From contig MUZD01000001.1 in assembly GCA_002155105.1 (NCBI GenBank), positions 1 to 64,000 on the forward strand: a stretch of 64,000 bases of DNA, given 5' to 3'. How positions within the stretch are numbered: position 1 is the first letter of the stretch; the number at the start of each line of letters is the position of its first letter. A model generated the notes under the pieces. That model did not search any database, was not told the DNA's origin, and was given only the letters and a program-made list of their open reading frames with translations. Both the position numbers and the translations under genes were made by a program. Shown piece by piece: positions 1 through 64,000 of this stretch. Source of the stretch: Sedimentibacter sp. SX930. GTDB taxonomy: Bacteria; Bacillota; Bacilli; Lactobacillales; Aerococcaceae.

Positions 1-54
1 ACTGCCCGTGAAGCCCTCCTTGGGAGGGCAACCGCACCAAAATCCTCAAAAAAA

Positions 55-92
55 GGTTCCAACCACCACAATCTGGTGATTGGAACCTTTTT
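55..92. terminator. Bidirectional intrinsic terminator
   Basis: The inverted repeat GGTTCCAA / TTGGAACC is flanked by an A run on the left and a T run on the right, so it can end transcription in both directions. It lies just past the stop of the leftward ECF transporter gene. A gene entering from the left edge probably ends before it, but too little of that is visible to name. Confidence 0.85.
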
Positions 93-140
93 TTCATTTA
101 ATTCAGCTAGTTATGTCCCAGCCTCTTCCTTTTCAATTCA

Positions 141-677
141 TTATCTTCCAGCGATATTCATCTTTTTCAAAATTGCCGACAGCGGCAAGGAAATGGCGAT
201 TCCGACTGCGTTCTGGACGAGGTTGCCGGGAATCGAAGCGAACGGTGTGATGGCATTGCCGTACAGGATCCATTCGCATAAATAATAACCGATCAGCATG
301 ATGGGAACCGAAAGCAGCGTGGCCAAAATATTCACGGCAAAGCTGTCCCCTTGGCGGCCTTTCGACCAGGCCAATTTACCGACCAGATAGCCTTGCAAGC
401 CGCGGGTAACCAACGTGAAGGGAGCCCACAGAACCCATCCGGCCATGAGATCGAAGATGGCCATGCCGACCGCTCCGGCTATGGCGCCTTTTTTCGGCCC
501 GAAAAGGATGGAAGCGAGGAAGAGCATCGCAGTGCCGAGGTGGATCAATCCGCCGTTTGCCGTGATAGGCAATTTGATGTTCAGGAAGACCGTCGCAACA
601 AATACGAGGGCAATCAGGATTGCCGTCAAAACCAAATCATAAGTGCGTGTGTTTGAATAACCTTGTGCTTTTTGCAT
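141..677 (-). CDS. ECF transporter S component (vitamin uptake, substrate unproven)
   Basis: This 178-residue integral membrane protein has five or six hydrophobic segments. The pattern of an NGG-LIHLGTAMLF stretch followed by GPKKGAIAGAVG and FDLMAGW is typical of ECF-type substrate-binding (S) components. Such proteins bind a vitamin or precursor and work with the shared EcfT-EcfA-EcfA' module, which is not in this window. The start has AGGAGG eight bases upstream. The gene follows the class V aminotransferase by 11 bp, so the two form one leftward operon. By family, candidate ligands are hydroxymethylpyrimidine or a B6 vitamer. The aminotransferase partner favours B6, but that is inference. 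Confidence 0.8.
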   Translation of the reverse strand: MQKAQGYSNTRTYDLVLTAILIALVFVATVFLNIKLPITANGGLIHLGTAMLFLASILFGPKKGAIAGAVGMAIFDLMAGWVLWAPFTLVTRGLQGYLVGKLAWSKGRQGDSFAVNILATLLSVPIMLIGYYLCEWILYGNAITPFASIPGNLVQNAVGIAISLPLSAILKKMNIAGR

Positions 678-688
678 AGTGAAGCCTC

Positions 689-1840
689 CTATTTGTTTTC
701 TTTATAGCTTTCGATGAATAATTGAGCCAAATCGCCTTTTCCTGCGAAACCGAGATCGCGCAGACCGTTGTCGATGATGGCCAAAACATAGACAAGTTTG
801 TCGATGAAGGCATTTTCGCCCATATGGCCGATGCGCAGAATTACATCTGCGTATTGTGCCAATGAAGTTGCGACCAACAGATCGTAGTTTTCGCTGAGGT
901 GGTCCTGCAGGCGCAGGGCGCCGATCTCTTCCGGTATCCGGATCGCAGTGACGGTATTGGAACGGTCGGAATCCAGGAACAACTCCAATCCGTAAGCTTG
1001 GGCGGCTCCGCGCACTGCGGAAGCGATCCTGTCATGGCGTGCAAAAACTGTCTCGATGCCTTCCTCCAGGATGTTGTCCAAAGCGGCATCAAGCGCCGCA
1101 ACATCGCCCGCAGAAGTCGTGTAAGGCAAGTATTCTTTTTGCGCATAGCCTTTGAAGACCTGCAGATTGGCATAGAAGGAAGCGATAGGCGTTTTGCGGT
1201 CGTCCATCGCTTTTTGCGCGTCTGCACTGACGGAAACGATGGCCAGTCCGACAGGAGCGGAGATCGCTTTTTGGGTCCCGCCGCAACAGATATCGATTTT
1301 ATTTTCGTCGACGTTGATCGGCTCGCCAACCATGCCGGCGACGGAATCGACCACCGTCAGGATGCCGTATTCCTTCAACAATGGACAAAGCTCGGCGACG
1401 TTGTTCAGTACCGATGTCGGCGTGTCGCAATGGACTAGGGTGGCATATTTGAAGTCGGAATCCTTTTCCAGATAGGCGCGTACTGCTTCAGCGGGGATGC
1501 CGCTGCGGTGATCGAAACTCAGGACGACCGGTACGCCGCCATAAATGCTGACGAAATCCTTGAAGCCTTCGCCATAGATGCCGTTGTTAAGCACGAGTAC
1601 GCGATCGCCGGGTTCCGTCAGGCTTGCGCAAGCGGCCTCAAGAGCCAGGATCCCTTCACCGACAAGCAGCAGGACCTCATTCGTGGTGCCCATGACTTGC
1701 CCCATTTTTTGGCTGACCTCACGGTAATAGCGTACGAACGTTTTGTCAAAGTCGCTGTTGTTGGTTCTTTTTGCACGGGCCAATCGCACGTTTTCGCGTA
1801 CCTCTGTCGGACCCGGGGCGTAATTCGGTTTGTATCTCAT
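689..1840 (-). CDS. Class V PLP-dependent aminotransferase (serine/alanine-glyoxylate or pyridoxamine-pyruvate type)
   Basis: This 383-residue fold-type I aminotransferase resembles the alanine-glyoxylate / serine-pyruvate family. It has the N-terminal N-x-APGPTEV start, the GEG phosphate-contact motif near residues 61-63, VVDS with the cofactor aspartate near D165, and GGTQKAISAP with the Schiff-base lysine K191. Length is normal for the family. The start is set by AAGGAGG. It is cotranscribed with an ECF S component, which suggests that its substrate or product is a transported vitamin. Pyridoxamine-pyruvate aminotransferase belongs to the same class V branch, so pyridoxamine salvage is possible. 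Glyoxylate or serine transamination is the default alternative. Confidence 0.8.
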   Translation of the reverse strand: MRYKPNYAPGPTEVRENVRLARAKRTNNSDFDKTFVRYYREVSQKMGQVMGTTNEVLLLVGEGILALEAACASLTEPGDRVLVLNNGIYGEGFKDFVSIYGGVPVVLSFDHRSGIPAEAVRAYLEKDSDFKYATLVHCDTPTSVLNNVAELCPLLKEYGILTVVDSVAGMVGEPINVDENKIDICCGGTQKAISAPVGLAIVSVSADAQKAMDDRKTPIASFYANLQVFKGYAQKEYLPYTTSAGDVAALDAALDNILEEGIETVFARHDRIASAVRGAAQAYGLELFLDSDRSNTVTAIRIPEEIGALRLQDHLSENYDLLVATSLAQYADVILRIGHMGENAFIDKLVYVLAIIDNGLRDLGFAGKGDLAQLFIESYKENK

Positions 1841-2144
1841 CAGGAAATCCTCCTTGTCGTTTCGTATATTGCTGATAAGTTTAGCAAATGAGAAGGGCTA
1901 TGAAACCGTCCAATCCGACATAAAATGAGGGGTCCAATTTGGTCCGGAATGGCTTCTTGCATGCATTTTGCTAATGTGAACGCATCCAATTTCGGATTGC
2001 GTAAGTTTTCCCGCAAATATCTTCCTTTTTTTCGGGGATTCGCAGACTCCCGGAAGCCTATACTGTGGGAAAGGACAGGCACACAGGCCTGTCGATCAGC
2101 TTACAGAAAACGCTGCGAAACCAAGTACAGTTAGGAGCACTCCG
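1841..2144. promoter_or_regulatory. Divergent intergenic region, 304 bp
   Basis: This gap separates the leftward aminotransferase operon from the rightward TraX-like gene and must hold both promoters. A short inverted repeat TTGCT-N9-AGCAA lies around 1870-1888, close to the aminotransferase start, and could be an operator. A second small palindrome, GACAGG...CCTGTC, lies near 2074-2095. I see no gene or larger structured element here. Confidence 0.4.
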
Positions 2145-2858
2145 ATGCAAGGCATTAGCGAGATTCAAAAAGACCTATCATCCTATACATTGAAGAACCT
2201 TGCCATATTCGCAATGTTTTTCGATCATATCTTTGCGGTGTTTGTGCCGCAGGACAGCATTGAAGGCGTGGTGTTGCGGATAACGGGGCGGGTTGCCGCC
2301 CCAATCATGTGCTATATGATTGCGGAAGGCTACCATTACACATCCAATCTGAAAAAATATATCATGCGGTTAGTGATGTTTGCAGCAGTCTCACATTTTC
2401 CGTATGTCTGGTATTTCGGGCTTCCCTGGTGGCAGGCAACAAGCGTCATCTGGGGCTTGGCTTTGGGACTGGTGGCATTGGCGGCGGCCAAACGGGAGGA
2501 CTGGTCCCTTCCGCTTAAAGTTTTCATCGTTTTTGTTTGCTGTCTGCTGGCGCTCCCGGCTGATTGGAACTACGTAGCAGTCTTGTGGATCCTGTTTTTT
2601 GGATTGTTCAGGGGACAAATTGAAAAGCAGATGCTGAGCTTTGCAATCATAGGGGTTCTGTTCCACATCATCCCTTCCATCAGCGAAATCGGTTGGACGC
2701 AATCTTACCAAGTCGGCATTTTTCTGGCGGTGCCGCTGCTGCTGTTCTACAAAGGCCGTCAAGGCAAGAAATCCAATGTGATGAAATGGGGCTTCTATGC
2801 TTTCTATCCGTTCCATCTGTTGCTGTTGGAACTAGTGAAAATGATCGTATCCGCTTAA
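2145..2858 (+). CDS. TraX family membrane protein
   Basis: This 237-residue polytopic membrane protein matches the TraX family: MFFDHI near the N-terminus, RITGRVAAPIMCYMIAEGY, and a C-terminal FYAFYPFHLLLLE. TraX proteins are named from F-plasmid pilin acetylation, but chromosomal Firmicute members stand alone and their role is not settled. They resemble membrane acyltransferases. Seven or eight hydrophobic helices are visible. AGGAG lies eight bases before the ATG. The next gene starts 17 bp downstream, so the two may be cotranscribed. Confidence 0.85.
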   Translation: MQGISEIQKDLSSYTLKNLAIFAMFFDHIFAVFVPQDSIEGVVLRITGRVAAPIMCYMIAEGYHYTSNLKKYIMRLVMFAAVSHFPYVWYFGLPWWQATSVIWGLALGLVALAAAKREDWSLPLKVFIVFVCCLLALPADWNYVAVLWILFFGLFRGQIEKQMLSFAIIGVLFHIIPSISEIGWTQSYQVGIFLAVPLLLFYKGRQGKKSNVMKWGFYAFYPFHLLLLELVKMIVSA

Positions 2859-2875
2859 GGGAGGTCTGAATATAA

Positions 2876-4087
2876 ATGAGAATCAACAAAAATTGGCGCC
2901 GCACGGTCATCGGCATCCTGACGGCTGTGGTGCTGACTGCTTGCTCCGGCTCGGATGAACAGACGGAAACGGAGGATTCGGAGAGCGCTTCGGCGAATTC
3001 GGCTGTCGAAGCGGTGACTTCAGAAGAAGCGGCTTCGAGTGAAACCTCGAATGAAGAGGAAACAGCGGTAGTTCAGCCGGAAGAGCCGGAGCTGTTGGTG
3101 TATGAAGGGGATCTGGAACTTCCTGTCAACGGGGCGACAGGCTATGCTTCAGTCCGGATGGATCTGAAGGCGACTGCCGATGCCGGGTCCGAGACGCTTG
3201 CGGCCTTGAAAGCGGGAACCGCTTTTGAGGTGGTGGAGGAAGTGGGCGATTGGTGGTATGTCCAGACCGAAACGGATTCAGGCTGGGTGCAGCATCTTTA
3301 TTGCTTCATCAACCTTCCGGACGTGATCCCTTCCATCATCTACGACAATACCAACACGTACGCATCCAAGTTCGTTTCTTCCGGAAAAGCAATCCCTGGC
3401 ATAACAGGAGTGGCGCTTTACGACGGGAAAGCATACAATATGCGCCTGGGCAAAGTGTCAGATATCGTGCCGGTGCTCTACAGCATGTCAAAGAAAATTT
3501 ATTTAGCACAAAAAGCCGCCTTGGCGGAAGGGAATTCCTTGGTCATCTATGAGGGGTATCGTCCTTATTCCGCACAGAAGCTGACTGCGGATGCACTTAC
3601 GAATCTGGCTGCAACCGATCCGGAAGTGATGGCGGGAATCAACACGTACCCGTGGGACACCAACTGGTTCATCGCGATAAACGTTTCGAATCATCAGATG
3701 GGCTATGCCATCGATGTCACCTTGGCGAAAATAACGGAACAACAGGCAATCCTCATAGGTGACTATGCTGCGACAGCCATAACAGGCTACACTGAGTACA
3801 CGATGCCGACAACCATCCATGAATTGAGCATGGCTTCGGCTACGTTCACTGGACCGGTCAAATCAAGTTCCCCGACTGCTTGGCTCCAAGCAACCTTGGC
3901 GGATACGATGAATGAGGCAGCCATCCTCCTGCAGCGCTACTGCACGGACGCCGGCCTTACCCCGTTGGCCTCGGAATGGTGGCATTTCAATGATCTCGAT
4001 GCGCGTTACTCCACCGAGGGAAACAGCAGCAAAGGCGAATATTTTTTGGATGCAACGATGAGCGAAGCCCCGGAAGCGGCCGAATGA
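2876..4087 (+). CDS. Lipoprotein D-alanyl-D-alanine dipeptidase (VanX-like, M15D) with SH3 domain
   Basis: This 403-residue exported protein has a signal peptide ending in the lipobox LTAC (lipidated Cys23). An acidic Ser/Glu-rich linker follows to about residue 75, then an SH3-like domain around residues 80-145, then an M15 metallopeptidase domain. The zinc and catalytic motifs are present: EGYRPYSAQ, SNHQMGYAID (the SxHxxGxAxD signature of VanX/DdpX), and EWWHF (ExWH). It should cleave D-Ala-D-Ala or related muropeptides at the outer face of the membrane. No vanH/vanA neighbours occur, so it is a cell-wall turnover enzyme and not part of a glycopeptide-resistance cluster. Confidence 0.85.
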   Translation: MRINKNWRRTVIGILTAVVLTACSGSDEQTETEDSESASANSAVEAVTSEEAASSETSNEEETAVVQPEEPELLVYEGDLELPVNGATGYASVRMDLKATADAGSETLAALKAGTAFEVVEEVGDWWYVQTETDSGWVQHLYCFINLPDVIPSIIYDNTNTYASKFVSSGKAIPGITGVALYDGKAYNMRLGKVSDIVPVLYSMSKKIYLAQKAALAEGNSLVIYEGYRPYSAQKLTADALTNLAATDPEVMAGINTYPWDTNWFIAINVSNHQMGYAIDVTLAKITEQQAILIGDYAATAITGYTEYTMPTTIHELSMASATFTGPVKSSSPTAWLQATLADTMNEAAILLQRYCTDAGLTPLASEWWHFNDLDARYSTEGNSSKGEYFLDATMSEAPEAAE

Positions 4088-4116
4088 TGAATAGGCAATG
4101 ACCGAAATGAACACAA

Positions 4117-4154
4117 AAAGAGGCACTATCGAATTTTTTCGATCGTGCCTCTTT
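4117..4154. terminator. Bidirectional intrinsic terminator
   Basis: The long stem AAAGAGGCAC...GTGCCTCTTT separates the rightward lipoprotein gene from the leftward tRNA gene and can serve both. Confidence 0.85.
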
Positions 4155-4180
4155 ACTTACTATTATGTGCTGAATCTTGA

Positions 4181-4252
4181 TGGTCCCTACTGGGATTGAA
4201 CCAGCGACCCCTACCATGTCAAGGTAGTGCTCTCCCGCTGAGCTAAGGAACC
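4181..4252 (-). tRNA. tRNA-Val (GAC anticodon)
   Basis: On the minus strand a 72-nt cloverleaf is readable. The acceptor stem pairs GGTTCCT with AGGGACC. The D-arm is TAGCTCAG...GAGC. The anticodon stem CTACC/GGTAG encloses the loop TTGACAT, giving anticodon GAC. The T-arm is GCTGG-TTCAATC-CCAGT and the discriminator base is A. The CCA end is not encoded (TCA follows). It stands alone and not in a tRNA cluster. Confidence 0.95.
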
Positions 4253-4415
4253 GTTAAACAGATGAATCACCTGCTCGTATATTTGATTATAACATATTTG
4301 CGCGAGAAGTGAAGAGGGAAATTAAAAAAATGAGGAACGAATAAGGCATGCATTCCATCAGACAACAAGGTATACTGGAAAAGGATAATTGAAAAGGAAA
4401 ATTTGGAGGCATAAT

Positions 4416-4940
4416 ATGGACAACAATGATATATTGATCCGCTTGCGCTATGCGCTGGACATCAAAGATGCGGATATGGTGGAAGTGTTCCGCTTGGGCG
4501 GACTTGAATTGACGAAGGAAGCAGTACAAAAGATGTTGCTGAAATCGAAAAAAGATGAAGCAACAGATACTGCCGGGGCTACAGCCCCATCGGAAGACGA
4601 TCAACTGGCTTGCGACAATGCGACACTGGAATCGTTCTTGAACGGACTAATCACTTCCCAACGCGGCAAACCGCAAGCGAAGCCCGGCGAAACGGAATCC
4701 AAGCCGGAATTTGTACTGAACAACGGGAACGTCAACAATCTGCTGCTGAAGAAAGTCAAAATCGCGCTGACTTTGACAAACGAAGACATGCTTGAAATCC
4801 TGGAATCGGCTGGCGTCACCGTGTCAAAAAGCGAACTGAGCGCGGTCCTGCGCAAAGAAGGGCACCGCAATTACAAACCTTGCGGCGACCGCTATGCACG
4901 GAATTTCCTGAAAGGGTTGGCGCTGCGCTACCGCGGATAG
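4416..4940 (+). CDS. DUF1456 family protein (YehS-like)
   Basis: This 174-residue soluble protein consists of two copies of a DUF1456 unit. The first is near residues 3-40 (ILIRLRYALDIKDADMVEVF). The second is near residues 105-150 (LLLKKVKIALTLTNEDMLEIL), with a basic Gln/Lys-rich linker between and GHRNYKPCGDRYARNFLKGL at the end. The molecular role of the family is unknown. The start at 4416 is chosen because GGAGG lies just upstream. An in-frame codon at 4389 has no such site. Confidence 0.85.
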   Translation: MDNNDILIRLRYALDIKDADMVEVFRLGGLELTKEAVQKMLLKSKKDEATDTAGATAPSEDDQLACDNATLESFLNGLITSQRGKPQAKPGETESKPEFVLNNGNVNNLLLKKVKIALTLTNEDMLEILESAGVTVSKSELSAVLRKEGHRNYKPCGDRYARNFLKGLALRYRG

Positions 4941-5008
4941 ACTGTATTTTAGCCCGCCAAACCGCTTTTGGCGGGGAATTACGGTTCCTCAAAATCCTGC
5001 ATTAAAAA

Positions 5009-5048
5009 CAAAAAACATGATTCCCCGCAAAGGAGAATCATGTTTTTT
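5009..5048. terminator. Bidirectional intrinsic terminator
   Basis: The stem AAAAAACATGATTC / GAATCATGTTTTTT sits between the convergent DUF1456 and pseudouridine synthase genes. Confidence 0.85.
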
Positions 5049-5049
5049 G

Positions 5050-6009
5050 TCATTTCGAGTACAGCAGGAAAGCTTTCGGAACGGGCGCGCTGAAGCGGAC
5101 GAGCTCACCGGTCGCAGGATGGATGAACGCGAGTGTGGTAGCGTGCAGCCCCAAACGCTTCATCGGATTGCTGTGGGCACCGTATTTCTTATCTCCGGCA
5201 ACCGGATGGCCCAAGGATTCCATGTGGACGCGGATCTGATTCTTCCGGCCGGTCTCCAATTGCACCTCCAAGAGCGAATATTCCTTGTTTGCGCGAATCT
5301 TGCGGTAATGGGTCACGGCATGCTGGCCGCCGTTGTCTTTCGGACTGGAATGGACCTTCATGGCTTTGCTCTCGGTCAGCCACGAGGAAATCGTGCCTGC
5401 ATCCTTCTTGATTTCGCCCTCGACCAGAGCGGTATAGATGCGTTCTTTGACGATTTCTTTCCAATTATTTTGCAGCTTTTCTTTCAGTTCTTCGGATTTT
5501 GCGAACAGCATGACGCCGGAGGTATCCCGGTCCAGACGATGCACGACGAAAATTCGGTTCGCTTTGTTGTCTTCTTTGACATATTGGCTCAATTGGCGGT
5601 AAGCGGTCGGTTCCTTTGGATCGTCCGTTGCCATCGACAACAGGCCGGCATCCTTATTGATCACGATGATCGATTCATCTTCAAACAGGATCTTGAGGCC
5701 TGAAAGGGACGTTTTTTTGAGGGCTTCCTTATTCGCCAAAATGCCGACAATCTGTCCGGGTTCCAGGGGGTGGTTGTGTTTGGTGATGGCCTTGCCGTCG
5801 ACAGTCACTTGTCCGCGGGTAAGAATCGATTTGACCGAATTGCGGCTTTGCTTGCTGAGGATCTGCAGCAAAAATGGCAACAATTCGCTTGGTTCGGTCA
5901 CGGGGTATTGCGTAACCCCTTTGGTGGAGGGGTTTTTTTGGGGTTCTATCGCCTTGTCCTGGCGATTGCGTTTATTAGTGATGGGTTTCTTTTGGTTTGT
6001 TTTTTTCAT
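5050..6009 (-). CDS. RluA family pseudouridine synthase
   Basis: This 319-residue enzyme isomerises uridine to pseudouridine in rRNA or tRNA. After a very basic N-terminal tail there is an S4-like RNA-binding segment (SRNSVKSILTRGQVTVDG). The catalytic domain carries HRLDRDTSGVMLFAKS, in which the Asp is the RluA-family nucleophile, and later motifs ETGRKNQIRVHMESLGHPVAGD. The start at 6009 follows AGGAG. The open frame extends 83 codons further upstream, but that part overlaps the divergent uvrA-like gene and looks noncoding. Which uridine is modified cannot be read from the sequence. Confidence 0.9.
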   Translation of the reverse strand: MKKTNQKKPITNKRNRQDKAIEPQKNPSTKGVTQYPVTEPSELLPFLLQILSKQSRNSVKSILTRGQVTVDGKAITKHNHPLEPGQIVGILANKEALKKTSLSGLKILFEDESIIVINKDAGLLSMATDDPKEPTAYRQLSQYVKEDNKANRIFVVHRLDRDTSGVMLFAKSEELKEKLQNNWKEIVKERIYTALVEGEIKKDAGTISSWLTESKAMKVHSSPKDNGGQHAVTHYRKIRANKEYSLLEVQLETGRKNQIRVHMESLGHPVAGDKKYGAHSNPMKRLGLHATTLAFIHPATGELVRFSAPVPKAFLLYSK

Positions 6010-6169
6010 ATCGTTCGCTCCTGACTCTGTTCGCCGCCTGATTGTAGCGGTCGTCTCTTCTGAAGTATAACAGAAAACCGGGCATCCATCCCGCATAATC
6101 GGGACAAAAACGCAGCAAGTGGCATATAATTGGGACAGAAGAATCAAAGTAGGAAGCGAGGGAGCAGGC

Positions 6170-8623
6170 ATGGACCATATCAGCATCATCGGCGCCAAGG
6201 AAGGGAATCTGAAGAACATCACGGTGGACTTGCCCCGGAACAAATGGATCGTCCTCACAGGGGTATCCGGTTCCGGGAAAACGACTCTGGCGATGGATGT
6301 GCTCTATCAGGAATGCCAGCGCCAATATCTGGAGGCAATCGGCTACCAAGGGATCCGTAAACCGAACATCGATGCGATCCGCAATGTGTCTCCCGCTATC
6401 CAAATCCAGCAGCAAGCCTACAATAAAAATCCGCGTTCGACTGTGGGAACGGTCACGGACATCTATACCGATCTGCGGATGCTGTTCGAGAAGTTGAGCA
6501 CGAGGGACTGCCTGGCTTGCGGGAAGGAATTCAGTTCGGCAGAGTGCCGCGAGGAAACCGAAAAGACCGCCGATGAGTTCAAGGTGTTCCAGTATTGTCC
6601 TCACTGTAATCACCGAATGGAGAAGCTGACCCGCACCCATTTTTCCTACAACACCAGAGAAGGTGCCTGCGCAACTTGCCAGGGCATGGGGGAAGTGCTG
6701 ACGATCGATGAGAAGCGGGTGCTCCGTGAAGAACTGGCGCTTGAAGAGGGAGCGGTCGTTTTTTGGGAAAAACGCTACCGGGATTACCAGCTGGAGTCGC
6801 TGGTTGCCGCTAGTGACCATTACGGGATCCCGCTAAAACTAAACACGCCGGTGAAGGACTTTACGCCTGCGCAGCGCGTGCTGTTGCTGCATGGGGCCGA
6901 AAGTGAAGAGATGCATCAGTTGTTCCCGGATGTGCAGGCGCCCCGGACGATTGCCGAAGGCCACTATGAAGGGGTCCTGCCGAACCTTTGGCGCAGAATG
7001 GCGGACAAAAAAGGGGCTTCCAAATTCCAGGAAGCCTACTTTGAATCGGTCATCTGCCCGGAATGCCACGGCGAACGACTGAACGAGCTGAGCAGGAGCG
7101 TGACTGTGAAGGGAACGCGCTTGCCGGAACTGTCCAGTTCATCATTGACTGGTCTTATGGATTGGGTCAGCAAGCTCGAAGAAAATCTGAAACATTCGGA
7201 ACAACTGTTGGCGGGTGTCTATGTCACAGATTTGAAGACCAAACTGAAACGGATCCTGAAATTGGGATTGGGCTATCTGTCGCTCGACAGGCAGACGATG
7301 ACGCTGTCGGGAGGTGAAGCGCAACGTCTGCGGTTGGCAGCTGTCCTTGATTCGGATCTGACGGGAGTCATCTACATACTGGATGAACCGACAATCAGCC
7401 TGCATCCGAAAGATACAGAAGGGCTCCTGACGGTCCTGCGATCGCTGAGGGATAAAGGCAATACGGTCCTCGTCATCGAACATGATACAGCTGTCATGGC
7501 GGCAGCGGACTACCTGATTGATATCGGTCCGGGAGCCGGGAAATACGGGGGCGAAGTCATCGGCTCGGGAACGCTGCAGCAAATCAAGGAACAAGCGACA
7601 TCCGTCACCGGTGCCTATCTGAACAGCAAGTCGGAACCGCGCGAACTTTTCCGCAAAGGATCCGGTGATTTCATCGAGGTGAGCCAAGCGGACAAGCATA
7701 ACCTCCGGAATCTGACAGTCCGTTTCCCTATCGGCTGTCTTATCTGTGTCACCGGCGTATCGGGGTCCGGAAAATCGACGCTCGTGTTCGATGTGCTGGC
7801 GAAAGGGGATACGGACCAGCCGGAGAAACCGAATCAGGTGAACGGAACCGGCTCATTCGACCGGATCGTCATTGTGGAACAGGCACCCCTCACGCGGATG
7901 AAGCGTTCGAATGTTGCGACATATTCAGATGCCTATACGGAAATCCGGAAAATCTTCGGCCGGCAGCAGACTGCCATCGAAAAGGGAATGACCGCCAATC
8001 ACTTTTCCTTCAATGTGAAAGGGGGGCGCTGCGATCATTGCGAAGGCTTGGGAGTCGTCACAAACAACCTGTTGTTTTTTGAAGATCAGGAAGTTCCTTG
8101 CCCTGTATGTTCGGGCAAACGCTTCAAGGACGAGGTCCTGTCCGTGGCTTATCGCGGCCATTCGATCACCGCAGTGCTGGGATTGTCGGTTGAGGAAGGC
8201 GCAGAACTGTTTGCGGATTCCCCAAAAATCAGTGCCATCCTGAATCTTCTGCAGGATGTCGGTCTCGGCTACCTCGAGCTCGGCCAGACGACAACGACTT
8301 TATCCGGCGGCGAAGCGCAACGGCTCAAGTTGGCAGTGGAACTCCTCGCAAATCAGGGGAAAAAGAATCTCTATCTGATCGATGAACCGACTACCGGTCT
8401 GCATCCGCTCGATGTGGAAAAGTTCCTGAAATTATTGGATCGGATGGTTGATTCCGGCAGCACGGTGGTCGTTGTGGAACACAATCAGCAGATTATCGGA
8501 GCGGCTGATTGGATCATCGACCTTGGTCCGGGAGGCGGGGATGCCGGCGGTAGGATCATTGCGGAAGGAACGCCATCGGACATCCGGAAAAACCCAAATT
8601 CGGTGACGGGAAAGTTCATTTAA
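6170..8623 (+). CDS. UvrA-like ABC ATPase (short paralog of excinuclease subunit A)
   Basis: This 817-residue protein has the UvrA layout of two fused ABC ATPase modules. Walker A motifs are GVSGSGKTT (about residues 34-42) and GVSGSGKST, and the signatures are LSGGEAQRLRLA and LSGGEAQRLKLA. Zinc-knuckle cysteines are visible (CLACG, CPHC, CATC, CPEC, CDHC, CPVC). It is about 120 residues shorter than standard UvrA, which fits the UvrA2/drug-resistance class that lacks much of the UvrB-interaction region. The role is probably DNA-lesion or DNA-ligand handling independent of UvrB. GAGGGAG before the ATG at 6170 sets the start. Confidence 0.88.
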   Translation: MDHISIIGAKEGNLKNITVDLPRNKWIVLTGVSGSGKTTLAMDVLYQECQRQYLEAIGYQGIRKPNIDAIRNVSPAIQIQQQAYNKNPRSTVGTVTDIYTDLRMLFEKLSTRDCLACGKEFSSAECREETEKTADEFKVFQYCPHCNHRMEKLTRTHFSYNTREGACATCQGMGEVLTIDEKRVLREELALEEGAVVFWEKRYRDYQLESLVAASDHYGIPLKLNTPVKDFTPAQRVLLLHGAESEEMHQLFPDVQAPRTIAEGHYEGVLPNLWRRMADKKGASKFQEAYFESVICPECHGERLNELSRSVTVKGTRLPELSSSSLTGLMDWVSKLEENLKHSEQLLAGVYVTDLKTKLKRILKLGLGYLSLDRQTMTLSGGEAQRLRLAAVLDSDLTGVIYILDEPTISLHPKDTEGLLTVLRSLRDKGNTVLVIEHDTAVMAAADYLIDIGPGAGKYGGEVIGSGTLQQIKEQATSVTGAYLNSKSEPRELFRKGSGDFIEVSQADKHNLRNLTVRFPIGCLICVTGVSGSGKSTLVFDVLAKGDTDQPEKPNQVNGTGSFDRIVIVEQAPLTRMKRSNVATYSDAYTEIRKIFGRQQTAIEKGMTANHFSFNVKGGRCDHCEGLGVVTNNLLFFEDQEVPCPVCSGKRFKDEVLSVAYRGHSITAVLGLSVEEGAELFADSPKISAILNLLQDVGLGYLELGQTTTTLSGGEAQRLKLAVELLANQGKKNLYLIDEPTTGLHPLDVEKFLKLLDRMVDSGSTVVVVEHNQQIIGAADWIIDLGPGGGDAGGRIIAEGTPSDIRKNPNSVTGKFI

Positions 8624-8643
8624 GGCCAAACAAGTTAAAATGA

Positions 8644-8672
8644 TTGACAGACGCAAGGAAAATCGCTATCTT
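8644..8672 (+). promoter_or_regulatory. Candidate sigma-A promoter of the small leader transcript
   Basis: A perfect TTGACA (8644-8649) is followed after 17 bp by TATCTT (8667-8672), just past the uvrA-like stop. It would start a transcript across the Met/Cys-rich mini-gene toward the LysR gene. The -35 is strong and the -10 is weak (4 of 6). Confidence 0.5.
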
Positions 8673-8710
8673 ATTAGAAAGCGATGAGGAAAAGAAGGGG
8701 AGGCAGAACC

Positions 8711-8812
8711 ATGCAGAAGATGATGTGTTGTATGTGCGGATGTAAGAAACATGCAGGAATATTCTTATCATCTTTTGATCTCCACAACCGGGCGTTTTTG
8801 CCGGCTCTGTAA
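8711..8812 (+). CDS. Met/Cys-rich 33-residue peptide, candidate leader peptide
   Basis: This small open frame starts MQKMMCCMCGCKK, so eight of the first eleven residues are Met or Cys. AAGGGGAGG lies seven bases before its ATG, one of the best ribosome binding sites in the window. The rest of the peptide (to FLPAL) is unremarkable. A second mini-frame of 15 codons (8821-8868, containing MHPHP) follows directly after AAAGGGG. An intrinsic terminator comes at 8877-8915 and then a LysR regulator. The layout suggests a translated attenuator sensing charged tRNA-Cys or tRNA-Met. A small metal-binding peptide (CCxCxC) is the alternative. I recognise no family. Confidence 0.5.
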   Translation: MQKMMCCMCGCKKHAGIFLSSFDLHNRAFLPAL

Positions 8813-8876
8813 AGGGGATTATGGGGCAGATTATGCATCCGCATCCAAGTGAAGCGCTGAAATGGTGATGAATACT

Positions 8877-8915
8877 CGTGCATGTGTGTTTTGTTGACTC
8901 GCATGCACTTTTTTT
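8877..8915 (+). terminator. Intrinsic terminator upstream of the LysR gene (attenuator candidate)
   Basis: The stem GTGCATG / CATGCAC (8878-8884 with 8902-8908), extendable by two pairs, is followed by seven T. It lies between the Met/Cys mini-gene and the LysR start, so any transcript from the 8644 promoter must pass it. The upstream CATGCA at 8750-8755 could pair with the left arm as an alternative fold. Confidence 0.75.
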
Positions 8916-8963
8916 GTGGAATTGATGGGAACCCATCGGAAAATAGAGCGAGGTGGCAATAAT

Positions 8964-9896
8964 ATGAATCTGCAGCAATTGCGATATGTCATAACAGTGG
9001 CGAAATACGGCACTTTTCGGGAAGCCGCAAGGCAATTATATATGGCGCAGTCCAGTCTGTCGTCAAGCATCAAAGATCTGGAGGAAGAATATGGCATCCA
9101 GATCTTCGAGCGTTCCAAAAAAGGCATCGAAATAACCAAAGAAGGAGCTATGCTTTTGGAATTCGCCGATCAGATCGTAGCCCAAGCGGACCAATTGGAT
9201 TACCGCTATCTGTCTGCAACCGAAAACAGAAGACTGTTTTCCGTTTCGAGCCAGCACTATGATTTTGCCTCGGAAGGCTTTGCCCGACTGGTTTCGGAAA
9301 AGAAGGAAGAATCACTGAATTTCCGTTTCCTGGAGACGAGCACCTCGAAAGTGATGGAAGATGTGCGGGATGCCGTCAGTGAAGTCGGATTCATCTATCT
9401 GAATGATTTCAACGGGAAGGTCATCAAACAGTATCTCGAAGCATTCGACCTGAAATTCGATCCGCTGATCGCGTTCCAACCGCATGTATTCCTCAGCGAG
9501 TTCCATCCGTTGGCGAAGAAGGAGAGAATAACGCAGGAGGAACTCCATCCGTACCCCGTCATTTCCTTCGATCAAAGCAAAAACAGCACGCTGCAGCTGA
9601 TGGAGGAATCGATCCAGGTCGACCAGAATGTCCAACGGATCAGCGCAAGCGACCGCGCGACCGTGTTGAATCTGTTGTCTGTGACGAATGGCTACTTGGT
9701 CGGTTCAGGTCTCCTGAAATCGAACACGCAGGACCACATCGTCGTGGTGCCGATGGATGTCGATCAAAAAAATACGATCGGCTTCATCTATTCAAAAGTG
9801 CGGCCGCTCAGCGCGATCTCCAAGCGTTACATGGAAATCGTAAGGGAACTTTTGGAGGGAGACCAACGCATCGAGCTGACTGATCATGTGGACTAA
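8964..9896 (+). CDS. LysR family transcriptional regulator (CmbR/MetR-like)
   Basis: This 310-residue regulator has a winged helix-turn-helix at residues 1-60 (LQQLRYVITVAKYGTFREAA) and a periplasmic-binding-protein-like effector domain from about residue 90. It is clearly paralogous to the LysR protein at 35928-36839 next to metF: both have QLRY, SLSxxIKDLEEE, KGIxxTxEG and matching effector-domain blocks. LysR proteins of this type in lactic acid bacteria control cysteine and methionine genes. A role in sulfur control is therefore likely but inferred. The ATG at 8964 follows GAGGTGG. No target gene is adjacent. Confidence 0.88.
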   Translation: MNLQQLRYVITVAKYGTFREAARQLYMAQSSLSSSIKDLEEEYGIQIFERSKKGIEITKEGAMLLEFADQIVAQADQLDYRYLSATENRRLFSVSSQHYDFASEGFARLVSEKKEESLNFRFLETSTSKVMEDVRDAVSEVGFIYLNDFNGKVIKQYLEAFDLKFDPLIAFQPHVFLSEFHPLAKKERITQEELHPYPVISFDQSKNSTLQLMEESIQVDQNVQRISASDRATVLNLLSVTNGYLVGSGLLKSNTQDHIVVVPMDVDQKNTIGFIYSKVRPLSAISKRYMEIVRELLEGDQRIELTDHVD

Positions 9897-9912
9897 GACA
9901 TCAGTATCACGG

Positions 9913-9942
9913 GTTGTCCGATTCTATGCGGATATCGGACAA
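9913..9942. repeat. Single copy of the TTGTCCGAT palindromic repeat (family A)
   Basis: This 30-bp palindrome reads GTTGTCCGAT-N10-ATCGGACAAC. The same arms and central pattern occur four times in tandem at 54017-54201, followed in both places by a CGAAG-type tail. Here it lies just after the LysR stop and could fold in RNA or bind a protein. Confidence 0.75.
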
Positions 9943-9986
9943 CGAAGCACAAATCCCAAGCAACAAAACCATATCACCAAACCCCA

Positions 9987-10032
9987 AACAAACAGGAGGC
10001 AGTCCCGCAAGCGGGATAACCTCCTGTTTGTT
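9987..10032. terminator. Bidirectional intrinsic terminator
   Basis: AACAAACAGGAGG pairs with CCTCCTGTTTGTT and encloses a nested CCCGC/GCGGG hairpin. It sits between the convergent LysR and beta-propeller genes and touches the stop codon of the latter. Confidence 0.8.
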
Positions 10033-11150
10033 CATTCCGCGAACAATGTGTCGACTTCCACCCGCAGCACCCGGTCGATGCTCGGGTTGCCATGGTCGCG
10101 ATAAGCATACGCCCCAGATTCGAAGAGTATGTAGAGGTGCTTTCCATCCACGACGACCTGTTCCATGTAAGAAGGCATCGTGATTTCGGTATTCGCATTT
10201 TTATCCGTGAAGTCCTCATTTTCCTTAAGACGATCAAAGGAAAGTAGGGTTGAGTCATGCTTTCTGCCAGAAGAGCGTGACAGCATTAGTTTTTCCTGAT
10301 AAAAAGCCAGTCCTTGGATCTCTTTGCCTATCTTATCGACATCGTCAGGAGAAGCTTCTTCCGTACTTTTTCCGGTATCGAGCGCATGGACTTCCTCTCC
10401 TTTATCGTTTGCTGTTGTGGAAATCAGGTAGCGGTGCATGACACTCGTCTCTTCGTCATCGAAATGCGCCACGTAGAGGTCATCGCCGTGGACCGTGATG
10501 GTTGAAGCCCGTTTGATTTCAGGCAGTTCGATGCTGTCCGTATAGGCAATCGGTTCAGCGGAATCCGTGAAGTCATAGGCTTCAATGTCCTTCAAAGACA
10601 GAGTGATGACCTGCGCGGTGTCGCCTTTTTCCGAGCTGACCCAGAGCAGCTCATGGTTGTTGTCGTAGGCGAGGCCACCTGCATGAGGGATGCCGTCCAG
10701 GACAATTTCCTTGATGAAGGATCCACTCTTCTTGTCCAGCACATAGATGACGGAATTGTGTTCTTTGGTCTGGCAATAAGCCGATATGAACAGGTAATCT
10801 TTGTTGACGGCCAACCCTTGCGGCGTCATCGTTGTGCAGATTTCTTCCTCTTCGTGTTCATGATGGAGCGTCAGAGTGGCATCCATTCCCGGGATGATGA
10901 AGATGTTCTCTTCCGGATCGATGCCATCCTCTTCAAAGGCCGCTCGGTACAGTTCGGGATAGTCGGACAGTCCCTCCATTAGTTCATCCAATGAGCCGAG
11001 GCTGGCTTCTGTGTTCGTTTCTTCAGCAAAAGCCACCCGTTCGATCTTGCCGTTCTTTGTGAGGAGGCCAAGCGTGACCATCCCAGTCATGATGATGCCG
11101 ATCAGTGCGAAGCTGATGACTTTCTTTGTCTTTCCCTTTTTCTTTTCCAC
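10032..11150 (-). CDS. Membrane-anchored extracellular beta-propeller protein
   Basis: This 372-residue protein starts with a basic stretch and one hydrophobic segment (residues 11-30), so it is an anchored or cleaved exported protein. The rest shows repeated propeller-blade patterns such as GLAVNKDYLFISAYC, VIYVLDKKSGSFIKEI, GGLAYDNNHELLWVSS, TITVHGDDLYVAHF and VVVDGKHLYILFES, like YncE/SMP-30 type folds. A His/Glu patch (HHEHEEEE near residue 95) could bind metal. The start is a GTG preceded by AAGTGG. I cannot name a substrate. The adjacent ABC exporter is in the same orientation but 100 bp away. Confidence 0.65.
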   Translation of the reverse strand: MEKKKGKTKKVISFALIGIIMTGMVTLGLLTKNGKIERVAFAEETNTEASLGSLDELMEGLSDYPELYRAAFEEDGIDPEENIFIIPGMDATLTLHHEHEEEEICTTMTPQGLAVNKDYLFISAYCQTKEHNSVIYVLDKKSGSFIKEIVLDGIPHAGGLAYDNNHELLWVSSEKGDTAQVITLSLKDIEAYDFTDSAEPIAYTDSIELPEIKRASTITVHGDDLYVAHFDDEETSVMHRYLISTTANDKGEEVHALDTGKSTEEASPDDVDKIGKEIQGLAFYQEKLMLSRSSGRKHDSTLLSFDRLKENEDFTDKNANTEITMPSYMEQVVVDGKHLYILFESGAYAYRDHGNPSIDRVLRVEVDTLFAE

Positions 11151-11251
11151 AGTACCACTTCCCGAGTTGAATATTTAAATGAGCCGTTCAGCTTTTCTAA
11201 TATATTACTACAGGAGCGGGTAAGCGACTAACGAAAAGCTTCCGGCCACGC

Positions 11252-13600
11252 TTATTCCTGATAGGCTTTGAGTACTTCCTGAAGCGGGATTTTGGCGATT
11301 TTCCGCCTGCTTATATAGGTCCCGGCGAAGAAGATGAGTATCAGAATCAACAATGACTGCAGCAAGAAAATCGGTCTGTACTGCAGCGGCAGGATGACGC
11401 CGTATTCCTCCGTGAAAAACCGCATCATCAGGTTCAGTATACCCAAAGCGATGGGGATGCTGATCAGATAGGAAATCAAGGCATAAAAGAAATAGCTGTT
11501 CAAAATCATCGCATTGACCTCCCGGCGCTTGTAGCCCATCACTTTGAGCAATGAAATCACATAGTAATTTTTTTCGACGGTGAAGGAAGTGAGCACGAAG
11601 AGGATGCTCGCGGCGATGACTGCAGATCCGCCGATCATGACGTTCGAGATGAACTGCGTGTAGTTGGACATCGCCTTCGATTGTTCGATGAGCCCGGACT
11701 TGCTGATGATCGTGCTGTAGTAGGCATCGGACGGCTTTTTGAGCGAATAGATGCCGCTGTACAGGCGCGAAGTGCTGTTTTCCGACAACATATTGCTGAG
11801 CTTTTCGATGTTCAGATACACTTTGTCGGAAATGTATTCATCGGTTACGCCTTTGACAAGGAAGGGGAAAGTGTCGTCGTTCACTTCTAGGCGGAGGGTA
11901 TCGCCTTCTTCGAGTCCGAGCTTGATACTGAGCCGTTTCGTGATCACGGCGCCGTTCTGGATATTTACGGTTATGTCATTGCCTTCTTCATCATACAGGC
12001 TGTAAAGTTTGTTGCGTGAAGACAGCCCTTGCAGCGATACAACGCTGTCGTCCAGCGAGGCGAATGGATAGGTAAGGAATTTTTCGTCGCCGGGCCGGGT
12101 TTCGGGCAGCCTTTCTGTGACGTCGAGATAGGCCTCATACTCGTAGTCGACCTTATTCAGATAGTCGACCGTCATCCGATCGACCATGCCGCCCATCATG
12201 AAGGAAAAGCTCATCAGGATTGTCGAGAACATGATGCCCAGAAAGAAAATGAAGAAGCTGCCGGTGCTCTTGATGGCATGCAGGTATTTGAATTTTGTGC
12301 TGCCTTTTGCCTTCGAAAGGACCCGGCTGAGGTACCTGCCGATCCGGTTGATCGACTTGCCCTCATGCGGCTTCAGCAGTTCCAGGGCATTCTCGCCGAG
12401 GATCCGGTAGATGATGATCCCGGAAACCAATGAGAAGAACAGGAGCGGCACCAGGATCGCAGTGGCGAAGACGGTGAAGCTCTGGGCGATTTTGACTTGG
12501 GGCAGTAGATAGAAATCCAGATACAATTTTTTCAACGGCTCGGAATAGAGCGTTCCGATGAAGTAGCCAAGGATCAGCATAAGGGCGGCGAAGACCATCA
12601 TCGCGACGAAATAGGGCCGGGCTATTTCTGAACGGCGGTAGCCGAGCGCCTTGAGGATACCGATCTGGCCTCTTTCGGCATGGAGTAGGTTGTAGATCAG
12701 GATCGATACGATGATGACGGCGATGGCCGCGATGAAGATACTGAGTCCCAAAGCCATGACTTTTCCTTGGGTCAGTTCATCATAGATGGCCCCGCTCCTC
12801 ATGCTGGTCTGCGTGTCCGCAATCTGGCTGACGAAAGGCAGCTCTTCTTTGTCGTAGGTCGTGTCTATGCTCTCCTCGGACAGGTTCATGCCGGCTAAAC
12901 GGAAACTTTCCTTGTCGTCGAAGTTTTCGTACTCTTTATCGGACATGAGCAGAAGGGTCTGCAGCCCGGTGTCCAAGTTGAAGGTTTCGTCGAACATGGG
13001 AAGGGTGTAATCCGGGAAAAGCACAAAACCCGTCACGCGGTAGCTTTTGTTTTTGATGAGAAGGGCGTCCCCGATGGTGAGGTCGTTTTTGTCGGCATAG
13101 ACCTTGGTGACGGCGACTTCGTTGTCGGCCGAGGGTTTCCGGCCTTCCTCGATATAGGAAAGATTGATTGTTTCGCCATCCTTCACGAGCAGCGCTTTAT
13201 GCGACTGCCCTCGGTAGGTGTAGGAGGTGTTTTTGTACTCCCTCAGTTCGAGGCTTACATCGCGGTAGCGCGCTTCAAATTCGGCGATCCGGTTTTCCAT
13301 GAGCTTGTAGAAAGTGGCAGGCTCGACTTTCTTGATGTCACTGAGCGAGTAGAAGCCTCTGGCCAGCAGCGCCGCCGCGATGGGGTAGGCTGCCTCCTCC
13401 ATCGTTACCCGGTTAAGCATCTCAACGGCAAAGTCCTCTTGGTTGTGATCCGCCAGGTACGCTTCCGTCGGTTCTTCGATGCCGCTCAAGCCGTAGAACA
13501 TCATGGTGTAGGTGGCGGAGCTCAGGATGATGATGAAACCGATGGCAACCAGCTGCATCCATTTTTTTCGCAAGGTTTTGATGACATTTTTCAGCAGCAT
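11252..13600 (-). CDS. FtsX-like (MacB-type) ABC transporter permease
   Basis: This 782-residue permease has an N-terminal membrane helix, a large extracytoplasmic domain (about residues 45-260), and a three-helix FtsX module near 270-400. A second extracytoplasmic domain and a final three-helix FtsX module lie in the last 130 residues. That is the duplicated layout of large Gram-positive FtsX permeases. It lies 15 bp behind its ATPase gene. The ATG at 13600 is favoured over the GTG at 13609 because the AGGGGGA site sits about ten bases from it. The likely role is extrusion or mechanotransmission of a peptide, lipid or drug together with the adaptor protein encoded divergently. Confidence 0.9.
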   Translation of the reverse strand: MLLKNVIKTLRKKWMQLVAIGFIIILSSATYTMMFYGLSGIEEPTEAYLADHNQEDFAVEMLNRVTMEEAAYPIAAALLARGFYSLSDIKKVEPATFYKLMENRIAEFEARYRDVSLELREYKNTSYTYRGQSHKALLVKDGETINLSYIEEGRKPSADNEVAVTKVYADKNDLTIGDALLIKNKSYRVTGFVLFPDYTLPMFDETFNLDTGLQTLLLMSDKEYENFDDKESFRLAGMNLSEESIDTTYDKEELPFVSQIADTQTSMRSGAIYDELTQGKVMALGLSIFIAAIAVIIVSILIYNLLHAERGQIGILKALGYRRSEIARPYFVAMMVFAALMLILGYFIGTLYSEPLKKLYLDFYLLPQVKIAQSFTVFATAILVPLLFFSLVSGIIIYRILGENALELLKPHEGKSINRIGRYLSRVLSKAKGSTKFKYLHAIKSTGSFFIFFLGIMFSTILMSFSFMMGGMVDRMTVDYLNKVDYEYEAYLDVTERLPETRPGDEKFLTYPFASLDDSVVSLQGLSSRNKLYSLYDEEGNDITVNIQNGAVITKRLSIKLGLEEGDTLRLEVNDDTFPFLVKGVTDEYISDKVYLNIEKLSNMLSENSTSRLYSGIYSLKKPSDAYYSTIISKSGLIEQSKAMSNYTQFISNVMIGGSAVIAASILFVLTSFTVEKNYYVISLLKVMGYKRREVNAMILNSYFFYALISYLISIPIALGILNLMMRFFTEEYGVILPLQYRPIFLLQSLLILILIFFAGTYISRRKIAKIPLQEVLKAYQE

Positions 13601-13615
13601 GATCCGCACTTCCCC

Positions 13616-14314
13616 CTATCCCCAAGAGATGTCCTGGGCATTTTTTTTGACTTCGTTGAGGGTGACTTCCGTTATTTGACCGGAGTTCATCTTGATGACT
13701 TTATCCGCCATTTCGGCAATCCCCAGGTTATGGGTGATGACGATGACGGTTTTGTTGTAGTCCTCGTTCAGGTTCTGCAACAGCTGCAGAATCTTTTTCG
13801 AATTTTCTTCATCCAGAGAGCCGGTGGGTTCGTCGCAGAAGATGATGTCAGGATTCTTCGCCAAGCTCCTGACGATCGAAACCCGTTGCTGCTCCCCGCC
13901 GGAGAGTTGGCTGGGATATTTGTTGCGGGCTTTTTCCAGGCCGACCTTTTCAAGCAGCTCGGCTATGTCGAGCGGTGCGGTGCCGATGTCCGAGCCAATC
14001 TGGATATTCTCGTAGACGTTCAGGTTCTGCAGCAGGTTATATTGCTGGAAGATGAAGCCCAGATGTTTCCTTCTGAAGGCGGTCATCTCCTCTTCATCCA
14101 AATCTGTCAGCGATTCGCCCCTGAAGGTGATCTCCCCCGAAGTGACGGTGTCCAAGCCGCTGATGACGTTCAGCAGGGTGCTCTTGCCGCTGCCGCTGGG
14201 GCCGAGGATGACAACAAACTCCCCTTCTTCAATGGTGAGGTTGACGTCCTTCAGGGCGTAGGTTTCCACGTCACCGGTCTTGTAAGTTTTCGTCACATTG
14301 GTCATCGTTATCAT
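13616..14314 (-). CDS. ABC transporter ATP-binding protein (MacB/LolD family)
   Basis: This 232-residue ATPase has Walker A GPSGSGKST, the Q-loop region FIFQQYNLLQNLN, the signature LSGGEQQRVSIVRSL, Walker B IIFCDEPTGSLD and the H-loop ITHN. The QYNLLxxLNVYENI segment is typical of the MacB/LolD/YknY group that powers FtsX-like permeases. The start at 14314 is set by AGAGGGTGG. An upstream in-frame TTG has no site. It forms an operon with the permease that follows. Confidence 0.93.
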   Translation of the reverse strand: MITMTNVTKTYKTGDVETYALKDVNLTIEEGEFVVILGPSGSGKSTLLNVISGLDTVTSGEITFRGESLTDLDEEEMTAFRRKHLGFIFQQYNLLQNLNVYENIQIGSDIGTAPLDIAELLEKVGLEKARNKYPSQLSGGEQQRVSIVRSLAKNPDIIFCDEPTGSLDEENSKKILQLLQNLNEDYNKTVIVITHNLGIAEMADKVIKMNSGQITEVTLNEVKKNAQDISWG

Positions 14315-14563
14315 CGCATCCACCCTCTTCTGAAATCGCTTCAATCAATTCAAGTATATTTGTGTCGGGAAATTTTGTCAAAAAATTGAGAATGGAAAAT
14401 CCTTTGCTGAAATAGGAGATACCCAAAAAGATGAATTATCCAGAATGGTTTTGTATGCGCTGACAATATCTTCACAGAAGTATCGGCCGATATGGTAAAA
14501 TTGAGATACCGAAACGATGGAATCAACTGGAATATCCGGAAATTGCGCGAGGGGGTCTTCTTT

Positions 14564-16645
14564 ATGGGGAAATTGAAAGCTATCATATTCAAATCAAAAA
14601 AATCGATCATTGTCACGGCGGTCCTTCTGCTGACTTTGTTGGTGGGCGGGGGTACTGCCTACTGGTGGTATCAGAATGCCCAGGTCCAGGAAGTGTCGGT
14701 GCATACGGCCTGGAAAGGGCAATTGGCTAAGTATGTGCCGATAACCGGCGACATCGAAGCCAGCAGCAGGAGCAGCCTTTTTCCCTCGCCCACAGCCAAG
14801 ATTGTCGAAGTGTTGGCGGAGGAAGGGCAGGCAGTCAAGAAAGGCGATGTGCTGGCGAGGATCGATGCGACCGAGTACCGCACCCAATTGGATAAGCAGG
14901 CCATCAATCTTGCGAATGCAGAGGCGACGCTTGCCTATCTTTCCGGGAGCAGCGCTGAAATGGACAAGGCATCCTCCCAGAATGCGGTGAGCCAAGCGGG
15001 GATTGCGCTGGAAACTGCCCAATCCAATTACAGTGCGGCGCAAGGGAATCTGGATGACATCAATACGCTCAATGCGAATGCCATCAGCCAGGCGAACTTA
15101 GCCTTGGAGAACGCCCAGTCGAATTATGCCGCCGCCGTATCGAATCTGTCGGGGCGGGGGACGCTCTACGACAATGCGGTGAGCCAGGCTCAAATAGCTC
15201 TGGAGAGCGCCCAAGCGAACGCTGCCGCTTTAGCGGATAAACTGCATAACGTCGAAATAGCCAACGCGAATGCGGTCGGTCAAGCCCAACTGACTTTGGA
15301 AAATGCGAAGGCGCATTACTGGATCGCAAAAAAGAATCTGGATGATCTGGATAATGCCCTGAAGGAAGCCCAATGTGCATTGGAGACTGCGAAAACAACC
15401 TATGAGAGTGCGAAACTGAATCTGGACATCGTCAAAGCTCTGTATGATGCCGATCCGATCTTATATGCCTTGGACTATCAGTTGGCGCAGCAGGCTGTCG
15501 CCGCTGCCGAAACGGCGGTAGGGAATGCCGAATTGACTTTGGACAGCGCTGAAATGAGCTATCAATCCGGCTATAATACGGCGAAATTGGCGGTGATCGA
15601 TGCTGAAACGGCTGTCAGCAGCGCCGAAATTGCGCTTTCGAATGCCGAAAATGCAGCCGATGCCGAATATGCTGCAGCCGAAAAGGCGGTTTCGGACAGC
15701 GAGGCAGCTGTGAGCAATGCGGAAATTGCCCTTTCGAACGCCGAAAGCGCGGGGTCTATTGAATATGCAGCAGCTGAAAAAGCCGTCAGCGACAGCGAAG
15801 CCGCTGTCCGTAACGCGGAAATCAGCGTTTCAAATGCCAGAAGCGGCGCTGCCGTAAAGTATGAGGCGGCAATCAAAGCGATCAGTGATGGCGAAAAAGC
15901 CGTCCGGAGCGCCGGAATCGCTCTTTCGAATCTGAACACCTCGGCAACCTTTTCGAGCGCAACAGCGGAGGAAAGGATCTCCAATCAGGCGGACCAGATT
16001 GCTCTCCTGAAGACGGACATCGCCTATTTGAACAAAAAAATCGAGGAGTGCGATCTGAAGGCCAATGTCGACGGCATCGTGACGAAGATGGACGTTGTGG
16101 CGAACGAATACCCTCAAATCGGTGATGCCATCATCGTCGACGGGGCGACCGAATACGTGATCAGTTTGGCTGTCAGTCAGTTTGACAGCGTCAATATGCG
16201 GGTAGGCCAGAAGGCGACCGTCAAGGTGAAAGGGGTAGCTGCGGAATACGAAGGAGTCGTCTCGGAAATCGGGCAATCGGCGGAGAAATCCGCGACATCC
16301 GCAGACCAGGATGCGAAAGTCACTGTGAAAATCACGATCACCGATCCCGACGAAAACATCAAGGTAGGCTATGAAGCCGATGCGGAAATCATAACGGTCG
16401 AAAGGCTGGATGCCCTGCGCGTGAACTATGAGGCTGTCCAAATCGAGGCGGAATCCGGAAAAGCGTATGTATATATGGTGGGCAGCGGAAACCGAGTCGA
16501 AAAAAGGTACATCGAAACCGGGCTGGAAACCGAATATGACATCGAAGTATTGGAGGGTCTTGTGGAAGGCGAGCGATACGTCGCTGATCCGAACAAGGAT
16601 ATCATGGCCGGGGTCAAAGTAAAAGACAGCGGCGACGGCGATTGA
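14564..16645 (+). CDS. Efflux adaptor (HlyD/MacA family, YknX-like) with very long coiled coil
   Basis: This 693-residue protein has an N-terminal membrane anchor (residues 15-35), a split biotinyl-lipoyl-like domain (SRSSLFPSPTAKIVEVLAEE and, after the coil, CDLKANVDGIVTKMD) and C-terminal beta-barrel domains. Between them about 390 residues form an alpha-helical hairpin made of Ala-rich repeats (NAVSQAQIALESAQ, EYAAAEKAVSDSEAAV types). Usual MacA/YknX hairpins are far shorter. It is transcribed divergently from the FtsX-like ABC genes and should complete a MacAB-like exporter. The start at 14564 follows GAGGGGG. Confidence 0.88.
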   Translation: MGKLKAIIFKSKKSIIVTAVLLLTLLVGGGTAYWWYQNAQVQEVSVHTAWKGQLAKYVPITGDIEASSRSSLFPSPTAKIVEVLAEEGQAVKKGDVLARIDATEYRTQLDKQAINLANAEATLAYLSGSSAEMDKASSQNAVSQAGIALETAQSNYSAAQGNLDDINTLNANAISQANLALENAQSNYAAAVSNLSGRGTLYDNAVSQAQIALESAQANAAALADKLHNVEIANANAVGQAQLTLENAKAHYWIAKKNLDDLDNALKEAQCALETAKTTYESAKLNLDIVKALYDADPILYALDYQLAQQAVAAAETAVGNAELTLDSAEMSYQSGYNTAKLAVIDAETAVSSAEIALSNAENAADAEYAAAEKAVSDSEAAVSNAEIALSNAESAGSIEYAAAEKAVSDSEAAVRNAEISVSNARSGAAVKYEAAIKAISDGEKAVRSAGIALSNLNTSATFSSATAEERISNQADQIALLKTDIAYLNKKIEECDLKANVDGIVTKMDVVANEYPQIGDAIIVDGATEYVISLAVSQFDSVNMRVGQKATVKVKGVAAEYEGVVSEIGQSAEKSATSADQDAKVTVKITITDPDENIKVGYEADAEIITVERLDALRVNYEAVQIEAESGKAYVYMVGSGNRVEKRYIETGLETEYDIEVLEGLVEGERYVADPNKDIMAGVKVKDSGDGD

Positions 16646-16680
16646 CGGACATTCCGGAAAAGATGCTGAGATTTTGGAGC

Positions 16681-16713
16681 AGGGGAGCAGAAATCGGGAG
16701 CTCCTCTGTTTTT
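16681..16713 (+). terminator. Intrinsic terminator after the adaptor gene
   Basis: The stem AGGGGAGC / GCTCCTCT is followed by a short T run. Confidence 0.75.
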
Positions 16714-16732
16714 CATGCTTTGGACAATACCT

Positions 16733-16760
16733 ATTCACGACAATCGAGATAGCGTATAAT
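16733..16760 (+). promoter_or_regulatory. Candidate promoter of the hypothetical gene at 16836
   Basis: TTCACG (16733-16738) lies 16 bp before a perfect TATAAT (16755-16760), placed about 75 bp ahead of the next start codon. Confidence 0.45.
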
Positions 16761-16835
16761 GGAAGGACGGAATCAGGCAAAGCACAATCGCCCTGAGGAG
16801 GAACCATCAATAATTATCAGAAAGAGGATTTTCCC

Positions 16836-17336
16836 ATGTCGAAGTTAGGTTTGCAGCTCAGCCCGGCAGACAGCGAAAGCAAATGTTGGGTGGCGGAAAT
16901 TACCGGTGCGGACGAAGTGTACATTTTAAAAAGGGACTTCATCCCAGCCGAACCGGAAGGTGGATGGATCCTCTATGATGGCTGGTACCAACTGAACGGG
17001 GTAGTGCCAGGCGTCACGGAATTCAAAAAAGAGTATATCCGCATCAAGGACGGAAAAGTCAGAAGGAACCTTCCATTCCGGGAACTTGTCGAAAGCCTGG
17101 ATGAAATAAAAGCAGGTGAAGGCCCCCGTGTCGAAAGGATGCGCAAGGAAATCATCGCCATTTTGGATGAAATAAAAGAAGCTGCCTACTGTGAGCCCGT
17201 AGTAGAAGGCATCGAAAAGCAAAAAGAAGACCTGGATATGGCGGATGAGCCGGATCAAATCAAAAATGCGCTCTACATGCTGAAAAAACAAAAACAATCC
17301 TACATCCAGCAGTACCGAAAGATGTTCAACCTATAA
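16836..17336 (+). CDS. Hypothetical protein, 166 residues
   Basis: I do not recognise this family. The protein is soluble, with a beta-rich N-terminal half (WVAEITGADEVYILKRDF and GGWILYDGWYQLNGVVPGV) and a charged helical second half rich in Glu and Lys that may form a coiled coil (ERMRKEIIAILDEIKEAA, QKEDLDMADEPDQIKNAL). AGAGG precedes the ATG. It stands as a single gene with its own promoter and codon use like its neighbours, so it is probably real. Confidence 0.7.
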   Translation: MSKLGLQLSPADSESKCWVAEITGADEVYILKRDFIPAEPEGGWILYDGWYQLNGVVPGVTEFKKEYIRIKDGKVRRNLPFRELVESLDEIKAGEGPRVERMRKEIIAILDEIKEAAYCEPVVEGIEKQKEDLDMADEPDQIKNALYMLKKQKQSYIQQYRKMFNL

Positions 17337-17437
17337 GAATCGGAATTATTCGGAATGAGAACAATAAAAATGCATGAAAACAATCATGTTTCCGGTATAA
17401 TCTTAATTAAATGAAAAAAATGGAAGGCGGTGGAAGC

Positions 17438-17938
17438 ATGATCAGAAAAGCAACGCCAGCCGATCTGCCCGCAATCATGGAAATCATCAATGAGGCGAAA
17501 GTCACGCTAAAGGCGTCCGGCATCGATCAATGGCAAAAAGGGTATCCGAACGAAGCAGTCATTCTTCAGGATATCAACGGAGGCTATAGCTATGTATACC
17601 TGCGGGATGGCGTTCCGGGGGCAACTTTTGCGTTTTTTTACGGTGAGGACCCTACCTATAAAGTGATCACCGAGGGCCAATGGCTGACGGATAATCCTTA
17701 CAGTGTCATCCATCGCATCACTATCAAAGACGCATTCCGTGGCCAGGGCGTTCTTGGGGAAATCGTCCAATGGGCTGCGGATGAATCGCGTAAAAAAGGC
17801 TATTCGAGCATGCGTATCGATACGCATCCCGACAACAAAAGCATGCAGCGTGCTCTGCAGAAAGCTGGGTATACGTACTGCGGTCATATCCTGACGAGCA
17901 TCAGCGATATGCGTTGGGCATATGAAAAAGTTCTCTAA
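17438..17938 (+). CDS. GNAT family N-acetyltransferase
   Basis: This 166-residue protein starts IRKATPADLPAIMEIINEAK, the usual first strand and helix of GNAT enzymes. It carries the acetyl-CoA loop in the RITIKDAFRGQGVLGEIVQWA segment (RGQGV-type P-loop) followed by MRIDTHPDNKSMQRALQKAGY. The DTHPDNxxMQxxLxKxGF ending occurs in a broad small-molecule or peptide acetyltransferase group. The substrate is unknown. The start at 17438 is favoured by AGGCGGTGG over the upstream in-frame ATG at 17411. Confidence 0.88.
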   Translation: MIRKATPADLPAIMEIINEAKVTLKASGIDQWQKGYPNEAVILQDINGGYSYVYLRDGVPGATFAFFYGEDPTYKVITEGQWLTDNPYSVIHRITIKDAFRGQGVLGEIVQWAADESRKKGYSSMRIDTHPDNKSMQRALQKAGYTYCGHILTSISDMRWAYEKVL

Positions 17939-17951
17939 AACAGTTATGGAT

Positions 17952-17999
17952 ATGCGAAAAGGATTGCGCCCGGACCTAGCGGTGCAATCCTTTTCGCAT
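17952..17999. repeat. 48-bp perfect inverted repeat
   Basis: ATGCGAAAAGGATTGC pairs exactly with GCAATCCTTTTCGCAT around a 16-nt loop, between the two GNAT genes. The T-rich stretch is inside the stem and not after it, so it is at best an atypical terminator. Confidence 0.7.
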
Positions 18000-18043
18000 G
18001 GAATCAAGCATCTGATCGATAAAACCGAAGGAGCGAAGAAATA

Positions 18044-18577
18044 ATGAACCTGCAACTGAAAAACTTACCGTTGCACGAGGAACTGATCCAGACGGTAATC
18101 CGTTGGGAAAATGACCCGGCAATTTCACCGTTCATCACCCCGCATCATGATGAAGAAAGCGAATTGCCTTTGGTGACGGTAGAGGGTGTCCGCGAGAGCC
18201 TGTCCAATCCGGACAAGCGCAATTATTTCATCTGCGTGGATGACAAGCCTGTCGGGGTTACGTCGATTATCCGCAATTTTCCTGCCCTGTTGAAGAATGA
18301 CGGAAAAACAGCTTGGCTTGGCATTTATATCGGAGAACCGGATTGGCGTAGCAAGGGCATCGGCAAAACGGTCATGGCCCTTTATGAAGAAGAATGCCGG
18401 AGTCTCGGCTATCAGCGCATAGAACTGGGCGTCTTTTCCCACAATGCCGGCGCAATCAGATTGTACGAAAGATCCGGATTTACACAAATAGGCGTCATCC
18501 CTCACTTCACCTATTCCCAAGGAGAATGGCGCGACGATATCCGGATGGAGAAGATCCTCAGTTCCGATTTAGGGTAA
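18044..18577 (+). CDS. GNAT family N-acetyltransferase (RimL-like)
   Basis: This 177-residue acetyltransferase has the typical strand IYIGEPDWRSKGIGKTVMALY with the RSKGIG acetyl-CoA pyrophosphate loop, then ELGVFSHNAGAIRLYERSGF, a hallmark of RimJ/RimL/SpeG-type GNAT proteins. The substrate cannot be told from sequence. AAGGAG precedes the ATG. It is followed 39 bp later by the YibE/F pair in the same orientation. Confidence 0.88.
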   Translation: MNLQLKNLPLHEELIQTVIRWENDPAISPFITPHHDEESELPLVTVEGVRESLSNPDKRNYFICVDDKPVGVTSIIRNFPALLKNDGKTAWLGIYIGEPDWRSKGIGKTVMALYEEECRSLGYQRIELGVFSHNAGAIRLYERSGFTQIGVIPHFTYSQGEWRDDIRMEKILSSDLG

Positions 18578-18616
18578 AATCCAGGCGGAAATCTATTGAA
18601 GGGAGGAACACGGTGG

Positions 18617-19738
18617 ATGAAAAAAGGATTGTTGGTCAGGAAAAAAGCGATATTCTTGACCTTGTTTGCGGCGTTGTTGGGGATGCTGACGCTATTCAGC
18701 TACCATAACTACGCGTGGTACGAAGAACCGATCGCCAAAATCATTGCAGCGGAAGCCGTTGGAACCGATGAAACGATCGGCGCCAATCGTGAAAGCTATT
18801 CCGTATACAACCAAAAACTGACGGCTGTACTGATGAACGGGGAGTCTAAAGGGACGCAGGTCGTGATCGAAAACAACTATTCCGACTCACTTGCCTATAG
18901 CCAGATGTACCGTTCAGGCGATGAAGTCTTCCTTTCCCTTAGCGAGAGTGCTTCGGGCGCAGTGACAGTTAAAATTTCCGGAGTAAAGCGGGATAAATAT
19001 GTTGCCCTTTTGGGTGCCTTGTTTCTTTTCGTGCTTGTCGCGGTAGCGGGCAAAAAAGGTCTGCTTTCTCTCGTCAGTATTGCAGGGAATATTTTGCTGT
19101 TCAGTGTCGCTCTTGACAGTTATGAAATTGCGGATAATGCCCAATTATTATGGATCAGCAGTGCTGCAGTGATCGGTTGGACCGTCCTTACGCTCCTCTT
19201 GGTCAGCGGCAGAAACAGAAAGACTTACGCAGCCATCCTGTCCACGTTGATCGGAACATTCATGACCTTGATCATCGCCTATGGAGTCATTGTCTTGACG
19301 AACGGGCAGGGCCTGCGCTATGAAGAAATGCAGTTTGTGACGCATTACCCGCGGCGCATCTTCCTATCGAGCATTCTGATCGGCTCGCTGGGTGCGGTGA
19401 TGGATGTCGCCATCACGATGACCGCAGCCATTCAGGAACTGTACGAAAAAGACTCTGCGATATCAGCCAGATCCTTATTCCAGTCCGGACGCGAAATCGG
19501 CAAGGACATCATGGGGACGATGGCGAATGTGCTGCTTTTTGCCTATGTCAGCGGAGCGATTCCGACGCTCGTTTTTTATTTGGAGAACGGCTCCGATGTG
19601 TTTCACACCTTTTCGATGCAATTATCTTTGGAAATCACCCGGGCTTTGGCGGGCAGTCTGGGTATCGTTTTGACAGTGCCATTGGCAATGTATACAGCAG
19701 TCCGTCTGATTCCCAAGAAAGCGGGTGATCGTCGATGA
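18617..19738 (+). CDS. YibE/F family membrane protein, first of a pair
   Basis: This 373-residue protein has an N-terminal membrane anchor (residues 10-30), an extracytoplasmic beta-rich domain to about residue 125, then seven or eight membrane helices. The C-terminal half shows the YibE/F core: ILIGSLGAVMDVAITMTAAI, LFQSGREIGKDIMGTMANVLLFAYVSG. The function of the family is not established. The start at 18617 is preceded by GGTGG/GGAGG. Its stop overlaps the start of the next YibE/F gene (ATGA), so the two are translationally coupled and probably form a heteromeric complex. Confidence 0.85.
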   Translation: MKKGLLVRKKAIFLTLFAALLGMLTLFSYHNYAWYEEPIAKIIAAEAVGTDETIGANRESYSVYNQKLTAVLMNGESKGTQVVIENNYSDSLAYSQMYRSGDEVFLSLSESASGAVTVKISGVKRDKYVALLGALFLFVLVAVAGKKGLLSLVSIAGNILLFSVALDSYEIADNAQLLWISSAAVIGWTVLTLLLVSGRNRKTYAAILSTLIGTFMTLIIAYGVIVLTNGQGLRYEEMQFVTHYPRRIFLSSILIGSLGAVMDVAITMTAAIQELYEKDSAISARSLFQSGREIGKDIMGTMANVLLFAYVSGAIPTLVFYLENGSDVFHTFSMQLSLEITRALAGSLGIVLTVPLAMYTAVRLIPKKAGDRR

Positions 19739-20496
19739 GCGTGCAGATGATATTGGCGCTGTTACTTTTGCTGCTGATGGGGGCGGTGGGCGGCAGACGA
19801 GGGCTTTCTTCGTTCCTCTCGCTGTTTTTCAATTTTGCCGTCCTCTATGTATTGGTGCTGCTGTTGATCAATGGCTTTCCAGCTCTTTTTGTGACCCTGA
19901 TGGCTTGTTCGGTGGTGGGCTACATCAATTTATTCTACATAAACGGCGTGAACGTCAAGACCAAGGCGGCTTTTATCGCCACGATCGTCACAACGTTTTT
20001 CTTGCTGGTGTTGATCGTTTTGGTGCATCGGTTTGCGATGATCCAGGGCTTCGGTCCCGAGGAAGTCGAAGAGTACACGACGCTTTCCTTTTTTGTGAAT
20101 GTGGATTTTGTTCAAATCGGTATTTGCACGATGATAACAGGAACGATAGCGGCCATAACAGATACGGCCATCTCCATTTCATCCTCGTTGCATGAAGTCC
20201 ATCACCGCAACCCGCAGTTGGATGAAAAGGAATTGTTCCGGTCAGGAATGACGATCGGTAAGGACATCATCGGAACGACGACGAATACGCTGTATTTTTC
20301 ATTCATCGGGGGTTACCTCGCGCTTTTCCTCTGGTTCAGGGATCTGTCCTATTCTTTTGGGGAAGTTTTGAACGCAAAAGTGTTCGTCTCGGAAGTCCTT
20401 TCCATGTTCGCCATCGGCATCGGAGTGACCGGAATCATCCCGCTCACCGCTTGGATCACGGCGCGCATGCTGTTGAACAAATCATCGCGGGCTTAA
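19735..20496 (+). CDS. YibE/F family membrane protein, second of a pair
   Basis: This 253-residue polytopic protein lacks the extracytoplasmic domain of its partner. The shared core is clear: TGTIAAITDTAISISSSL, LFRSGMTIGKDIIGTTTNTLYFSFIGG. The matching Gly-Lys-Asp-Ile motif suggests that the two subunits arose by duplication. It overlaps the upstream gene by 4 bp. Confidence 0.85.
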   Translation: MSVQMILALLLLLLMGAVGGRRGLSSFLSLFFNFAVLYVLVLLLINGFPALFVTLMACSVVGYINLFYINGVNVKTKAAFIATIVTTFFLLVLIVLVHRFAMIQGFGPEEVEEYTTLSFFVNVDFVQIGICTMITGTIAAITDTAISISSSLHEVHHRNPQLDEKELFRSGMTIGKDIIGTTTNTLYFSFIGGYLALFLWFRDLSYSFGEVLNAKVFVSEVLSMFAIGIGVTGIIPLTAWITARMLLNKSSRA

Positions 20497-20550
20497 AATA
20501 TTTATTGCCAATCAAAGAAAATACTCTATAATTGTTAGAGTTGAAATCAA

Positions 20551-20608
20551 AGCGTTACGGATGAGTCAGCTGCCGCATTTCTGCAGCCGGAAAGAGGCGC
20601 GTAACGGC
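20551..20608 (+). other. Possible structured 5' leader of the DUF1846 gene
   Basis: An outer stem CGTTAC/GTAACG encloses a hairpin GCTGC-N9-GCAGC and purine-rich strands, 40-100 nt before the start codon and just after a candidate promoter. It does not match a riboswitch class I know. Confidence 0.3.
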
Positions 20609-20648
20609 AAGTATACAGATACACCATTCAGATATTGGAGGAAAACAG

Positions 20649-22157
20649 ATGAAGAAAATCGGCTTTGATCCGCAGAAATACATTGAAGAACAATCGAAAT
20701 ACATCCTGGAACGGGTCAACAATTACGATAAATTGTATCTTGAGTTCGGAGGGAAACTGATCGGGGACAAGCATGCGAAACGCGTATTGCCTGGGTTCGA
20801 TGAAGATGCAAAAATCAAATTGCTGCAGAAATTGAAAGACCAAGCGGAGATCCTGATCTGCGTCTACGCAGGCGATATCGAACGCAACAAAATCCGCGGC
20901 GACTACGGCATAACCTACGATATGGACGTCTTCCGCCTGATCGATGAGCTGAGGGAATACGGATTGGCCGTCAATAGCGTCGTCATCACGCGCTACAACG
21001 GACAGCCGGCAACTAAAGTGTTCATCAACAAACTCGAAAAACGCGACATCAAAGTCTATACCCACGGCGCGATCGAAGGCTATCCTTCCAATATCGAAAC
21101 GATCGTCAGCGAAGAAGGCTTCGGCCAGAACACCTACATTCCGACGACCAAACCGATTGTCGTCGTGACCGCTCCAGGGCCCGGCAGCGGCAAGTTGGCT
21201 ACCTGCTTGAACCAGCTATACCACGAACGCCGTCAAGGGCGCGCAGCCGGCTATTCCAAGTTCGAGACTTTCCCGGTATGGAATGTTCCTTTGAAACATC
21301 CGTTGAACATCGCCTATGAAGCCGCAACAGTCGATCTGAAGGATGTCAACATGATGGACAACTATCATTTCGAGACCTACAACGAAGTGGCAGTCAACTA
21401 CAACCGCGATCTGGAGACTTTCCCGGTCATAAAACGGATCATCGAGCGCATCACCGGCAAGGAATCCGTCTACCAATCACCGACTGATATGGGCGTCAAT
21501 CGTGTCGGATTCGGCATCACCGACGATGAAGCTGTCCGTGAAGCATCGAAGCAGGAAATCATCCGCCGCAGTTTCAATACGGAATGCGACTACAAGAAAG
21601 GCCTGAGCGATGAGGAAACGCGCAACCATATGCGTCTGATCATGGAAGAACTTGAACTGAAGCAGGAAGACCGGGCTCCCGTGAAGCCTGCCCGCGAATA
21701 TGCGAAGCGTTTGATGAAACGCGCGGTCGACAATGAAATCCCGGCTGTCATCGCTTTCGAGTTGAACGACGGACGAATCATTACCGGCAGGACTTCCGAC
21801 CTGATGGATGCCTGTTCTTCCGCCATCGTGAACGCAATCAAGGCCTTGGCGAACATTTCCGACGACATCCTGTTGCTGTCCCCGGTCATTCTGGAGCCGA
21901 TCAAAAAGCTGAAGAGCGATGGCTTGCATAAACGCATTCCGACCTTGACCGCGAATGAAATCCTGATTGCCTTGTCCATTTCAGCGGTCACCAATCCGAC
22001 TGCCCAGCTGGCTTACGACAAACTTTCCGAGCTGAAGGATGTGCAGGCACACTCGACTGTCATCCTGAACAAAGACGATGATCAAATCCTACGGAATCTT
22101 GGCCTCGATATCACTTGCGACCCAGTTTACCCGTCCGAGAATTTATATTACGTATAA
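20649..22157 (+). CDS. DUF1846 domain-containing protein
   Basis: This 502-residue soluble protein starts [20 protein letters not shown] and contains [20 protein letters not shown], a GPGSGK phosphate-binding loop characteristic of the DUF1846 family. The family is widespread in Firmicutes and has a known fold but no agreed function. Length is standard. GGAGG lies before the ATG, and the gene is monocistronic with a strong terminator. Confidence 0.93.
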
Positions 22158-22164
22158 AATGTGC

Positions 22165-22212
22165 GGCTATCCGCTCCCTATCTATTTCGGGAGCGGATAG
22201 CCTTTTTTTTTT
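22165..22212 (+). terminator. Intrinsic terminator after DUF1846
   Basis: GGCTATCCGCTCCC pairs with GGGAGCGGATAGCC and is followed by ten T. Confidence 0.95.
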
Positions 22213-22230
22213 CGGAATTTCTGCGGATTG

Positions 22231-22671
22231 TTATTGGTCCTCAAAATGGATACCTCGGGGACCGACCGAGGTGGAGAAGACGACCTGCGTGTATGTCTTG
22301 CCGAACTGTTGCAGCTCCCCGATGAAAGTATCCAGTTCATTCGTCGTCGGAAAGGCGACTTTCAGGAGCATCGAGAATTCACCGGTCACACAGTTGCATT
22401 CCAGAACATTCGGGATGCTGTCCACGAAAGGATAAAAAACCGGTTTTTGCTTGGGGTCGACCTCCAGATTGATGAAAGCCTTGATATTGTAGCCCAGCGT
22501 CTGCAGGTTCACATGTGCGCCGTAATCTGTGATGACGCCGTTCCTTTCCAGCTGGGCGATCCTTGCGGAAATCGCCGGTGAGGACAAAAAGGTGGCCTCG
22601 CCGATTTCCTTCAGGGAAGCCCGTGCATTTGTCTGCAAAATGTTCAAAATTTGCTTATCGATTTTATCCAT
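22231..22671 (-). CDS. Lrp/AsnC family transcriptional regulator
   Basis: This 146-residue protein has the Lrp layout: N-terminal helix-turn-helix (DKIDKQILNILQTNARASLKEI, SSPAISARIAQLERNGVI) and a C-terminal RAM effector domain (FINLEVDPKQ, VLECNCVTGEFSMLLKVAF). Lrp proteins sense amino acids as octamers. The gene is divergent from aspartase, so aspartate or asparagine control of aspA is a fair inference. Confidence 0.93.
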   Translation of the reverse strand: MDKIDKQILNILQTNARASLKEIGEATFLSSPAISARIAQLERNGVITDYGAHVNLQTLGYNIKAFINLEVDPKQKPVFYPFVDSIPNVLECNCVTGEFSMLLKVAFPTTNELDTFIGELQQFGKTYTQVVFSTSVGPRGIHFEDQ

Positions 22672-22923
22672 TAGAGGCCCCTTCCATTATTGTTGTTTGC
22701 TTTGTATGCTTAAGATTCTATATCAGACCTAGCAAGTGAAGCAAACGAATGCTGACATGACTTAAGAAAATAAAGTTACATGGGAATTAGCGTGTGATTC
22801 TTCTGTGAGAAGGTCGAATATGCAGGTTTTGTTCGCAACTTCCCTTAAACTATTTCATTCATTTTTCAGGGGTGGTATTGTTTGGACTATGAATTACAGA
22901 AAAATTTCAGGGGGCAAACAGAG
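22672..22923. promoter_or_regulatory. Divergent lrp-aspA control region
   Basis: This 252-bp gap holds promoters for both genes. An imperfect palindrome ATTCTTCTGTGAGAAGGTCGAAT around 22796-22818 is a candidate Lrp-type operator. Confidence 0.35.
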
Positions 22924-24342
22924 ATGAACATGAGAATTGAAGCAGACTCGATCGGAACGTTAGCAGTACCCACAGAAGCGTATTATGGTGTGCAATCGTC
23001 GCGTGCAAAGGAAAATTTCTCAATCACGGGCACGAATCTGCATCCGGAATTAATCAGCAACCTGGCGCGAATCAAGAAAGCCGCAGCTGTTGTGAACGCT
23101 CAGTCGGGTAACCTGGCAGTCGGAAAAAAGGATGCGATTGTCCAAGCCTGCGACGAAATTGTGGCGGGATATTTTCATGAAGCCTTCATCGTGGATGCCA
23201 TTCAAGGCGGTGCCGGAACTTCGGCCAATATGAACGCCAACGAAGTCATCGCCAATCGCGCCATCGAAATTTTGGGCGGGAGAAAGGGAGACTACCGCAT
23301 CGTTCATCCGAATGACGATGTGAATCTTTGCCAGTCCACCAACGATGTTTTTCCGACAGCGGGGAAAATGACCGTCCTGCAGCTTCTGCCGGAACTGATT
23401 GCCGAACTGGAAAAGCTGGAGCTGGCCTTGGCTGATAAGGCCGAAGCATTCGCCGGAGTCATCAAGATGGGTCGTACGCAAATGCAGGATGCGGTTCCGA
23501 CTACGTTGGGGAGAACGTTCCAGGCTTATCAATCCTTCGTCAAAAGGGATATCCGTCACCTCATGAGTGCTGCGGAAGAAATGAAGAGCCTCAATCTCGG
23601 CGGGACTGCTATCGGCAATGCAATCAATGCTACCCCGGAATACTTGGAGAACATAACCGCTTTTGTGAGCGAGGAAGTGGGGATTGCTTTCACTCAGGCA
23701 GAGGATCTTTTCGATGCGACCCAGAACGTGGATGGTTTTGTCAGGGTGTCGGCGGCAATCAAGACTGCAGCGGTGAACTTGTCGAAGATGAGCAATGATC
23801 TGCGCTTGTTGTCGAGCGGTCCAAGGGCTGGCATCGGTGAAATCAATTTGCCTGCCAAGCAAAACGGCTCTTCGATCATGCCGGGAAAAGTGAATCCTGT
23901 GATACCCGAAGTCGTTTCGCAAGTCGCTTTCCGCGTAATCGGAAACGATCTGACAATCACGATGGCTGCCGAATCTGGACAGTTGGAGCTGAATGCCTTC
24001 GAGCCGGTCATTTTCCATTCGTTGTTTGAATCGATCGATTGCTTGGCGCATGCGGTCGCTACTCTGACTGTCAACTGCATCCAAGGCATCCAAGCCAATG
24101 AGATGGCCTGCTACAAACAGGTGGAGGAGAGCGCTGGCATCGCGACTGCTCTCTGCCCGACGATCGGCTACCAAAAAGCCAGCGCAATCGCCAAAGAATC
24201 ACTGAAGACAGGCAAAACCGTCAGGGAATTGGTGCTTGAAAAAGGCTTGTTCTCGGTTGAGGAGACGGACAACATCCTCAATCTGAAACGCATGGCCGGC
24301 ATCCCGGCGGAGCTGGTCTTGCTGGCAGGCAAGGCTGTCTGA
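22924..24342 (+). CDS. aspA: Aspartate ammonia-lyase
   Basis: This 472-residue enzyme converts L-aspartate reversibly to fumarate and ammonia. The fumarase/aspartase signature GSSIMPGKVNP is present, with TSANMNANEVIANRA, STNDVFPT and the catalytic-loop region. The segment VIGNDLTITMAAESGQLELN matches aspartases better than fumarases. ATG 22924, preceded by AGGGGG, gives the usual family length. A TTG at 22882 with GGGGTGG is an alternative start that would add 14 residues. The divergent Lrp gene is a likely regulator. The asparaginase at 61694 could feed it aspartate. Confidence 0.92.
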   Translation: MNMRIEADSIGTLAVPTEAYYGVQSSRAKENFSITGTNLHPELISNLARIKKAAAVVNAQSGNLAVGKKDAIVQACDEIVAGYFHEAFIVDAIQGGAGTSANMNANEVIANRAIEILGGRKGDYRIVHPNDDVNLCQSTNDVFPTAGKMTVLQLLPELIAELEKLELALADKAEAFAGVIKMGRTQMQDAVPTTLGRTFQAYQSFVKRDIRHLMSAAEEMKSLNLGGTAIGNAINATPEYLENITAFVSEEVGIAFTQAEDLFDATQNVDGFVRVSAAIKTAAVNLSKMSNDLRLLSSGPRAGIGEINLPAKQNGSSIMPGKVNPVIPEVVSQVAFRVIGNDLTITMAAESGQLELNAFEPVIFHSLFESIDCLAHAVATLTVNCIQGIQANEMACYKQVEESAGIATALCPTIGYQKASAIAKESLKTGKTVRELVLEKGLFSVEETDNILNLKRMAGIPAELVLLAGKAV

Positions 24343-24354
24343 TTGAATTGTAGG

Positions 24355-24409
24355 GACCACCAGAAAGCCACAAAGGTTGATCCAAGGCTTTCCGGTGGTC
24401 GTTTTTTTA
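24355..24409 (+). terminator. Intrinsic terminator after aspA
   Basis: GACCACCAGAAAGCC pairs with GGCTTTCCGGTGGTC and is followed by seven T. Confidence 0.9.
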
Positions 24410-24504
24410 TCTTCAACAAGTAGGGTTTTTGGGCCGGAAGCGGGATTATCTAATCAATTTATAATTGTATTCCATCACTATTATTGCTAAAATAAGCGGA
24501 GCAA

Positions 24505-24604
24505 AGTCCTTTAAACTAATCCTGAGAGATTAAAAAGGGTAACAAATCGAATATTTGATACCTTAGGTCCTTTTGCGAATATCATAATTCAAGGGCTTTT
24601 TTTT
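24505..24604 (+). promoter_or_regulatory. PyrR-type pyrimidine attenuator
   Basis: A hairpin at 24506-24539 (CCTTT...TAAT-CCTGAGAG-ATTA...AAAGG) carries the CAGAGAG-like loop bound by PyrR. It is followed by an intrinsic terminator (GTCCTT pairing with AAGGGC, then eight T at 24597-24604) just before the uracil permease. High UMP would let PyrR favour termination. Confidence 0.75.
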
Positions 24605-24627
24605 GCGCCTATAGGAGGAAATATAGA

Positions 24628-25896
24628 ATGTCTACAAAGAAAATTATTCAGGTTGACGAAAAGGTGCCTGCAAATTTGCTGATTCCGCTTAGTTTGCAAC
24701 ATACTTTCGCAATGTTCGGTGCGTCTGTGCTTGTTCCTATCATTTTCGGTATTGATCCGAGCATTGTGTTATTGATGAACGGGGTCGCCACGCTATTATT
24801 CATTTGGATCACAAAAGGGAAATCGCCGGCCTATCTTGGTTCAAGTTTTGCCTTCATCGGACCGACGAGCATCATCATCGCCAACCAAGGCTTTGAGTAT
24901 GCGCAAGGCGGTTTCGTCGTATTAGGTATTATTGGCTGTATCATGGCCTTCGTCATCCATCGTGTCGGCACAAAGTGGATCAATGTTGTCCTTCCGCCCG
25001 CAGCGATGGGGGCTGTCGTTGCCTTGATCGGTCTGGAGCTGGCTCACCTTACGATTCAAGGAGGATCGATCGGTGCGAACTTGATGACCGACACTGCGAC
25101 AGCACGAAACTTCGCTGTCTTCTTCATCACTTTGGGCACGGCTGTCCTAGGATCCTTACTCTTTAAAGGTTTCTTGTCCACTATCCCTATTCTGATTGCC
25201 ATCGTCGTTGGCTATATTTCTGCGATTGCGTTCGGCATGGTCGACTTCACTCCGGTAATGGAAGCATCCTTGTTTACGATGCCCCATTTCCAATTGGCGA
25301 AATTTGATATGAATGCCATCTTGACGATGCTTCCGGTTTTGCTTGTGCTGACTTCGGAGCATATCGGACACCAGGTGGTCACTTCCAACGTCGTCGGCCG
25401 CGACTTGATCAAAGATCCGGGCTTGCACCGTTCGCTGTTTGCTGATTACTTTGCATCTGCTTTATCCGGTTTGATCGGTGGCGTTCCGACAACGACTTAC
25501 GGTGAGAACATCGGAGTAATGGCCATCACACGTGTCTACAGCGTGCGCGTCATCGCTGGCGCTGCGATTTTCTCCATGGTCATGTCCTTCTTCGGACCGT
25601 TGGCGGCACTGATTTCCACCATTCCTGGTGATGTCATCGGTGGCGTTACGTTCCTGCTTTACGGTATGATCGGAACCAGCGGCTTGCGTCTGTTGGTTGA
25701 AGAAAAAGTGGACTACAGCAAGTCAAAGAATCTGATCCTGACATCCATCGTTTTCGTCACTGGATTGAGCGGCTTGACGGTTCAATTTGCAGGCATCCAA
25801 TTAAGCGGAATGGTTCTAGCGAGCGTTGTAGGTATCATTTTGAGCTTATCTTTCTACCTGTTTGATAAAGCAGGCTGGATGAACGAAACGGACTGA
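24628..25896 (+). CDS. Uracil permease (NCS2 family)
   Basis: This 422-residue transporter has about 14 membrane helices. It shows the NCS2 signatures: LQHTFAMFGASVLVPIIFG near the N-terminus, GSSFAFIGPT, VLTSEHIGHQ (the Glu of the substrate site) and GGVPTTTYGENIGV. These match UraA/PyrP uracil permeases more than xanthine ones. GGAGG precedes the ATG. The upstream PyrR attenuator supports uracil as substrate. Confidence 0.93.
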   Translation: MSTKKIIQVDEKVPANLLIPLSLQHTFAMFGASVLVPIIFGIDPSIVLLMNGVATLLFIWITKGKSPAYLGSSFAFIGPTSIIIANQGFEYAQGGFVVLGIIGCIMAFVIHRVGTKWINVVLPPAAMGAVVALIGLELAHLTIQGGSIGANLMTDTATARNFAVFFITLGTAVLGSLLFKGFLSTIPILIAIVVGYISAIAFGMVDFTPVMEASLFTMPHFQLAKFDMNAILTMLPVLLVLTSEHIGHQVVTSNVVGRDLIKDPGLHRSLFADYFASALSGLIGGVPTTTYGENIGVMAITRVYSVRVIAGAAIFSMVMSFFGPLAALISTIPGDVIGGVTFLLYGMIGTSGLRLLVEEKVDYSKSKNLILTSIVFVTGLSGLTVQFAGIQLSGMVLASVVGIILSLSFYLFDKAGWMNETD

Positions 25897-25937
25897 GAAT
25901 CTACGTTCTCTTGACTGCGTCAGCTTAATAAAATTTA

Positions 25938-25990
25938 TGACGGCTCCAACCCGGAATTTTCCGGGCGGGAGCCGTCATTTTCGCTTTTTT
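25938..25990 (+). terminator. Intrinsic terminator after uracil permease
   Basis: GACGGCTCC...GGAGCCGTC with a nested CCGG hairpin, followed by a T-rich tail. Confidence 0.8.
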
Positions 25991-26062
25991 TAGTAGCGGT
26001 AGTATAATATAGACGAATGAGAAGACAGATTTGGACATACACACGGATGGGGAGTTGAGCAC

Positions 26063-26398
26063 ATGTTGACGAATAGGATGAAGCTTTCTATCGTAATGGG
26101 GGCTCTTTTGGGCGTAGTCTGCATCTTGGGGGCCCAATTGCGTTCCGGCTTTGAGAAGGAGGCGCTTTATCTGTTCGCCTTCTGGTATAACCGGCTATTG
26201 ATGGGTGTCGTTATTGGTTTTGCGAAGGAAACGCAGGAATTGAAACAAGCATTGGGGCGCGGAGCCATCCTAGGTTTATTGGTTTCTTTCGCCTTTTATA
26301 GCGCTACAGGATTCGAAGATGCCGTCGGTTTTGCGGCAGGCATCGTGTATGGTGTCATCATCGAATATGCTGCTTACAGATTCGCCGATAGGGGCTGA
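26063..26398 (+). CDS. Small integral membrane protein
   Basis: This 111-residue protein has four hydrophobic segments (VMGALLGVVCILGA, LYLFAFWYNRLLMGVVIGF, GAILGLLVSFAFYSA, GFAAGIVYGVIIEYAAY). I do not recognise a family. GGGGAG lies before the ATG. The following membrane protein begins within five bases of its stop and a molybdenum lipoprotein follows, so the three look like one operon. Confidence 0.7.
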   Translation: MLTNRMKLSIVMGALLGVVCILGAQLRSGFEKEALYLFAFWYNRLLMGVVIGFAKETQELKQALGRGAILGLLVSFAFYSATGFEDAVGFAAGIVYGVIIEYAAYRFADRG

Positions 26399-26402
26399 TG
26401 AT

Positions 26403-27074
26403 TTGAAAACCAGAATCAAGGAAATTTCAGAAGAATTGAAATTGGTCATCTCGGGGAAGACTTTCGATGCGTTATTGCCTCCCTTGCTGTTTGCAATCGT
26501 CAACGGCAGATATCAGGTGACGGTCGCCAGCATTTTGGCGATTGCTTTGGCTGTGCTGTTGGGCATCATCCGGTTGGCACGGAAACAACCGTTGCGTTAT
26601 GCCGTGGGTGGTTTGGTGGGAGTTATGGTTGCCTCCGGAATCGCGTATTTCTCCAATAATGCTGCCAATTATTATCTTCCCAGAATAGCGACCAGTGCGC
26701 TGCTCGTATTGGCGGCGCTGGTGAGCCTCATCCTGGGGAAACCGATGGCCGCTTTGACGAGCCATTTGACGCGCGGGTGGGATCTAGATTGGTATTGGCG
26801 CAAGGACGTGAAACCTGCTTATCAGGAAGTGACAGTTCTTTGGTTTCTTTCTTTTGTGATGCGCTTGGCTTTGCAGGTCATTCTTTACCGGCGCGGCGAT
26901 GTTGTCGAGTTGGCTTGGACAAATACGCTCTTGGGGCTTCCAGTTACGATTGCAGGACTGATCCTCAGCTACCTCTACGGCATTTGGCGCCTCCGCAACC
27001 TCAAAGGGCCAAGCGTGGAGGAACACCGGGAAGGGAAATTGCAACCGTGGGAAGGGCAGACACGTGGTTTTTAA
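26403..27074 (+). CDS. DUF3159-like membrane protein
   Basis: This 223-residue protein has six predicted membrane helices: LLPPLLFAIVNGRYQVTVA, ILAIALAVLLGIIRL, YAVGGLVGVMVASGIAYF and others. The pattern, with RKQPLRYAVGGLVGV and a YYLPRIATSALLVLAALVSL segment, resembles DUF3159 proteins, whose role is unknown. The likely start is TTG at 26403, seven bases after AGGGG at the end of the preceding gene. The ATG codons further upstream lie inside that gene. It is cotranscribed with its neighbours. Confidence 0.65.
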   Translation: MKTRIKEISEELKLVISGKTFDALLPPLLFAIVNGRYQVTVASILAIALAVLLGIIRLARKQPLRYAVGGLVGVMVASGIAYFSNNAANYYLPRIATSALLVLAALVSLILGKPMAALTSHLTRGWDLDWYWRKDVKPAYQEVTVLWFLSFVMRLALQVILYRRGDVVELAWTNTLLGLPVTIAGLILSYLYGIWRLRNLKGPSVEEHREGKLQPWEGQTRGF

Positions 27075-27104
27075 TCGGAAGGGTATCGGAAAGAAGGCAT
27101 TTTG

Positions 27105-27806
27105 ATGAAAAAATCGGGAAAAGTTGCAGAAAAGGGCCGCTATGCCAATCGTATTCCCGGAAAATGCCTGTTTTTTTTGCTGAGTCTGTTGCTTTTTGGC
27201 TGCGGAACATCCAATGATGGCGACACCAGTGAGACTGGTCTGGAAGAACTGACCAAAATCGAAGTGACCGAATATGAAGGAAAAGATTTGTCTTCTTTGA
27301 CCGATTTTCGGGAAAACTCAATCAAGGGTCCTCAATATATAGACATAGATTCCTACAAGCTGACGATTGACGGCTTGGTCGAGCAGCTGGTTTCCTTGTC
27401 CTACGACGAAGTGCTGGATAATCAGAAGTACACAAAGGTTGTGACACTGCATTGCGTGGAGGGCTGGAGCGTCGACATCCTTTGGGAAGGGGTTCTGCTT
27501 GCGGACCTATTCGAAGGAGTGGATGTTCAGGCAAGCGCCGATACAGTCATTTTTTATTCAGAAGATGGCTACAGCACAGCCCTGCCGCTGCAGACGATCA
27601 TGGACAGGCAATTGATGATCGCCTATAAGATGAATGGAGTAGTGTTGCCACCAGAAAGAGGCTTTCCATTCCAGCTGGTAGCGGAAGATAAACTGGGATA
27701 CAAATGGATCAAATGGATCACCCGGATTGAGCTGTCCGATGATGCGGACTATGAAGGCTATTGGGAACAGCGGGGCTTTGACAACAAGGCGGATGTCAAA
27801 CCCTAA
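27105..27806 (+). CDS. Molybdopterin-binding lipoprotein (sulfite oxidase/MsrP fold)
   Basis: This 233-residue protein has a basic N-terminus and a signal peptide ending in LLLFGC, a lipobox. The mature part is a single sulfite-oxidase-type domain: YKLTIDGLVEQLVSLSYDEVL, then HCVEGWSVDILWEGV with the Cys expected to bind molybdenum, VIFYSEDGYSTALPL, and RGFPFQLVAEDKLGYKWIKWI. It is shorter than enzymes with a dimerisation domain. It would act on the outer membrane face in reduction or oxidation of a sulfoxide or similar substrate. No cofactor synthesis genes are in the window. The partner for electrons may be one of the two upstream membrane proteins (inference). Confidence 0.82.
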   Translation: MKKSGKVAEKGRYANRIPGKCLFFLLSLLLFGCGTSNDGDTSETGLEELTKIEVTEYEGKDLSSLTDFRENSIKGPQYIDIDSYKLTIDGLVEQLVSLSYDEVLDNQKYTKVVTLHCVEGWSVDILWEGVLLADLFEGVDVQASADTVIFYSEDGYSTALPLQTIMDRQLMIAYKMNGVVLPPERGFPFQLVAEDKLGYKWIKWITRIELSDDADYEGYWEQRGFDNKADVKP

Positions 27807-27871
27807 GCAGAGCGGCTGCAGTACTTTTCAGACTGTGTCCAAGCATAATGCTTCTTCCAAGAAAGACTGAG

Positions 27872-27901
27872 TGGCCAGGGCTCTTGTCCTGGCCATTTTT
27901 T
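27872..27901 (+). terminator. Intrinsic terminator after the molybdopterin lipoprotein cluster
   Basis: TGGCCAGG pairs with CCTGGCCA and is followed by six T. Confidence 0.9.
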
Positions 27902-28063
27902 CGATAGGATTCAGTTTCCTCAAAACTATAGGCTGGAGTCCCGGCATTTGGTATGATGGACTTACCATTTTCAGAAGGTCTGACAGGCCTGCTGGAAAGA
28001 GGAACCGACCTATGAAAAAGGCTACATGATCGAGAAAAAATAACAGTAATGATGAGGATACGT

Positions 28064-28675
28064 ATGATACTTGTAATAGATAATTATGATTCCTTCACCT
28101 ACAACCTCGTCCAATACCTGAAACAATTGGATGAGAACGTTGTGGTGAAACGGAACGATAAGATAACGATCGATGAGATAGCGGCACTGGATCCGCTGAT
28201 GATCCTGATTTCCCCGGGGCCGAAGACGCCTAATGAAGCGGGCATCAGTCTGGATGTAGTCAGACGCTTTGCAGGAGCCATCCCGATTCTGGGCATCTGC
28301 TTGGGGCATCAGACGATCGCCGGGTTGTTCGGCGCAGCAATCGTGAAGGCGAAAGAACCTGTCCATGGGAAGGTTCACGCCATCCGGCATACGGGGAAAG
28401 GCGTCTTCAAAGGCTTGAAAAGTCCGCTGAATGTCACAAGATACCATTCCTTGATCGTGGAAAAGGGGAGCCTTCCGGAAGCGCTGGAAGTCACAGCCTG
28501 GACAGAAGCTGGCGAAATCATGGGCTTTCTTCATCGGGAAGAGCTGATTGAGGGGGTCCAGTTCCATCCCGAGGCGATCCTGACGGAGCATGGCTTGGAT
28601 ATGTTGCGCAACTTTTATGAGCGCGCCAAAAAAAAGCGTGAAGGGGCGATTCTTGATGAAAAAAAGCAAGACTGA
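28064..28675 (+). CDS. pabA: Aminodeoxychorismate/anthranilate synthase component II (glutamine amidotransferase)
   Basis: This 203-residue class I glutamine amidotransferase begins ILVIDNYDSFTYNLVQYL. It has the nucleophile Cys in GICLGHQTI and the His-x-Glu pair in GVQFHPEAIL. It supplies ammonia to component I. Being first in a pabA-pabB-pabC operon, it serves folate synthesis. The start at 28064 gives the canonical N-terminus. Its last 20 bp overlap pabB. Confidence 0.92.
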   Translation: MILVIDNYDSFTYNLVQYLKQLDENVVVKRNDKITIDEIAALDPLMILISPGPKTPNEAGISLDVVRRFAGAIPILGICLGHQTIAGLFGAAIVKAKEPVHGKVHAIRHTGKGVFKGLKSPLNVTRYHSLIVEKGSLPEALEVTAWTEAGEIMGFLHREELIEGVQFHPEAILTEHGLDMLRNFYERAKKKREGAILDEKKQD

Positions 28676-30029
28676 GATCGTGATCAAGGAAATCGTTACC
28701 GGACTTTCGAGCTTCGAGCTGTTCTCGTTGTTCCGCGACCGCAAGCATTGTTTTTTCCTTGACAGCGGGATGGATCCGGAAAAGTTGGGGCGCTATTCCT
28801 TCATCGGATTCGACCCCGAACTGACGCTGACCGCCAAAGCGGGCGTGGATGCTTTTGCAGAACTGAAAGCACTATTGGAAGAATATCAGCTGGACTATGC
28901 AGGCGAGCTTCCTTTCATCGGCGGAGCTGTCGGTTATTTCGGCTATGAGCTGCGCCATCAGGTGGAGCGGTTGCCGAAGGAAGCGCGCGACGATGTCCAG
29001 ATTCCGGACAGCTTCTTTGGCATCTATGACGGGGCGATTGTGGTGGACCAACTTTTGGGAAAAGTCCATCTTGCCTCGCCGGGGTTCTTCGGCGATCCGG
29101 AAAAGTGGGTTGCCGAGGTGGAAAAGGCTATTACAGCAGCGGAAGGGATGCATTTTCCGGCTCAGATTTTGGAATTGGCTGGCGATGCCAGACCGAAGCT
29201 CACCGCGAACATGACGAAGGCGTACTATTTGGCGGCGATTGCGCGCATCAAGGAGTATATCCGGTCCGGCGACATCTATCAGGTCAACATGACCCAACGC
29301 TTCCAATGCCGTACGGAAGCATCGCCCTACGAGCTGTACACGCGCTTGCGCAACATCAACCCGGCTCCCTTCGCTGCGTACATCGACTTCGGCATGGGCC
29401 AGCTGTTGAGCAGCTCGCCGGAGCGGTTCCTGCAGATCCGCAACGGCAATGTGCAGACACGGCCGATCAAAGGCACCCGTCCACGGGGCGCCACCGAACT
29501 AGAGGATAGCGCCAATCGCCAGGAGCTGTTGGAAAGCGAGAAGGACCGGGCTGAATTGCTGATGATCGTCGATCTGATGCGCAATGATTTGGGCCGGGTC
29601 TGCAAAACAGGCAGCGTCAAGGTCACGGAAATGTACCATATCGAAGACTACAGCACGGTTTTTCAGCTCGTTTCGACTGTCGAAGGGGAGCTGGAGGAAG
29701 GCATCCATGCGCTCGATTGCATCAAAGCCGCCTTCCCGGGCGGATCGATAACGGGTGCGCCGAAAATCAGGGCGATGGAAATCATCGACGAAATCGAGCC
29801 GACCCAGCGCAACGTCTATACCGGATCAATCGGTTACGTCGGCTTCAACGGGGATGCGGATCTGAATATCGTCATCCGGACGATCCTGCAGAAGGATGAC
29901 ACGGCCTATTTTCAGGTCGGTGGCGGCATCGTCTGGGATTCGGATGCGGAGATGGAATACGAGGAGACGCTTGTGAAGGCGAAGGCACTCATCGAAGCAC
30001 TGCAAGCGGAATTACCGGAAGGGGAATGA
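28656..30029 (+). CDS. pabB: Aminodeoxychorismate synthase component I
   Basis: This 457-residue chorismate-binding enzyme makes 4-amino-4-deoxychorismate for p-aminobenzoate. Conserved blocks are GDIYQVNMTQRF, SSSPERFL, PIKGTRPRG, ELLMIVDLMRNDLGRV, FPGGSITGAPK and the C-terminal VGGGIVWDSDAEMEYEETL. The lysine in PIKGT is the residue that sets PabB apart from anthranilate synthase TrpE. The start at 28656 follows GAAGGGG and overlaps pabA, indicating translational coupling. No trp genes lie nearby. Confidence 0.92.
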   Translation: MKKSKTEIVIKEIVTGLSSFELFSLFRDRKHCFFLDSGMDPEKLGRYSFIGFDPELTLTAKAGVDAFAELKALLEEYQLDYAGELPFIGGAVGYFGYELRHQVERLPKEARDDVQIPDSFFGIYDGAIVVDQLLGKVHLASPGFFGDPEKWVAEVEKAITAAEGMHFPAQILELAGDARPKLTANMTKAYYLAAIARIKEYIRSGDIYQVNMTQRFQCRTEASPYELYTRLRNINPAPFAAYIDFGMGQLLSSSPERFLQIRNGNVQTRPIKGTRPRGATELEDSANRQELLESEKDRAELLMIVDLMRNDLGRVCKTGSVKVTEMYHIEDYSTVFQLVSTVEGELEEGIHALDCIKAAFPGGSITGAPKIRAMEIIDEIEPTQRNVYTGSIGYVGFNGDADLNIVIRTILQKDDTAYFQVGGGIVWDSDAEMEYEETLVKAKALIEALQAELPEGE

Positions 30030-30031
30030 CT

Positions 30032-30844
30032 ATGCAAGTATTTTTGAATGATGCCTATCTTGAAGAAGCTGCAGCACTGATCAGTCCGCTGTCCCCGGGT
30101 TTCATGTACGGATACGGGGTTTTTGAGACAATCCGTGTTTCCGGTAAAAAAGTGTTGTTTCTGGACCAACATTACGGGCGCATGGTCCGTGCTCTTTCCG
30201 TTCTGGGGATGACTTGCCCTTATCAAGAAAACGAACTCCAGCCGATCATCGAAAAACTGATGGATCTGAATGGCGTTTCCGAAGGGTTCGTAAAGGTCGT
30301 CTGCAGCAAACCGGCCCCGAAAAAACAGCCGCAACAGGAAGCGGATATCCTGATCCTGACAGGAACGAAAACCTACAAAGAGGAATATGCAACAGGTCTG
30401 AAAGTGTGCCTGGCCGATGCGAGAAGGAACGATTTCTCCAAACTCGTCGGCATCAAAAGCATGAACTACACGGAAAATATCCTGGAAAAAGAAGCGGCCG
30501 TTCGGAAAGGCTTTGATGAAGCTCTTTTCCTGAATACCCAAGGGCAGGTTGCCGAGGGATGCGTTTCGAATGTTTTTTGGGTGAAGGACGGAATCGTATA
30601 CACCCCGTCGCTGCACTGCGGCATCCTGGAAGGGACGGCTAGAGCAAGGGCAATCAAGAAATGCTCTGAATTTAAGATTCCGGTCCAGGAAGGGGCGTAC
30701 GGCCTGGAGGAACTTTTGAGTGCGGATGAAGTATTCGTCACCAATGCCCTGATGGACATCATGCCGGTGAGTCTTCTGGAGGAGCGGCATTTGGACCTCG
30801 GTGCATACCAAGTGGTACCCCAGCTCCGGGGAAACGGGCGCTAA
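30032..30844 (+). CDS. pabC: Aminodeoxychorismate lyase (class IV PLP enzyme)
   Basis: This 270-residue fold-type IV PLP protein begins with PGFMYGYGVFETIRV and has the cofactor lysine in GIKSMNYTENILEK, with EGCVSNVFWVKDG. It completes p-aminobenzoate synthesis by releasing pyruvate. ATG 30032 is chosen because GGAAGGGG lies seven bases before it. The ATG at 30026 overlapping the pabB stop is too close to that site. The last few codons (PQLRGNGR) are encoded by the first unit of the family B intergenic repeat, so the C-terminus may have been replaced or extended by repeat insertion. Confidence 0.9.
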   Translation: MQVFLNDAYLEEAAALISPLSPGFMYGYGVFETIRVSGKKVLFLDQHYGRMVRALSVLGMTCPYQENELQPIIEKLMDLNGVSEGFVKVVCSKPAPKKQPQQEADILILTGTKTYKEEYATGLKVCLADARRNDFSKLVGIKSMNYTENILEKEAAVRKGFDEALFLNTQGQVAEGCVSNVFWVKDGIVYTPSLHCGILEGTARARAIKKCSEFKIPVQEGAYGLEELLSADEVFVTNALMDIMPVSLLEERHLDLGAYQVVPQLRGNGR

Positions 30845-30958
30845 ACGGAGCACACCGTTGATTCCTAGCCGCAACTCCGACGAAGCTGCCGTCACCGGAG
30901 AACGCCTGCAAATTGCCGGCTGAACTACGACGAAGCCCGCGTTCCCCGGAGCAAACGA
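30822..30958. repeat. Tandem palindromic repeat, family B, three units
   Basis: Three units with CTCCG (or CTACG) starting at 30824, 30874 and 30924, an exact 50-bp period. Each has the pattern CTCCG-N4-GAAG-like centre and a CCGGAG-type right arm, so each can form a hairpin. The first unit runs into the 3' end of pabC. Related arrays lie at 35681-35812 and 43686-43828. Confidence 0.75.
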
Positions 30959-31007
30959 TAAACACTAAAACCACCCAAACAGCCCGCAAGAAAGGAAAAC
31001 CGAATAG

Positions 31008-31871
31008 ATGGAAAAATGCAATCAAATCGAAAGAAGTCTCATCAAAAAATACCGGAAACCCTTATGGCGGCCCTTCATCAAAGCAATCCAGGAATATGAC
31101 CTGATCCAGAACGGCGACAAGATAGCCGTCTGCATCTCCGGCGGGAAAGATTCGATGCTGATGACCAAACTGATGCAGGAGCTGCAACGGCATGGCACGA
31201 TACGATTCGAGCTGGTCTTTTTGGCGATGGATCCGGGATACAGCGAACAGAACCAGCAACAGATTTTGGATAACGCCGCATTGCTGGAAATCCCGCTGAC
31301 CGTTTTCGAGTCCTCCATTTTTGATGTCGTGGAGAATGTGGACTCGTCCCCCTGTTACCATTGCGCGCGCATGCGCAGGGGCAGTCTGTACCAAAAAGCC
31401 CAGGAGCTCGGCTGCAACAAAATCGCTTTGGGCCATCATTTCGATGACGTCATCGAGACGATTTTGATGAATATGTTCTACAGCGGGACCATCGAGACGA
31501 TGATGCCGAAACTGCATAGTCGGAACTTCGCAGGGATGGAGCTGATCAGGCCTCTCTACCACGTGAAGGAAGCGGATATCATCGCTTGGAAGGACTACCA
31601 TCAGCTGACCTTCCTCCAGTGCGCCTGCCGTTTTACGGAAATGTACGCTGATCAACCGAGCGATCTGGGAGGTTTCAAACGCAAAGAGATGAAGGCGTTG
31701 ATCGGGCAGTTGCGCGAAACGAGTCCGCTTATCGATGCGAATATCTTCCAGAGCGTGCAGAGTGTGAATCTCGAAAAGATCATTTCTTACCGCAATCGGG
31801 ACGGAAGGCATCATTTTCTGGAAAAATACGCGGATGGGGCTGAAAGGCCGCGTCCGGATATGGTAGAATGA
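31008..31871 (+). CDS. TtcA-like tRNA thiolation protein (PP-loop ATPase)
   Basis: This 287-residue protein has the adenylation PP-loop ISGGKDSMLM, a CYHCARMRRG CxxC pair that in TtcA/TtuA proteins helps hold an iron-sulfur cluster, and GHHFDDVIETILMNM. A further Cys pair (QCACRF near residue 205) fits the third cluster ligand. The family inserts sulfur at a tRNA base, cytidine 32 for TtcA. Which base is modified here is not shown. Length is normal. Confidence 0.87.
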   Translation: MEKCNQIERSLIKKYRKPLWRPFIKAIQEYDLIQNGDKIAVCISGGKDSMLMTKLMQELQRHGTIRFELVFLAMDPGYSEQNQQQILDNAALLEIPLTVFESSIFDVVENVDSSPCYHCARMRRGSLYQKAQELGCNKIALGHHFDDVIETILMNMFYSGTIETMMPKLHSRNFAGMELIRPLYHVKEADIIAWKDYHQLTFLQCACRFTEMYADQPSDLGGFKRKEMKALIGQLRETSPLIDANIFQSVQSVNLEKIISYRNRDGRHHFLEKYADGAERPRPDMVE

Positions 31872-31920
31872 GTCGAACCTCCGCAAAAAATCGGAGAACA
31901 TTATTAGGGAGTTGAAAGAA

Positions 31921-32385
31921 ATGACCTTGTCATTCGAAGAAAAAAAAGCGATATTTGATGATTATAAAGAACTGACGGCTGTTCCGGTCTCGATGAACCG
32001 GATCAATTATCATTTCAATGCGAGTGCGGTGGACCACAAAATCGCCGTCCGCTTCCTGCATCCAAACGGCAATGCCTTCATTTATGCAGGCTACCTGCCG
32101 AAAGAAGAGACGGATAAAGGCTATATTTCCGTATTGGAAAGCGACGAAGGAACGATCCGTTTCCTGCTGGAAAAGGCGATTTCCTTTCTGAAAAAAACCG
32201 AAGACGGCTATGAGGAAGGCTATTCGGAAAAATGGGTGGATCGGTCCGGAGATGTTCTGTTGCTGATCTACGATAATCCGATGTGGTCGGTTGCTTTGAA
32301 GAACGGTCAAATGGAAGGAATCTTTAAAACCCGTGATGCGGCTGTCGGTTATCTGATTGATGAAGGTTTCTCGCGGACCAATTAA
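31921..32385 (+). CDS. Hypothetical protein, 154 residues
   Basis: I do not recognise a family. The protein is soluble and acidic. It starts MTLSFEEKKAIFDDYKEL and has a mixed alpha/beta pattern including FNASAVDHKIAVRFLHPNGN and VLLLIYDNPMWSVALKNG. AGGGAG lies nine bases before ATG 31921. It follows the TtcA-like gene by 49 bp and precedes the NUDIX gene by 30 bp. Confidence 0.7.
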   Translation: MTLSFEEKKAIFDDYKELTAVPVSMNRINYHFNASAVDHKIAVRFLHPNGNAFIYAGYLPKEETDKGYISVLESDEGTIRFLLEKAISFLKKTEDGYEEGYSEKWVDRSGDVLLLIYDNPMWSVALKNGQMEGIFKTRDAAVGYLIDEGFSRTN

Positions 32386-32415
32386 CCGCCAAACGCATGC
32401 GAAAGGAAGGCTGTC

Positions 32416-32976
32416 ATGGGAATCAGACAAACGCTTGCGGACTATTCTCCCTTCAATGCGCAGGAAGAAAAGGATCGTGAGTTGATGCTTCGCTATCTGG
32501 ATCAGTTCGATGATCTGTTCAGGCGTGAGAATGAGTTCGCCCATTTCACCGCTTCGAGTTGGGTCGTCAATCGCGAGCGGACCAAGGTGCTGATGGTCTA
32601 CCATAACATCTATCAGTCCTGGGCTTGGATGGGTGGTCACATGGATGGCGAAACCGACTTTCTGGCGACAGCCATCCGGGAAACGAAGGAAGAGACGGGT
32701 GTCGAGCAGGTCACACCGGTATCGCAGGAACTCTTTTCGCTCGAAATATTGAGTGTGGACGGGCATGTCAAAAACGGCAAACAAGTAGGAACACATGTGC
32801 ATCTGAACCTGACCTACCTGCTGGAAGCGGACGAAACGCAAAAGACGAACATCAAACCGGACGAAAACAGTGGGGTCGCCTGGATGGGCTTGGAAGAGGC
32901 GCTCAGCAAGTGCACCGAACCCTACATGAGGATCATTTACGCCAAGCTGAACGATAAATTGAACAGAATGCAATAG
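32416..32976 (+). CDS. NUDIX hydrolase
   Basis: This 186-residue protein contains a complete NUDIX box, GGHMDGETDFLATAIRETKE followed by ETGV, matching Gx5Ex7REUxEExGU. It would hydrolyse a nucleoside diphosphate linked to some other group, with a divalent metal. The substrate is unknown. Several Firmicute relatives of this length are annotated only as NUDIX. Confidence 0.9.
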   Translation: MGIRQTLADYSPFNAQEEKDRELMLRYLDQFDDLFRRENEFAHFTASSWVVNRERTKVLMVYHNIYQSWAWMGGHMDGETDFLATAIRETKEETGVEQVTPVSQELFSLEILSVDGHVKNGKQVGTHVHLNLTYLLEADETQKTNIKPDENSGVAWMGLEEALSKCTEPYMRIIYAKLNDKLNRMQ

Positions 32977-33041
32977 CCGCTCAGCGCCGATGGTTCTCAT
33001 TTTCCATCGCCAACGAAAAGTGGCATAATGGCAGTGGAGAG

Positions 33042-33095
33042 CATCGACTGCGCCGAAGAACGTCTTCGGCGGATCGGTGCAACCGCTGTTTTTTT
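33042..33095 (+). terminator. Long hairpin, possible terminator
   Basis: GCATCGA pairs with TCGGTGC around a perfect inner hairpin CGCCGAAG/CTTCGGCG. Eight T follow only after a further eleven bases, so the element is atypical. Confidence 0.45.
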
Positions 33096-33149
33096 TGTCC
33101 ATTTGCACTGTCGGGGTCGGCATTAAAAAGATCAAGGAGGATTTTATAT

Positions 33150-34034
33150 ATGAATAAAATTGTTCCTCATTTTTGGTTTGATACGCAGGCTGCAGAGGCA
33201 GCCGAATTCTATACCTCACTGTTCGATAATTCCAAAGTCACAAGCATCAGCCAAATCCAAAATCCACCACCATATGGAAATGCCGAGATTGTCTCGATGA
33301 CGTTGGCAGGTCAGGATTTCATGGCAATCTCGGCAGGTCCGTATTTTCGCCTCAATCCGTCCATTTCCATCCGAATCGATTGCGCATCAATGAAAGAAAT
33401 CGATTTCCTTTGGGAAAAACTTTCGGATGGCGGCACGGTGCTCATGCCGTTGGACGCTTATCCCTTCAGTAAAAGGTATGGTTGGATAGAAGACCGCTAC
33501 GGCCTGTCCTGGCAGATCATGCATGTCGGCGAACGGGAGATAGATCAGAAATTGACGCCGACGCTGCTGTTCACGAAAAAACAATGCGGCAAAGCAGAGG
33601 AGGCGATCCTTTTCTATGAGGCGGTATTTTCAGATACCGAAATCGACGGAATGGATTACTACGGAGTTGGGGAGGAACCGGATGCGCCAGGGACGGTAAA
33701 GTTCGCCTCGTTCAAGCTGGAAAATCAAGCGTTCGCAGCCATGGACAGTGCTCAGGCCCATGATTTTGAATTCAATGAAGCCTTCTCTTTCATCGTCAAT
33801 TGCGAAAATCAGGAAGAAATCGATTACTATTGGGAAGCCCTGTCTTATGTCCCGGAAGCGGAAAATTGCGGATGGCTGAAGGATAAATACGGGGTATCAT
33901 GGCAAATCGTTCCAACCGATATGAACGAGATGATGCAGACAGCGGATCCTGAAAAATTGGCACGCGTCACAGAGGCAACTCTGAAAATGAAAAAATTAGA
34001 CCTTGCGGAACTGAGAAGAGTTTACGAAGCCTAG
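33150..34034 (+). CDS. Tandem VOC (PhnB-like) family protein
   Basis: This 294-residue protein is two PhnB/glyoxalase-superfamily domains in tandem. The first starts NKIVPHFWFDTQAAEAAEFY and the second LTPTLLFTKKQCGKAEEAILFYEAVF. Each ends with a KYGVSWQIVP-type motif (DRYGLSWQIMH and DKYGVSWQIVP). Such proteins are often called 3-demethylubiquinone methyltransferase-like, but a ubiquinone role is unlikely in this organism. The substrate is unknown. AAGGAGG precedes the ATG. Confidence 0.88.
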   Translation: MNKIVPHFWFDTQAAEAAEFYTSLFDNSKVTSISQIQNPPPYGNAEIVSMTLAGQDFMAISAGPYFRLNPSISIRIDCASMKEIDFLWEKLSDGGTVLMPLDAYPFSKRYGWIEDRYGLSWQIMHVGEREIDQKLTPTLLFTKKQCGKAEEAILFYEAVFSDTEIDGMDYYGVGEEPDAPGTVKFASFKLENQAFAAMDSAQAHDFEFNEAFSFIVNCENQEEIDYYWEALSYVPEAENCGWLKDKYGVSWQIVPTDMNEMMQTADPEKLARVTEATLKMKKLDLAELRRVYEA

Positions 34035-34076
34035 TCACTGTTTTTTTTGCATGGTTGCATGAAAGAAGGATGTAGG

Positions 34077-35273
34077 ATGAATAAGAAGGTTTGGTGGAAA
34101 GGGTTCTTCTGGAGTATCAACTTGTTATTTTTGGCGATTTTGTTGGGATTTTCAGGTGTTGTTTCGGCCACTACCATGAATGCTGAAAATCTGGATCATT
34201 TGGCTGCAGGTGAGACGATTGAAGGACCGGGTTTCTTTGCGGGTAATGTGGTGAAAGTAGATGGAAATGTGGAGGGGACGACGTTTGTTTCCGGGCAGGA
34301 TGTCCGGATCAACGGCAACATCAACGGTGATCTTTTTGTGGCGTCCCAAACGATTACCATCAGCGGGACAGTGACCGGCAATATTTATGGAGCTGGGCAA
34401 GCACTTACCTTTGATGGTCAGTCGGAAAGCGATGTTTTCTTTGCCGGTCAGAGTATCTCCATCGGACAGGATGCGTCCATTGGCAGGGACTTGTTTGCGG
34501 CTGGCGCAACCATCCTACAGGAAGGGATCATCCAACGCAACCTCTTCGGCGGCGGAGCCGAGATTGTCCTGAGCGGGCAGATCGGCGGGGATGTCAATCT
34601 TCAGACGGACAGTCTGAAACTCCAGGACGGTGCGAACATTGCGGGAGACCTCAACTACAAGGGTGAAAACGAAGCTGACATCGGAACCGGCGCAACGATC
34701 GCTGGAGACACGGATTGGGAATTTTACGAAACAATGGATAGTGGAACAACTGCCGTACGGGAAACGCGCAGGCCGGTCATGAAATTTGTCTGGTTCCTCT
34801 GGAGCTTGGTGAGCGCCCTGTTGGTCTGGTTCCTTATCCGGATTTGGCGCCCCACCTTCTGGCAAAACACAGCCCGTCCGTTGGCTGAACAGCCGTTGAA
34901 GACATTAGGGGTTGGTCTGCTGACATTGTTGGTGGTGCCGCCAATGATCATTTTAGCAATGATCACCGTCATCGGGATCCCGATTGCGGTAATACTTGGG
35001 GTCATTTATCCGATTGCTTTGTATCTATCACGGATCATTGTGGCGGTATTCATCGGCCAGTGGTTGGCGAAACGCTTCAAGTGGCCCGAGCTGCATAAGG
35101 GAGTCTGGCTGGTGCTCTTGGTCTTGGCTGTCCTCGGGCTTTTGGGGCTGCCGCCGTTTGTCAAATTCCTCAGCTCCCTGCTTACCGTCATGGCGGGCTT
35201 AGGCACTTTGGTTATGGCTCATTACAAGGCTACGCCTGAAGGAACCAGCGTTCAGACCGAGCTGGACGTATAG
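34077..35273 (+). CDS. Exported bactofilin-like (polymer-forming) protein with C-terminal membrane domain
   Basis: This 398-residue protein begins with a signal-like hydrophobic segment (residues 10-30, ending VVSA). About 165 residues of short repeats follow, typical of a bactofilin beta-helix (VVKVDGNVEGTTFVSGQDV, INGNINGDLFVASQTI, ISGTVTGNIYGAGQAL). After a linker come four hydrophobic helices (from about residue 235). The beta-helix is therefore predicted outside the membrane, unlike classic cytoplasmic bactofilins. The start at 34077 follows AAGAAGG and GGA. The function is unknown, probably an envelope scaffold. Confidence 0.8.
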   Translation: MNKKVWWKGFFWSINLLFLAILLGFSGVVSATTMNAENLDHLAAGETIEGPGFFAGNVVKVDGNVEGTTFVSGQDVRINGNINGDLFVASQTITISGTVTGNIYGAGQALTFDGQSESDVFFAGQSISIGQDASIGRDLFAAGATILQEGIIQRNLFGGGAEIVLSGQIGGDVNLQTDSLKLQDGANIAGDLNYKGENEADIGTGATIAGDTDWEFYETMDSGTTAVRETRRPVMKFVWFLWSLVSALLVWFLIRIWRPTFWQNTARPLAEQPLKTLGVGLLTLLVVPPMIILAMITVIGIPIAVILGVIYPIALYLSRIIVAVFIGQWLAKRFKWPELHKGVWLVLLVLAVLGLLGLPPFVKFLSSLLTVMAGLGTLVMAHYKATPEGTSVQTELDV

Positions 35274-35369
35274 GCTGCAGAACTGAAAGTGTAGAATCAG
35301 CAAAGGAATTGCCAATTTTTTTCACCGGTAGCTTGGCCTTTTTGCTATAATGGACCCTGAGGTGAATCT

Positions 35370-35624
35370 ATGAAATTCGTAGTGGCAAGGACATTCAAAA
35401 AGAACGGCAGTGCGGCGATCGCAATCGATGCGGTGCCATCCATTTTTGGCTATTCGGAAGAATTGGAGCAACGGTTCGGCCGAAAAATCGAGGTGCTTCT
35501 CCTGAGCGGGGACTCCGCGGAAGCGTTGGAAGAGGCGTGGCCGGAGTACGCACCCATCGCGGTGGTTGAGAACAAAGAAACATTCGAACGCACGATTGAA
35601 GAAAAAGTCAGCCGGAAAAAATAG
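35370..35624 (+). CDS. Hypothetical protein, 84 residues
   Basis: This small soluble protein starts MKFVVARTFKKNGSAAIAID and is half acidic helix (EELEQRFGRKIEVLLLSGDS, EALEEAW). I do not recognise it. Support for a real gene is a candidate TATAAT at 35345, GAGGTG before the ATG and a perfect terminator just after the stop. Confidence 0.65.
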   Translation: MKFVVARTFKKNGSAAIAIDAVPSIFGYSEELEQRFGRKIEVLLLSGDSAEALEEAWPEYAPIAVVENKETFERTIEEKVSRKK

Positions 35625-35629
35625 CATCG

Positions 35630-35676
35630 GATCGGCGCGGAAGCATATGGAAATGCTGCCGCGCCGATCTTTTTTG
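35630..35676 (+). terminator. Intrinsic terminator
   Basis: GATCGGCGCGG pairs with CCGCGCCGATC around a nested AGCAT/ATGCT stem, followed by six T. Confidence 0.95.
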
Positions 35677-35680
35677 ATTG

Positions 35681-35812
35681 TGCTCCGATGAAGGCCAGTC
35701 TGGCCGTAGCACCGACTTCAGATTCGCCCGCAACTCCGGCGGGCACCGCCTAGCCGGAGCAGCCGGCCCAAGACCCGACATTCCTCCGGGAAACGCTATC
35801 TTCACCGCAGCA
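35681..35812. repeat. Tandem palindromic repeat, family B, three units
   Basis: CTCCG starts at 35683, 35734 and 35784, a period of 50-51 bp. The centre copy is the clearest (AACTCCGGCG...AGCCGGAGCAG). The array fills most of the gap between the 84-residue gene and the metF-linked LysR gene. The LysR promoter (TATAAT at 35870) lies just beyond it. Confidence 0.7.
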
Positions 35813-35927
35813 GGCACCGTTTTTCCGATGCGCATCAGCCCGGCCTTGGCCGTGCGGGAACCCATCTGGTATAATCGGGGCAGAATCAAAAAACCATTCC
35901 AAAGCAGCAAGAGGAGAGGGAAGACAG

Positions 35928-36839
35928 ATGACCTTAAAACAACTAAGATATATGCTTGCAGTCGCGCAATACAAATCGATCAACGAAGCTGCAAAAAAAT
36001 GCTTCATTTCGCAACCTAGCCTCTCGAACGCCATCAAGGATCTTGAGGAAGAAATCGGCCTGGAGCTGTTCATCCGGACCGCCAAAGGCATCACTTTGAC
36101 CGCAGAAGGCAGCGAATTCCTGAAGTACGCCCAGCAGGTGATCGAGCAAGCGGAGTTGCTGGAGCAGCGCTACCTCGACAAGAAACCGGCCAAACAATTG
36201 TGTTCCATTTCGACTCAACATTACGCGTTCGCGGTCAGCGCGTTCGTGAACATGATCAAAAAGAGCGGAGCGGATGAATACAAGTTCACACTGCGTGAGA
36301 CGCGGACCCATGAAATCATCGAGGACGTTAAAAGTTTCCAGAGTGAAATCGGCATCCTCTATCTGGATTCGTTCAACCGCAATGCGCTAAAAAAAATCCT
36401 GCAGGAGAGCCAATTGGAGTTCCATCCTTTGTTTGAAGCGGAACCGCACATCTTTGTCAGCGTCCGCAATCCCTTGGCGTCCAAACAGAGCGTCACCTTG
36501 GCGGATCTTGAGGATTATCCCTACCTGTCGTTCGAACAGGGCGAGCATAATTCCTTTTATTTTTCGGAAGAGATACTCAGCACCGTCTTCCATAAAAAAA
36601 GCATCCTGGTCAGTGACCGCGCGACTTTGTTCAACCTGGTGATCGGTTTGGATGGCTATACCATCTCCACCGGCGTACTTAGTGAAGAGTTGAACGGCAC
36701 GGATATCGTTTCGGTTCCGTTGGATGTCGAGGACCGGATGGTGATCGGTTGGATCGCCAATAAAAAAGCCGGAATCAGCCGGCAGGCGGCCGCCTATATC
36801 AAGGAGCTGAAGGCAGTGATCCGGACCTATGGGAATTAA
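35928..36839 (+). CDS. LysR family regulator of methionine genes (MetR/MtaR-like)
   Basis: This 303-residue protein has an N-terminal winged helix-turn-helix (LKQLRYMLAVAQYKSINEAA, QPSLSNAIKDLEEE) and a LysR effector domain. It lies upstream of metF-metH in the same orientation, and a MET-box-like palindrome sits between. This arrangement fits the MtaR/MetR regulators of streptococci and relatives, which respond to homocysteine or O-acetylserine-type coinducers. It is a paralog of the regulator at 8964-9896. GAGGAGAGGG precedes the ATG. Confidence 0.88.
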   Translation: MTLKQLRYMLAVAQYKSINEAAKKCFISQPSLSNAIKDLEEEIGLELFIRTAKGITLTAEGSEFLKYAQQVIEQAELLEQRYLDKKPAKQLCSISTQHYAFAVSAFVNMIKKSGADEYKFTLRETRTHEIIEDVKSFQSEIGILYLDSFNRNALKKILQESQLEFHPLFEAEPHIFVSVRNPLASKQSVTLADLEDYPYLSFEQGEHNSFYFSEEILSTVFHKKSILVSDRATLFNLVIGLDGYTISTGVLSEELNGTDIVSVPLDVEDRMVIGWIANKKAGISRQAAAYIKELKAVIRTYGN

Positions 36840-36859
36840 CAGGTTCGCTCTTTTTTGGG

Positions 36860-36876
36860 TATAGTCTTTTGCTATA
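36860..36876 (+). promoter_or_regulatory. MET-box-like LysR operator upstream of metF
   Basis: The palindrome TATAGTCTTTTGCTATA closely matches the described MtaR/MetR box of lactic acid bacteria (TATAG...CTATA, 17 bp). It lies about 160 bp before metF, at the place expected for a LysR-type activator. Confidence 0.65.
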
Positions 36877-37038
36877 GCTGAGTATATTTTTTTGGTGTTA
36901 CTCTATATCTTCATTTCATGGCATACTATTGGAAATAAATGACTTCTTGTGGAAGTCATCAACTGACATGATCAATTGTACACAAAGTAAGTGCGCTTAA
37001 CATTTGCCACTTTGAACAAATTGAGGGAGGACATGATT

Positions 37039-37938
37039 ATGAAGATTAGAGATATGATCAGCAAAGGGGAACCAACCGTTTCGTTTGAAATTTTTCCGCC
37101 GAAAAGCAGTTATTCCCTTGAAACGGTGTTCGACACATTGGGCGAATTGAAGGATCTGCATCCCGATTTCATTTCTGTGACGTACGGCGCCGGCGGGACA
37201 GCCCAAAGCAACACGGTCGAAATTGCATCGCGCATCAAAAAGGATTTCGGAATCGAATCGATCGCCCATTTGACCGGCTGCACCTCGACAAAAGAGGGCA
37301 TGAGACGGACACTGGCATCGATCAAGGATAGCGGCATCGAAAATATCCTGGCTTTGCGCGGGGATATCCCGCAAGAAAAATTGGCGGACAAGAATTGGAA
37401 TCCGGAATACCGCTATGCTTCCGAGCTCATCGACGACATCAAAGCAGCAGGCGATTTTTCGATCGGAGCGGCCTGCTATCCGGAAGGACATGTCGATTCC
37501 ATCAACAAAGTGGATGACCTGAAAAATCTGAAAAGGAAAATGGACCATGGAGCTGACTTCATGATCACGCAGCTTTTCTACGATAATGATCTTTTCTATC
37601 AGTTCAAGGAGAAATTGGATCTCGTCGGCATCGAACAGCCGGTCATCGCCGGGATACTGCCGGTCCTGAACATCAAACAAGTGAAACGGATCCAGGAAAT
37701 TTCCGGCTGCAACCTGCCGCCGAAATTCCTGCGGATACTCGAAAGATACGAACATGATCCGGCATCACTGCAGGAAGCTGGCATCGCCTACGCAGTCGAT
37801 CAGATCATTGATCTGCTTTCTTCCGGAGTGGATGGCGTCCACATCTACACGATGAACAAGCCTGACGCGACAAGAAGGATCATGGAGAACATCTCCTGTG
37901 TCCGCAAGGCGGTCTGCAGAAAAGAGCCGCAAAGATGA
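37039..37938 (+). CDS. metF: 5,10-methylenetetrahydrofolate reductase
   Basis: This 299-residue flavoenzyme makes methyl-THF for methionine synthesis. Typical MetF blocks are EPTVSFEIFPPKS (with the catalytic Glu), PDFISVTYGAGGT, HLTGCTSTKEGM, ILALRGDIPQ, GAACYPEGH and DFMITQLFYDNDLFYQF. GAGGGAGG eight bases before ATG 37039 sets the start, while the ATG at 37033 is too close. Its stop overlaps the next gene (ATGA), tying it to the MetH reactivation protein. Confidence 0.95.
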   Translation: MKIRDMISKGEPTVSFEIFPPKSSYSLETVFDTLGELKDLHPDFISVTYGAGGTAQSNTVEIASRIKKDFGIESIAHLTGCTSTKEGMRRTLASIKDSGIENILALRGDIPQEKLADKNWNPEYRYASELIDDIKAAGDFSIGAACYPEGHVDSINKVDDLKNLKRKMDHGADFMITQLFYDNDLFYQFKEKLDLVGIEQPVIAGILPVLNIKQVKRIQEISGCNLPPKFLRILERYEHDPASLQEAGIAYAVDQIIDLLSSGVDGVHIYTMNKPDATRRIMENISCVRKAVCRKEPQR

Positions 37939-38600
37939 AGACGGATCTGAAGCTGGTCGCAAAGTATCTAGGCTTCGGCAACAAACAACCGGACGAACGG
38001 ACAAAGAACGATATGGAGATGATCGCTGCCCAGTTTGAGCAAGCAATCACGGGGAAATGGACTTATGGACACTATCTCCTGGACCACTCAGTTGAGGGCT
38101 TGATCACGCTGGAGGGGACCGCTGTTGTGTTGGAAGGAAAAAGCATCAACCGCACGCTTAAGCGCTGCAAAGAAGCCTATATCATGGTCTGCACATTAGG
38201 CGCGCAAGGAGATTTCATCATTGAACGCAATAAAATGATGTCCCCGACTTTGGGCATGATCGCTGATGCTTGTGCATCCGCATTCGTCGAGACGATCGCG
38301 GACAGGTGCCAGCAAGAAATCGAAAGTCAACTACCAACGGGAGCCTCATTGACTTTCCGTTACGCGCCCGGATACGGGGATCTGCCTTTGGCCACCAACA
38401 AAACGCTGCTCGGGGAATTGCAGTCCGACAAACGGATCGGAGTCCATCTGACGGATTCGATGCTGATGACGCCAAGAAAATCGATAGTGGCGATATTGGG
38501 TGTTCTGGAGGAAGGCATCTCCAAAGGGAAGAATCATCGCTGCGGGAACACAAGCTGCAGCGAGTGCGATCTGAACGACAGCTGCACGGCCAGAAGTTAA
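37935..38600 (+). CDS. Stand-alone MetH activation-domain protein
   Basis: This 221-residue protein resembles the C-terminal reactivation domain of cobalamin-dependent methionine synthase. It has a conserved RYAPGYGDLPL segment, which corresponds to the RPAPGY motif that binds SAM in MetH, and LTDSMLMTPRKSIVAILGV. A C-terminal cysteine cluster (CGNTSCSECDLNDSC) may bind metal, as in related clostridial proteins. It should remethylate inactive cob(II)alamin on the short MetH encoded next door, using SAM and an electron donor. The 4-bp overlap with metF shows coupling. Confidence 0.85.
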   Translation: MKTDLKLVAKYLGFGNKQPDERTKNDMEMIAAQFEQAITGKWTYGHYLLDHSVEGLITLEGTAVVLEGKSINRTLKRCKEAYIMVCTLGAQGDFIIERNKMMSPTLGMIADACASAFVETIADRCQQEIESQLPTGASLTFRYAPGYGDLPLATNKTLLGELQSDKRIGVHLTDSMLMTPRKSIVAILGVLEEGISKGKNHRCGNTSCSECDLNDSCTARS

Positions 38601-38619
38601 GTTAGGGGGGACAAAAAGA

Positions 38620-41001
38620 ATGGATATCAGAAAACAAATTGGGGAAGAACTGCTTCTCTTCGATGGAGCGATGGGCACGATGCTCCAGAAATACGGGATG
38701 AAAGCCGGCCAAAACCCGGAAGCGTTGAATCTGGAGGATCCCGCGCTGCTAAGCCGGATCCATCGGGAATACGTCGAAGCCGGCGCACAATTCATCACGA
38801 CAAACACATTCGGCGCCAATGCCTACAAACTGCAGGAAACGGGCTATTCCGTCGCGGAAGTGGTGACTGCTGCAGTTGGAATTGCCAAAGCGGCAACGGC
38901 AGGATCAGGGGCGCAGGTGGCGCTCGATATCGGACCGGTAGGGAAGATGATGAAACCGATCGGATTGCTTGATTTCGATCAGGCTTACGACTATTTCCGC
39001 GAGCAAGTGGTGATTGGGGCTGCGGCCGGAGCGGATCTGATCCTCATCGAAACGATGTCGGACTTGGCGGAAATGCGCGCAGCCGTTTTGGCGGCGAAAG
39101 AAAACAGCAACCTGCCGATCTTCGCGACGATGACCTTTACGGATGACGGCAACACTTTGACCGGGACCGAGCCGGAGATCATGGCGCTCTCTTTGGATGC
39201 TTTGGGTGTGGATGCACTGGGCGTGAACTGTTCATTGGGGCCTAAGGAGCTGATTCCCATCATCAAAAGGATATTGGCATTCACAAATACGCCAGTGATG
39301 GTGCAGGCGAATGCAGGTATCCCTGTGACGGAAGCAGGAGTCGCCAAGTATAATGTCGTTTCCGCGGCTTACCTTGAGGTCGCGAAGGAATTGGCCGGTT
39401 TGGGGGTTTCTGTTATCGGCGGGTGCTGCGGTACGACCCCGGAATACATCCGTGATCTGCAGCAGGCCACAACTTTTTTTGCAAAGAGGGAAATCAATCA
39501 ATTGAAACGTTATGTCTGTTCCGCGCAGAAGAAGGTTTGCTTGGATGGCCAGATCACCCTCATCGGTGAACGGATCAACCCGTCAGGCAACAAGGCTTTG
39601 AAGGAACAATTCGTGGCAGGCAATCCGTTGGCGGCCATCAAAGTCGCTTTCGAACAAGTCCAAAAAGGCGCGGATGTGCTGGACGTCAACACCTCTTTGC
39701 CGATGATCGACGAAACGGATTACATGACAAAAATCATCGATGGCATGAGCGGCCTGGTGGAAGCGCCGCTGCAGTTCGATTCGACCAAACCGGAAGTGCT
39801 TGAAGCAGCTTTGAGGCGCTACAGCGGCGTTGCAATCGTCAATTCGGTCAACGGGAAAGAATCCTCGATGGCCGAAATCTATCCGATCGTCCAGAAATAC
39901 GGCGCCTTTGTCGTGGCCTTGTGCCTGGATGAAGCCGGTATTCCGGATGATGCGGTTGGCCGGACCAAGGTCGCCCAGAAGCTGATTGATCGAGCGGGAG
40001 CGTATGGCATCGGTGCAGAGCGCTTGTTGGTGGATTGCCTTGTGCTCACTGCGGCTGCCCAGCAGAAAGCGGTCATGGAGACGTTGAAGGCATTGCGTTG
40101 GGTCAAGGAAAACACGAAGGCGTTGACTACTTTGGGGTTGAGCAACGTTTCCTATGGACTGCCTTTCCGAGCCTTGATCAACCGAACCTATTTTGCGATG
40201 GCCCTGACTTCGGGATTGGATACGGTCATCATCAACCCAGGGGCCGACGGAATCGTCGACACGATGCGCGCCTTCAATGTTCTTTCAGGGCAAGACGAAG
40301 GTGCCATCGACTATATCGACTACAACAACAAAAAGGCTGTGGTCAAATCCGATGGTCCCAAGCAGGAAAACGTGGTCCGTTCCTACCGGGAAATGCTGTT
40401 GGAGGGCGACGAAACAGGTATCATGAAGGCAACCAACGCCTTGCTTAAAGACAATACGCCATTGGCTGTCGTGGACGATCACATCGTGCCGGCATTGGAT
40501 GAAGTCGGCAAGCTCTATGAACAGAAAAACATCTTCTTGCCTCAGTTGATTCGTGCTGCCGAAACGGCCGGAAAAGCTTTCGAGACGATCCGTGCAAAAC
40601 TTGCTGCAGGCAATGAGAAGCTGGAATCGAAGGGGACCATCGTGATGGCTACCGTAAGAGGGGATATCCACGATATCGGAAAGAATCTGGCGAAAGTTCT
40701 GCTTGAAAACTATGGCTACGACGTCATCGACCTGGGCAAAGATGTTCCGATTGAGGAGGTTGTGGCGGTTGCCAAGCAACATCAGGTCAAACTGGTCGGG
40801 CTGTCTGCGTTGATGACGACGACCGTCACTGCGATGGAGGATACAATCACAGCTTTGCGCGAGGCGGGTTTGCCTGTGAAAGTTTTCGTCGGAGGGGCTG
40901 TACTGACAGAAAAATACGCCAAAGCCATCGGTGCGGACTACTATTGCAAAGATGCCCGAGCCGGCGTCACCGTAGCCGAAGAAGTCTTCAGTGCAAACTA
41001 A
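38620..41001 (+). CDS. metH: Cobalamin-dependent methionine synthase lacking the activation domain
   Basis: This 793-residue enzyme transfers the methyl group from methyl-THF to homocysteine through cobalamin. Domains in order: homocysteine-binding barrel (residues 1-290, zinc cysteines in VNCSLG and GGCCGTTPEYI), pterin-binding barrel (about 310-570, GERINPSG, DVLDVNTS), cobalamin cap (about 580-660) and Rossmann-like cobalamin domain with DIHDIGKNL at about residue 683. The family of about 1,200 residues usually adds a C-terminal reactivation domain. Here that part is the separate upstream gene. GGGGGG precedes the ATG. Confidence 0.95.
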   Translation: MDIRKQIGEELLLFDGAMGTMLQKYGMKAGQNPEALNLEDPALLSRIHREYVEAGAQFITTNTFGANAYKLQETGYSVAEVVTAAVGIAKAATAGSGAQVALDIGPVGKMMKPIGLLDFDQAYDYFREQVVIGAAAGADLILIETMSDLAEMRAAVLAAKENSNLPIFATMTFTDDGNTLTGTEPEIMALSLDALGVDALGVNCSLGPKELIPIIKRILAFTNTPVMVQANAGIPVTEAGVAKYNVVSAAYLEVAKELAGLGVSVIGGCCGTTPEYIRDLQQATTFFAKREINQLKRYVCSAQKKVCLDGQITLIGERINPSGNKALKEQFVAGNPLAAIKVAFEQVQKGADVLDVNTSLPMIDETDYMTKIIDGMSGLVEAPLQFDSTKPEVLEAALRRYSGVAIVNSVNGKESSMAEIYPIVQKYGAFVVALCLDEAGIPDDAVGRTKVAQKLIDRAGAYGIGAERLLVDCLVLTAAAQQKAVMETLKALRWVKENTKALTTLGLSNVSYGLPFRALINRTYFAMALTSGLDTVIINPGADGIVDTMRAFNVLSGQDEGAIDYIDYNNKKAVVKSDGPKQENVVRSYREMLLEGDETGIMKATNALLKDNTPLAVVDDHIVPALDEVGKLYEQKNIFLPQLIRAAETAGKAFETIRAKLAAGNEKLESKGTIVMATVRGDIHDIGKNLAKVLLENYGYDVIDLGKDVPIEEVVAVAKQHQVKLVGLSALMTTTVTAMEDTITALREAGLPVKVFVGGAVLTEKYAKAIGADYYCKDARAGVTVAEEVFSAN

Positions 41002-41050
41002 AAATCCCGGAAGAGACTCCATTCAAAATGGGTCTCTTCCGGGATTTTTC
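41000..41050. terminator. Bidirectional intrinsic terminator
   Basis: AAAAATCCCGGAAGAGAC pairs with GTCTCTTCCGGGATTTTT between convergent metH and the OFA transporter. Confidence 0.95.
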
Positions 41051-41052
41051 TT

Positions 41053-42303
41053 TTAGGCTGGATGTCTCGTTTTATTCATGTCATCCGGTTTTTTTCTTAG
41101 TAGGAAGGCGCTGATGAAGAGCGCGACCGAATACAGTGCCAACACGACATAGAGAACGTTGTTGAAGGAACCTGTCTTCGCAATGATGAAGGCACTCAAT
41201 TGGTTCCCGGAAAGTCCGGCGAAAGCCCAGGCCGATAAAGCCAGTCCGTGGATGGTGCTGATGCTGTTCATCCCGAAGCGGTCGGCAAGCAGCGGCGGAA
41301 GGCTGGAGAAACCGCCGCCATAGCCGGCGTTGATGACACAAAGCGTAATGATGACTAAAGGAGCGATTGCGTTGTTGATGCCGTTCGCCAAAAGCGTAAG
41401 CGCCGTAGCAGCGATAGACAGACCGAAAATCCAGATATAAATGGTGTTTCTATCCTTCAACCTGTCTCCGAAAGATGCAAAGCCAAGCCGCCCACTTGCG
41501 TTGAAGAGTGCCGTCAACGAGCTGATCACTCCGACAGCACCGAAGCCGATGAAGTGCAGCAAATCCTTCTCTTGTGAGATGAGCGCCAAGCCGCAAGTGA
41601 TGTTAATGAAGAACATCAACCAGATGCCGATGAAGGTTTTGTTCTTGAAGATGTCGAGGATGTTTTCTCCCTTCTTCATCTTCACGGATACTTCCACCCA
41701 ATCGGACGGTTTTTTCAACAGAAGGTGGCCGATAAACATCATGATGAAATAAACGACAGCCAGGATATAGAACAGTTTGTAGAGCCGGGTTGGGTCAACG
41801 AGCGTACCGTCCGCATTTGTTGCACCCAAAAGCATCTCGATGATCGGGCTGGCGATGACCTTGGCCAATCCGAATCCTGCTACCGCTATCCCTGTAGCCA
41901 AGCCTTTATTGTTTTTGAACCAGAGCATCAGCGTTTTGACCGGCGAGAGATAGCCGATGCCGCAACCGATGCCCATCAGGACTCCGTAAGTCAGAAAAAT
42001 GCCGATCAAGGATTTCTGCTGGATGAAGAATCCGGTACCGGCCATCCCGGCGGCGAAGCAAACCGCCGCAATCAGGGAAGACTTGTGGATATCTTTTTCC
42101 ACGGCTCTACCCGCGAAGGCAGCCGACATGCCAAGGAAGAAGATGGCGATGCTGAAAGCCCATTCGACATCTCCTTTCGGCTTGCCGATATATTCGGCGA
42201 TGCCCCCCTTCAGCAAAGACCAGCAGTAGACTGTTCCGATGCTGCAATGGATCAGCAGTGCCGGCACAGCGGCACGCATCCATTTATTTTCAATATTATT
42301 CAT
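41053..42303 (-). CDS. MFS transporter, OFA (oxalate/formate antiporter) family
   Basis: This 416-residue protein has 12 membrane helices with the OFA pattern: IHCSIGTVYCWSLLKGGI at the start, GVLMGIGCGIGYLSPVKTLM, KGLATGIAVAGFGLAKV and later GYGGGFSSLPPLLADRFG. OFA members exchange mono- or dicarboxylates, and the substrate here is not shown. GGGGGG precedes the ATG. The gene stands alone. Confidence 0.9.
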   Translation of the reverse strand: MNNIENKWMRAAVPALLIHCSIGTVYCWSLLKGGIAEYIGKPKGDVEWAFSIAIFFLGMSAAFAGRAVEKDIHKSSLIAAVCFAAGMAGTGFFIQQKSLIGIFLTYGVLMGIGCGIGYLSPVKTLMLWFKNNKGLATGIAVAGFGLAKVIASPIIEMLLGATNADGTLVDPTRLYKLFYILAVVYFIMMFIGHLLLKKPSDWVEVSVKMKKGENILDIFKNKTFIGIWLMFFINITCGLALISQEKDLLHFIGFGAVGVISSLTALFNASGRLGFASFGDRLKDRNTIYIWIFGLSIAATALTLLANGINNAIAPLVIITLCVINAGYGGGFSSLPPLLADRFGMNSISTIHGLALSAWAFAGLSGNQLSAFIIAKTGSFNNVLYVVLALYSVALFISAFLLRKKPDDMNKTRHPA

Positions 42304-42536
42304 TTTGAAGCCCCCCTTGGGTAATGATAGTATGGATTGCGTGAATATTTTATCAATCTATCGTCATCATACTATCGATTCGCGGGTAATGCAATCGCTT
42401 TCTGACGCGGCCGGGAATAGGCAGTTTGTCCAATCTACAATGTTTTTCCCTGGGAGGCCGCGCAGACGGAATTTTCTGGAAAAATCGAAGATTTGTCGGT
42501 AATATGAACTATGGACAGTGAAGGAGGAGTCAGGAT

Positions 42537-43673
42537 ATGCAAGTGAATATTAGGAAAGCAGAGCTGCAGGATTTGGCTGCACTGAAAATAATCGAGGATG
42601 CGTGTTTTCCGGAAGCCGAGGCGGCGACGCTTGAATCACTCAGTGAGCGGTTGCACCTGTTCCCTGAGAGCTTCCTGGTTGCCGAAGCCGAGGGCGTACT
42701 GGTGGGATTCGTGAACGGAGCCGTCATCGATGAACCGATCATCCGCGATGCCCACTACCATGATGCTGCCTTGCATAATCCGGATGGCGCTTATCAAAGC
42801 GTCTTCGGGTTGGATGTGGTTCCGGCCTTCAGGAGGACGGGAATCGCGGAAAAGTTGCTGACCGCATTGATCGAAGCGGCCAGACAAGCGGGCAGAAAAG
42901 GCTTGACGCTTTGCTGCAAAGAAGAAAAGATTCCTTACTACGAGAAGTTCGGGTTGGTGAACAGCGGCAGATCGAGCTCCACGCACGGGAATGCCGTGTG
43001 GTACGATATGATTCTGCATTTTGAAGAAGAAAAAAGGGGAGAGCAAATGGATCTGAAAATCATATTGGCGAGTCAATCGCCAAGACGCAACGAACTGCTG
43101 TCCTTGTGCATCAAGGACTTCGCGGTCCAGGCTGCGGATATCGACGAAAAAGCGATAGAAGAACGCATTTTAGCCTCAGCGGGACAGGGAACATTTTTGG
43201 ACACCGCCACGGAACTTGTGGAAACATTGGCGCGGGAAAAAGCGGCGGTCATCCACCGTGAGAACAGCGAAGCGATGGTCATCGGCTCCGACACTGTGGT
43301 CGTGTTGGACGAAAAAATCCTCGGCAAACCGGTTGATGAGGCCGATGCCTATGCGATGCTGCGCGCACTGGCTGGCAAGACCCATTCGGTCCTGACTGGT
43401 GTCAGCATTTTATGGGGCGAAAAGGAAGAGACCTTTGCTTCTGAGACGAAAGTCAGCTTCTTCGAGTGGGACGATCGGATGGCGAAGGGAGTGAAGGCAT
43501 ACGTGGCATCGGGCAAGCCGATGGATAAAGCCGGAGCATACGGCATCCAGGAGGAAGCTGCGCTCTGGGTTTCCGGTATCGAAGGCGACTACAACACGAT
43601 CGTCGGTTTTCCAATCGCATTGGTCGATAAAGCCATCCACCGTTTGCTGACGGAGGCGGAAGCAGAAAAATAG
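42537..43673 (+). CDS. Fused GNAT acetyltransferase and Maf nucleotide pyrophosphatase
   Basis: One open frame of 378 codons joins two enzymes. Residues 1-165 are a GNAT domain (VNIRKAELQDLAALKIIEDA, FGLDVVPAFRRTGIAEKLL, YYEKFGLVNSG). Residues 171-378 are a complete Maf-like protein (IILASQSPRRNELL, VIGSDTVVVLDEKILGKP, DKAGAYGIQ), a nucleoside-triphosphate pyrophosphatase that rejects modified bases or acts at the septum. An ideal GGGGAG site five bases before ATG 43047 could also give Maf alone. The linker EEEKRGEQ is unremarkable. Whether the product is a fusion, two proteins or both needs expression data. Confidence 0.85.
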   Translation: MQVNIRKAELQDLAALKIIEDACFPEAEAATLESLSERLHLFPESFLVAEAEGVLVGFVNGAVIDEPIIRDAHYHDAALHNPDGAYQSVFGLDVVPAFRRTGIAEKLLTALIEAARQAGRKGLTLCCKEEKIPYYEKFGLVNSGRSSSTHGNAVWYDMILHFEEEKRGEQMDLKIILASQSPRRNELLSLCIKDFAVQAADIDEKAIEERILASAGQGTFLDTATELVETLAREKAAVIHRENSEAMVIGSDTVVVLDEKILGKPVDEADAYAMLRALAGKTHSVLTGVSILWGEKEETFASETKVSFFEWDDRMAKGVKAYVASGKPMDKAGAYGIQEEAALWVSGIEGDYNTIVGFPIALVDKAIHRLLTEAEAEK

Positions 43674-43685
43674 CTTATCGCCCGT

Positions 43686-43828
43686 TTTCTCCGATGAAGC
43701 GCTCGTTGGCCGGAGGAACACTACAGAATGAGAGCTCGAACTCCGGGGAAGATGCGCTGGCCGGAGAATAGCGCCAGAAAAAGAGCGCCAACTACGGGGA
43801 GAGCCCCATTCACCGGAGCTACAGCGCA
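43686..43828. repeat. Tandem palindromic repeat, family B, three units
   Basis: CTCCG or CTACG starts at 43689, 43741 and 43792, a 51-52 bp period. The middle unit reads CTCCGGGGAAGATGCG then CTGGCCGGAG. The spacer holds GCGCCAGAAAAAGAGCGCC, itself a small inverted repeat. It fills the gap after the Maf stop. Confidence 0.8.
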
Positions 43829-43846
43829 AAAAAATAAATACCGAAA

Positions 43847-43888
43847 AAAACCGGCGAAGCCTCGCAAAGGCATTCGTCGGTTTTTTAG
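43847..43888. terminator. Bidirectional intrinsic terminator
   Basis: AAACCGGCGAAGCC pairs with GGCATTCGTCGGTTT, followed by T on both strands, between the convergent Maf fusion and acetyltransferase genes. Confidence 0.85.
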
Positions 43889-43902
43889 CATTATTCGTGT
43901 AT

Positions 43903-44472
43903 TCAGGAATTGGAATCGGAAAGCTCGATGTGACGGATCACTCGTGCCGGATTCCCAGCAATCACGACATTATCAGGGAAAGATTTTGTCACGACGCTGC
44001 CCATACCGACGACGACATTGTCCCCCAACGTGACACCCGGACCGATCACGGAAGAGCCGCCGATCCAGACATTGTTCCCGATCGTGATCGGTTTGCCGTA
44101 TTCCCAGCCGCTGTTCCGTTCTACAGGATCAAGCGGATGGGTGGCGGTATAGAGGCTGACATTCGGCGCAATCATCACGTTGTTCCCGAAAGTGACCGGG
44201 CACGTGTCCAGTATCGTACAATTGAAGTTCGCATAGAAATTCTCGCCGACAAAAATATTGAAGCCGTAATCCAGCGAAAACGTCGGTTCGATATAAATAT
44301 TTTCCCCAGTTTTTCCGAACCAGTTTTTCAACAGCTCACTGCGCTTGCGGGCATCCGTTTCGTTGTTGAAAAGGTGCATCTTTTCCCGGGAACTGTGCCG
44401 CATCGAGGAAAGCTCCGGATTGCTGGAAAAATAAAGTTCACCGGCGATCATTTTTTCTAGTTCTGATTTCAT
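43903..44472 (-). CDS. Maltose/galactoside O-acetyltransferase family protein
   Basis: This 189-residue hexapeptide-repeat (left-handed beta-helix) acetyltransferase starts [20 protein letters not shown], as in Maa-type enzymes. It has the active-site region [16 protein letters not shown], with His, followed by hexapeptide repeats ([45 protein letters not shown]). Sugar specificity cannot be read from sequence. GGAG lies before the ATG. Confidence 0.9.
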
Positions 44473-44726
44473 TTTATAGTCTCCTTACGTATAGGATAGT
44501 AAATTTTTTTATTATTTTTACTAATTATAACGAAACATTTACTGATTTGATATACGAAATGAATCAGGCGCTATTTTATTTTACGTTTAAAAAAAATCTT
44601 TTGACTGGAACAAAACATATTGGATTTTCGGAAATCGGCCTGTTAAATTTTGGATTGTAAAGCATAAATGCAGTAAGATGTGTGTAAGCGATAACATTTT
44701 TGAAGTGGATGATTGGGGTTGGTGAA

Positions 44727-45599
44727 ATGAAGGAAGCTATGTTGTACGAAAAGTTGCAGGACGGTAGGGTACGGTGCGGCGTCTGCCCACATCATTGCGT
44801 CATAGCGGAAGGCAAACGGGGAATCTGCGCCGTCAGGGAGAATCGGGAGGGGACTCTGTATGCATTGAATTATGGGAAAGCAATCTCGGTTGCGATCGAC
44901 CCCATCGAGAAGAAGCCGCTCAATCATTTCCTTCCAGGCACTACAGCCTACTCCTTTGCTACAATCGGCTGTAACCTGCGTTGTCTTTGGTGCCAAAACT
45001 GGGCGATTTCGCAGGCCTCCAAACCGGATCGTCCGATTTATGGGGAGGACATCAGCCCGGAAGAGCATGTGCGGCGGGCTTTGGCTGCCGGTTGTCCTTC
45101 CATCGCCTACACTTACACGGAACCGATCATCTTTGTCGAATATGCGCTCGACACAATGAAGCTGGCCCGTGAAGCAGGGCTGAAGAATATCTGGAAGACA
45201 GCCGGCTATGCGACGAAAGAGACGCTGGATGCCATCATTCCATATCTGGATGCCGTCAATGTCGACCTGAAAGGGACCGATGACGAAGTGTACAAAGAAT
45301 ATTGCGGCGGTACAGCGCAACCGGTGCTGGATACGATCATCCGATTTCATGAATCAGGCGTGCATCTCGAAATCGCCACGCTCGTCGTGCCTGGGGTGAA
45401 TGACCGCATCGACCAACTCGAACGGATGGCGCGGTTCATCGCTGAGGAGGTCGGCAAAGAAGTGCCATGGCATGTCAACCGCTTCTTCCCGGGCTGGAAA
45501 ATGATGGACACAGCCATCACGCCGATGCAGACTCTGGAAACAGCCGCAGCGCTTGGGAAAAAATTCGGATTGCTGCACGTGCACATCGGCAACGTCTGA
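44727..45599 (+). CDS. AmmeMemoRadiSam system radical SAM enzyme
   Basis: This 290-residue protein has a cluster motif CNLRCLWCQN (CxxxCxxC) and an N-terminal RCGVCPHHCVIAEGKRGICA segment shared with pyruvate-formate-lyase activating enzymes and AmmeMemoRadiSam radical SAM proteins. It also has YTYTEPIIFVEY and VNVDLKGTDDEVYKEYCG. The system has no settled function, though protein or cofactor modification is suggested. The start at 44727 follows GGGGTTGGTG. The Memo-like partner follows after 16 bp. Confidence 0.9.
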   Translation: MKEAMLYEKLQDGRVRCGVCPHHCVIAEGKRGICAVRENREGTLYALNYGKAISVAIDPIEKKPLNHFLPGTTAYSFATIGCNLRCLWCQNWAISQASKPDRPIYGEDISPEEHVRRALAAGCPSIAYTYTEPIIFVEYALDTMKLAREAGLKNIWKTAGYATKETLDAIIPYLDAVNVDLKGTDDEVYKEYCGGTAQPVLDTIIRFHESGVHLEIATLVVPGVNDRIDQLERMARFIAEEVGKEVPWHVNRFFPGWKMMDTAITPMQTLETAAALGKKFGLLHVHIGNV

Positions 45600-45615
45600 A
45601 AAGGAGGGATCCCTT

Positions 45616-46266
45616 ATGTTGGTTTTTGGCGTCATCAGTCCGCATCCGCCGCTCATCATTCCGGAAATAGGCGGGAAGGACATCGAAAGGGTAAAACGCA
45701 CAGTGGCGGCTTTGGAGATGACAGCCGAAAGACTCGCCGCCGCAAAGCCGGACCGTCTGCTCATCATCTCGCCGCATGAAGGCCACGGTTTTGAAGTGCC
45801 CATGCATTATCTCGACAGACAATTGCCGCCCAACCTGGAAACGGAAAAGATTTTGGTGACGGTGCCTTCCTACGAGCACTACTACGAATGGGGAAAACGT
45901 TATGGGGAAGCTTGCGACCAATCAAATCTGCGCACTGCCATCATCGCTTCTGCCGATCTGTCGCACGTGCTGAAGCCGGAGGGGCCTTACGGCTACCATT
46001 CGGCGGGACCTTTGTTTGATAAATTAGTGATCAAAGCCATCAAGGAAAAGGATGCCGGTCAATTGTTGCGGTTGGATGCCGGGTTCCTTGAAAGGGCTGC
46101 GGAGTGCGGGCTGCGTTCCATCCTGTTCCTGATGGGAGCGTTCGAAGGCAAGGATTACGAAGCGGAAGTGCTCTCCTACGAAGGTCCTTTCGGGGTCGGT
46201 TACCTTGTCGCAACCTTCATGCCTTCGGAGTCCGAAGAGCAAATCAAGGATGCGCGAAGTTCATAA
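45616..46266 (+). CDS. Memo-like / LigB-type dioxygenase-fold protein of the AmmeMemoRadiSam system
   Basis: This 216-residue protein belongs to the class III extradiol dioxygenase (LigB/Memo) fold. Its metal-site histidines are in VISPHPPLIIPEIGG and IISPHEGHGF, with IASADLSHVL. Many relatives are fused to a C-terminal AMMECR1 domain. This one ends before that domain and no AMMECR1 gene follows. AAGGAGGG before ATG 45616 sets the start. It lies between the radical SAM gene and metK in the same orientation. Confidence 0.88.
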   Translation: MLVFGVISPHPPLIIPEIGGKDIERVKRTVAALEMTAERLAAAKPDRLLIISPHEGHGFEVPMHYLDRQLPPNLETEKILVTVPSYEHYYEWGKRYGEACDQSNLRTAIIASADLSHVLKPEGPYGYHSAGPLFDKLVIKAIKEKDAGQLLRLDAGFLERAAECGLRSILFLMGAFEGKDYEAEVLSYEGPFGVGYLVATFMPSESEEQIKDARSS

Positions 46267-46321
46267 GGAAAGTTTTGGAAGGTTGCGTCATTCATTTTTT
46301 AGTAAAAAGAGGCGATAAAGT

Positions 46322-47551
46322 ATGAAGAGAACATTTTTCACCTCGGAATCGGTCATGGAGGGGCATCCGGATAAGCTCTGCGATCAGATAGCCGACGGGA
46401 TATTGGATGCCATTCTGAAGGAGGATCCGTTCGCGCGGGTGGCTTGCGATGTTTCCGCCAGTACGGGTTTGATCACGGTTTTCGGCCAGATCACGACGGT
46501 CAGCATGGTGGATATCCCGGCCATCGTCCGGACGATCATCCAGGATGTCGGCTATACGGACAGCGACTTTGGCATCGACGGGAAGGCCTGTTCCGTCCTG
46601 ATCGGTTTGGACAGGCAATCAGCTGATATCGCTGACGGGGTTGGCTCCTCTTTGGAAAAACGGCTCGGTTCGGACGATGAAACGGACCAATTGGGCGCTG
46701 GCGATCAGGGCCTGATGTTCGGCTATGCCTGCACGGAGACGCCGGAGTTGATGCCGCTGCCGATCACGTTGGCGCATAAGCTGGCCGAGAAGGTTGCGGA
46801 GTTGCGGAAATCGGAGGAGCTGCCTTATCTGAGGCCGGACGGAAAAACGCAGGTGACCGTGGAATATGCGGACGGCCATGTCAAAAGGATCGAAGCGGTC
46901 GTCATCGCCTGTCAGCATGACGAAGCGGTCGATCAGGAACAGATCAGAGAGGATATGCTCCGGAAGGTGATTCCGGCCGTCATCCCAGCGGAGCTGTTGG
47001 ATGATCAGACGAAATATTTCGTCAATGCCACCGGCCGTTTCGTCATCGGCGGTCCTGCCGGCGATTCGGGATGGACCGGTAAAAAGATCATCGTCGATAC
47101 TTATGGTGGTTATGCACGGCATGGCGGAGGCTCCTTCTCCGGGAAGGACCCGACAAAAGTCGACCGCTCTGCCGCATACGCTGCCCGATATGTGGCAAAG
47201 AACGTCGTGGCTGCCGGCTTGGCAGACAGCTGCGAGATCCAGCTGGCCTATGTCATCGGAGTGGCGAGGCCCGTTTCCGTCCGAGTCGAAACCTTCGGGA
47301 CGGCCAGCATCGCCGAAGAACAGATTGAAGAACTAATCAAGAAACACTTCGACCTGCGTCCAGCTGCAATCATCCGCAATTTCAATCTGCGGAAGCCAAT
47401 CTACAGAAAGGTTGCCTGCTACGGCCATTTTGGCAGACCCGAATTGGATCTTCCATGGGAGCGGACCGATAAGGCCGATTTGCTGGCGGAAGAAGCGATG
47501 GATTTGAAACGATTGCCGAAAAGTCAGACAGGGGATGAATTTCATGGATAG
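46322..47551 (+). CDS. metK: S-adenosylmethionine synthetase
   Basis: This 409-residue enzyme makes SAM from methionine and ATP. It has the signatures [12 protein letters not shown] and [19 protein letters not shown], with [20 protein letters not shown] at the N-terminus. Length is normal. No SAM-III (S-MK) or other SAM riboswitch is visible in the short upstream gap. The gene follows the Memo-like gene by 55 bp and overlaps the next gene slightly, so it is probably part of the same transcript. Confidence 0.96.
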
Positions 47552-48239
47552 AAAGCAACTTCGGCAGGAAAGGAGCAATTTGCTAAAGTTGGTCCTGATC
47601 CGTCTCTTTTCAGGGTTGCTTGTGATCGGAGGACTCCTGTTCGCTTTTGCGGGGAGCTTCCGGTATTGGCAGGCTTGGCTTTTTCTGGCGGCGTTGGCGA
47701 TCCCTTTGGTCATGACGCTCACCTTTTTGCTGCGGAAGGATCCCGCTTTGCTGGAAAAACGGATGAATTTGAAGGAGCCGCGCAAAGAGCAACGCAAAAT
47801 CGTCCAAATTTCAGGGTTGTTCATGCTCTTGGGCTTTTTCCTGCCTGGATTGGACTACCGCTACCAGTGGTCCGATGTCCCGATTTGGGTGATTGTTGTC
47901 AGCGTCATTGTGTTCGAATGCTCCTATGCGATGGTGGTCGCCGTATTCGCCCAAAACAGCTATGCCTCCCGCGTCGTCGAAATCCAGGAAGGGCAGCAGT
48001 TGATCGATACCGGTCTCTATGCGATCATCCGCCACCCGATGTATTCGGCTTCCATCATCCTGTACCTTTCGATTCCGCTGATGCTAGGGTCCTACGTTGC
48101 CGTGATTCCGATGGCATTGAGTTGCCTCGAAATCATCGCGCGGATCAAAGACGAGGAGGAGATGCTGAAAGCAGGGTTGCCGGGCTACACTGCCTATACC
48201 CAACTCATCAAATACCGCCTGATCCCCTACATTTGGTGA
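47544..48239 (+). CDS. Isoprenylcysteine carboxyl methyltransferase-like membrane protein
   Basis: This 231-residue membrane protein has five helices and the ICMT/PEMT-type C-terminal SAM-binding region: [19 protein letters not shown] followed by [16 protein letters not shown] and [12 protein letters not shown]. Bacterial members methylate unknown small lipophilic or peptide targets. ATG 47544 is favoured by AGGGG nine bases upstream. The first eight bases overlap metK, so it is coupled to SAM synthesis. Confidence 0.87.
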
Positions 48240-48275
48240 GTTTGCGAGTCTGGTACGTTCATTCATACAACAAAA

Positions 48276-48326
48276 CAACAGCCCGCTGACTGGTTCGGAT
48301 TTTTCCGAATAGTCAGCGGGTTGTTT
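48276..48326 (+). terminator. Intrinsic terminator after the metK operon
   Basis: GCCCGCTGACT pairs with AGTCAGCGGG around a second stem TTCGGA/TCCGAA, with a TTGTTTTG tail. Confidence 0.8.
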
Positions 48327-48590
48327 TGGATTATTGGGTGATTAGATGGCTAGCTTCACGGGTTAGCCCTTCGGAAAGGATAAAGGAACCCCTTGTCTCT
48401 GCGAGCCAAGGATACTATTCGACTAACCTGCTGACGCAGGAAGTCTCTCAGCATATTGCGCTCTACGATGCTCAGTTGCATGGGAGTCTTAGGGATTCAT
48501 CCCTTAGAGTCCCAGTACAAGGTGACCGTAGGGAACGTTGCGAGGCACGATTTCCTAAATTTCTTTCAGGGCTGAGCGAACCCGTTCCGC
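48327..48590. other. Unexplained structured intergenic sequence next to queC
   Basis: About 260 bp lie between the metK-operon terminator and the queC stop with no convincing gene. Several strong stems are visible. A 14-bp arm GGGAGTCTTAGGGA pairs, with two mismatches, with TCCCTTAGAGTCCC around a four-base loop at about 48484-48515. CCTGC-TGAC-GCAGG is a second. GGTTAGCCC/AAAGGA and GAACCCGTTC-type palindromes add more. An open frame starting at 48326 crosses the region on the plus strand but runs antisense into queC and looks fortuitous. It could be a structured RNA, a dispersed element or a decayed mobile element. I cannot place it. Confidence 0.45.
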
Positions 48591-48595
48591 TTTTC

Positions 48596-49264
48596 TTATT
48601 TATTCAAATATTCTGCCAGTCCGGCATTGCGGAGTTTGCAGGATGGGCATTCGCCGCAACCACCGGGGACCCCCATATAACAAGTATGGGTATGTTCCTC
48701 GATGTAGGCAAGACAACCCAACTGATCCGCCAGCTCCCATGTCTGCGCTTTGGTCAGGTACATCAACGGAGTTTCGACGTTGAAATTGTAATCCATGGCC
48801 AGGTTCAGGGTCACGTTCATCGATTTGACGAACACATCCCGGCAATCCGGATAGCCGCTGAAGTCCGTTTCGCATACGCCCAGTATGATGGTGCGGATGC
48901 CTTTGGATTTGGCAAAGATGCCGGCTAGCAACAGGAACAGGGCGTTCCGTCCATCGACAAAGGTGTTCGGATAGTCCTCGGTATCAGCTTCCTTGATTGT
49001 CTGCGACTCGTCCATCAATGCGTTCGTCGTGACTTTACCCATGACCTGCGCATCCAAGATGTGGTGTTCGACCCCCAGATTTTTGGCGATCCATGCCGCC
49101 CGTTCCAGTTCGATGCCATGGCGCTGGCCATAGCTGAATGAAAGTGCCACTGTGTTTGCCGCGCCGTACTTTTGGATGGCTTGGATCAGGCAAGTTGTGG
49201 AATCCTGCCCGCCTGAAAAGATGACCAAGGCTTGTTTTTGCGTTGTCCCATTCACATTTTCCAT
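48596..49264 (-). CDS. queC: 7-cyano-7-deazaguanine synthase
   Basis: This 222-residue enzyme converts carboxydeazaguanine to preQ0 with ammonia and ATP. It has the PP-loop [12 protein letters not shown] and the C-terminal zinc motif [13 protein letters not shown], with [12 protein letters not shown] in between. Its start directly abuts the queF stop, so the two are coupled. It is the last gene of the queT-queF-queC operon. Confidence 0.95.
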
Positions 49265-49765
49265 CTAGCGGTTATCGACTTTCTCAGGATAAAGATCGTG
49301 CTGCGCCAATCGTTGCCAAGCCACGTCTGCCCATCTTGTTTCGGGTTTGCCGTAGTTGCAGTAAGGATCGATTGAGATGCCGCCTCTCGGTGTGAATTTG
49401 CCCCACACCTCTATGTATTTCGGCGCCATCAATGCAATCAGATCCTTCATGATGATGTTCATGCAATCCTCGTGGAAGTCGCCGTGGTTGCGGAAACTGA
49501 AAAGGTAGAGCTTCAACGATTTGCTTTCGACCATGATCTCTCCCGGGACGTAGGAAATGTAGATGGTCGCAAAATCGGGCTGTCCCGTCATCGGGCACAG
49601 GCTCGTGAATTCGGGGCAGTTGAATTTCACAAAGTAATCATTGTCAGGATGCTTGTTCGGAAAAGTCTCGAGGACTTTCGGATCGTAGTCCTGCGGATAT
49701 TTAGTCTGTTGGTTGCCTAATTGGGTGATGCCGTTCAGATCGGCTTCATTTCTGCCTGCTGTCAT
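49265..49765 (-). CDS. queF: NADPH-dependent preQ0 reductase
   Basis: This 166-residue T-fold enzyme of the short (unimodular) type reduces the preQ0 nitrile to preQ1. The active-site Cys is in [15 protein letters not shown], and the family motif [20 protein letters not shown] is complete. AAGGAGG precedes the ATG. QueD and QueE, needed to make the queC substrate, are not in this operon. Confidence 0.95.
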
Positions 49766-49783
49766 TGTTGTTCCTCCTTGCGC

Positions 49784-50281
49784 TCAGGATTTCAGAAGCG
49801 CGCTTTTATAGAATCGTTTTTCCAGTGCCTGCACTAAAAAGTAGCCGACGAATGCCGGTACCGATTGGCCGATGCAGAGGCTGACGACAAGCGGCAGGAA
49901 CGGGATGGCCAACAGTTGCGACAGGTAGATCGGCACAACGATTCCAGGGATGAAAATGATCGGCAAAATCAGACACCACTTCGGCAGGTTGTATTTGCGG
50001 ACAGCGTAAACGAGCGAAGCCGTGATGATACCGACGAGGGTTCCTCCAAGCATGTCAATGATCCCAAGTCCGCCGAAGAACAGGTTCGACATAAGATTGG
50101 CGAGACCAGCCGGGATGATCAGAAACGGGTTAAAATAAGCTAGGGCGTAAAGAGTTGTGGCGATGCGGATTTGATATTGTCCAAAAGCGAAAGATTGCGT
50201 CAGAGCCATGATGACGATGTACATAGCGATATACATTGCTGAAAAAGTTAATTTTTGTGTTTTTGTGAATGATTTTTGCAT
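49784..50281 (-). CDS. queT: QueT, ECF-type queuosine precursor transporter
   Basis: This 165-residue membrane protein with five or six helices belongs to the QueT family of ECF S components (YIAMYIVIMALTQSFAFGQYQ, NLFFGGLGIIDMLGGTLVG). QueT imports preQ1 or a related precursor with the common ECF module. It is the first gene of the operon, right after the preQ1 riboswitch, and AGGAGG lies just upstream. Confidence 0.93.
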   Translation of the reverse strand: MQKSFTKTQKLTFSAMYIAMYIVIMALTQSFAFGQYQIRIATTLYALAYFNPFLIIPAGLANLMSNLFFGGLGIIDMLGGTLVGIITASLVYAVRKYNLPKWCLILPIIFIPGIVVPIYLSQLLAIPFLPLVVSLCIGQSVPAFVGYFLVQALEKRFYKSALLKS

Positions 50282-50325
50282 CAGTCCACCTCCTAATAAT
50301 TTTTACAACGCCTTACAAGAATAGA

Positions 50326-50459
50326 CAAAAAAAGACGCACGGATGCCGAGAAGGTTGTATCTAAGGATAACAAGCCATCTCAAAAAACATTCCTGCGTTT
50401 TGATTGCATGATTCTATTTCCCTAGTTTTATTTAACGACAGGATGGTTACGAACTGTCC
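50326..50459 (-). promoter_or_regulatory. preQ1-I riboswitch with terminator
   Basis: On the minus strand the aptamer (50459 to 50420) has the P1 stem GACAG/CTGTC enclosing TTCGTAACCATC, then the A-rich tail GTTAAATAAAACTAGG. This closely follows known preQ1-I aptamers, including GTAACC and TTAA-AAAAC-AGG. A long hairpin ending in TTTTTTT (to 50326) is the expression platform, placed before queT. Ligand would stop transcription of queT-queF-queC. Confidence 0.8.
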
Positions 50460-50623
50460 CGAACAGTTTAACAAAGAATGGTGTTCTTGCCAAGAGTGGT
50501 TTTCGAAGTTTATCAAGCCAAGTTTGTATAAGGGAATTTATTTGATTATAATGAAGATAAAGATAACGCTATCACAGTCGTAAATGAGGGCAGTAGGTTC
50601 AATCAGCAGGAAGGATGAATAAA

Positions 50624-51100
50624 ATGGACTACATCAAAAGCCACATCAAGAAAAGTATTTTTATCGAAGCACCACTGAGCAAAGTATGGCAATACGCCGC
50701 CAATGTGGGGAATTGGGAAGACATTCATGAGGGCCTGAAAATCGTCAAGCAGATCAGCGGGGACGGCGGCATGTCCAGTGTATACAAAGCAGAATACGAC
50801 ATGTTCGGGAAAATGGTGCCGGTGAACATCGAAGTGCAGCAGGCTGAACTGTTCCCTGAGGAATTTGTCATGCGCGCAGCCATCCGGGTGGACACTGTCG
50901 ATCCGGCCGAAGATTCTTTCGTGCGGCAAAATTACACGGCCAAAGCGGAGGAAGGCGGAACGACGTTACACTTGGAAAGCATCCAGAATATTCCTTATGT
51001 CGATAAGAACAAAACATTCGACAAAGAAGCTTACCAGGAAAAACGGGATGAAATGGCGCAACAAGCGATCGAGCGGATCAGGCTGTTCTGCGAAGAGTGA
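50624..51100 (+). CDS. SRPBCC (START-like) family protein
   Basis: This 158-residue soluble protein starts IKSHIKKSIFIEAPLSKVWQ, the usual first strand of SRPBCC helix-grip domains, and continues YAANVGNWEDIHEGLKIVKQ. It ends with a long helix (EKRDEMAQQAIERIRLF). Such domains bind hydrophobic ligands, and the ligand is unknown. AGGAAGG lies nine bases before ATG 50624. An upstream ATG at 50615 abuts that site and is less likely. Confidence 0.8.
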   Translation: MDYIKSHIKKSIFIEAPLSKVWQYAANVGNWEDIHEGLKIVKQISGDGGMSSVYKAEYDMFGKMVPVNIEVQQAELFPEEFVMRAAIRVDTVDPAEDSFVRQNYTAKAEEGGTTLHLESIQNIPYVDKNKTFDKEAYQEKRDEMAQQAIERIRLFCEE

Positions 51101-51133
51101 ACTGGCGCAAGCGGTGATGGTGGAACTGGAAGC

Positions 51134-51171
51134 GGAACCCTTTGCGGGATTCAAACCCGGTTCCATTTTTT
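51134..51171 (+). terminator. Intrinsic terminator
   Basis: GGAACC pairs with GGTTCC around an inner TTTG/CAAA stem, followed by A and six T. Confidence 0.75.
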
Positions 51172-51266
51172 AGTCCCATGCTGCACCCTGTTTTCACAAA
51201 AACGCGGATTTATTACGTTTTTCCTGTTATACTGAGACGACAAATCAAAAGTGAAAGTAGGACAAG

Positions 51267-52715
51267 ATGAATTATACAACATTTGAAGACTTCGCAATCA
51301 GCGAAGAAATCGTTACGGCACTAAAGGCATTGCGTTATTTCAAACCGACGCAAGTACAACAGGAGGTCATCCCGCTGACCTTAAAGGGCAAAGATATCAT
51401 TGTCGAATCGCAGACCGGCAGCGGAAAGACCGTCAGTTTCGGCGTACCGTTGTGCGAAAGTGTAAACTGGGAGGAAAACCGTCCGCAAGCGCTGATTTTG
51501 GTTCCGACAAGGGAGCTGGCTCTGCAAGTGAAAGAGGACATCACCAACATCGGACGGCTGAAGCGGATCAAGGCTACTGCTGTCTTCGGCAAGACTTCCT
51601 TCGACACGCAAAAATCGGAATTGAGACAGAAAAGCCATATCGTAGTCGGCACTCCGGGCAGGGTATTGGATCATCTGCAAAAAGGGACAATGAAATTTGA
51701 CAAGATACGCTACCTGGTCCTTGATGAGGCGGATGAGATGCTGAATATGGGCTTCATTGAGCAAGTGGAAGCCATCATCGATTTCCTTCCGAAACAAAGA
51801 CAAACGCTGCTGTTCTCCGCGACTATGCCGAATGAAGTGGTGCGTTTGGCCAGCTTCTATATGAAGAACGACCGCGTATCGGTGAAAATGGAAAGCGACG
51901 AGGCATCCAAGCCGAAGATTCTGCAATCCTTCATCCGTGTCCAAGAGTCGGGCAAACCCAAGCAACTATTGGATCTGCTGACCGTTGAGAATCCGGACAG
52001 CTGCATCATTTTCTGCAATACGCAGGAAGCCGTAAACGGACTGTACACATTCTTAAGTAAAGCAGGTTTGCCGATCGATAAGATGCACGGCGGAATGGTG
52101 CAGGATGACCGCACAGCCGTCATGGAAGATTTCCGCAAAGGTAGGCTGCGTTATTTGGTGGCTACGGATGTGGCTGCGCGCGGGATCGACGTCGATAACG
52201 TGACGCATGTCGTCAATTATGATGTCCCCGAAGAGAAAGAGAGCTTCATCCACCGTACCGGCAGGACCGGACGCGCCGGTAAAACTGGGATAGCCCTGAC
52301 CTTGGTTACGCCTAATGAGGAAAGAAGCTGGCAGGCAGTGCAAGACTTCGCTCAGCAGGAAATCACTGAAATCAATCCGCCGAGCGCCCGCTTCGTGCAG
52401 CATCATAAAGCGACTTTCGAAAAGAAACTGCAGGAACGCCCCGTCATCAAACAGGCACGGAACCGGGAATTGAACAAGGACATCACCAAAGTCTATTTCA
52501 ACGGCGGCAAGAAGAAAAAACTGCGCGCCATCGATTTCGTCGGCACGCTGACCAATATTCCCGGCATCGATGCGGATGATATCGGCATCATCACGATCCA
52601 GGAAAACGTGACATACATCGAAATCCTGAATGGCAAAGGCCCTTTTGTGATTTCCGAGATGCAGAACCGCACCGTCAAAGGCAAAGCATTGAAAGTGCAT
52701 AAAGCAAAGAAATAG
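51267..52715 (+). CDS. DEAD-box RNA helicase with DbpA-type RNA-binding domain
   Basis: This 482-residue helicase has the Q-motif region ([14 protein letters not shown]), Walker [25 protein letters not shown] ([10 protein letters not shown]), SAT, ARGID and [10 protein letters not shown] motifs. The C-terminal 75 residues ([39 protein letters not shown]) form the DbpA/YxiN RRM-like domain, which targets hairpin 92 of 23S rRNA. The likely role is late assembly of the 50S subunit. Confidence 0.93.
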
Positions 52716-52867
52716 ATGCAGCAAAATTGAACGCTTGAATGCGACGACCCGCATGTCTCCGTTAATTGAGGAGCTTGTCGGGTCGTTTTGCCGCGCTTGC
52801 CTCAAGATTTCGGGTGGCATTCCTGCCCGGCAGAGGCTATACTAAGAATCAGAAAGTGGTGAACCAA

Positions 52868-53908
52868 TTGAAACCAGTCGCAACGTATGAAGAAATAGAA
52901 CAGCAACGCGGAGACAAATCGATTCTGTATGTGGACGTCAGGAGTCCGTCAGAATATGCGAAGTCAACCATACCGGGTGCCGTAAATGTGCCGGTCCTGG
53001 ATGATGAGGATAGGAAAACAGTAGGGACGCTTTACGTCGCCGGCAAGATCGACGATGCTAAAAGCCACGGTATCCAAACCATTTCCCCAAGATTACCGGA
53101 AATGTTCAGCCTCTTCCAGGAGTATACAAAAGCCTACGACCAAGTCGTCATCTTCTGCAGCAGGGGAGGATTCCGCAGTAGTTCGATTTTTTCCTTGCTC
53201 AAATCTTTGGGGATGAATGTCCACCGGATGGAAGGCGGCTACAAAAACTACCGCAGCACGATCAACAGCATGATTCCTGTATTGTTCGAAAAGGTCCAGT
53301 TTGTGACCCTCTACGGCAATACCGGGACCGGGAAAACAGCCATCCTGGAGGAACTGAAGAAGCGTGGAGCCAATGTGCTTGATTTGGAGGCCTGCGCCAA
53401 CAACAGAGGGTCCGTCTTCGGAGGCGTCGGCCTTAAGAAGAAACAGCCACACAACCAAAAAATGTTCGAAAGTCTGTTGGTCGAGAGCGCCGCTGGCTGG
53501 AAGGAGCCGCTGGTCGTGTTTACTGAAGGCGAAAGCAAGCGGATCGGACAGGCCGTATTGCCGCCTTCGTTGATTGATGCGATGCAGAAAGGCATAAACC
53601 TGAACATCGAGGCTTCATTGGATTACCGGATCGGACAGATCAAAAAAGATTACCTCCACAGCAATGAAACAGAGCTCCTCGCAGCGCTTGACCGTTTGAA
53701 ACCTTACCTGAATGAAGCGCGTGTCGAGGGTTACAAGGAACAGGTGCGCCAGCAGGATTTCGACGCGGTCATCGCGGATCTGTTGGTGAAATACTATGAT
53801 CCCCGCTACAACTTCAACAAAAAGGAATTTTCTGCCATCTTCCGGAACGAGGACGCAGCAGCAACGGCCGAAGCCATTCTGGAATGGATGAAGCAACGTA
53901 ACGCTTGA
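52868..53908 (+). CDS. mnmH: tRNA 2-selenouridine synthase
   Basis: This 346-residue protein has an N-terminal rhodanese domain (YVDVRSPSEYAKSTIPGAVN) with the active-site Cys in VIFCSRGGFRSSS, followed by a P-loop domain (VTLYGNTGTGKTAIL). It replaces the 2-thio group of wobble uridine by selenium in tRNA-Glu, -Lys and -Gln, via a geranylated intermediate. The start is uncertain: TTG 52868 follows GTGGTG, and GTG 52859 is an alternative. The selenophosphate it needs is made by selD on the opposite strand 2.4 kb away, in a facing selenium operon. Confidence 0.9.
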   Translation: MKPVATYEEIEQQRGDKSILYVDVRSPSEYAKSTIPGAVNVPVLDDEDRKTVGTLYVAGKIDDAKSHGIQTISPRLPEMFSLFQEYTKAYDQVVIFCSRGGFRSSSIFSLLKSLGMNVHRMEGGYKNYRSTINSMIPVLFEKVQFVTLYGNTGTGKTAILEELKKRGANVLDLEACANNRGSVFGGVGLKKKQPHNQKMFESLLVESAAGWKEPLVVFTEGESKRIGQAVLPPSLIDAMQKGINLNIEASLDYRIGQIKKDYLHSNETELLAALDRLKPYLNEARVEGYKEQVRQQDFDAVIADLLVKYYDPRYNFNKKEFSAIFRNEDAAATAEAILEWMKQRNA

Positions 53909-53921
53909 TCAGAGAGAAAAT

Positions 53922-53968
53922 AAAACAGAGCAGCTGCCCGTGAAAGCGGGTGGCTGCTCTGTTTTTTT
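53922..53968 (+). terminator. Intrinsic terminator after mnmH
   Basis: AACAGAGCAGC pairs with GCTGCTCTGTT around a nested GCCCG/CGGGT stem, followed by seven T. Confidence 0.9.
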
Positions 53969-54016
53969 GGATATTTTGCAAGAAGATACTCGTTATATTA
54001 AGACGCTCGTGCTCTG

Positions 54017-54201
54017 GTCGTCCGATTCTTTCCGGTTATCGGACAATGCGAAGACCATATATGCCTTAGTTGTCCGATTCTTCGGGGTTATCGGACAATG
54101 CGAAGACCATATATGCCTTAGTTGTCCGATTCTTCGGGGTTATCGGACAACTCGAAGAACATTTATGCTGTGGTTGTCCGATTTCCCCCGGTTATCGGAC
54201 A
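54017..54201. repeat. Tandem palindromic repeat, family A, four units of 52 bp
   Basis: Units start at 54017, 54069, 54121 and 54173, an exact 52-bp period. Each is GTTGTCCGATTCTTCGGGGT then TATCGGACAA, a palindrome with TTGTCCGAT/ATCGGACAA arms, followed by a GCGAAGACCATATATGCCTTA spacer. The last unit is truncated. The array fills the gap between convergent mnmH and csd. A lone palindrome of the same type is at 9913-9942. Confidence 0.9.
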
Positions 54202-54212
54202 TCTTTTCATTT

Positions 54213-55373
54213 TTATCCTTCTTCCGCCAAGCTCCTCAGCGCTTTGGCTGCGTAGTCGATTTCCTCCACCGTATTGAAGCTGGAGAAGCTGAAACGGACC
54301 ATGCCGCTTTTTTCTGTGCCGAAAGCCTGATGGATGAGCGGCGCGCAATGGGCGCCGGGGCGAACCGCGATTGCGTAATCCATGAAGAGCGCATCGCTGA
54401 GGTCGCCGGAGGACCAGCCCTCCAGATTCAGCGAAACGACCGGCGCACGCTCGACGTTTTCAGCGAAACTTCCGTAGAGGGTGATTCCCGGGATGTCCTT
54501 GATCTGGTCATGGAAGCGGAAAGTCAGTTCCTGCAGGTGCCTAGTGATCGCTGCCAGTCCTTTCTGGCTGATGTAATCCAAACCGGCGGAAAGGCCCGCC
54601 AAGCCATGGACATTCTGGGTGCCCGGCTCGAACAAAGTCGGCATCTCTGTCGGGTATTGCTTATCGAAAGAATGGAAGCCGCTGCCGCCGGTGAACACCG
54701 GCACGAATTCCAAAGACCTGTCTCCGAGGCAGATGCCGCCCGTTCCTTGCGGGCCGTAGAGTCCTTTATGGCCGGTGAAGCAGAGGATATCGATGTGCTG
54801 CTTCACCATGTCAATGGCGAGGACGCCTGCGCTCTGGGAGGCGTCGACGATGAAAGTCAGGTCGTGCTCCCGGCAAAAAGCGCCGATCCGTTCCAGATCT
54901 GCGGCATTGCCGGTGACATTGGAAGCATGGTTGACCACGACTGCACGCGTAGCGGGTCGCAACAAGCGCTCGAAATCAGAATAAAGGAGCGCCCCAAGTT
55001 CATCGACGCCGACAAAGGATAGGGCAGCGCCCTGTTCTTCAAGTTGGTAAAGCGGACGCAGGACGGCGTTGTGTTCGGTAGCTGTCGTGATGATGTGGTC
55101 CACCGGCTTCAGCAAGCCCTTCAGGACCATGTTCAGCGAGGCGGTGGCGTTTGCCGTAAAAGCGACGTTTGCCGCGTCCGGTACACCGAATAGGGCGGCC
55201 GTTTTTTGGCGCAGCATCTCCGTCAACCGCAATGCGTTCAGGGAAACGGTATGGCTTCCGCGTGCCGGGTTGCCCAACTGACCGTCGGCGATGGCATGAT
55301 AGACAGCTTCAGCCACCGCAGCCGGCTTCTTCAGCGTGGTGGCGCTGTTGTCGAAATAATAAAGTTCAGTCAT
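54213..55373 (-). CDS. Class V PLP enzyme, cysteine desulfurase / selenocysteine lyase-like
   Basis: This 386-residue protein starts YYFDNSATTLKKPAAVAEAV and contains DASQSAGVLAI, the cofactor lysine in CFTGHKGLYGPQGTGG, and RPGAHCAPLIHQ with the catalytic Cys in the expected C-terminal loop. It probably frees selenium or sulfur from (seleno)cysteine for SelD. GGAGG before ATG 55373 sets the start. It overlaps the DUF3343 gene by 8 bp, so the four genes selD, yedF, DUF3343 and this one are one operon. Confidence 0.88.
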   Translation of the reverse strand: MTELYYFDNSATTLKKPAAVAEAVYHAIADGQLGNPARGSHTVSLNALRLTEMLRQKTAALFGVPDAANVAFTANATASLNMVLKGLLKPVDHIITTATEHNAVLRPLYQLEEQGAALSFVGVDELGALLYSDFERLLRPATRAVVVNHASNVTGNAADLERIGAFCREHDLTFIVDASQSAGVLAIDMVKQHIDILCFTGHKGLYGPQGTGGICLGDRSLEFVPVFTGGSGFHSFDKQYPTEMPTLFEPGTQNVHGLAGLSAGLDYISQKGLAAITRHLQELTFRFHDQIKDIPGITLYGSFAENVERAPVVSLNLEGWSSGDLSDALFMDYAIAVRPGAHCAPLIHQAFGTEKSGMVRFSFSSFNTVEEIDYAAKALRSLAEEG

Positions 55374-55638
55374 GCCAGACCTCCACGGATTTTTTCCGGT
55401 TCTCAAAACGGACCTCGTAGCAACCATCATTGGAAATGGAACGCTCCGACAGCAACAAGCGGACAGCGTTCAGTTCATCGAGATGCGTCTGCAGCACCAA
55501 TCCGCATCCGGCCGAAATTTGTTCCGGCATGGGGATCAGCCGGCATTCCTGACCGGCATCCAGGACAACAGCTTCAGCGGCTGCGGCGGCCTGGGACGTC
55601 GGAAACGCGACGATGCCGTAATGTTTGCGGTCGATCAT
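55366..55638 (-). CDS. DUF3343 protein
   Basis: This 90-residue protein begins YGIVAFPTSQAAAAAEAVVL and contains CRLIPMPEQISAGCGLVLQT, the DUF3343 core with a conserved Cys. Such proteins recur beside selD, yedF and NifS-like genes. A role in carrying or sensing selenium or sulfur is supposed but unproven. It overlaps yedF by 4 bp and csd by 8 bp. Confidence 0.85.
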   Translation of the reverse strand: MIDRKHYGIVAFPTSQAAAAAEAVVLDAGQECRLIPMPEQISAGCGLVLQTHLDELNAVRLLLSERSISNDGCYEVRFENRKKSVEVWHD

Positions 55639-56258
55639 GGCGATACGATCTTGGCGGTGCGCATGATTTCAACGATGCGGTACATGTTCGTAAAGGTACC
55701 GACCGCCAATTTGTCCTTCACGCCATAGAATTCCCCGCAGATGCCGCAAGTCAGGACCTCGACGCCGTCTTCCTCCAGCGCTTTGAGGTCGTCCAACACG
55801 GACGAACCTTCCATCGTCAGCAATGCACCGGCATTGTAGCAGAGCACTTTTTCGGGCAGGATTTCCTGTTCCGTCAAGGAGAAGAGGAAGCTTTTCATCA
55901 GCGTACGGCCCAATTCTTCGCTGCCGTTGCCGATGAAGTCGCTGTTCAGTACGACGACATAATTTGTGCCGGATGACTTCAAAGTTTCGGCGGCTTGCTC
56001 CGGAAGCGCGGTGTGTCCGGTGGCGTGTGCTTCGTTACCGGCGTTCGGATCGGAAAGCTGGACTTCATAAAGGGAATCATTGATTTTTTCGACTTGGACG
56101 GACAGTTTTAGCTGCTCCGCCATCTTGGCAAGGTTCTGCGTCGCAATCTCATTGTCTACGCTGATGAGTATGGCCTCCCCGTTGCTCTCCTTCAAAGCCC
56201 GTTTGGTCAGAATGACCGGCATCGGACAAGCTTGTCCGACTGCATCTATTTTTTTCAT
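55635..56258 (-). CDS. yedF: Selenium metabolism protein YedF
   Basis: This 207-residue protein has an N-terminal TusA-like domain (VGQACPMPVILTKRAL, with the persulfide-type Cys in CPMP). Its C-terminal DsrE/F-like domain contains NYVVVLNSDFIGNGSEELGR, VLCYNAGALL and VEVLTCGICGEFYGV, with several Cys. Fusions of this kind occur next to selD in selenium-using Firmicutes and are thought to relay selenium or sulfur. It is 43 bp behind selD and overlaps the DUF3343 gene. Confidence 0.9.
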   Translation of the reverse strand: MKKIDAVGQACPMPVILTKRALKESNGEAILISVDNEIATQNLAKMAEQLKLSVQVEKINDSLYEVQLSDPNAGNEAHATGHTALPEQAAETLKSSGTNYVVVLNSDFIGNGSEELGRTLMKSFLFSLTEQEILPEKVLCYNAGALLTMEGSSVLDDLKALEEDGVEVLTCGICGEFYGVKDKLAVGTFTNMYRIVEIMRTAKIVSP

Positions 56259-56301
56259 GCCTTTTTCCTCCTGGTTAAATCATATTTTTGTCATGCTTTT
56301 C

Positions 56302-57333
56302 TCAATGGACGATCGTGATCTTCTTGGTGTCCTTTTCGGTCACTTCGCCGATGATGCCGCAGGACAAGCCCAATGCTTCGATTTCGGCAAGCAGAGCGGC
56401 CGCTTCTTCGACAGGGACGCTCACCAGCAGGCCGCCGGATGTCTGCGGATCGAAAAGGATTTCCTCCAAGGCATAGTCATCGATCTGGAAGTCCACATCG
56501 GCTTCCAAGTGATTGCGGTTGCGTTGTCCGCCGGCTGTAATCAGGAATTCCTTGGCTCCCTGATAGGCTCCGCTCAGGCAAGGCACGCTGTCGGCGTAGA
56601 CTGTTGCGGAACAGCGGTCGCTGACCATTTCCGACAGATGCCCCAACAAGCCGAAGCCGGTGATATCGGTGCAGCTGTGGACTGTGTACTTTTTCAGGAC
56701 TTCCGCCGCATAACGGTTCAACGTCGTCATCGAGACGATTGCCTGGTCGAAGGCTTCCTGCGCCATTTCCCCGGCGCTGTAGGCCGTCGTGATGATGCCT
56801 GTTCCCAATGGCTTCGTCAGCAGCAGGACATCGCCCGGGACGCACGTATCATTCCGGTAGATCCGATCCGGATGGACTCTTCCCAATACCGAGAGACCGT
56901 ATTTGGGCTGGGGGTCGTGGATCGAATGTCCACCGACCAGCACACCGCCTGCCTCCTGAACTTTCTTAAAGCCGCCAGCCAAAATTTTCCCGAGTGTATC
57001 GGTGCTTTTTGTTTCGGGCCAGCAGACGATATTCATGGCCGTCAGGACTTCGCCGCCCATCGCAAATACATCGCTCAAGGCGTTGGCTGCGGCGATTTCC
57101 CCGAAGAGCGAGGCATCCGCGACCATTGCGGGAAAGAAGTCCAACGTCTGGATCATGGCCGTCTCGGCGTCTATCCGGAATACCGCCGCATCATCGGACG
57201 AGTCGAAACCGACCAAAAAATTCGGGTTCTCCTGTTTCGGAAACTGGCTGAGCAGATCGCCCAGAACGCCGGGGCCGATTTTCGCATTGCACCCACCGCA
57301 GATAAATAGTTCATTTGATAATTCCTGTTCCAT
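56302..57333 (-). CDS. selD: Selenide, water dikinase (selenophosphate synthetase)
   Basis: This 343-residue enzyme makes selenophosphate from selenide and ATP. The N-terminal ICGGCNAKIGPG has Cys at the Sec/Cys17 position and the conserved Lys. DDAAVF, TLDFFPAMVADASLFGEIAA and NALSDVFAMGG complete the ATP/metal site. It is a Cys form and no Sec codon is needed. ATG 57333 follows AGGAG at a good distance (GTG 57342 is too close). SelA, SelB and selC are not in the window, so mnmH is the visible consumer. Confidence 0.95.
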   Translation of the reverse strand: MEQELSNELFICGGCNAKIGPGVLGDLLSQFPKQENPNFLVGFDSSDDAAVFRIDAETAMIQTLDFFPAMVADASLFGEIAAANALSDVFAMGGEVLTAMNIVCWPETKSTDTLGKILAGGFKKVQEAGGVLVGGHSIHDPQPKYGLSVLGRVHPDRIYRNDTCVPGDVLLLTKPLGTGIITTAYSAGEMAQEAFDQAIVSMTTLNRYAAEVLKKYTVHSCTDITGFGLLGHLSEMVSDRCSATVYADSVPCLSGAYQGAKEFLITAGGQRNRNHLEADVDFQIDDYALEEILFDPQTSGGLLVSVPVEEAAALLAEIEALGLSCGIIGEVTEKDTKKITIVH

Positions 57334-57600
57334 ATTTCTCACTCCTGTAGGTCATGACGTGTTCACCTTACAATTATATACCACCAGTCAAAACATAAGG
57401 CGGATAATCTGCATATTTTATAAGTGGAGTGTCTGATCGGACAGAACCGCAATATTTTTTGTGCGGGAAAAATAGGCCGCGGATGTGATATGATGAGGAG
57501 GTCATTTCTGACGGTTTGCCATCGCTTAATTGAGTGAACACAAGCACGTCCAGGAATATTCGGTTAATAAGAGAAGATAAACAATTAAGGATGGGTGCAA

Positions 57601-59790
57601 GTGGTGGATAAAGAATTACTGTACGGGACGCTAAAAAAATATTTCGGATATGACAGTTTCCGGGAGGGCCAAGAGGAATTGATCACGAACACCCTGCAAG
57701 GGAAAGACGTGCTCGGGATCATGCCGACGAGCGGAGGGAAATCGCTCTGCTACCAACTTCCGGCATTGTTGCTGGACGGCATGACGATCGTCGTTTCCCC
57801 GCTCGTGTCCTTGATGAAGGATCAGGTGGACAGCCTGCGGGAAATGGGGATTGCCGCGGCATACCTGAACAGCACGCTCTCCAGAGAAGAGTTTCTGCAA
57901 TTGATGGATGACATGCGTTCCGGACAGCTCAAGCTGCTCTACATCGCGCCGGAACGGATAGACAACGAGTCATTCATGAATGCTTTGCGCTTTGTGAAGG
58001 TGCCGTTGTTGGTGGTCGATGAGGCCCACTGTATCTCGCAATGGGGCAGCGATTTCCGGCCTGCCTACCAAGGCGTGGCCCGACTGTACGATCTGTTCGA
58101 CAGACGTCCGATGGTTGCCGCCTTCACCGCCACGGCCACTGAACCTGTCCAGGACGATATCCTGGTCCAATTGCGCCTGCAGAATCCGTTCCGGTTGGTG
58201 ACCGGTTTTGACCGCGGCAATTTGGCCTTCAGCGTGGAAAAGCCCGCCGACAAGTTCAAGTTCCTCGTGAAGGACCTCAATCCGAAGGAAGCGAGCATCA
58301 TCTATTGTTCGACCAGAAAAAATGTGGAATCGGTCCAGAAGAAATTGGAACAAAAAGGCTTTGCCGTGACGCTTTATCATGCCGGGTTGCCGGAACACGA
58401 GCGCCAGCGGAACCAGGATGATTTCCTGTTCGACCGCAAACCGATCATGGTCGCTACGAATGCTTTCGGCATGGGGATCGACAAAAGCAATGTGCGGACC
58501 GTTTACCACTACAACATGCCCAAAAACATCGAAAGCTATTACCAGGAAGCCGGAAGGGCGGGCCGTGACGGAGAGGAAGCGCGTGTCATCCTGCTGTTTT
58601 CGACGCAGGATATCATCATCAATCAGTTGCTGAACAGCAAGACGAACGACAGCGAAGCGACCAATAAATTGAACAAGATGATCAATTACTGTTACACGAA
58701 CCAATGCCTGCGCCGGTACATCCTGGAATATTTCGGCGAAACGACAGCTGAGCTGAATTGCCAACACTGCTCCAACTGCCTGCGCCGCACGGAGCAGATA
58801 GACATCACGGAAGAAGCCCAAAAAATCCTGTCCTGCGTCGTGCGGGTGCGCGGACGTTACGGCGTCCAGAAAATCATCGGCATCCTGACGGGGAGCAAAC
58901 AGAAGGGCATCACCGATTTCGGGCTGGATAAGCTGAAGACATACGGACTGATGAGCGCCTATAATGATGGGGAGATCCGCGAAATGATCGGGGTTTTGAT
59001 TGCGGATGAATACCTGCAGGTGACGGGCGATCAGTATCCTTTGATCCAAGTCACTCCAAAAGCGCTGGAAGTCCTGAAGGAAGGGAAAAAGGTCGGGATG
59101 TCCTATGCGGTCGAGTCTGGCAGAGGCACCGCCAAACAGAGCGGAGGCGGCTTGTACGATACCGAGCTGTTCGACCGTCTGCGCAGTGTGCGTACGGAAA
59201 TGGCGAATGAGCATGGGATTCCTTCCTATATCGTCTTTTCCGACAGCACGCTGCATGAAATGGCCCGCAACTTTCCGACTGATGATGACGGCTTCCTGCG
59301 TTTGTCAGGGGTAGGCGAAACGAAGCTGGAGCGCTACGGCGAAGTCTTCATGGGCGTCATTTCCGATTATCTGAAGGAGTTCCCTGATGCCGAATCGATT
59401 CTGCAGCAGAAACGGCTGGAACAGAAAGAGCAGGAAGGCAATCCGGAAACCGCGGAAAAACGCCCGAAACCGGCGCAGAAGAATTACGCCGGCACCACCT
59501 TTGAGGAGACCTATCGCCTGTATCAAGAAGGCAAAACGGTCGAAGAGATCATCGCCATCAGAGGACTTGCACGGATGACCATCGAAAACCATTTCCGCCA
59601 TTTGGCCGAGTTGTCAGCATACGAAATGCGTTTGACGGATTTCGTCACGGATGAGCAGGCGGAGGCCATCGCCAGAGCAATCGAGGAAGCAGAGGATCAG
59701 CACCTGAAACCCCTCAAGGAAAAATTGGGGGACGACTACAGCTATTTTCAGATCGGGATGGTACTGGCTTTCCGGAAAAGAGAACAGTAG
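57601..59790 (+). CDS. recQ: ATP-dependent DNA helicase RecQ
   Basis: This 729-residue helicase has Walker A PTSGGKSLCYQLPAL, DEAH (VVDEAHCISQWG), FTATAT, the zinc/RQC region (CYTNQCLRRYILEYFGE, NCQHCSNC) and an HRDC domain at about residues 515-590 (ELFDRLRSVRTEMANEHGIP). A C-terminal helix-turn-helix (YRLYQEGKTVEEIIAIRGL) follows, common in Firmicute RecQ. Only GTG starts are available. GTG 57601 fits best with AAGG at 57587, with 57595 and 57604 as alternatives. Confidence 0.93.
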   Translation: MVDKELLYGTLKKYFGYDSFREGQEELITNTLQGKDVLGIMPTSGGKSLCYQLPALLLDGMTIVVSPLVSLMKDQVDSLREMGIAAAYLNSTLSREEFLQLMDDMRSGQLKLLYIAPERIDNESFMNALRFVKVPLLVVDEAHCISQWGSDFRPAYQGVARLYDLFDRRPMVAAFTATATEPVQDDILVQLRLQNPFRLVTGFDRGNLAFSVEKPADKFKFLVKDLNPKEASIIYCSTRKNVESVQKKLEQKGFAVTLYHAGLPEHERQRNQDDFLFDRKPIMVATNAFGMGIDKSNVRTVYHYNMPKNIESYYQEAGRAGRDGEEARVILLFSTQDIIINQLLNSKTNDSEATNKLNKMINYCYTNQCLRRYILEYFGETTAELNCQHCSNCLRRTEQIDITEEAQKILSCVVRVRGRYGVQKIIGILTGSKQKGITDFGLDKLKTYGLMSAYNDGEIREMIGVLIADEYLQVTGDQYPLIQVTPKALEVLKEGKKVGMSYAVESGRGTAKQSGGGLYDTELFDRLRSVRTEMANEHGIPSYIVFSDSTLHEMARNFPTDDDGFLRLSGVGETKLERYGEVFMGVISDYLKEFPDAESILQQKRLEQKEQEGNPETAEKRPKPAQKNYAGTTFEETYRLYQEGKTVEEIIAIRGLARMTIENHFRHLAELSAYEMRLTDFVTDEQAEAIARAIEEAEDQHLKPLKEKLGDDYSYFQIGMVLAFRKREQ

Positions 59791-59803
59791 AATGACTTAG
59801 AAT

Positions 59804-59848
59804 AAGTTTGGGGGATACTTCATTTTTGAAGCGTCCCTGAACTTTTTG
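59804..59848 (+). terminator. Intrinsic terminator after recQ
   Basis: AAGTTTGGGG...CTTC pairs with GAAG...CCCTGAACTT, followed by five T. Confidence 0.7.
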
Positions 59849-59983
59849 CAGTTATCCGGGTCTTTGGCCCGCTTGTGTTTTTTTTAACGGGGTATTGTTT
59901 GGTATAATGGAGGAAAGAGAGCGGTTACGAATGAATGGACGCTCCAATTCTTGTCGCTTACGGTCCTGCCGGGAGGGATTATC

Positions 59984-61642
59984 ATGAGAAGGAACATTTT
60001 GTTTATTCTGTTGGGGTTGTTCATTGTTGCCGGATTAGCCCCTGCCCGCATCGCAGCTCCAGCATATTCGTTGGAGAACGTTGCAGTTGTCCAACAAAGT
60101 TTGCTGGAGCTTTACGATCCAGCCTACCTAAATCTGGATGGAACGCTTGCCGAAACCGGCAGGGATCATGTCACACAACAGACAAGAAGTGTTGCCGCCC
60201 TATCAAGGACACTGGATAGCCAGCCTTCAACGCCAACGGCCGGCAACGCTGAATTAGTTTATACGACTTACTTACAGGACAGTGGTTGGTATCCCGAGGT
60301 CCAGGAAGGTGCAATCAGCGGCGGGGCGGCTTTGCCGCTCGAAGCCATCCAGGTGCGCTTGACCCATTTGGCCGAAGCTGGCAGCGTTTCTTATCGGACT
60401 TATCGTCAGGAAAGCGGTTGGTCAGGCTATGCCAAAAACGGCGAGATATCCGGAGCGACAGGGGTCGGTGAAGCGATCGAGGCCGTGCAATTCAAATTGA
60501 CGGGTGCTTTGGCAGCTCAATACGATATTTATTACCGGGTCCAAACGAGCCGCTTCGGTTGGCTGGATTGGGCCGGAAATGGTGAAACAGCCGGAACGGC
60601 CGGTTTCCGCTATCCGATTGAAGGAGTTGAAATCGTTCTGATGAACAAGGAACAGACTTTTTTAGGCAAGCGTGAGCAGAACTTCATCGAACGCATCGAA
60701 CCTGTTTTGTCCTACGGTAGCTATTTGACGGATTCGGGCTGGCAGGAGCCTGTCCTCAATCCGGCGCAAAGCGGATCCCCTGATTCCTCGCAATCGCTGG
60801 AGGGCTTGCAGGCGAAATTGGATTCCCAACCTTATTCTGGATCGGTCTCCTACCGTGCCGCCACAAGTGAAAACGGTTGGCTTGAATGGACACAGGACGG
60901 ATTGGAAGCCGGACTGCCAGGAACAGGTCAACGCATCGAGCGTATCGAAATGCAGTTGACGGATGAACTGGCTGCGCACTATGATATTTATTATCAGGTC
61001 CATGTGCCGGGAGTGGGTTGGTTGGATTGGGCCAAGAATGGCGAAACAGCCGGAACGCAAGGATACGACTATGACGTCAGCGCCGTCCAGATGCAATTGG
61101 TTCAAAAAGACGCGGCAGCGCCGGGGAAAACGGCAGTCGCTTTCATGAAATACGTACCGAAACCGCCGCCCGCTCCGGTTGCCCCGGTAGTCCCAACCTA
61201 TCCGACGGGACCCGATTGGACTGTCCAGGATGGCACCTTCCGGACAAACGCCGGCACCAACTATTATGTCGGCTCCAGTTACATCATCATCAGCATCGCC
61301 TATCAACGCGTCTGGGCCTACATCGGCAATCAGCAGATCGTCAATGCTCCCGTCATCACCGGACGACCTTCGATGCCGACGCCACGAGGACTGTTCGCGA
61401 TCCAACCGTATAAGGAATCCCCAAGCGTTCTGATCGGGGAAGATTACGAGTCACCGGTCCAATATTGGATTCCATTTTTGGGGAATGCCTACGGTTTGCA
61501 TGACGCCTCTTGGCAGACCCAGGGCTTCGGCGGTGATCTTTATCTGTATTTGGGTTCGCACGGCTGCGTCAATACCCCTTACTATGCGGTCCAAACTCTT
61601 TACAATACCTATTCCGTCGGCACGCCGGTCGTGGTATATTAA
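59984..61642 (+). CDS. Secreted L,D-transpeptidase with six ChW repeats
   Basis: This 552-residue exported protein has a signal peptide (residues 1-27). About 330 residues contain six ChW (hydrophobic, conserved Trp) repeats of 45-50 residues, each with a GW pair and a final hydrophobic strand (IEAVQFKL, IEGVEIVL). After a Pro-rich linker (PKPPPAPVAP) comes a YkuD domain (about 420-552) with HD-x and SHGCVNTP holding the catalytic Cys (about residue 526). It should make 3-3 or other L,D cross-links in peptidoglycan. GGGAGGG precedes ATG 59984, and TATAAT lies at 59903-59908. Confidence 0.9.
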   Translation: MRRNILFILLGLFIVAGLAPARIAAPAYSLENVAVVQQSLLELYDPAYLNLDGTLAETGRDHVTQQTRSVAALSRTLDSQPSTPTAGNAELVYTTYLQDSGWYPEVQEGAISGGAALPLEAIQVRLTHLAEAGSVSYRTYRQESGWSGYAKNGEISGATGVGEAIEAVQFKLTGALAAQYDIYYRVQTSRFGWLDWAGNGETAGTAGFRYPIEGVEIVLMNKEQTFLGKREQNFIERIEPVLSYGSYLTDSGWQEPVLNPAQSGSPDSSQSLEGLQAKLDSQPYSGSVSYRAATSENGWLEWTQDGLEAGLPGTGQRIERIEMQLTDELAAHYDIYYQVHVPGVGWLDWAKNGETAGTQGYDYDVSAVQMQLVQKDAAAPGKTAVAFMKYVPKPPPAPVAPVVPTYPTGPDWTVQDGTFRTNAGTNYYVGSSYIIISIAYQRVWAYIGNQQIVNAPVITGRPSMPTPRGLFAIQPYKESPSVLIGEDYESPVQYWIPFLGNAYGLHDASWQTQGFGGDLYLYLGSHGCVNTPYYAVQTLYNTYSVGTPVVVY

Positions 61643-61693
61643 CCACCAGACGCGGAAAACCATGAAAAAAATAATGAACAAGCAGGTGAATGT

Positions 61694-62692
61694 GTGACTA
61701 AGAAAAAGATATTGATGATCGGCACGGGCGGTACGATCGCATCAAAAATAACGCCTAACGGGCTCGATCCCCAGCTGACATCAGAAGAGATACTGGCTTT
61801 TATCCCCGGCATCTCAGAAATATGCGAGGTCGATACCCTTCAGATCTGCAATATCGACAGCACCAACATCGCGCCTGACATCTGGGTGCTGATGACGGAC
61901 ACCATCAGAGAAAAGTATGAACAATATGACGGGTTTGTCGTCACCCACGGAACCGACACGATGGCTTATACGGCTGCCGCGCTTTCCTATATGATCCAGG
62001 ATTCACCCAAACCAATCATCATCACCGGAGCCCAAAAACCGATCAATATGGAAATCACCGATTCGAAGACGAATCTCTTCGACAGTTTCCTGTACGCATC
62101 TTCAGATTCCGCCAGCGGTGTCCAGATCGTCTTCAACGGGAAGGTTATCCTCGGAACACGGGCAAGGAAGACGCATTCCAAGAGCTTCCAGGCTTTTTCC
62201 AGCATCAATTACCCTTATTTGGCGATCATCCAGGATGGACGCGTAATCTCCTACATCACAAAAGAAAAAGCGCCAGCACCGCGTTTCTATGACAGTCTGG
62301 ATGCGAAGGTCGCGTTGTTCAAGCTGACGCCGGGAGTGGATTCGGATATTCTTGCTTACATGCTTGAACGGAACGATGCCATCATCATCGAAAGCTACGG
62401 AGTCGGCGGGATCCCTTCGGCGCCGGAGTACGGGTATTTCGAGGTCATCAACCACTGGATCGGCCAAGGGAAGACTGTGGTCATGACGACGCAGGTCCCG
62501 AATGAGGGCAGCGACATGGAAATCTACAAAGTCGGCCACGAACTGAAATCGCGGGTCAATATTTTGGAAGCCTACGACATGATCACCGAAGCGGTCGTAT
62601 GCAAACTGATGTGGATATTGGGCCAGACGCAAGACCCGGCCCGGATCAAGCAACTTTTCTACACTACGATCAGCAATGATATCCTGTATTAA
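61694..62692 (+). CDS. ansA: Type I L-asparaginase
   Basis: This 332-residue enzyme hydrolyses asparagine to aspartate and ammonia. The two catalytic threonine motifs are GTGGTIASKI and VTHGTDTMAYTAAAL. It lacks a signal peptide, so it is cytoplasmic (type I). It starts with GTG after AGGTG. Aspartate produced can enter the aspA reaction encoded at 22924. Confidence 0.93.
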   Translation: MTKKKILMIGTGGTIASKITPNGLDPQLTSEEILAFIPGISEICEVDTLQICNIDSTNIAPDIWVLMTDTIREKYEQYDGFVVTHGTDTMAYTAAALSYMIQDSPKPIIITGAQKPINMEITDSKTNLFDSFLYASSDSASGVQIVFNGKVILGTRARKTHSKSFQAFSSINYPYLAIIQDGRVISYITKEKAPAPRFYDSLDAKVALFKLTPGVDSDILAYMLERNDAIIIESYGVGGIPSAPEYGYFEVINHWIGQGKTVVMTTQVPNEGSDMEIYKVGHELKSRVNILEAYDMITEAVVCKLMWILGQTQDPARIKQLFYTTISNDILY

Positions 62693-62737
62693 AAGAGCGG
62701 AAAAGCCATCCTCTGCGAGGGCTTTTCCGCTCTTTTC
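62691..62737. terminator. Bidirectional intrinsic terminator
   Basis: AAAAGAGCGGAAAAGCC pairs with GGCTTTTCCGCTCTTTT just after the asparaginase stop. Confidence 0.9.
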
Positions 62738-62809
62738 TGTTTCGAGGAGCTATTTTTTGGGTGACTCTACGAACGCAGCCATCCTAAAACGGATCCCTCC
62801 ATAAGCAAT

Positions 62810-63373
62810 CTAAAACCCATAGCTTCCAGTCGGCGTATCCAGAAAGAGCGGCAGGGTGGGAGGCTGGAAACTGAAAAGCACAAACGCAAGCGCGAAAAGA
62901 AGCCAGAGCACGGTTGCCGTTCCAATCCAAATGCGCGGGGGCTCTAAATAGCGATAAGTGCGGGAAGCCAACAGTTGACCGCTGATGATGCCGAAAAAGA
63001 ACAGCAGCCCGTCAGTGAAAAGGGATTCGATGCCGAAAGCGCCTTTGAGCGTGTAGAATCCGGTAACGATGAGGAGCGGACAGAACAGCATGGACACGAT
63101 CCCCGCCAGCAACCAACGGGATGGCGAAAGACGGTATCTTTTTCCGAAAAAGAGGAAGATGAATAGAAACCACAGGAAAGTGGACCAGTAACTCATTTTC
63201 AGATGTTCCCAGACACTCTCGTTCACGGGGACGAAAGGCGCAGCCCAGCTGGCTTTCCCTAACCATACGAATTCGAAGTGGGAGAGGCCGCCGAACATCA
63301 GGATGAACGGGATGCCGGCAACAAAGGGACGGATGATGAATGCATCGGATTGGAAAACTCTTTTTTCAGTCAT
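62810..63373 (-). CDS. DUF6512-like membrane protein
   Basis: This 187-residue polytopic membrane protein has five or six helices and the segment APFVPVNESVWEHLKMSYW, which matches DUF6512 proteins of Firmicutes. The role is unknown. The start at 63373 follows AAAGAGGTG. The upstream in-frame codon at 63403 lacks a site. Confidence 0.78.
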   Translation of the reverse strand: MTEKRVFQSDAFIIRPFVAGIPFILMFGGLSHFEFVWLGKASWAAPFVPVNESVWEHLKMSYWSTFLWFLFIFLFFGKRYRLSPSRWLLAGIVSMLFCPLLIVTGFYTLKGAFGIESLFTDGLLFFFGIISGQLLASRTYRYLEPPRIWIGTATVLWLLFALAFVLFSFQPPTLPLFLDTPTGSYGF

Positions 63374-63489
63374 CGCAAGCACCTCTTTCTCTCGGGCGGG
63401 CAATCGTCACGACTTTGGTGGATGAAGTATCTTTCGTGATCATTTTACCACGCGTCGACCCTGACTTCATCTAACTCGGCTGCATGCCA

Positions 63490-63544
63490 AAAACACCCCT
63501 CAGCATGGCGCTCCAATCGGAACTGCCATGCTGAGGGGTGTTTG
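63490..63544. terminator. Bidirectional intrinsic terminator
   Basis: AACACCCCTCAGCATGGC pairs with GCCATGCTGAGGGGTGTT between the ABC exporter and the DUF6512 region. Confidence 0.95.
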
Positions 63545-63555
63545 ATTGTAAAAGT

Positions 63556-64000
63556 TTATTCGAGTTCGAATGCTCCGGTATAAAGCTGATAATATTTTCC
63601 TTGTTCGCCGATCAATTTCTCATGATCGCCGCGTTCGATGATACGGCCTTGCTCCATCAGCATGATCACATCCGCATTTTGGATCGTGGACAGGCGGTGG
63701 GCGATGACGAAAACGGTCCGTCCCTGCATCAACGCATCCATGCCGCGCTGGACGATCGATTCCGTCCGCGTATCGATGCTGGAAGTTGCTTCATCCAGTA
63801 TCATGACGGGAGGATCGGCAACGGCCGCACGGGCAATCGAAAGCAATTGTTTCTGCCCTTGGGAAAGGCCTTCGCCGTCGCCGGAAATGACTGTTTGGTA
63901 TCCCAGAGGCAAACGGGAGATGAAATCATCGGCATTCGCCAAACGCGCTGCCGCATAAATTTCTTCATCGGATGCGTGCAGATTGCCGTAACGGATGTTT
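63556..64000 (-). CDS. ABC exporter, C-terminal ATPase part (partial)
   Basis: The gene runs off the right edge. The visible 148 codons are the end of a fused ABC exporter: NIRYGN...ADDFISRLPLGYQT, signature LSQGQKQLLSIARA, Walker B VMILDEATSSID and H-loop VIAHRLSTI. It resembles the BmrCD/LmrCD-type multidrug half-transporters. The amino-terminal membrane part and the partner gene, if any, lie outside the window. Confidence 0.9.
   Translation of the reverse strand, partial: NIRYGNLHASDEEIYAAARLANADDFISRLPLGYQTVISGDGEGLSQGQKQLLSIARAAVADPPVMILDEATSSIDTRTESIVQRGMDALMQGRTVFVIAHRLSTIQNADVIMLMEQGRIIERGDHEKLIGEQGKYYQLYTGAFELE

Follow-up and report, generated by a model that had tools for sequence, protein, structure and literature searches.

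The leader region upstream of lysR

Within the window, the 64,000-nucleotide stretch of DNA that was analysed as a whole, a gene for a LysR-type regulator is preceded by a promoter, a ribosome binding site, a short frame opening with a cluster of Met and Cys codons, and a terminator. The features of this region are as follows.

8644 to 8672, + strand: sigma-70 type promoter, TTGACA-17-TATCTT (sequence scan)
8695 to 8703, + strand: Shine-Dalgarno sequence AAGGGGAGG, 7 nucleotides 5' of the ATG
8711 to 8812, + strand: leader peptide gene MQKMMCCMCGCKKHAGIFLSSFDLHNRAFLPAL, 33 codons (frame listing and alignment)
8751 to 8852, + strand: second mini-frame (ORF listing)
8878 to 8915, + strand: intrinsic terminator, hairpin 8878-8908 (helix 3:4) followed by seven T residues at 8909-8915 (folding, and matched changes in T. 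palustris)
8964 to 9896, + strand: LysR-type regulator gene, the presumed regulated gene (PF00126 and PF03466; ATG at 8964, stop codon at 9894-9896)

The arrangement of leader, terminator and LysR gene described in the initial annotation is thus real, down to the promoter, the strong ribosome binding site, the 33-codon frame, the second mini-frame and the T-tailed terminator. The ORF listing begins the leader frame further upstream, at an in-frame ATG at 8684; we took the ATG at 8711 as the leader start. Counted from there, Met occupies codons 1, 4, 5 and 8 and Cys codons 6, 7, 9 and 11, so that seven of the ten codons from 2 to 11 specify Met or Cys. Given the residue frequencies of 17 genes in the window, the chance of such a cluster is about 7e-9 per peptide, a figure calculated after the fact and uncorrected for the choice of cluster. 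The pattern MCCMC has a single occurrence in the source genome. A short ORF with a ribosome binding site downstream of a promoter, as would be sought in a candidate attenuator, is therefore present.

The terminator hairpin folds at -17.1 kcal/mol (z -2.85 against shuffled sequences), and its stem has one mismatch that is absent from the other 10 close genomes. It was missing from a simple terminator scan, and a simple promoter scan found sites no more common than in shuffled sequences (2 versus a mean of 2.1); promoter and terminator are both backed by folding and conservation. The region from 8672 to 8970, taken as a whole, folds no better than its shuffles (z -0.70).

Conservation and spread in Trichococcus

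The window belongs to the genus Trichococcus. A search of 100 genomes with the leader DNA recovered the element in 11 of 12 genomes of the genus, and the addition of a genome of the same species (G115) brought the count to 12 of 13 Trichococcus genomes with the ribosome binding site, the MQKMMCCMCGCKK frame and the terminator. The sole exception, G007, is a genome only 51% complete. T. palustris (G009) gave only a partial DNA match in the 100-genome search (E 8e-4), and a further partial match, of 31 bases, was found in a genome of another genus (G036). A covariance model (R1) built on strands 1 and 2 of the leader RNA, which are defined in the next section, was run against 395 Lactobacillales genomes and matched 12: 11 from Trichococcus and G024. 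The G024 match (E 0.0018) was rejected because it falls inside a long coding frame that has no Met/Cys run. Judged by these sequence searches, and at their sensitivity, the element is genus-wide and genus-restricted.

Several other searches addressed relatives. MCCMC occurs in 21 of the 395 Lactobacillales genomes, 10 of them Trichococcus, and the reversed pattern, used as a control, in six; the 11 genomes outside the genus were set aside, their matches not being leader frames as judged by eye. For the next closest LysR genes, at 18 loci (L025-L042), we examined the upstream DNA of 10 (all genus g8), two of which have frames with at least two Cys codons and none a comparable Met/Cys cluster; R1 found nothing in the 18 loci at E<=1. 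Among 398 Bacillota genomes, ATGATGTGYTGYATG was found in the source genome and eight others. All eight were rejected, seven because they lie within open frames of at least 168 codons and one (L210) because it is not leader-like, so this sample contains no second Firmicute case.

The initial annotation had asked whether the Cys/Met codons and the terminator are kept in relatives while the remainder drifts, and this pattern is observed. Expressed as mean pairwise identity among 11 genomes, T. palustris left out, the promoter hexamers are invariant (100%), the segment from the ribosome binding site to the ATG (8697-8713) is 98.9% identical, codons 2-13 98.0%, codons 14-24 94.3%, strand 3 96.2% and the terminator 98.1%, compared with 84.5% for the linker (with 10 gap columns) and 84.8% for the terminal part of the UvrA-like gene that lies upstream. 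These 11 genomes are nearly identical and hold little codon-level information, although one (G004) has Gly in place of Cys codon 9.

T. palustris is the sole divergent genome. Its leader has a ribosome binding site and a frame beginning MKKMMCCMCCMMCYVKH, with 10 Met or Cys residues within codons 2-13 and a 9-nucleotide insertion of sulfur codons, MKKMMCCMCCMMC. A promoter, TTGAAT-17-TATACT, lies upstream, and the terminator helix is retained through matched changes. Since the UvrA-like gene of T. palustris lies about 8 kb away, the leader and lysR have remained together as a unit.

Downstream of the Met/Cys codons, the frame is much less constant. Its 3' part shifts frame in G002 and G008, ending at 50 and 51 codons, compared with 33 codons in the other nine of the 11; over all genomes, lengths of 33, 36, 50 or 51 codons were seen. 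Such variation bears on the idea that the frame encodes a functional small Cys-rich protein, metal-binding in the manner of a zinc ribbon and in some genomes split over two frames, with the terminator as its own 3' end and LysR transcribed from another promoter. A Cys-rich start and a good ribosome binding site would suit such a protein, and the best argument is the second mini-frame, in the +1 frame, which is intact with a C-x2-C motif in 6 of 12 genomes, taken with G002, where a one-base deletion fuses both parts into a single 50-codon frame with C-x2-C. Against it, the +1 frame stops early in three genomes (G115, G003 and G010) and lacks C-x2-C in G008 (T. ilyis) and in T. palustris, the frame ends vary as described, and the complementarity between strands 2 and 3 would be superfluous for a protein. 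We consider a small protein very improbable, and the second mini-frame has no evident part in the element.

Three competing helices

Folding of the leader RNA places the Met/Cys codons in the first of a series of strands that can pair in competing ways, the fourth strand being the 3' arm of the terminator.

8714 to 8735, + strand: strand 1, the Met/Cys codons, pairing with strand 2 (fold of -18.9 kcal/mol)
8748 to 8777, + strand: strand 2, of which 8749-8777 pairs with strand 1 and 8748-8772 with strand 3 (folding, shuffles and swaps)
8861 to 8886, + strand: strand 3, the antiterminator partner of strand 2, its end forming part of the 5' arm of the terminator (folding, shuffles and swaps)

The antiterminator 2:3 (8748-8772 with 8861-8886) consists of 21 pairs at about -24 kcal/mol. 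In folding, helices 1:2, 2:3 and 3:4, the last with its U run, are present in 12 genomes, across which the 2:3 duplex has energies of -19.6 to -24.6 kcal/mol. In six of the 12, we shuffled one or the other partner 2000 times by dinucleotides, and in each test the observed energy was reached by 1 to 19 of the shuffles. The initial annotation had seen a weak point in the distance of about 130 nucleotides between the Cys codons and the terminator; this is no obstacle, as strand 2 bridges it by pairing with strand 3.

We also exchanged strands between T. palustris and the others in a set of seven genomes. Strand 2 of the other genomes pairs with T. palustris strand 3 at only -12.1 to -12.9 kcal/mol, versus -19.6 for the matched T. 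palustris pair, and T. palustris strand 3 pairs with strand 4 of the others at -11.9 to -15.7, versus -21.8 when matched. The reverse swaps had little or no cost (T. palustris strand 2 with strand 3 of the others, -20.1 to -23.5; strand 3 of the others with T. palustris strand 4, -18.0 to -20.2). For helix 1:2, exchanges among the seven genomes carried no penalty. Compensation relative to T. palustris is thus evident for only one direction of exchange.

A leader with a terminator could also be a riboswitch, a T-box or a protein-bound RNA in which the ORF is incidental, and T-boxes are matched at 27 places in the source genome (G000) at E<=0.001, with 15 of the matches above the cut-off. None of these is at the leader. 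The region has no Rfam family at the gathering threshold, nor does the T. palustris leader (L162); T-box RF00230 is not matched at the leader, and within the window only a tRNA gene passes the gathering threshold. The best conserved parts are the ribosome binding site, the Met/Cys codons and their pairing partners, which also argues against an incidental ORF, and we regard an RNA of this kind as hardly credible here.

Predicted effect of ribosome stalling

For six of the 12 genomes, we blocked a ribosome footprint, assumed to be 28 nucleotides, at each codon in turn and calculated the pairing before and after strand 4 is made. In the source genome, the predicted probability of the antiterminator before strand 4 is 0.83-0.85 with A-site codons 2-9, 0.74 at codon 10 and 0.00 at codons 11-24, which leaves the fourth Cys codon (11) outside the range of antitermination. 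G006, G002 and T. palustris have similar ranges, extending to codon 11 in T. palustris. The antiterminator is weak in G003 (0.15-0.37 at codons 2-10). In G008 it reaches 0.74 at codon 2 and 0.67 at codon 3, which is Met in that genome, and does not exceed 0.12 over codons 4-11. The probability rises again with the ribosome just beyond strand 2: 0.76 at codon 26 in the source genome, up to 0.92 in G006, 0.58 in G002 and 0.50-0.59 at codons 26-29 in T. palustris. According to this model, the Met/Cys codons are not the only positions at which a ribosome raises the antiterminator.

When no ribosome is placed on the full RNA, the predicted probability of the terminator is 0.83-0.99, and at equilibrium in the complete RNA the terminator is mostly favored even with strand 1 blocked. 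Given that equilibrium favors the terminator once strand 4 exists, the switch must be kinetic, with 2:3 forming first.

These calculations bear on the direction of the switch. The pairing that the initial annotation noticed between about 8750-8755 and the terminator arm forms part of the antiterminator, but in the source sequence a ribosome stalled at codons 2-10 is predicted to leave strand 2 free to pair rather than blocking it. The expectation that stalling would favor termination holds in the stall scan of the source genome only at the fourth Cys codon; at codons 2-10, readthrough is predicted. The model thus indicates that starvation for Cys or Met should give readthrough.

Taken together, the conservation, the pairing and, in four of six genomes, the stall calculations point to ribosome-mediated attenuation of transcription by the classical 1:2 / 2:3 / 3:4 scheme, reading sulfur amino acid supply for lysR, a reading to which we assign a probability of about 0.8. 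That the element is a leader-peptide attenuator of the LysR gene is very probable, and that it senses the supply of Cys and Met is likely. With ample Cys-tRNA and Met-tRNA, the ribosome would pass strand 1 into strand 2 and prevent 2:3 pairing, the terminator would form and LysR would go untranscribed; in the absence of translation, the 1:2 hairpin would likewise let the terminator form. Under shortage of Cys or Met, a ribosome stalled at codons 4-9 would cover strand 1, 2:3 would pair ahead of the synthesis of strand 4, and RNA polymerase would continue into lysR. The LysR protein might then activate sulfur or cysteine genes; in T. palustris, cysK is the next gene downstream. The proposal of Cys/Met attenuation ahead of the LysR gene is accordingly supported by the comparative evidence, once the points on distance and pairing direction are corrected.

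The RNA model addresses where a ribosome stalls, not why. A translation-coupled switch could respond to a cue other than starvation if the leader were an arrest peptide whose Cys and Met residues, redox- and metal-reactive as a matter of general knowledge, reacted with a metal, an oxidant or a drug in or near the ribosome tunnel. The sulfur-gene context in T. palustris and at unrelated loci (below) speaks against such a cue, as does the gain of Met/Cys codons in T. palustris without retention of an exact peptide, which a supply sensor would allow. We judge an arrest peptide unlikely.

Relation to known leaders

In the literature, as judged by titles and the beginnings of abstracts, we found no Cys/Met leader for Lactobacillales or Trichococcus, in agreement with the initial annotation, which knew of no sulfur leader of this kind in Lactobacillales, and no single leader combining methionine and cysteine codons. 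Genes for Cys and Met in Lactobacillales have been described under T-boxes, the SMK riboswitch and LysR regulators (PMC6004538, PMC3616900). The Met- and Cys-specific T-boxes described in Lactobacillus paracasei likewise control such genes by premature termination, but there tRNA binds the RNA directly, with no translated leader (PMC6004538).

The uORFC-8-2 motif, described upstream of cysS in Rhodobacterales, has a tandem-Cys uORF inside the first stem followed by a terminator stem with a U run, and readthrough is proposed when Cys-tRNA is short (PMC8632094). It differs in its alphaproteobacterial hosts, its aminoacyl-tRNA synthetase target and its two Cys codons, usually at positions 14-15, with no Met cluster mentioned in the account drawn on (PMC8632094); here, the target is LysR and Cys stands at codons 6, 7, 9 and 11. 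In mycobacteria, the polycysteine sORFs (Canestrari 2020, as cited in PMC9031893 and PMC13236596) also have a run of Cys codons whose speed of translation senses cysteine supply for downstream genes, but they are leaderless, are described as acting on translation, and precede genes of operons, not a LysR gene. Candidate Cys leaders upstream of cys operons in Actinobacteria resemble the present one in their short ORFs, Cys runs and downstream sulfur genes, and differ in that no conserved terminator hairpin was reported (PMC1262725). Leader peptide attenuation in Gram-positive bacteria has been described for His in Firmicutes (hisS*/hisZ; PMC2965389) and for a leucine-rich peptide in S. aureus (PMC5794164), which, as described, involve other amino acids and no sulfur LysR target. 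The Trichococcus element would be a small switch, perhaps responsive to Cys and Met alike, and would place a translated Cys/Met sensor above a transcription factor.

Similar Met/Cys leaders in unrelated bacteria

Short MMCCMC frames provide a search handle that has already turned up comparable leaders ahead of sulfur genes in bacteria unrelated to Trichococcus. A scan of an 84,980-species collection for GATGATGTGYTGYATGTGY gave 63 stretches, eight in Trichococcus and 55 elsewhere. In 45 of the 55, the site falls, in one frame or another, inside a stretch of 110 codons or more between stops, a threshold chosen afterwards; the remaining 10 loci hold 12 sites. Nine of these 12 are followed by a terminator-like hairpin at least as stable as -11.9 kcal/mol, computed without a shuffled control; that of L153 is weak, and L095 and L108 have none.

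In the three Bacteroidota loci L095, L108 and L153, a SAM riboswitch just 5' of the frame is followed by a short frame ending MMMCCMC... and then by a metY-type gene (above the NCBIfam cut-off in L108, cut by the locus end in L095, and assigned by the Pfam Cys/Met PLP family in L153). The features of L153 are as follows.

2155 to 2279: SAM aptamer
2390 to 2408: stretch containing the Met/Cys codons
2564 to 3907: metY-type gene

The succession of a SAM riboswitch and a Met/Cys frame in these three loci possibly amounts to two-signal control.

The loci L091, L094, L128 (two sites), L142 (two sites), L143 and L146 have short intergenic MMCCMC frames with terminator-like hairpins; in most cases the gene that follows is sulfur-related or resembles a cystine transport gene. 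Downstream lie a cysH-type gene cut by the locus end (L146), a gene resembling rhodanese / 3-mercaptopyruvate sulfurtransferase (L094; below the NCBIfam cut-off, Pfam rhodanese above it), DUF1684 followed by metX (L143), and genes whose best matches, below the cut-off, are cystine-type ABC proteins (L091 and L128 site 2, which L142 site 2 resembles by eye). The PepV-like dipeptidase after site 1 of L128 and L142 (checked for L128) and the short protein after the site in L129 are not clear sulfur genes.

Given that the likeness of these loci to the Trichococcus model is absent or marginal (best E 0.048), the leaders outside Trichococcus likely arose independently. On a broader proposition, our opinion is evenly divided: that MMCCMC leaders have evolved repeatedly and independently, in several phyla, as a sensor of total sulfur amino acids. 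Such leaders would stand upstream of metY, cysH, cystine transport, metX or rhodanese genes, would drive a LysR master regulator in Trichococcus, and in some Bacteroidota would sit directly behind a SAM riboswitch as a two-signal device.

The LysR gene and its sulfur context

The LysR protein is 38% identical to the metF-linked LysR encoded at 35928, in keeping with the kinship that the initial annotation had noted; none of its NCBIfam matches reaches the cut-off among those listed (25 of 50). It is a candidate for a sulfur-type, CmbR/CysR-like regulator of Cys/Met genes. The paralogue (35928-36839) adjoins genes that resemble metF and metH by eye (36991-41001), and has no Met/Cys leader upstream, also by eye.

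The T. palustris LysR is 80% identical to that of the source genome. There, cysK (TIGR01139, 438.5 bits versus a cut-off of 351) is the next gene 3' of lysR, 175 nucleotides away on the same strand with no terminator listed between them, so that leader, terminator, lysR and cysK stand in a row on one strand (L162:4054-6453). T. palustris has a second copy of cysK elsewhere, 98% identical; the remaining Trichococcus genomes that carry this LysR have cysK at another place. The DNA upstream of cysK was aligned for a conserved LysR site, and no motif is claimed. In G109, a LysR of 47% identity lies 19 nucleotides after a cystathionine gamma-synthase-like gene.

None of the 27 T-box matches of the source genome is closer than 30 kb to either of its two cysK genes, which are of 79-85% identity. 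Several of these T-boxes precede genes that resemble metY, metA, methionine transporter genes and metE by eye, and two stand in tandem (L074/L076). On the other side of the leader, the UvrA paralogue at 6164-8623 of the window (819 codons, TIGR00630 above the cut-off) is present in all four relatives searched, each of which also has a longer homologue of about 40% identity.
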